Position numbers and translations under genes: made by a program
Assembly: GCA_023818995.1 (NCBI GenBank)
Contig: JAMWDA010000012.1
Coordinates: forward strand, 1 to 17,562
Direction: 5' to 3'
Source: Candidatus Omnitrophota bacterium
GTDB lineage: Bacteria > Omnitrophota > Gorgyraeia > Duberdicusellales > 4484-171
Length of the DNA: 17,562 nt
The notes under the pieces: model-generated
The model's input: the letters and a program-made list of their open reading frames with translations, nothing else
Told to the model about the DNA's origin: nothing
The model's database searches: none
Shown: positions 1 through 17,562 of the stretch, piece after piece
How positions within the stretch are numbered: position 1 is the first letter of the stretch
Layout: each line of letters opens with the position of its first letter

Positions 1-960
1 ATGAAATTAGGTAGAAATTATGAAGAAGTGGTAAAAAAGGGTATAGAAGCTGATCCACGAGAAAAGAAAGATATAGAATTGCTCATTAAAGAGAAAAAAC
101 AGGAGTACGAAAAATTAGAGAGTAAACAAAAAGATTTTTTTGACTTAGATACTCTTTTTAATCCTTTTGCTGATACACGTATACTCAACGGCAATAAAGA
201 TGATGAGATAAATTCTATGATTGTAGGGATAGATGTTGAGGGAGAAGAGTTATTGTTGGTAGATAGACTTAAAGAAAAGGATAAGAAGATAGATTTAGTG
301 GTTTCTCATCATCCCTTAGGTAGAGCTTATGCTAATTTTTATGAGGTTATGGATTTACAGATAGATATGTTTACTCAAAAGGGTTTAAATGTCAGTTTCG
401 CCGAAAGTTTACTTAGAGAAAGGAAGGCACAGGTAGAAAGAAGAGTAGGAGCAGCTAATCATCAGCGAGGTGTAGATATTGCTAAATGGTTAGGGATAAA
501 TCTTATGTGTATACATACTCCTGCTGATAATTTAGCCTATCGGTATATTAAGGAATTGACGGATAAAGAAAAACCTAAAAATTTAGGTCAGATAATAGAT
601 TTACTTATGGAGGTGCAAGAATATAAGGAGGCAAGTAGAAATAATAATCCTCCTAAAATTTTAATGGGAGATAAAAAGGCTAAGGTTTCTAAAATATATA
701 TTGAATTTACCGGTGGGACAGAAGGACCAGATGGTATTTATGATAAACTATCTAACTCTGGTATAGATACGATTATTGCTATGCATCAATCTGAAGAACA
801 TTTTAAGAAATGTAAAGAAGCTCATATAAATGTAGTTGTAGCTTCTCATATAGCTTCTGATAGTTTAGGTATTAATCTTATGTTGGACCATCTTTTGTCT
901 AAAGGAAAATTTGATATATACGAGTTTTCCGGATTTAAACGTTTCTCTCATAAGAAGTAA
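1..960 (+). CDS. NIF3-like (YbgI/YqfO family) metal-binding protein
   Basis: Predicted 319-residue soluble protein resembling the NIF3/GTP cyclohydrolase I type 2-like family, whose members bind two metal ions and whose cellular role is poorly defined. Visible support is the V-S-H-H-P-L-G segment at residues 101-107, matching the family's SHHP metal-binding motif. Near the C-terminus there is a second candidate metal site, S-H-I-A-S-D at residues 282-287. This end is less canonical than the usual GHxxxE-type ending, so the protein is a divergent member. An N-terminal stretch rich in Lys and Glu (about residues 1-45) precedes the core. The start coincides with the first base of the window, so a start further upstream cannot be excluded. 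It is followed after one base by dnaG, and NIF3-like genes are often found beside dnaG/rpoD. Family confidence is fair; the function is unknown. Confidence 0.72.
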   Translation: MKLGRNYEEVVKKGIEADPREKKDIELLIKEKKQEYEKLESKQKDFFDLDTLFNPFADTRILNGNKDDEINSMIVGIDVEGEELLLVDRLKEKDKKIDLVVSHHPLGRAYANFYEVMDLQIDMFTQKGLNVSFAESLLRERKAQVERRVGAANHQRGVDIAKWLGINLMCIHTPADNLAYRYIKELTDKEKPKNLGQIIDLLMEVQEYKEASRNNNPPKILMGDKKAKVSKIYIEFTGGTEGPDGIYDKLSNSGIDTIIAMHQSEEHFKKCKEAHINVVVASHIASDSLGINLMLDHLLSKGKFDIYEFSGFKRFSHKK

Positions 961-961
961 A

Positions 962-2701
962 ATGATACCACAGAACTTTATTGAAGAAGTTCAGCAGAGA
1001 ACAGATATAGTGGAAATAATTTCTAACTATTTACCTTTAAAAAGAACGGGTAGAAATTTTAAAGCTTTGTGCCCTTTTCATAACGAAAAAACACCATCTT
1101 TTATCGTTAGCCCTCAAAAACAGATTTTTCATTGTTTTGGTTGTGGTGAGGGAGGAGGAGTTATACAGTTTTTGATGCTTTATGATAAAGTTGGTTTTGT
1201 AGAAGCTGTGGAGATATTGGCTAAAAGATTGGGGATGGAGATACCTTACGAGAAGGTTAATTTGTCCGAGAAGTTAAAATCTAAATTGTATGAGGCGGTT
1301 AGGGAAGCAGCACTGTTCTTTCATAACAATTTATTTTCTAAAGAAGCTTCTTTAGCATTAGATTATTTAAATAAGCGAGGTTTGACTAAAGAGATAATTG
1401 AAAAATTTATGATAGGTTTTAACCCTTATGGTAATGGATTATTGAACTATATGCGTAAAAAGGGGTTTACTTTGGATATTCTGGAAAAATCTTCTTTGAT
1501 AATCTCTTCTAATGATGGTGCTTATATTGACCTTTTTAGAGATAGGGTAATTTTCCCTATATTTGATATTCGTAATAGAGTTATAGGTTTTGGAGCAAGA
1601 TTGATTAAAGATAAGGAGGGGTTACCCAAGTATATTAATTCCTTAGAAAACCCTATTTACAGTAAAAGAGAACATATGTTTGGCCTAAATTTCTCTAAAG
1701 ATTATATTATGGAGAAAAATAGCGCTATTGTTACCGAAGGATACTTAGATATGATTATCCCTTATTCGGTGGGGATAAGAAATATCGTAGCGAGTTTAGG
1801 AACAGCACTCACTTTAGAACAGATACGTTTAATTAAACGTTATACCACAAATGTTTCTGTTGTTTTTGATGCCGATAAAGCAGGAGAGATGGCAACTCTG
1901 CGAGCTTTAGATATACTTTTGGAAAATGATTTGAAAGTTAAAGTTATACGTTTACCTCAAGGTTACGATATGGACCTCTTAGTCAGAGATAAGGGTTGTG
2001 AGTTTGTTGTATCTTTAGTAGAAAATGCAATGGATTTTTTTGATTACAAGATTAGTATAATGAGAAATTTATACGATCAAGAAAGTATAGAAGGTAAGAG
2101 TAAAATTGCAGAAGAAATGTTGAGAACAATAAATAAGTTAAATAGTGAAATAGAAAGATACGAGTATATTAAGAAGTTGAGTACCATTCTTAAGATAAGG
2201 GAGGAGATACTAATTGCTGAAAGTAGGAAGACGAAAAATTCAAAGTTTTCTTATGAAATTGCCAAGAAAGTTAATGGGGCTATACCTTTGACGGAAAAAT
2301 TACTTATTAAATTTATTCTTACTAATCCCAAAAGTTTTGAAATGTTTAGGAAACAATTAACTGAGGATGATTTTTTGTGCCCGATGAGTAAAAAAATTTT
2401 TTCTCTTGTTGCAAATAGATTTTTACAAGATAGCAATTTAAATTTTCAAAAGATACTTAGTTCTATAGAAGATAAAGAGGTGAGTAGTTTTATTTCGCAG
2501 ATTGTTATTGAGAATACCCCCGATATTGATGGAGATGTTTTAAAGAATTGTATTGCCCGTTTAAAAAATAACCGTATTAAGATGATTAAGGAGAGATTGA
2601 AAAAGCAGATAAAGGAGGCAGAGGGGATTAATGATATTAGAAAAGTAAAAGAGTTAATGTTGGAATTTAAAAGAATAAATAGTGAGGTTAGAGATGGTTA
2701 A
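962..2701 (+). CDS. dnaG: DNA primase DnaG
   Basis: DnaG synthesises the RNA primers for replication and works with DnaB helicase at the fork. This 579-residue protein is close to the 581 residues of E. coli DnaG. The N-terminal CHC2-type zinc-binding domain is complete (C37, H40, C58, C61). The Toprim catalytic core has E259 in the E-G-Y-L-D motif and D303/D305 in F-D-A-D-K-A-G, close to the E. coli acidic residues E265, D309 and D311. The loop usually reading D-P-D reads D-M-D here. The C-terminal part (about 430-579) is the divergent helicase-interacting region. The ATG at 962 was chosen over an in-frame start at 911 because 911 lies inside the upstream gene and adds 17 residues unlike DnaG, whereas 962 gives the typical start just before F-I-E-E-V. 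The end overlaps rpoD by 8 bases, so the two are probably translationally coupled. Confidence 0.97.
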
Positions 2702-4229
2702 ACAAAGGATTCTGGAAAGAAACGTAGAACAATTGATCGATATTGGTAGGAAGAAAGGGTATCTTACCTATGATGAGATAAATCATTTCTTGCCCGAGGA
2801 TATTATTTCTCCCGATGAGTTGGATTTTGTTTTTGGACGATTGGATGACCAGAATATCAGTGTTTTAGAAGCAGGAGAAGAAGAACAGTGGAAGGAAGAG
2901 AAGAAAGAGCTATTTATTTCAACTATACCGATAGACGATCCAGTTAAGATGTATCTTAAACAGATGGGTCAGATTCCTTTGCTTTCTCGTGAGAGTGAAG
3001 TAAGGTTAGCTAAAGAAATAGAGGAGAGAGAAGATTCTTTAAGAAAAGAAGTTTTTGAGACACCTATAGCTAAAGAAGCTTTTTTAGAAATAGCTAACAA
3101 GTTAATAGGGGAAGAGCTTAATCCCGAAGATTTCGTTAAAGGTGAGATAAAGAATAAAGATAAAGAACTAATAAGAATAAAAAAATTAGCAAAAAAACTT
3201 AAAAGGATAAAGAAGATAGATGCACAGATAAAAGTTTTGGAAAAGTTTAACTTTACAATAAGTGTAATAGAAAATATTTTTTCTCGTATGAAAGAAATTA
3301 TGAAGGAGATAGAGAAATTGAATAAAAAGATAGAAAAATTAGAGGGTAAGGAGGATAAGAGTAAAGTTGATATCCTAAAGAAGGAAAGAGATATATTAAT
3401 GCAAAAATTGTTTACGCCTTATAGTAAGCTAAAGGAGAAATTTAGGAATATTACTTTAAAAGAATCTGCCTATAATAAAGCAAAAAAGACATTAGTAGAA
3501 GCCAATTTAAGACTTGTAGTTAGTATTGCAAAAAAATATGTAAACAGAGGTTTATCTTTTTTGGATTTAATACAGGAAGGTAATATCGGTCTTATTAAGG
3601 CAGTGGAGAAATTTGAATATAAAAGAGGATTTAAATTTTCTACTTACGCCACATGGTGGATAAGACAGGCTATTACCAGAGCCATTGCTGACCAATCCCG
3701 TACAATAAGAATACCTGTGCATATGACCGAGACAATAAATAAGATAATTAGGATTTCGAGAATATTTATTCAGGAAAAGGGAAGAGAACCTACCCCTGAG
3801 GAGTTAGCTAAAGAATTGAAAATGCCAATTTCTAAGGTTAAAGAAATACTTAAAGTTTCTCAGCAACCGATATCTATTCATACTCCCGTTGGTGATGATG
3901 GAGATACTTATTTTGGTGATTTTATAGAGGATAAGAGAGCTATTTCTCCTGCTAATGCTACAGTTTATTCTATGCTAAAGGAGGAGATAGAGCAGGCTTT
4001 AGAGAGTCTTACGGAAAGAGAAAAAAAGATTCTTGTTTTAAGATTTGGATTAGAAGATGGAACACCAAAAACTCTGGAGGAAGTAGGTAATGTATTTAAA
4101 GTAACAAGAGAAAGGATACGACAGATAGAATCAAAGGCTTTAAAGAAACTCCGTCATCCCAGCCGTTCTAGAAGACTACAAGTGTTTTTAGACCTGACTC
4201 TTTTGAAAGGTAAATATAATCAGGCATAA
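2694..4229 (+). CDS. rpoD: RNA polymerase primary sigma factor RpoD (sigma-70/SigA)
   Basis: Housekeeping sigma factor of 511 residues that directs RNA polymerase to -35/-10 promoters. Domains in order: region 1.1-like helical N-terminus (about 1-65); region 1.2 beginning D-D-P-V-K-M-Y-L (about 80-115); a Lys/Glu-rich, coiled-coil-like non-conserved region (about 120-260); region 2 from about residue 270, with the [10 protein letters not shown] -10-recognition and melting segment at 316-325; region 3; and region 4 with the helix-turn-helix T-L-E-E-V...R-E-R-I-R-Q-I-E at about 460-485. The ATG at 2694 is preferred over a GTG at 2682: GAGG at 2684-2687 sits 6 bases before the ATG, whereas it would lie at the GTG itself. 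The overlap with dnaG is the familiar macromolecular-synthesis-operon arrangement. Essential and not recently transferred as far as can be seen. Confidence 0.97.
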
Positions 4230-4279
4230 ATTAATTTTTCTTGCCAATATATCTTAATTTTTTATTGAGGTAGTTTTTT

Positions 4280-4969
4280 ATGATAAAGCTAAAGGTGAGA
4301 TTTAGTTTAATGTTGTGTTTTTTAATTATTATTTCTTTGGGTTGGGATAACTTTTATATTTTAAGAGAAAGGATGGTAAAAGAACAGATTATTAAACGGC
4401 GGATAAAAGATGATAGGGTAATTAAAGCAATGCTTAAAGTTCCTCGCCATAAATTTGTTCCTTTAAAATGGCAGAATTTCTCTTACGATGATACGCCCTT
4501 ACCTATTGGGTATCAACAGACGATATCTCAACCTTATATAGTAGCTTTGATGACTGAGCTTCTTGAACTGAAAGGAAAAGAAAGAGTTTTAGAGATAGGC
4601 ACAGGTAGTGGTTATCAGACAGCTATTTTGGCAGAGTTATCTAAAGAGGTTTATACTATAGAAATATTGGAGCCTTTAGCTTTCAAAGCAAAAAAGGTGC
4701 TTAAAGAGTTAGGGTATAATAATATACACGTAAAGATAGGTGATGGATTCTTAGGATGGCAAGAATACGCTCCTTTCGATGGTATAATTGTGACTTGTGC
4801 ACCTAAGGAGGTTCCTCCTCCCCTATTAGAACAGTTAGCGGAGGGAGGAAGATTAGTTATCCCTGTAGGTGAACATTTTCAGAATTTGAAATTGATATTG
4901 AAGAGAGAGGGTAAGGTATTAACTACCGATATTATTCCTGTAAGATTTGTTCCTATGTTAAGAAAATAA
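4280..4969 (+). CDS. pcm: Protein-L-isoaspartate O-methyltransferase, with N-terminal export signal
   Basis: PCM transfers a methyl group from S-adenosylmethionine to isoaspartyl residues, starting repair of aged proteins. This 229-residue protein carries the family hallmarks R-H-K-F-V-P, the T-I-S-Q-P-Y segment at about residues 80-85 and SAM-binding motif I (V-L-E-I-G-T-G-S-G-Y at about 103-112), then G-D-G and the G-G-R-L-V-I-P-V-G ending block. It begins with a basic patch and a strongly hydrophobic stretch (about 8-21), which looks like a signal peptide or membrane anchor and suggests a periplasmic or surface location. The start at 4280 is supported by GAGG at 4267-4270, nine bases upstream. 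An internal ATG at 4373 would give a conventional cytosolic enzyme, but its only nearby purine run (AAAGG) directly abuts it. The gene lies 50 bases after rpoD, on the same strand, and is probably cotranscribed. Confidence 0.9.
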   Translation: MIKLKVRFSLMLCFLIIISLGWDNFYILRERMVKEQIIKRRIKDDRVIKAMLKVPRHKFVPLKWQNFSYDDTPLPIGYQQTISQPYIVALMTELLELKGKERVLEIGTGSGYQTAILAELSKEVYTIEILEPLAFKAKKVLKELGYNNIHVKIGDGFLGWQEYAPFDGIIVTCAPKEVPPPLLEQLAEGGRLVIPVGEHFQNLKLILKREGKVLTTDIIPVRFVPMLRK

Positions 4970-5003
4970 AAGTAGGAACTAATCCTAATAGTTTGAGAGG
5001 GAA

Positions 5004-6170
5004 GTGAGAGAGGATATAGAGGATAAATTAAGGATTTTAGGAAGTTTATCTGTTTTTGATACTACAGGGATACCTCGTCCGCTTAATCTTGGATACAATA
5101 GATATAAAAATTTTATCTATCCTGCTGTAGGTTTTAAGGGGAAGATTTGCAACTTATTTAAAGTATTACAAACTAATAGATGTCAATACAATTGTTATTA
5201 TTGTGTTAATCGTTGCGGAAGAGATACTCACCGATTAAGTTTTAAACCTCATGAGCTTGCCCAATTATTCCTTCATTTTTATAAGAAACGTTGGGTAGAA
5301 GGATTGTTTCTTTCCAGTGGTATATTCCCTAATCCCAATACAGCTCAGGAGAGTATGTTTCAAACTATAAAGCTTGTAAGAGAAGCTGGGTTTAAGGGTT
5401 ATATTCACACAGTTATTTTACCGGGTGTAGATGATCGTCTCATTGCCGAGTTAGGCAAATTATCTGATAGACTATCTTTAAATTTAGAAGCTCCCAATGA
5501 GCAATATCTATCCCTATTAAGTCCAGAGAAAAGTTTTCACGATGAGTTAATGGGTGGATTAAAAAAAATTAATTATTTATATAGAAAAAATCTTTTTAAA
5601 GGAAGTATTAGTACACAGTTAGTTGTGGGTGGAGGGGCAGAGACCGATAGAGATGTTCTTTCTCTTTCTCAATTTTTGTATGATAAATTTTCCATAAGTC
5701 GCATATATTACAGTGGATTTATACCTGTTAGAGATACACCTTTTGAGAATAAGTTGCCTTGTTTACCTTTGAGAGAAGTTCGTCTTTACCAGGCTGATTT
5801 TCTTTTGCGTAGTTATGGATTTAAATACGAGGAGTTGATTTTTGATAAGGAAGGAAATCTCTTTATAGATGAAGACCCTAAATTAGTTTGGGCAAAGCAT
5901 CATTTAGAGTTGTTCCCTATAGAAGTTAACTCTGCATCTATGGAAGAACTTTTGCGTGTTCCTGGTATAGGAAAAATTTCAGCAAAAAGAATAGTATCTT
6001 GCCGAAAAGATAATCGTTTGATAAGATTAGAAGATTTGAAGAAATTAGGGGTAGTGGTAAATAGAGCAAGGAATTTTATTACTTTAGCAGGTAAGATGTT
6101 TCCCTATAAATGTAAAATTTATTCTTCCCCAAGAAAAGAAACACAATTGTTACTTTGGGAAGAAATTTAG
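5004..6170 (+). CDS. Radical SAM protein, putative DNA modification/repair type, with C-terminal HhH
   Basis: A 388-residue radical SAM enzyme. The [4Fe-4S] cluster motif CX3CX2C is C60-Q-Y-N-C64-Y-Y-C67, with a further Cys at 71. The C-terminal part has a helix-hairpin-helix, V-P-G-I-G-K-I-S-A-K-R-I at 319-330, a nonspecific DNA-binding element. This combination, together with the N-terminal start K-L-R-I-L-G-S-L-S-V-F-D, matches my recollection of the family named putative DNA modification/repair radical SAM protein, which is often paired with a uracil-DNA-glycosylase-family gene. No such partner is next to it here. The substrate is unknown. The start is a GTG at 5004 preceded by GAGAGGG (4995-5001), rather closely spaced; an in-frame stop at 4989 excludes an earlier start. 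It sits 34 bases after pcm and 4 bases before the next gene, consistent with one operon. Confidence 0.85.
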   Translation: MREDIEDKLRILGSLSVFDTTGIPRPLNLGYNRYKNFIYPAVGFKGKICNLFKVLQTNRCQYNCYYCVNRCGRDTHRLSFKPHELAQLFLHFYKKRWVEGLFLSSGIFPNPNTAQESMFQTIKLVREAGFKGYIHTVILPGVDDRLIAELGKLSDRLSLNLEAPNEQYLSLLSPEKSFHDELMGGLKKINYLYRKNLFKGSISTQLVVGGGAETDRDVLSLSQFLYDKFSISRIYYSGFIPVRDTPFENKLPCLPLREVRLYQADFLLRSYGFKYEELIFDKEGNLFIDEDPKLVWAKHHLELFPIEVNSASMEELLRVPGIGKISAKRIVSCRKDNRLIRLEDLKKLGVVVNRARNFITLAGKMFPYKCKIYSSPRKETQLLLWEEI

Positions 6171-6174
6171 GTAA

Positions 6175-7386
6175 ATGGTAGAAATTCTTCTTATAATTTC
6201 ATTTATTTGCCTTTCCGCTTTTTTTTCTGCCTCAGAAACTGCAATATTTTCTTTGACCACTTATCGTTTAGGGAGGATGGATATTAAAGATTTTAGAGTT
6301 AAAAGGATTAAGCAATTATTAAATAAGCCAACCTATTTACTCTCTACAATTGTTTTTGGTAATATGTTGGTAAATATAAATATAGCTTCCTTAACTACCT
6401 CTATATTTGTTAAACTATTTGATGAGAAGGGAGTTTTCTTAGCAATTATTTTTTCTGGCACGATAGTTCTTTTTTTAGGAGAGATATTTCCTAAGAGCAT
6501 AGCTATAAATATGCCGGAAAAAATTTCTCTCCTTTCTTCATCTTTACTTTATTTAATTTCTAAAATCTTATATCCATTACTTATATTTATTCAGAATTTT
6601 AGTGAGAAGGTTTCATCTTTATTTTTCTTTTCTAAAGGTAAGGAAGTGCCTTTTACCGAAGAGGAGTTTAAAACTGCTCTTTTATTAGGGAAAAGAGAAG
6701 GTCAGATTACTAAAGAAGAGGAAGCAATGATAACTTATATTTTGAGGTTCAAAGAGACAACAGCAGAGCAGGTTATGACTCACCGCGTAGATATTAAAGG
6801 TTTAGATATAGATGGGCCAGAGGAGGAGGTAAGTAGAAAATTAATAGAAAATAAACACTCTAAATTTCCTGTTTACAAAGGTTCTTTAGATAACATTATC
6901 GGTATACTTTACAGTAAAGATGTTTTTTTGGCTTCTCAAGATGATTGGAGGAATTTAGTTAGAAAGCCTATGTTTGTGCCCGTGAGTAAAAAGATAGATG
7001 AACTTCTAAAATCTTTTCTTGAGAGTAAAGAAAGTATCGCTATAGTTTTAGATGAGTATGGAGGGACAGCAGGTTTAGTTACTTTTGAGGATATAGTAGA
7101 GGAAATTTTTGGAGAAATTTACGATGAATACGAAGCTTCTCAGGATCTTATCGAGAAGATAGATAAGAATAAATATCGTGTTTTAGGTAAAACGTCTCTA
7201 AAGAATATTAACTTAGAGTTTAATTTAAATATCCCTGAAATTGAAGATACTATAGCAGGATTTGTGCTTTCCAAATTAGGAAGGATTCCTGAGGTGGGAG
7301 AAAAATTAGAATTTAAAAATGTAGAGTTTGTTGTAGAGAAGGCGTCACGAAGAAGAATTTTGAGTATCTTGGTAGAAATTAAATAA
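6175..7386 (+). CDS. CNNM/DUF21-CBS-CorC_HlyC membrane protein (hemolysin-family)
   Basis: A 403-residue inner-membrane protein of the CNNM/CorC family, implicated in Mg2+/Co2+ efflux or its regulation and often annotated as hemolysin-related. The N-terminal DUF21 domain (about 1-150) has several hydrophobic segments and the typical S-A-S-E-T-A-I-F-S motif near residue 20, plus G-E-I-F-P-K-S about residue 100. A CBS pair, which binds adenine nucleotides in relatives, spans about 195-310, including the V-L-D-E-Y-G-G-T-A-G-L-V-T segment. The C-terminal CorC_HlyC domain (about 325-400) is present with D-T-I-A-G-F and G-R-I-P-E-V-G-E. The start ATG at 6175 follows the previous stop by four bases; a partial AGG lies in that stop region. 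The next gene is a shorter paralogue starting one base after this stop. Confidence 0.92.
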   Translation: MVEILLIISFICLSAFFSASETAIFSLTTYRLGRMDIKDFRVKRIKQLLNKPTYLLSTIVFGNMLVNINIASLTTSIFVKLFDEKGVFLAIIFSGTIVLFLGEIFPKSIAINMPEKISLLSSSLLYLISKILYPLLIFIQNFSEKVSSLFFFSKGKEVPFTEEEFKTALLLGKREGQITKEEEAMITYILRFKETTAEQVMTHRVDIKGLDIDGPEEEVSRKLIENKHSKFPVYKGSLDNIIGILYSKDVFLASQDDWRNLVRKPMFVPVSKKIDELLKSFLESKESIAIVLDEYGGTAGLVTFEDIVEEIFGEIYDEYEASQDLIEKIDKNKYRVLGKTSLKNINLEFNLNIPEIEDTIAGFVLSKLGRIPEVGEKLEFKNVEFVVEKASRRRILSILVEIK

Positions 7387-7387
7387 G

Positions 7388-8350
7388 ATGATAGTTTTAA
7401 TTTATTTTTTGTTAGTATTAATTTTTATTTTATTTCAGGCAATATTTACTTGTAGTGAGATAGCCTTTGTTTCTTCCAATGTTTTTAAGTTACGTCATCG
7501 TATAGAGAAAGGAGATAGAGGAGCTAAATTAGCATTTAAATTGATATCTAATCCTGAAAAATTTCTTGCTACTATTTTGGTAGGAACAAATCTTTCCGTA
7601 ATAGTTAGTTCTAGTTTAGCTACATTAATACTTATTCATCTTAAAATTCCAAATGCTAATTTCTGGATTACGTTTCTGTATGTTCCTTTCATAGTGGTAT
7701 TTGCTGAGTTGTTCCCTAAGAATTTAGGTAGATTGTATACGGAGAAAATCATATGCAAATTATCATTTATCATAAAATTATTTGAAGACCTATTAGACCC
7801 TATAGTTTCAATTATAGAGAGGACAACAAGAATAATTATTCGCCTAATTACAGGTAAATATAATAAAAGGCGTTCTCCATTTATTACTAAGGAAGAAATA
7901 AGATCAATGGTTAGAGAGATACAGAAGCGCGGCATATTAGATAGGGGAGAAAAAAAAGCTATAGAGGATATATTTGATTTACGCCAGAGAAAAATTAAGG
8001 ATGTAGTATCCCCTTTAAAGAAGGTGGTAACTTTAGATTATAATGATACCTATGATTCTATTTTACATAAGATAAAAGAAGCAGGGTATACTCGTTATCC
8101 TGTGTGGAAAGATAAAATGATAGTAGGATACATCAATATTTTCGATTTGTTTTATAAAAAAGATGATGATTGGCACAAATTCATAAGGCCTATTATTCAT
8201 ATCGGTAAGAGTCAAAAAATATACGAAGTTTTTACTACCCTAAAAAGTAAAAAAGAAAATGTCGCTTTAGTAATTAAAGGGAGAAAAATATTAGGTTTAA
8301 TTACTCTTGATGATTTGGTGAGAGAAATAATCACTTCAATCGTTAGTTAA
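7388..8350 (+). CDS. CNNM/DUF21-CBS membrane protein lacking the CorC_HlyC domain
   Basis: A 320-residue paralogue of the preceding gene. It has an N-terminal DUF21 transmembrane domain (about 1-150) containing C-S-E-I-A-F-V-S-S-N and A-E-L-F-P-K-N motifs, then a CBS pair (about 195-318). It ends right after the second CBS repeat (L-G-L-I-T-L-D-D-L-V), so it is missing the C-terminal CorC_HlyC domain seen in its neighbour. This shorter architecture is known in the family and need not be a truncation: the stop is clean and no remnant of the missing domain follows. Start and upstream stop are separated by one base, implying translational coupling. Tandem, architecturally unequal CNNM pairs may act as a heteromeric unit, but that is inference. 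It is the last gene of the first operon. Confidence 0.9.
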   Translation: MIVLIYFLLVLIFILFQAIFTCSEIAFVSSNVFKLRHRIEKGDRGAKLAFKLISNPEKFLATILVGTNLSVIVSSSLATLILIHLKIPNANFWITFLYVPFIVVFAELFPKNLGRLYTEKIICKLSFIIKLFEDLLDPIVSIIERTTRIIIRLITGKYNKRRSPFITKEEIRSMVREIQKRGILDRGEKKAIEDIFDLRQRKIKDVVSPLKKVVTLDYNDTYDSILHKIKEAGYTRYPVWKDKMIVGYINIFDLFYKKDDDWHKFIRPIIHIGKSQKIYEVFTTLKSKKENVALVIKGRKILGLITLDDLVREIITSIVS

Positions 8351-8367
8351 AAAATTTATTTTGTATA

Positions 8368-8394
8368 GTAAAGGCAGATGGTATCTGTCTTTGT
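8368..8394 (+). terminator. Probable terminator after the CNNM pair
   Basis: An inverted repeat begins about 20 bases after the stop at 8350. The arms AAAGGCAGAT (8370-8379) and ATCTGTCTTT (8383-8392) pair over 10 bp with one G-U wobble around a 3-base loop. The downstream tract is T-rich but interrupted by A and G, so it is a moderate rather than strong intrinsic terminator. Its place at the end of the long operon supports the call. Confidence 0.5.
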
Positions 8395-8822
8395 AAATTA
8401 ATTTATTTAAGAGAAGAAGAACTTGAATTATTAAAAAGATTATGTTGTAATTTTTTAATAGGGAGGTTAAACTTTTAAAAAGGAGTCAAATTCTTCTTTC
8501 TATGCTAAAAACACATCCTAAAATGTCCTATAACAAAAGATATATCTTATGCTAATGGTGATAAATATGCCCCTGTTATGAATCAACAGACATCTATCAT
8601 ACAAAGGAATCTTTATTTTGAAGCTAAAAGAAGAGTTAAAGAATATTTAGGGATTTAGGTGATAGGAGGATAAAGGAGCGATAAAAGAGGGTGTTTTTAA
8701 GAGCACAGAGAGAATCTAAGACTACACCTAAGAGAGTGCACAAATGGTGGGATAGAGAGTTACTCAACATATATAGAATTTCTTTAAAAGCTCTTTTAAA
8801 CTTGAAAAAGTCTCAAGGCTAA
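8395..8822 (+). pseudogene. Possible decayed coding remnants
   Basis: No intact gene can be assigned here, but several short frames look protein-like. One, about 8509-8658, translates after an in-frame stop and ends N-Q-Q-T-S-I-I-Q-R-N-L-Y-F-E-A-K-R-R-V-K-E-Y-L-G-I then stop, an amphipathic, Lys/Arg-rich C-terminus typical of real proteins. A different frame just upstream (about 8410-8481) reads L-R-E-E-E-L-E-L-L-K-R-L-C then stop. This looks like a small gene broken by frameshifts, but no family is recognised. The stretch 8691-8822 is listed separately. Confidence is low because AT-rich spacer can produce similar fragments. Confidence 0.25.
8691..8822 (+). CDS. Possible small ORF of 43 residues, unrecognised
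   Basis: A GTG-initiated frame encodes 43 residues, basic and containing a W-W-D-R-E segment (about residues 19-23) followed by a Leu-rich helix. The closest purine-rich site, AAAGGAG at about 8671-8677, is 13 bases from the GTG, too far for a standard ribosome binding site; GAGG directly abuts it, too close. An in-frame stop lies just upstream at 8682. It may be a genuine small protein, the tail of a decayed gene, or chance. No homology is recognised. Confidence 0.2.
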   Translation: MFLRAQRESKTTPKRVHKWWDRELLNIYRISLKALLNLKKSQG

Positions 8823-8926
8823 TTCTCTTAATCTTTCTTAATCCTTTGGGGAAGGGGATACAATCTTTCTTCCCATTCCCAACATACAACAAAATTCTTC
8901 TGTTACCGCAATATAATAATGTCACC

Positions 8927-9034
8927 TTTCTGCAAAGTAGAAATATTACACCCGTCGGGTGTAATGGGTACACCCGAGGGGTGTATACCATATAAGATTT
9001 TCTTTTAAAAGGTGGCATTTCTATTTTGCAAAAA
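8927..9034. repeat. Nested inverted-repeat element with two internal palindromes
   Basis: Outer imperfect inverted repeats of 18 bases (8927-8944 and 9017-9034, 16 of 18 complementary; core TGCAAAGTAGAAAT versus ATTTCTATTTTGCA) enclose two tandem palindromes. The first is ATTACACCCG-T-CGGGTGTAAT (8945-8965, 10-bp arms). The second is TACACCC-GAG-GGGTGTA (8969-8985, 7-bp arms). The two inner palindromes share a 7-base arm and are 3 bases apart. It resembles a small non-autonomous mobile repeat (MITE-like) or a dispersed palindromic repeat family; no flanking target duplication is obvious. An alternative is a pair of operator sites upstream of the 9161 operon. The rest of 8823-9160 shows no gene. 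Confidence 0.5.
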
Positions 9035-9160
9035 TCTTGACTTTTTATCTTGCAACAACATTGGGTTAAATAACATTGATTTTTTATAAATTTGATTTAG
9101 AATTGTATTATCTATGTTTTACCTTAAGAGGTAGTTTTTCATTTTAAGAGGAGGGATTTT

Positions 9161-9481
9161 ATGATTACTTATGATGAGTTCACTAAATTAGATTTGCGCG
9201 TAGGTAAGATTTTAGAAGTAAACGAACATCCTAATGCTAATAAACTTTATGTTTTAAAAGTAGATATAGGAGAAAAGTTAATCCAACTGGTTGCTGGTTT
9301 AAGACCTTATTATACTACTGAGGAACTGAAGGATAAATATATAGTGGTTTTAGTTAATTTAGAGAAACGCATAATTAGAGGGATAGAATCAGAAGGTATG
9401 CTTTTAGCTGCTCAATCAGGAGATAATGTAAGTATTCTTATCCCTCATAGGGAGGTCAATCCCGGTAGCATAATTAGGTAG
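9161..9481 (+). CDS. Standalone tRNA-binding protein (methionyl-tRNA synthetase C-terminal-like)
   Basis: A 106-residue OB-fold protein matching the tRNA-binding domain found at the C-terminus of MetRS and in Arc1p/EMAP-II and CsaA. Diagnostic segments are F-T-K-L-D-L-R-V-G-K-I at about 7-17, H-P-N-A-N-K-L-Y at about 23-30, and R-G-I-E-S-E-G-M-L-L-A-A at about 73-84. Length fits a free-standing beta subunit rather than full MetRS; whether the genome's MetRS lacks this domain cannot be seen. It probably binds structured RNA or tRNA nonspecifically. The start has a strong ribosome binding site, GAGGAGG at about 9149-9155, at good spacing. It heads the second operon. A possible weak promoter upstream (TTGGGT at 9061, TATAAA at 9085, 18-base spacing) is unproven. 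Confidence 0.92.
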   Translation: MITYDEFTKLDLRVGKILEVNEHPNANKLYVLKVDIGEKLIQLVAGLRPYYTTEELKDKYIVVLVNLEKRIIRGIESEGMLLAAQSGDNVSILIPHREVNPGSIIR

Positions 9482-9493
9482 AAAGATTGTTAA

Positions 9494-9904
9494 ATGAAAA
9501 CTAAGTACATAAGGATAAATACAGCCGGCAATAACGATATTATCAATATTACCCCTTACTTAGAAGAGATATTAGGGGAAGAAAAAATTAGAGATGGCAT
9601 TTTATTTTTGAACGTTATTGGTTCAACCGCGGCTCTTACAACTATGGAATACGAGAGTGGCTTAGTAGAGGATTTAAAGAGTTTATTTGACAAGATTATT
9701 CCCTATCGTAAAGATTGGCAACATAATTTTACGTGGAGCGATGATAATGCTCACTCTCATTTACGTAGTTCTCTTTTAAAAACAAACTTATTTGTCTCGG
9801 TAACTGATGGTAAGTTAGATTTAGGAACATGGCAACAAGTTGTGTTAATAGATTTTGATACGCGTCCTCGAGAAAGAAAAGTAATAGTAAAAATAATTTT
9901 TTAA
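9494..9904 (+). CDS. YjbQ family protein (UPF0047)
   Basis: A 136-residue protein of the YjbQ/UPF0047 family, often annotated as secondary thiamine-phosphate synthase enzyme because some members can complement thiE mutants when overproduced; the physiological role is not settled. The conserved blocks are G-S-T-A-A-L-T-T-M-E-Y-E-S-G-L at about 43-57, D-D-N-A-H-S-H-L at about 83-90 (candidate metal ligands) and L-G-T-W-Q-Q-V-V-L-I-D-F-D-T-R-P-R at about 110-126. Length is normal for the family and the C-terminus is intact. The ATG at 9494 lies 13 bases after the previous stop, with only a weak purine-rich site, so coupling to the upstream gene is plausible. Confidence 0.93.
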   Translation: MKTKYIRINTAGNNDIINITPYLEEILGEEKIRDGILFLNVIGSTAALTTMEYESGLVEDLKSLFDKIIPYRKDWQHNFTWSDDNAHSHLRSSLLKTNLFVSVTDGKLDLGTWQQVVLIDFDTRPRERKVIVKIIF

Positions 9905-9909
9905 TTATT

Positions 9910-10752
9910 ATGTCAGAAACAAAAATAGTCTTTAATTTGCCTTCTTCTTTTGACGATTTAGATTTGGTTTTTTTTGATGTGGAAACAACGGGTTTAAATC
10001 CCGAGAAAGGAGATTCTATCTGCGAAATAGGAAGTATAAAGGTAAGGAATAAAAAAGTTTTAGATATGTTTCACACGCTTATAAATCCTAAACGTAATAT
10101 CCCTCTTCAAGTTCAAGCAATACATGGTATTTCTAATGAGGATGTAAAAGATTCTCCTTGTTTTAAAGATATAGCTGATAAATTACTCTCTTTTTTAGAT
10201 AATGCTCTTCTATGTGGTTACAATGTGGGCTTTGATTTAAGTTTTTTGAACTGGGAACTTAAAAGGATAAATTACCCTTTTATTGAACTGCCTTCATTAG
10301 ATATCCTTGTGATGTCTAAGAGGACTATTCCTGATTTAAATAAATATAATTTAGCTTCATTAGTTGAGTATCTACAGATAGATAATATAAGTTTTCACCG
10401 TGCCTTAGGTGATGCTATAGCTACAAAGGAGATATTTTTTAAGCTAAAAAATATATTAGAGAGAAAAGGTATAATCCGACCACAAGATTTTATTACTCTT
10501 TATGGATTTGATAATGATTTTTTTAGAAAGAATCAGCAACCCAAAATATCTCTTATGAGGGAGAGTATTCTTGCAAATATATCTTTGAAGGTAGATTATC
10601 TTTCCTATAATAGCGATATTAAAACTTTAGTTGTTATACCTAAAGAGTTAATGGAAGATAAGGGAAGGATTTATCTTTTAGGTTTATTCCCCGATAGAGA
10701 AGATATGGTAAAGCTTAATTTTACCCGCATATTAAATGTAGAGATAATATAG
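9910..10752 (+). CDS. DEDDh 3'-5' exonuclease (PolIII epsilon/DnaQ-like) with C-terminal WYL-like domain
   Basis: A 280-residue protein. Residues about 18-190 form a DnaQ-type DEDDh exonuclease: D23 and E25 (F-D-V-E-T-T-G), D109 (N-V-G-F-D-L-S-F-L), and H163 and D168 (F-H-R-A-L-G-D-A) supply the metal ligands and catalytic His, so activity is expected. Residues about 217-280 resemble a WYL domain: I-S-L-K-V-D-Y-L-S-Y, then V-V-I-P-K-E-L, G-R-I-Y-L-L-G-L and a final F-T-R-I-L-N-V-E. This is the usual order of strand, P-x-x-L, Y-L-x-G and R-I-x-x-V elements. WYL domains sense ligands or nucleic acids and occur in regulators and some defence proteins. It is not the replicative epsilon subunit on this evidence. 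The ATG at 9910 is five bases past the yjbQ stop, without a clear Shine-Dalgarno. The exonuclease call is firm; the WYL call is moderate. Confidence 0.88.
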   Translation: MSETKIVFNLPSSFDDLDLVFFDVETTGLNPEKGDSICEIGSIKVRNKKVLDMFHTLINPKRNIPLQVQAIHGISNEDVKDSPCFKDIADKLLSFLDNALLCGYNVGFDLSFLNWELKRINYPFIELPSLDILVMSKRTIPDLNKYNLASLVEYLQIDNISFHRALGDAIATKEIFFKLKNILERKGIIRPQDFITLYGFDNDFFRKNQQPKISLMRESILANISLKVDYLSYNSDIKTLVVIPKELMEDKGRIYLLGLFPDREDMVKLNFTRILNVEII

Positions 10753-10764
10753 ATAAAACAAGAT

Positions 10765-13071
10765 ATGAAATTGAGGTTAAAATTACATATCAAAGGTAGA
10801 GTCCAAGGAGTTGGTTTTCGGCCATTTATTTACAATTTAGCTAAGAAGCATAATCTTTCCGGATTCGTTTTTAACGACACCGGCGGGGTAACCGTGGAAG
10901 TAGAAGGAGAGAAAGATAATCTCAAATATTTTTTGAGGTCACTTAAAGAGCTTGCACCTAATATTTCTTACGTTGATAAGATTGATAAAGAGATAATCCC
11001 CTTAAAGAGCGAGAAAAATTTTTTTATAGCTAAAAGTTACGTTTCTAAAGATAAGTTTGTATTTATTTCTCCTGATATTTCCATATGCGATGATTGCTTG
11101 AGAGAGCTTTTTTCTTACGATAATCGTCGGTATCTTTACCCTTTTGTTAATTGCACAAATTGTGGCCCACGTTATACTATAACAAAAGATATTCCTTACG
11201 ATCGTTCAAGAACAACGATGAAGAAATTTATTATGTGTGAGGATTGTTTAGGGGAATATGGAGATTTTGGTAATAGAAGGTTCCATGCTCAACCTAACGC
11301 CTGTTTTTCTTGCGGTCCTTCTATGAATTTAGTTAATAGGAAAAATAAACTTTCCTCTCACATTAAGAGAGAAGATGTAGAAGATATACTTATTAAAGCG
11401 AGTGAATTAATTTATAAGGGGAATATTTTAGCAGTAAAGGGCATCGGTGGGTATCATCTCTGCTGCGATGCTAAGAATAAAGAAGCAGTTAGAAAATTAA
11501 GAGAAATAAAGAATAGGCCAACTAAACCTTTTGCTCTAATGGTTTCTAATATTGATAACCTTAAGAAGATGTGTTTTATGAGTAAAAAAGAAATAGAAGT
11601 TATCAATTCTATGCGTCGACCTATAATTATTTTGCGCATAAAAAGATATAAGGATTGGATGAAAGATGTAGCTCCTCACCAGAAATTTTTAGGGGTTATG
11701 TTACCCTATACACCTTTACACTATCTTTTGTTTGCCTATCTTAGAAAAATTATGCCCGAACCTATCCTAATTATGACCTCAGCAAATTATAAAGATAGCC
11801 CTTTGATTGCTAAGGAAGAAGAGATATTTAAATTAAAGGGGGTTAGTTATTTTTTAATTCATAATCGCGGTATTTATGCCCGATGTGATGATTCTATTAG
11901 CAGGATTTATAATAAAAAGGAGATAATATTAAGGAAAGCAAGAGGTTATATACCTGATTTCTTTGAATTTCCAACAAAGAAACGGATATTAGGATGTGGA
12001 GCAGAGCTTAAATCCACTTTTTCTCTTACCAAGAATAACTATCTTATAACTTCCCCTTATTTGGGGGATTTAAAAAATTATGCTACTTACACTTTTTTTC
12101 AAAATACTTTACAGCATTTTAAAAAAATATTTAGTTTTGAAGCAGAAGCTGTTGCTTACGATTGTCATCCTAATTATTTGTCTACCCAGTACGCTTTAGG
12201 TTTAAATGATGTAGTGAAAATACCTATCCAGCATCATTATGCTCATATGGCAAGTTGCATTTTAGAACATAGACTGGAAGAAAAAGTTATAGGGGTGATC
12301 TTCGATGGCATTGGTTTTGGGTTAGATGGTAACATTTGGGGTGGTGAGTTCTTCCTGGGAGATTTAAATAATTTTACTCGTTTTGCTTACTTCGATTACT
12401 TTGGCTTAATTGGTGGTGATAAAGCTATTGAGGAACCTTTTAGAGTAGCTTTTTATATTCTTTATTCTTTATTCGGTGAGGATATGTTCAAACTTAATAT
12501 AGAATTTACTAAGGAATTTAATTATGAAAATAGTTTGCCATTTATTAATCTTGTTAGAGGTAAACACTATGTTTACACCTCATCGGTAGGTAGATTGTTT
12601 GATGCGGTTAGTAGTCTTCTGCGCCTTAAGGATAGGGTATCTTATGAAGCTGAGTCAGCAATACTATTAGAGATGCTCTCATACAAATGTAGAGAGAGAA
12701 AATTAAATCCTTCTACTTTTGAAATTGTTAAAGAAAGAGGGTGTTATAAAATAAAATGGCAAAATTTATTTAAAGAAATGGTAGAAGATTTGTTAAAGGG
12801 TGTAGATAAAGCAAAAATAGGATTTAAGTTCCATTATTCTTTAGCTACTATAGTAAAAAAAATCTGCCAGAAGATTAGAGATGAATGTGGTATTAGAAAA
12901 GTAGTAATTAGTGGAGGCGTATTTCAGAACTTTTTACTTTTTAAATTAGTAAATAAATTTTTGAAAGATAGCGATTTCCAAGTTTATCATAATTGGCGTT
13001 TCCCTACGAACGATGAAAATATATCCGTAGGACAGGTAGCTATCGCTAATGCTAAGTTAGGAGGTAGTTAA
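10765..13071 (+). CDS. hypF: Carbamoyltransferase HypF ([NiFe]-hydrogenase maturation)
   Basis: HypF converts carbamoyl phosphate to a thiocarbamate on HypE, the source of the cyanide ligands of the [NiFe] active site. The 768-residue protein has all expected parts. The acylphosphatase domain (about 1-90) carries G-R-V-Q-G-V-G-F-R-P-F. Two zinc fingers have Cys pairs at 108/111, 130/133, 158/161 and 180/183, with the canonical CX2C-X18-CX2C-X24-CX2C-X18-CX2C spacing. A YrdC-like domain (about 205-380) has K-G-I-G-G-Y-H-L at 225. A Kae1-like carbamoyl transfer domain (about 390-765) has metal-binding H490, H491 and H494 and the D-G-I-G-F-G-L-D-G block. Nothing is truncated. It overlaps hypC by one base (TAATG). 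No hypA, hypB, hypD, hypE or hydrogenase structural gene lies in the window. Confidence 0.97.
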   Translation: MKLRLKLHIKGRVQGVGFRPFIYNLAKKHNLSGFVFNDTGGVTVEVEGEKDNLKYFLRSLKELAPNISYVDKIDKEIIPLKSEKNFFIAKSYVSKDKFVFISPDISICDDCLRELFSYDNRRYLYPFVNCTNCGPRYTITKDIPYDRSRTTMKKFIMCEDCLGEYGDFGNRRFHAQPNACFSCGPSMNLVNRKNKLSSHIKREDVEDILIKASELIYKGNILAVKGIGGYHLCCDAKNKEAVRKLREIKNRPTKPFALMVSNIDNLKKMCFMSKKEIEVINSMRRPIIILRIKRYKDWMKDVAPHQKFLGVMLPYTPLHYLLFAYLRKIMPEPILIMTSANYKDSPLIAKEEEIFKLKGVSYFLIHNRGIYARCDDSISRIYNKKEIILRKARGYIPDFFEFPTKKRILGCGAELKSTFSLTKNNYLITSPYLGDLKNYATYTFFQNTLQHFKKIFSFEAEAVAYDCHPNYLSTQYALGLNDVVKIPIQHHYAHMASCILEHRLEEKVIGVIFDGIGFGLDGNIWGGEFFLGDLNNFTRFAYFDYFGLIGGDKAIEEPFRVAFYILYSLFGEDMFKLNIEFTKEFNYENSLPFINLVRGKHYVYTSSVGRLFDAVSSLLRLKDRVSYEAESAILLEMLSYKCRERKLNPSTFEIVKERGCYKIKWQNLFKEMVEDLLKGVDKAKIGFKFHYSLATIVKKICQKIRDECGIRKVVISGGVFQNFLLFKLVNKFLKDSDFQVYHNWRFPTNDENISVGQVAIANAKLGGS

Positions 13072-13334
13072 TGTGCCTTGCTTATCCTATGAAGGTAGTT
13101 AGTATAGAGGGTAATAGTGCTATAGCAGAAGCTAATGGAGTGAAAAGAGAGATAAATATTCAGTTGGTAGATAATGTAAATATAGGTGATTACGTAATGG
13201 TTCATGTTGGTTTCGCTATTCAAAAAATCGATAAAAAAGAAGCAGAGGAAACTCTTAAGCTATTTAAAGAATACAACGATATTTTGTCTAAAAATTTTAA
13301 AAAGAAAAAGCTCTCTAAAGATTTAGGAGGTTAA
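13071..13334 (+). CDS. hypC: HypC/HybG/HupF family hydrogenase maturation chaperone
   Basis: An 87-residue HypC. The essential N-terminus M-C-L-A-Y-P is present: after Met removal Cys2 binds the Fe(CN)2CO intermediate shared with HypD and later delivers it to the large subunit of the hydrogenase. The conserved G-D-Y-V-M-V-H-V-G-F-A region with H45 follows at about 39-49. The C-terminal tail after about residue 72 is Lys-rich and variable, which is normal. AGGAGG at 13059-13064 is six bases upstream, and the start overlaps the hypF stop by one base, so the two are coupled. HypD and HypE, its partners in the pathway, must be encoded elsewhere if the pathway is complete. Confidence 0.95.
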   Translation: MCLAYPMKVVSIEGNSAIAEANGVKREINIQLVDNVNIGDYVMVHVGFAIQKIDKKEAEETLKLFKEYNDILSKNFKKKKLSKDLGG

Positions 13335-13337
13335 CCT

Positions 13338-13754
13338 ATGGAGGGATTCTGGTGGGCATTGATTGCATCATTAATATGGGGATTAGTTCCTCTTGTAGAA
13401 AAGTTAGGTCTTGGTCGGGTTGATCCTATTTTAGGATTATTCTACCGTTGTGTAGGAGTCAGTATAGGGTTAATTTTCCTTGTTATTTTTATTCTTAAGC
13501 CATCACAGATAAAATCTATAGACATAAAATCATCCTTATTACTAATTAGTGGAGGTTTATTAGCAAGTTTTATAGGTCAGATAGCTTTCTATAAAGCTTT
13601 AAAGACAGGGGATATCTCTAAGATAGTTCCTATAGCCGGCAGTTACCCTTTTATTTCTTTTATCTTAGGGATATTTTTTCTAAAAGAACCAACTAATCCT
13701 TTAAAATTTTTGGGAGTAATTTTAATAATTATAGGTATATGGTTGCTTAAATAG
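13338..13754 (+). CDS. Half-size EamA-domain (drug/metabolite transporter) membrane protein
   Basis: A 138-residue very hydrophobic protein with about five predicted membrane segments and a single EamA domain. Indicators are W-A-L-I-A-S-L-I-W-G near the N-terminus, A-F-Y-K-A-L-K-T-G-D at about 82-91 followed by I-V-P-I-A-G-S-Y-P, and the closing G-V-I-L-I-I-I-G-I-W-L-L-K. Most DMT transporters have two such domains; single-domain forms of this length usually function as dimers. The substrate cannot be inferred. The start has AGGAGG at 13325-13330, seven bases upstream, inside the end of hypC. It is the last gene before a strong terminator, so it is probably in the hypF-hypC operon, without a clear functional link. 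Confidence 0.88.
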   Translation: MEGFWWALIASLIWGLVPLVEKLGLGRVDPILGLFYRCVGVSIGLIFLVIFILKPSQIKSIDIKSSLLLISGGLLASFIGQIAFYKALKTGDISKIVPIAGSYPFISFILGIFFLKEPTNPLKFLGVILIIIGIWLLK

Positions 13755-13763
13755 GTTAAATCT

Positions 13764-13800
13764 CACCAATGTCCACTTCGGGAGTGGACATTGGTTTTTT
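13764..13800 (+). terminator. Strong intrinsic terminator, possibly an attenuator of the next gene
   Basis: The arms CCAATGTCCACT (13766-13777) and AGTGGACATTGG (13783-13794) pair perfectly over 12 bp around the 5-base loop TCGGG, followed at once by six T residues (13795-13800). It starts about ten bases after the stop of the EamA gene. It is unusual because the ATG of the downstream radical SAM gene is at 13803, only two bases beyond the T-run. Any transcript of that gene initiated upstream must therefore read through this hairpin. Confidence 0.9.
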
Positions 13801-13802
13801 GT

Positions 13803-15113
13803 ATGGGTTTACCGAAGGTTGTTTTGGCTATAATTTTCCCATTTTGGCCCAAAATGCCACCTTTAGGGTTAGGGTTTTTACAGAGCTATTTAGAAAGTAA
13901 AGGAATAAGCACAGACCTTATTGATATTAACAATATTTTTTATAATCTTAGTGATGATGATTTAAAGAGGGAGTGGTTAATTAGTTGTAATTTATTTTTA
14001 GAGAAAAATATTACCTCTATTATAAAAGAAAGTTTCTATAAGGAGTATACTTCGGTTAGGGAGAGGATTTTAGAATACGATATAGTTGGTTTCTCTTGTT
14101 TTAAGAGTAATTTTATTGCCACGATTAACTTTATAAAAGAGATTAAGGGGAAGAAAAAGAATTTAATTGTAGTTTTGGGTGGAGCGGAGATTAGCCGTCA
14201 GTTTTTTAAAACTAAAGGAAAATTTACTAAAGAAATTTTTGATTTAGTGGATTTCCTTGTGGTAGGAGAAGGAGAGTTACCTTTCTATCAATTCATAGAG
14301 GGTAGTTACAGAGAGGGAGTTGCAACATTTATACAACTTGATACTCTTAAAGATTTACCCTTTCCCTATTATCGAGGAATAAATTTCAATAATTATCCTC
14401 GCAAGGATACTTTGCCCATACAATTTTCTCGTGGATGTATTCGCAATTGTAGCTTTTGTTCGGAGAGATTGCTCTATAGAGGTTTTAGGTTAAGGAGTGT
14501 GGAGTCGGTTATAGAAGAGATACGTTATCATAGGAGTAATAACGCCACGAATTATTTTGTATTTTTTGATTCTCTTATAAATGCTGACCTTAACTATTTA
14601 GAAAATCTATGTGAAAAGATTATGGATAATTTTGGAGCTATTCCCTGGGAAGGGCAAATAGCTATTCGTAAAGATACGGATATAAGAATTTTTGAGAAGA
14701 TGAAAAGGAGTGGCTGTTATAATCTCTTTGTAGGTTTAGAATCTGGTTGTGATAGGATTTTAAAAAATATGCGTAAGGGTTTTACCACTAAAGATGCGGT
14801 AGATTTTTTTGAGAAACTAAACAAAGTTGGTTTAAATTTTGGTGTTAGTTTAATTGTTGGTTATCCGGGCGAGAGCAAAGAAGATTTTTACGAGAGTTTA
14901 AGATTTGTGATTTCTCATAAGGATATTATCCCTAAGATTGAACAAATTAATCCTTTTGTTTATTACGATGGAACGGATACAGATATGAGCGCTGATTATA
15001 AATTTAATAGAACTTCTTTAGAAAGGATGGAGATATTTATTAGTGAGATAAAGAAATACCGTTTTAAATATACTAAAGCATTTATTGGCAACTTAATAGA
15101 GAAGAATAATTAG
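13803..15113 (+). CDS. B12-binding-domain-type radical SAM protein
   Basis: A 436-residue protein with an N-terminal Rossmann-like cobalamin-binding-type domain (about 1-150: V-V-L-A-I-I-F-P-F-W-P-K-M-P-P-L-G-L-G, then V-V-G-E-G-E) and a radical SAM core with C212, C216 and C219 as CX3CX2C. The D-x-H-x-x-G cobalamin His is not evident, as is common in this class. Members include methyltransferases and many uncharacterised enzymes; the substrate is unknown. The ATG at 13803 is preferred. A TTG at 13791 would lie inside the terminator stem, and a later ATG at 13854 would remove the first strand of the N-terminal domain. There is no Shine-Dalgarno because the terminator occupies the leader. A small cupin and a membrane protein follow on the same strand. 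Confidence 0.88.
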   Translation: MGLPKVVLAIIFPFWPKMPPLGLGFLQSYLESKGISTDLIDINNIFYNLSDDDLKREWLISCNLFLEKNITSIIKESFYKEYTSVRERILEYDIVGFSCFKSNFIATINFIKEIKGKKKNLIVVLGGAEISRQFFKTKGKFTKEIFDLVDFLVVGEGELPFYQFIEGSYREGVATFIQLDTLKDLPFPYYRGINFNNYPRKDTLPIQFSRGCIRNCSFCSERLLYRGFRLRSVESVIEEIRYHRSNNATNYFVFFDSLINADLNYLENLCEKIMDNFGAIPWEGQIAIRKDTDIRIFEKMKRSGCYNLFVGLESGCDRILKNMRKGFTTKDAVDFFEKLNKVGLNFGVSLIVGYPGESKEDFYESLRFVISHKDIIPKIEQINPFVYYDGTDTDMSADYKFNRTSLERMEIFISEIKKYRFKYTKAFIGNLIEKNN

Positions 15114-15136
15114 AAGAGAAAAAGGGGGGATGAAGT

Positions 15137-15406
15137 ATGGAGATAAAAGTTGAGAGGTTGGGTAAAAATGAGCTTGAGAAGAGAAAAGTTTTCTCTTGGC
15201 CGATATGGGAAAAGGAAGCATCTCGTTTTGATTGGTATTACGATGAAACAGAGGAGTGTTATTTTTTGGAGGGAAAAGTTACCGTAGAAACTAAAGATGG
15301 TAAGAAGGTTAGTTTTGGCAAAGGAGATTTTGTAACTTTTCCTAAAGGATTAGCTTGTGTTTGGGATATAAAAGAGTCGGTAAGAAAGCACTACAATTTT
15401 AGATAA
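15137..15406 (+). CDS. Small cupin-domain protein (DUF861/Cupin_3-like)
   Basis: An 89-residue single-domain cupin. Segments I-W-E-K-E-A-S-R-F-D-W-Y-Y-D (about 23-36), E-E-C-Y-F-L-E-G-K-V-T-V (about 39-50) and F-G-K-G-D-F-V-T-F-P-K-G (about 60-71) follow the DUF861 pattern. The usual metal-binding His of cupin motif 1 is replaced (E-E-C-Y), which is typical of this subfamily. A beta-barrel fold is expected; the ligand or reaction is unknown. A strong purine-rich site, AAAGGGGGGA at about 15121-15130, precedes the ATG. It follows the radical SAM gene by 23 bases, and cotranscription is likely. Confidence 0.85.
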   Translation: MEIKVERLGKNELEKRKVFSWPIWEKEASRFDWYYDETEECYFLEGKVTVETKDGKKVSFGKGDFVTFPKGLACVWDIKESVRKHYNFR

Positions 15407-15443
15407 TTTGGTTATATAGGAACTCAAAAGTTTTATACTATTA

Positions 15444-16019
15444 ATGAGGAAATTGTATAACTGGACAATTAAGTGGGTAAGTTCTCCTTATGCTTACTAT
15501 GCTCTATTTGGTATTGCATTTATGGAGAGTTCATTTTTTCCCGTTCCTCCTGATATTATTCTTATTGCTTTAGGTGTTACTGATCCTAAGAGATGGTGGC
15601 AACAAGCATTAGTTTGCACCTTAGGTTCTATTTTGGGCGCTTATCTGGGATACTTTATTGGTTGGGCATTTTACGAAACAATAGGAAAGATTATTGTAGA
15701 GACTTATAACCTTCATAATGCTGTTGAGTTTGTAGGTAAAAAACACATTGATAATGCTTTCCTCACTATACTTACCGCAGCTTTTACCCCTATCCCTTAT
15801 AAAGCAATTACTATTACTGCAGGTTTATTCAAAATACCCCTTTGGATTCTCGCTATAGCTTCTCTTATTGGTAGAGGAGGAAGATTTTTTCTTGTAGCAG
15901 GAGCGTTAAGAATTTTTGGTAAAAAGATATCTTTACTTATAGAAAGATACTTTGATATTTTTTCTATTATCTTTGTTTTACTTTTGGTTGGGGGGGTTAT
16001 TTTATTTAAGAGATGTTAA
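15444..16019 (+). CDS. YqaA/DedA-like (VTT domain) membrane protein
   Basis: A 191-residue inner-membrane protein of the VTT/SNARE-associated (DedA, YqaA-like) family, whose better-studied members move lipid carriers across the membrane. Diagnostic features are the N-terminal F-M-E-S-S-F-F-P-V-P-P-D at about 26-37, the G-S-I-L-G-A-Y-L-G-Y-F-I-G segment at about 60-72, and the re-entrant-loop-like A-A-F-T-P-I-P-Y-K at about 111-119, followed by G-R-G-G-R-F. Four to five membrane segments are visible. Length is typical of the short YqaA branch. No good Shine-Dalgarno is close to the ATG. It lies 37 bases after the cupin gene and is the last gene on this strand before a convergent hairpin. Confidence 0.9.
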   Translation: MRKLYNWTIKWVSSPYAYYALFGIAFMESSFFPVPPDIILIALGVTDPKRWWQQALVCTLGSILGAYLGYFIGWAFYETIGKIIVETYNLHNAVEFVGKKHIDNAFLTILTAAFTPIPYKAITITAGLFKIPLWILAIASLIGRGGRFFLVAGALRIFGKKISLLIERYFDIFSIIFVLLLVGGVILFKRC

Positions 16020-16059
16020 GTCCTACATGCCACCTTGGGAGGTGGTATGTAGGACTTAA
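16016..16059. terminator. Long hairpin between convergent genes, probable bidirectional terminator
   Basis: The arms at 16018-16034 and 16041-16057 (17 bases, one G-U wobble; AAGTCCTACATGCCACC-like) flank a 6-base loop. Two further T-A pairs bring the stem to about 19 bp. The 5' arm overlaps the stop codon of the YqaA-like gene, and the other side lies three bases from the stop of the minus-strand gene. Its symmetry suits both directions. However, neither strand has a clean T-run immediately after the stem, so rho-independent efficiency is uncertain; RNA end protection is an alternative role. Confidence 0.65.
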
Positions 16060-16062
16060 AAA

Positions 16063-16983
16063 TTATTCTGTAGGTAATGGTGGTTGGGATTGAGTAATGT
16101 AATTAACTATATGGGTTGAGCCTAAACCACATTCAAGTCCTTCGTATTTGACCCACATATAAGGTTCTTTTTTAGTAAACCATAGGTAGGTAGGAGGAAC
16201 CATTGCTTTGGCAACACCGGTTAAGAGTCCAAGGTCAGGAATAATTCTTATCTTGATGGTTTCTATTTTACCTGCGGGTAGTTCCAAGGTTTCCTCACCA
16301 ATAACTTTAATATCTATCTTATAAAGTTTAGGCTCACTGGTTAAAAGATAGTAAGTTTTGTAACCTTCTTCATTTAAATGAGGGATAAATTTTCTTAAGA
16401 AACTTACCATCGTAAAGTCATCAACAGTTTTACCTTTCATAGGGAATGTATTATTTTTTAAGACCTTACCATTAGCATCAGTAGCAGTGTAGAATATTTT
16501 TTCTTTATCATAGTCGTATTTTTTCTCATACTTAATAATTGTTTTACCTGTATTATCAAAAAGAGTATGAATGCTATAATTAGGTAAAAGGAAACCATCT
16601 TTTTCCTCCATTTCCGCCTCTACTGTCCAAGTAATATCCTCGTATTTATCGTAATTGCCTTTACCCGATTGAGTTAGTTTGTATACGGTTTTACCTTCAC
16701 GAATTAGTTTAGTAAATGTAGAAGATAGAGTGGATCTTGGCTCTAATGTTTTCTTGATGAGATAAGTAACCTCACTCTTTTCCTCATCAAATATAAATAA
16801 TGTGGGTGAGAAAGTTGTAGATTCTTTAGGAGTAAGCGAAGATGCTTCTTTTTGTGGAGTAGTTACCTCTTCTTGAATAGAAATTTCACCACTAACTTCT
16901 CCTTCAGAAATTTCTTCTGCTGAAGTTAAATCCACCATTAGAAGCAGACCAACCACCAAAATCAAACATTTTAAACACCTCAT
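16063..16983 (-). CDS. Secreted DUF3108-like protein
   Basis: A 306-residue protein with an N-terminal signal peptide (basic start, hydrophobic core at about residues 6-18, likely cleavage after T-S-A near 22). A low-complexity Glu/Ser/Thr-rich linker follows (about 23-60), then a mostly beta-strand domain. The C-terminal part, with E-T-L-E-L-P-A-G-K-I-E-T-I-K-I and Y-L-W-F-T-K-K-E-P-Y-M-W-V-K-Y-E-G, resembles DUF3108, a periplasmic or outer-membrane-associated beta-rich domain of unknown function. The ATG at 16983 is chosen because AGGAGG (16994-16989) lies five bases upstream; an in-frame GTG at 16989 would overlap that site. It is transcribed divergently from the riboswitch-controlled gene and convergently with the YqaA-like gene, and appears monocistronic. 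Confidence 0.78.
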   Translation of the reverse strand: MRCLKCLILVVGLLLMVDLTSAEEISEGEVSGEISIQEEVTTPQKEASSLTPKESTTFSPTLFIFDEEKSEVTYLIKKTLEPRSTLSSTFTKLIREGKTVYKLTQSGKGNYDKYEDITWTVEAEMEEKDGFLLPNYSIHTLFDNTGKTIIKYEKKYDYDKEKIFYTATDANGKVLKNNTFPMKGKTVDDFTMVSFLRKFIPHLNEEGYKTYYLLTSEPKLYKIDIKVIGEETLELPAGKIETIKIRIIPDLGLLTGVAKAMVPPTYLWFTKKEPYMWVKYEGLECGLGSTHIVNYITQSQPPLPTE

Positions 16984-17018
16984 AACCACCTCCTTTTTTC
17001 TTTAAAATTTTAAAAATT

Positions 17019-17047
17019 ATTATACCATATTTATTAAAAAAAAGAAT
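17019..17047 (-). promoter_or_regulatory. Extended -10 promoter for the DUF3108-like gene
   Basis: On the minus strand TATAAT occupies 17024-17019, preceded by TGG, giving an extended -10 (TGnTATAAT). The -35 region, about 17047-17042, is a poor match (ATTCTT). The predicted start lies about 30 bases from the ribosome binding site. The upstream DNA is A/T-tract rich. Confidence 0.6.
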
Positions 17048-17074
17048 ATTTTTTTGAAAAGCATAAAAATATAC

Positions 17075-17104
17075 TTGACAAAAGGTAAATTTATATGGTA
17101 TATA
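17075..17104 (+). promoter_or_regulatory. Sigma-70 promoter of the riboswitch transcript
   Basis: A perfect -35 TTGACA (17075-17080) and a TATATA -10 (17099-17104) are separated by 18 bases. Transcription would start near 17110-17115, about 15-20 bases before the aptamer's closing stem. This is the best promoter in the window and fits a regulated leader RNA. Confidence 0.7.
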
Positions 17105-17128
17105 TATTTTTGGTTATTTAGAATAAAG

Positions 17129-17273
17129 ACATTGAAGCGATAAAGGCAAACCTGCCGTAAGGCAGGGACCCTTATAATTGATTTTCAATTATAAGGCATA
17201 CTTTCCAGGTAAGGAAGGTATGGCAAAGCCGGGGGTCCAAATTTTAGGATAGCCGGGCTACCGAAATCAATGT
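17129..17273 (+). promoter_or_regulatory. GEMM-I (cyclic-di-GMP-I family) riboswitch aptamer with a 53-nt insertion
   Basis: Hallmarks in order: closing stem ACATTGA/TCAATGT (17129-17135 with 17267-17273); AAAGGCAAACC (17142-17152); a hairpin CCTGCC-GTAA-GGCAGG (17151-17166) with a GNRA tetraloop; GAC (17167-17169); GCAAAGCC (17223-17230); a stem-loop with GGA-TA-GCC (17247-17254), the tetraloop-receptor-like strand; and GGGCTACCGAA (17255-17265). In characterised c-di-GMP-I aptamers GAC runs directly into GCAAAGCC. Here 17170-17222 separates them and folds into CCTTATAATTG/CAATTATAAGG (17170-17196) and CATACTTTCC/GGAAGGTATG (17197-17222, one wobble). The position equivalent to Vc2 G20 appears to be G (17145), pointing to c-di-GMP rather than cGAMP, but alignment by eye is approximate. 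It is followed by a terminator, so transcriptional control of the next gene is likely. Confidence 0.8.
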
Positions 17274-17315
17274 ATAGAAAAAGAGGAGATATTTTTTGTT
17301 TAATTTTGATTTTAG

Positions 17316-17355
17316 ACCGAATCGTCTGATTTAAGGTAGACGGTTCGGTTTTTTT
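17316..17355 (+). terminator. Intrinsic terminator, expression platform of the riboswitch
   Basis: The arms ACCGAATCGTCT (17316-17327) and AGACGGTTCGGT (17338-17349) pair over 12 bp with one wobble around a 10-base loop and run into seven T residues (17349-17355). It lies 43 bases after the aptamer and 13 bases before the next possible ATG. Its 5' arm begins with ACCGAA, the same hexamer as in the aptamer core at 17260-17265. Confidence 0.88.
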
Positions 17356-17367
17356 ATTTTTAATGCA

Positions 17368-17562
17368 ATGATTAAAAAATTTAGAAGTGAGGTAGGAGGG
17401 GATTTGTTTCGCGTCCCAATATCTATAGATAAGAGAATAGATATTTGGCTATATAACTTAAGTATGGAGATGAAAATTAACGGTGGGTATAAATTGCCCA
17501 AATCCTTTATTTTACGCGGTCTTATTAATGCTTTTTTAAAGTTAAATATAGATTATAAAAAT
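17368..17562 (+). CDS. Ribbon-helix-helix-like protein, 3' end beyond the window (partial)
   Basis: The frame is open to the window edge: 65 residues from the ATG at 17368. The segment F-R-V-P-I-S-I-D-K-R-I-D-I-W-L (short strand then helix) followed by L-P-K-S-F-I-L-R-G-L-I-N-A-F (second helix) has the pattern of a ribbon-helix-helix (CopG/Arc-like) DNA-binding protein. The family is inferred from pattern only. Two starts are possible. The ATG at 17368 has no Shine-Dalgarno and lies just after the terminator T-run. A TTG at 17404 is preceded by AGGAGGGG (17394-17401), though closely, and begins directly at the conserved segment. The gene sits in the leader-controlled position behind the GEMM-type riboswitch and its terminator, so its expression probably responds to the riboswitch ligand. 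Confidence 0.5.
   Translation, partial: MIKKFRSEVGGDLFRVPISIDKRIDIWLYNLSMEMKINGGYKLPKSFILRGLINAFLKLNIDYKN

Follow-up and report, generated by a model that had tools for sequence, protein, structure and literature searches.

Two hairpins between the C44 and G45 equivalents of class I c-di-GMP riboswitches in Omnitrophota

Results

A GEMM-I leader interrupted by two abutting hairpins

The stretch of DNA analysed here (the window, 17,562 nt) is the whole of one contig of a 1.58-Mb draft genome, and carries on its forward strand a class I c-di-GMP (GEMM-I) leader at 17129-17273. The leader is followed by an intrinsic-terminator-like hairpin of 15 pairs with a U tail (17314-17351), found with a terminator scan, and by a downstream reading frame (17368-17562) of 65 aa that is still open at the contig end. 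A probable promoter was read from the sequence at 17075-17104, with TTGACA at 17075-17080, an 18-nt spacer and a TG-extended TATATA at 17099-17104; it is absent from the list returned by an automatic promoter scan and is identical in alignment with G001, a genome of the same genus. At 90% identity, the orthologous leader of G001 has the promoter, P1, both arms and the terminator in place, with the terminator stem and most of the U tract preserved. On the minus strand of the window lies a divergent gene (16063-16989), the protein of which has a signal-peptide-like start; its homologue in G001 (on L217) is separated from the riboswitch there by about 2.6 kb of other frames.

All blocks of the leader are present and in order, the sole interruption falling between GAC (17167-17169) and GCAAAGCC (17223-17230). 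Sequence and MFE folding place this interruption, 53 nt made up of two abutting hairpins, exactly between the equivalents of C44 and G45. The coordinates given in a preliminary description, in which the GEMM-I blocks were read as split by a 53-nt two-hairpin insert, were confirmed base for base, and the proposed insertion site agrees with the published numbering in the available part of PMC3764141, where C44 and G45 are listed among the highly conserved P2 positions.

The remaining features, all on the forward strand, can be assigned as follows. The 5' strand of P1 (ACATTGA, 17129-17135) pairs in the MFE fold with the 3' strand (TCAATGT, 17267-17273), for which an alternative pairing of 17264-17270 with 17306-17312 exists; both P1 strands are unaltered in the alignment with G001. 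Within GGCAAA (17145-17150), the letters of which are from the sequence and the roles after the partial text of PMC3764141, position 17145 is the G20 equivalent, 17146-17147 (G21-C22) form a strand of lower P2 and the AAA at 17148-17150 belongs to the internal loop. The upper P2 hairpin (CCTGCC-GTAA-GGCAGG, 17151-17166) has 6 bp and a GUAA (GNRA) tetraloop at 17157-17160, as supported by sequence, MFE and a leave-out covariance model (R2, below). In GAC, sequence and the leave-out model make 17169, the final base ahead of the insert, the C44 equivalent. Inserted arm 1 (17170-17196) is a hairpin of 11-12 bp and arm 2 (17197-17222) one of 10 bp, each supported by MFE, the leave-out model and covariation in relatives; read off the alignment, G001 has a G-C to A-T compensatory change in arm 1 and two pairing-preserving changes in arm 2. 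Downstream of the arms, G45-C46 of GCAAAGCC close lower P2 and 17225 is equivalent to A47, the ligand-stacking position (sequence, leave-out model and the excerpted PMC3764141). P3 (17227-17259) was taken from the MFE fold, its unpaired G at 17252 being assigned by position as the G83 equivalent, and ACCG (17260-17263) provides the C92 equivalent at 17261 from sequence and the Rfam alignment, the exact numbering being our own assignment.

The equivalents of the ligand pocket, with roles again as given in the part of PMC3764141 used, are thus present in sequence and alignment (G20 as G17145, A47 as A17225, C92 as C17261), as are the GUAA loop, C44 (C17169), G45 (G17223) and the bulged G83 (G17252), C44 and G45 being 53 nt apart. 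The MFE fold of 17129-17273 yielded P1, P2, P3 and both arms unprompted, at -61.4 kcal/mol (z -7.36), and none of 200 shuffles was as good; the same held for the 53-nt insert by itself (z -8.52, 0 of 200).

Register of P2 and the Rfam models

For covariance model R2, the window and G001 were left out and the other 24 of the 26 split RNAs described in the next section were used. The model found the window once, at 17137-17238, with 58.3 bits and an E-value of about 1e-16 (the E-values of the tool being rough), placed P2 at 17151-17166 and aligned both arms; G001 scored 56.0 bits. The Rfam models behaved differently. RF01051, proposed in the preliminary description as a check, did score above its cut-off (37.7 against 35 bits), but over 17185-17265, where arm 2 has to serve as the entire P2, a misplacement helped by the resemblance of AAGGCATAC at the arm joint to AAGGCAAAC. 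RF03167 gave the best E-value at a loose threshold, with 33.1 bits at 17136-17266 (under its cut-off of 59), and joined the 5' strand of the true P2 and the beginning of its loop to GGAAGGUAU, the 3' strand of arm 2, skipping 53 bases. Both Rfam alignments of the window misplace P2, while the leave-out model supports 17151-17166 as P2. RF01051 passed its cut-off in 13 of the 26 split RNAs and fell below it in the other 13, and the displaced register occurred in two of those that passed, namely the window (L117) and G001 (L118).

These scores raise a different reading, in which the true riboswitch would occupy 17177-17271: arm 2 would be P2, 17177-17184 would pair with 17264-17271 as an alternative P1, and the upstream hairpins would be unrelated leader RNA or a dead half-copy. 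Such a reading has the above-cut-off RF01051 score of the arm-2-as-P2 register behind it, as well as the use of the arm 2 3' strand as P2 by RF03167, the 8-bp alternative P1 that the window sequence allows and the identical shift of the RF01051 match in G001 (L118 1544-1625). As P2, however, arm 2 would have a 6-nt loop with two extra bases and U at the places of G42 and C44, and in G001 two of the eight pairs of the alternative P1 are mismatched, where ACATTGA and TCAATGT are intact. Furthermore, model R2, which had seen neither the window nor G001, listed no window match other than that in the 17151-17166 register, and in other above-cut-off split RNAs (e.g. L110, L120, L121 and L125) the RF01051 match starts from the upstream half. 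The displaced register was accordingly considered very unlikely. The identification of the window element as GEMM-I itself rests on its relatives and on the retained conserved blocks.

Recurrence of the split aptamer in Omnitrophota

A first pattern, in which the insert letters were free over 28-58 nt and which was blind to insert structure, was run on 384 Candidatus Omnitrophota genomes. It gave 29 matches in 28 genomes, against three genomes for the reversed pattern, and 26 of the 29 were judged by eye to be GEMM-I, running on into the GEMM-I 3' half. The other three were rejected as chance matches; a covariance model built from the 26 (R1) gives L135 12 bits, L126 11 bits and L134 no match. 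All 26 inserts fold as two insert-filling hairpins, with at most one loose base before, two between and two after them, as compared with 219 of 5,200 dinucleotide shuffles. In a gap-free stem alignment of the 26, with loops masked and with arm boundaries set by folding, which leans towards pairing, 94.9% of cells were paired against 59.9% in shuffled and at most 50.2% in slid alignments, and double changes were seen in 10 of 10 sampled arm pairs.

R1 had matches in 319 of these 384 genomes, both to split and to unsplit copies. Among the 150 matches listed, 66 were 49-50 nt (unsplit) and 84 were 74-124 nt (split), with none in between, so that split copies number at least 84, in at least 61 genomes and at least 23 family codes. 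Two hairpins were present in all 84 listed split inserts: 11 were among the 26 parsed before, and 73 of the 73 others had two top-level helices, three of them with four to seven loose bases. Both R1 and R2 model two hairpins and favour them. Because R1 could overlook one-hairpin forms, an exact pattern for shorter inserts (7-29 nt) was also run, and it matched one of the 384 genomes (G307), where the 25-nt insert consists of two 4-bp hairpins; no single-hairpin insert was found by exact pattern for 7-29 nt gaps in these genomes.

Long c-di-GMP-I matches in the window genome and its relatives had also been considered as insert carriers. By eye, only the leader of the window qualified out of 52 sequences (matches of at least about 103 nt among those listed, plus those of G000 and two of G001), and the other long ones have their extra length beyond GCAAAG, mostly in P3.

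Distribution and anatomy of the split RNAs

A pattern scan of 84,980 species genomes gave 93 matches in 90 stretches, of which 66 matches in 64 stretches were two-hairpin split aptamers; the 27 dropped were 20 unsplit aptamers with a second downstream GCAAA and seven with a poor P2. Depositor titles were available for 56 of the 64 stretches and name Omnitrophota or Omnitrophus in 45, untitled bacteria in three (L139, L174, L190), Auribacterota in three (L193, L215, L218), Planctomycetales in two (L144, L203), and Elusimicrobia (L200), Tritonobacter (L202) and Dehalococcoidales (L173) in one each, these titles being the depositors' own and some bins possibly misnamed. Viral contigs gave no match to the split pattern.

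For a closer description, 94 non-redundant split RNAs with two hairpins and at most three loose bases were selected, using a parser that demanded GNRA, GRC and GC-AA. They derive from 112 parsed cores, 15 of which failed the filter for two hairpins, loose bases or tail, and three of which were near-duplicates. Seven of the 112 cores were parsed without two helices: in L157, L161, L176 and L232 the parse stops at a premature GC-AAG-like match, and their RNA reads as two hairpins in other parses; L155 and L220 were set aside as chance or unsplit and L115 as tandem read-through.

In the 94, the insert spans 25-75 nt, with arm 1 of 11-45 nt and arm 2 of 12-49 nt, and no loose base stands at the joints in 84. 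The insert is preceded by the triplet GAC in 67 of them and by GGC in the other 27, the base ahead of GC is G in 89, A in four and C in one, and P2 has 6 bp in all 94 (this length was tried first, with 5, 7 and 8 allowed). As C44, G45, A47 and the GNRA loop were largely demanded by the patterns and the parser, their constancy in the relatives is not independent evidence. Arm pairing covered 96.3% of cells against 49.4% after shuffling (maximum 53.7% of 500 shuffles). No sequence is shared by the loops or stems of the arms among the 94, the commonest loop occurring in five RNAs for arm 1 and in four for arm 2; arm 2 has a mild preference for starting with C (65/94) or U (18/94). The 3' motif GYT-CC follows in 85 of the 94 split and 79 of 87 unsplit copies. 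GUAA tetraloops were found in 38/94 split against 11/87 unsplit copies, GAAA tetraloops in 38/94 against 52/87 and an 11-nt-like receptor in 9/94 against 21/87, and as the unsplit sample was unevenly drawn and includes other phyla, nothing is claimed from the difference.

Genomic setting, downstream genes and expression platform

The window genome has nine RF01051 and eight RF03167 matches and seven GGDEF matches. Seven other c-di-GMP-I matches of this genome were read, and none of the seven is split. The unsplit aptamer is the common form there, and the arms are therefore dispensable for the class as such.

Proteins encoded behind split copies (86 of 89 scanned) included seven with the pilin methylation motif (N_methyl) and four response regulators, and those behind unsplit copies (48 of 75 scanned) four and one, respectively, the scan having omitted L174, L222 and L295 among the split and the unsplit from L129 onwards. 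Behind the leader a terminator-like site is present for 67 of the 90 split copies and for 61 of the 87 unsplit ones, as compared with 83 of 450 shuffled split leaders. As downstream genes and terminator rates are similar, split copies look like ordinary class members in their setting.

The downstream frame of the window (17368-17562) has no Pfam match at E 1; its residue pattern prompts the guess that it may encode a small ribbon-helix-helix-like protein, and a weak alignment (hhalign probability 38%, E 3.3e-4) links it to small proteins encoded downstream of five other split riboswitches. Small proteins that share a pattern like RVVTFLNRxELDFLDK and have no Pfam family at cut-off are encoded after the split riboswitches of L122, L144, L152, L241 and L285, and are possibly a lineage-specific protein under c-di-GMP control.

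The P1 fold of the window (-86.4 kcal/mol) and the fold with the alternative helix 17264-17270/17306-17312 (-86.0 kcal/mol) are nearly equal in energy, the two being less close in G001 (-78.7 against -76.1 kcal/mol), and the window terminator forms in both. No anti-terminator emerged, the candidate pairing of CTACC with GGTAG of the terminator loop being lost in G001. A twelve-codon TTG frame (17296-17334), which has a GAGGAG ribosome-binding-like site and overlaps the 5' arm of the terminator, was also dropped, its start being ACG in G001.

Split and unsplit c-di-GMP-I aptamers were also seen in tandem in one leader (L129 62-147, 277-370 and 527-660; L130 1317-1394 and 1465-1588). A compact tandem of two GEMM-I 5' halves occurs in L145, L164, L170, L188, L205 and L221, titled Acetothermia for L145 and Bipolaricaulota for L164 and L205: GCAAACC..GRCGCAAAG is followed by a short spacer and by a second GGCAAACC..GRCGCAAAG, which runs on into a complete 3' half, whereas the first copy seemingly lacks a P3 3' strand of its own, as if nested.

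Discussion

This analysis establishes that two hairpins stand between the equivalents of C44 and G45, that these hairpins stay paired from species to species, that the inserts seen are two-armed, and that the window retains the G20, A47 and C92 equivalents, the GNRA loop and the 3' half. Because dozens of related bacteria carry a two-hairpin wedge at this very position, it appears to be a structure kept in evolution and not an accident. In the preliminary description the arms were taken to be maintained rather than random, and covariation and recurrence in relatives, always as two hairpins, bear this out; its reading of a structurally expanded subclass also gains support, since the search for homologues yielded relatives in which the extra helices covary. 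The window element quite probably belongs to a structural subclass of c-di-GMP-I riboswitches that have a four-way junction in place of the P2 internal loop.

Other origins and roles for the arms were weighed against this reading. Breakage of a riboswitch by a mobile element or an assembly insertion might be suspected because the unsplit form is common in the window genome (seven other matches), but the interruption lies at the same site in many genomes with unrelated insert sequences, G001 differs by pairing-preserving changes, and the window genome holds only short partial matches to the insert among those listed. Since the recurrence was found blind to the insert and the inserts fold as two hairpins throughout (26/26 and 73/73), such breakage is extremely improbable. 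A kinetic spacer, in which the arms would merely add transcription time between the aptamer halves and the pairing would hold the ends together, would fit the free insert length (25-75 nt) and its lack of conserved sequence. One hairpin would suffice as a spacer, yet none was found for 7-29 nt gaps in the 384 genomes, no 51-73 nt element is among the R1 matches listed, and the joints are mostly without a loose base (84/94), which makes a spacer role unlikely.

It has also to be asked whether the arms are a second input, with a protein, an RNA or a second ligand binding arm 1 or arm 2 and modulating the c-di-GMP switch. The recurrence of the arms in at least 61 genomes and at least 23 family codes, though unsplit copies coexist in the same genomes, would suit such a role. 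Against it, there is no conserved loop or sequence (the commonest loops being found in 5/94 and 4/94), arm lengths range over 11-45 and 12-49 nt, and the downstream genes are like those of unsplit copies (N_methyl pilin motif in 7/86 against 4/48). The added sensing or protein-binding module suggested in the preliminary description is thus unsupported so far, and a second input appears distinctly unlikely, somewhat more so than a spacer. Use of a Holliday-like second rod, inserted between two of the most constrained residues of the riboswitch, as a regulated element, for example by switching of stacking conformers coupled to the ligand or as a docking site for a partner, has a slightly better claim than either, and is regarded as a minor possibility.

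For the four-way-junction riboswitch favoured here, the published structure suggests how the arms could be accommodated. According to the portion of PMC3764141 drawn on, P2 and P3 are held parallel through C44, which forms a pair with G83 of P3, and A47 is helped to stack with the ligand by A49, which docks on the G45-C22 pair. In the split RNA, C44 would exit P2 towards arm 1 and arm 2 would return the chain to G45, the two arms, stacked one upon the other, would form a second rod alongside P2, and P2, the tetraloop contact and the C44-G83 pair would stay continuous. Two abutting hairpins would give a four-way junction in which P2 can be one continuous rod, and a single hairpin a three-way joint, a difference in geometry that would explain why arms come as two or none. 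The split RNA would be expected to bind c-di-GMP like its unsplit relatives, and the arms may set the stability, folding order or affinity of the pocket and carry no second signal. The ligand would keep P1 closed; otherwise the free P1 3' strand might pair with 17306-17312, adjoining the terminator (17314-17351) ahead of the downstream frame.

The split RNAs share with c-di-GMP-I (RF01051; Vibrio cholerae Vc2) P1, a GNRA-looped P2, P3, the G20/A47/C92 pocket equivalents and a position in a pre-terminator leader, and differ from it by the additional 25-75 nt, two hairpins between C44 and G45 that convert the P2 internal loop to a four-way junction. The SAM-I and yybP-ykoY riboswitches are built on four-way junctions, and the split GEMM-I resembles them in having helices at a junction, where stacking would be expected. 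From c-di-GMP-I-GGC (RF03167), the model consensus of which is GCGAAG, the window differs by its GCAAAG; by our own reading the defining change of that class is a G at the A47 position, which the window does not have. The cGAMP type of GEMM-I has A at position 20, unlike the window (G17145), and A stands at this place in four of the 94 split RNAs. A key pocket change is noted for the cGAMP type in the part of PMC9481103 consulted, the letter not being given there. The same partial text describes tandem c-di-GMP-I arrays, which the split RNAs resemble in that they can stand beside unsplit copies (L129, L130) but from which they differ in that their extra helices lie inside one aptamer and not adjacent to it. 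No such insert or four-way-junction GEMM-I is described in the literature covered, which comprised titles and opening lines of abstracts together with partial texts of PMC7266159, PMC9481103, PMC3764141 and PMC11218506 and lay outside the founding GEMM motif and variant papers.

The insert separates C44, which makes the P2-P3 contact, from G45, which makes the A-minor contact supporting the ligand-stacking A47 (PMC3764141, partial text). Such a site tolerates 25-75 nt, which in the data searched always take the form of two hairpins, and this amounts to a sharp natural rule of RNA architecture. As a single genome can hold both split and unsplit copies, what a four-way junction does to a ligand pocket is open to direct comparison. 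Finally, about half of the 26 split RNAs escape the Rfam models or are misplaced by them, and the c-di-GMP riboswitches of Omnitrophota are therefore probably under-annotated.
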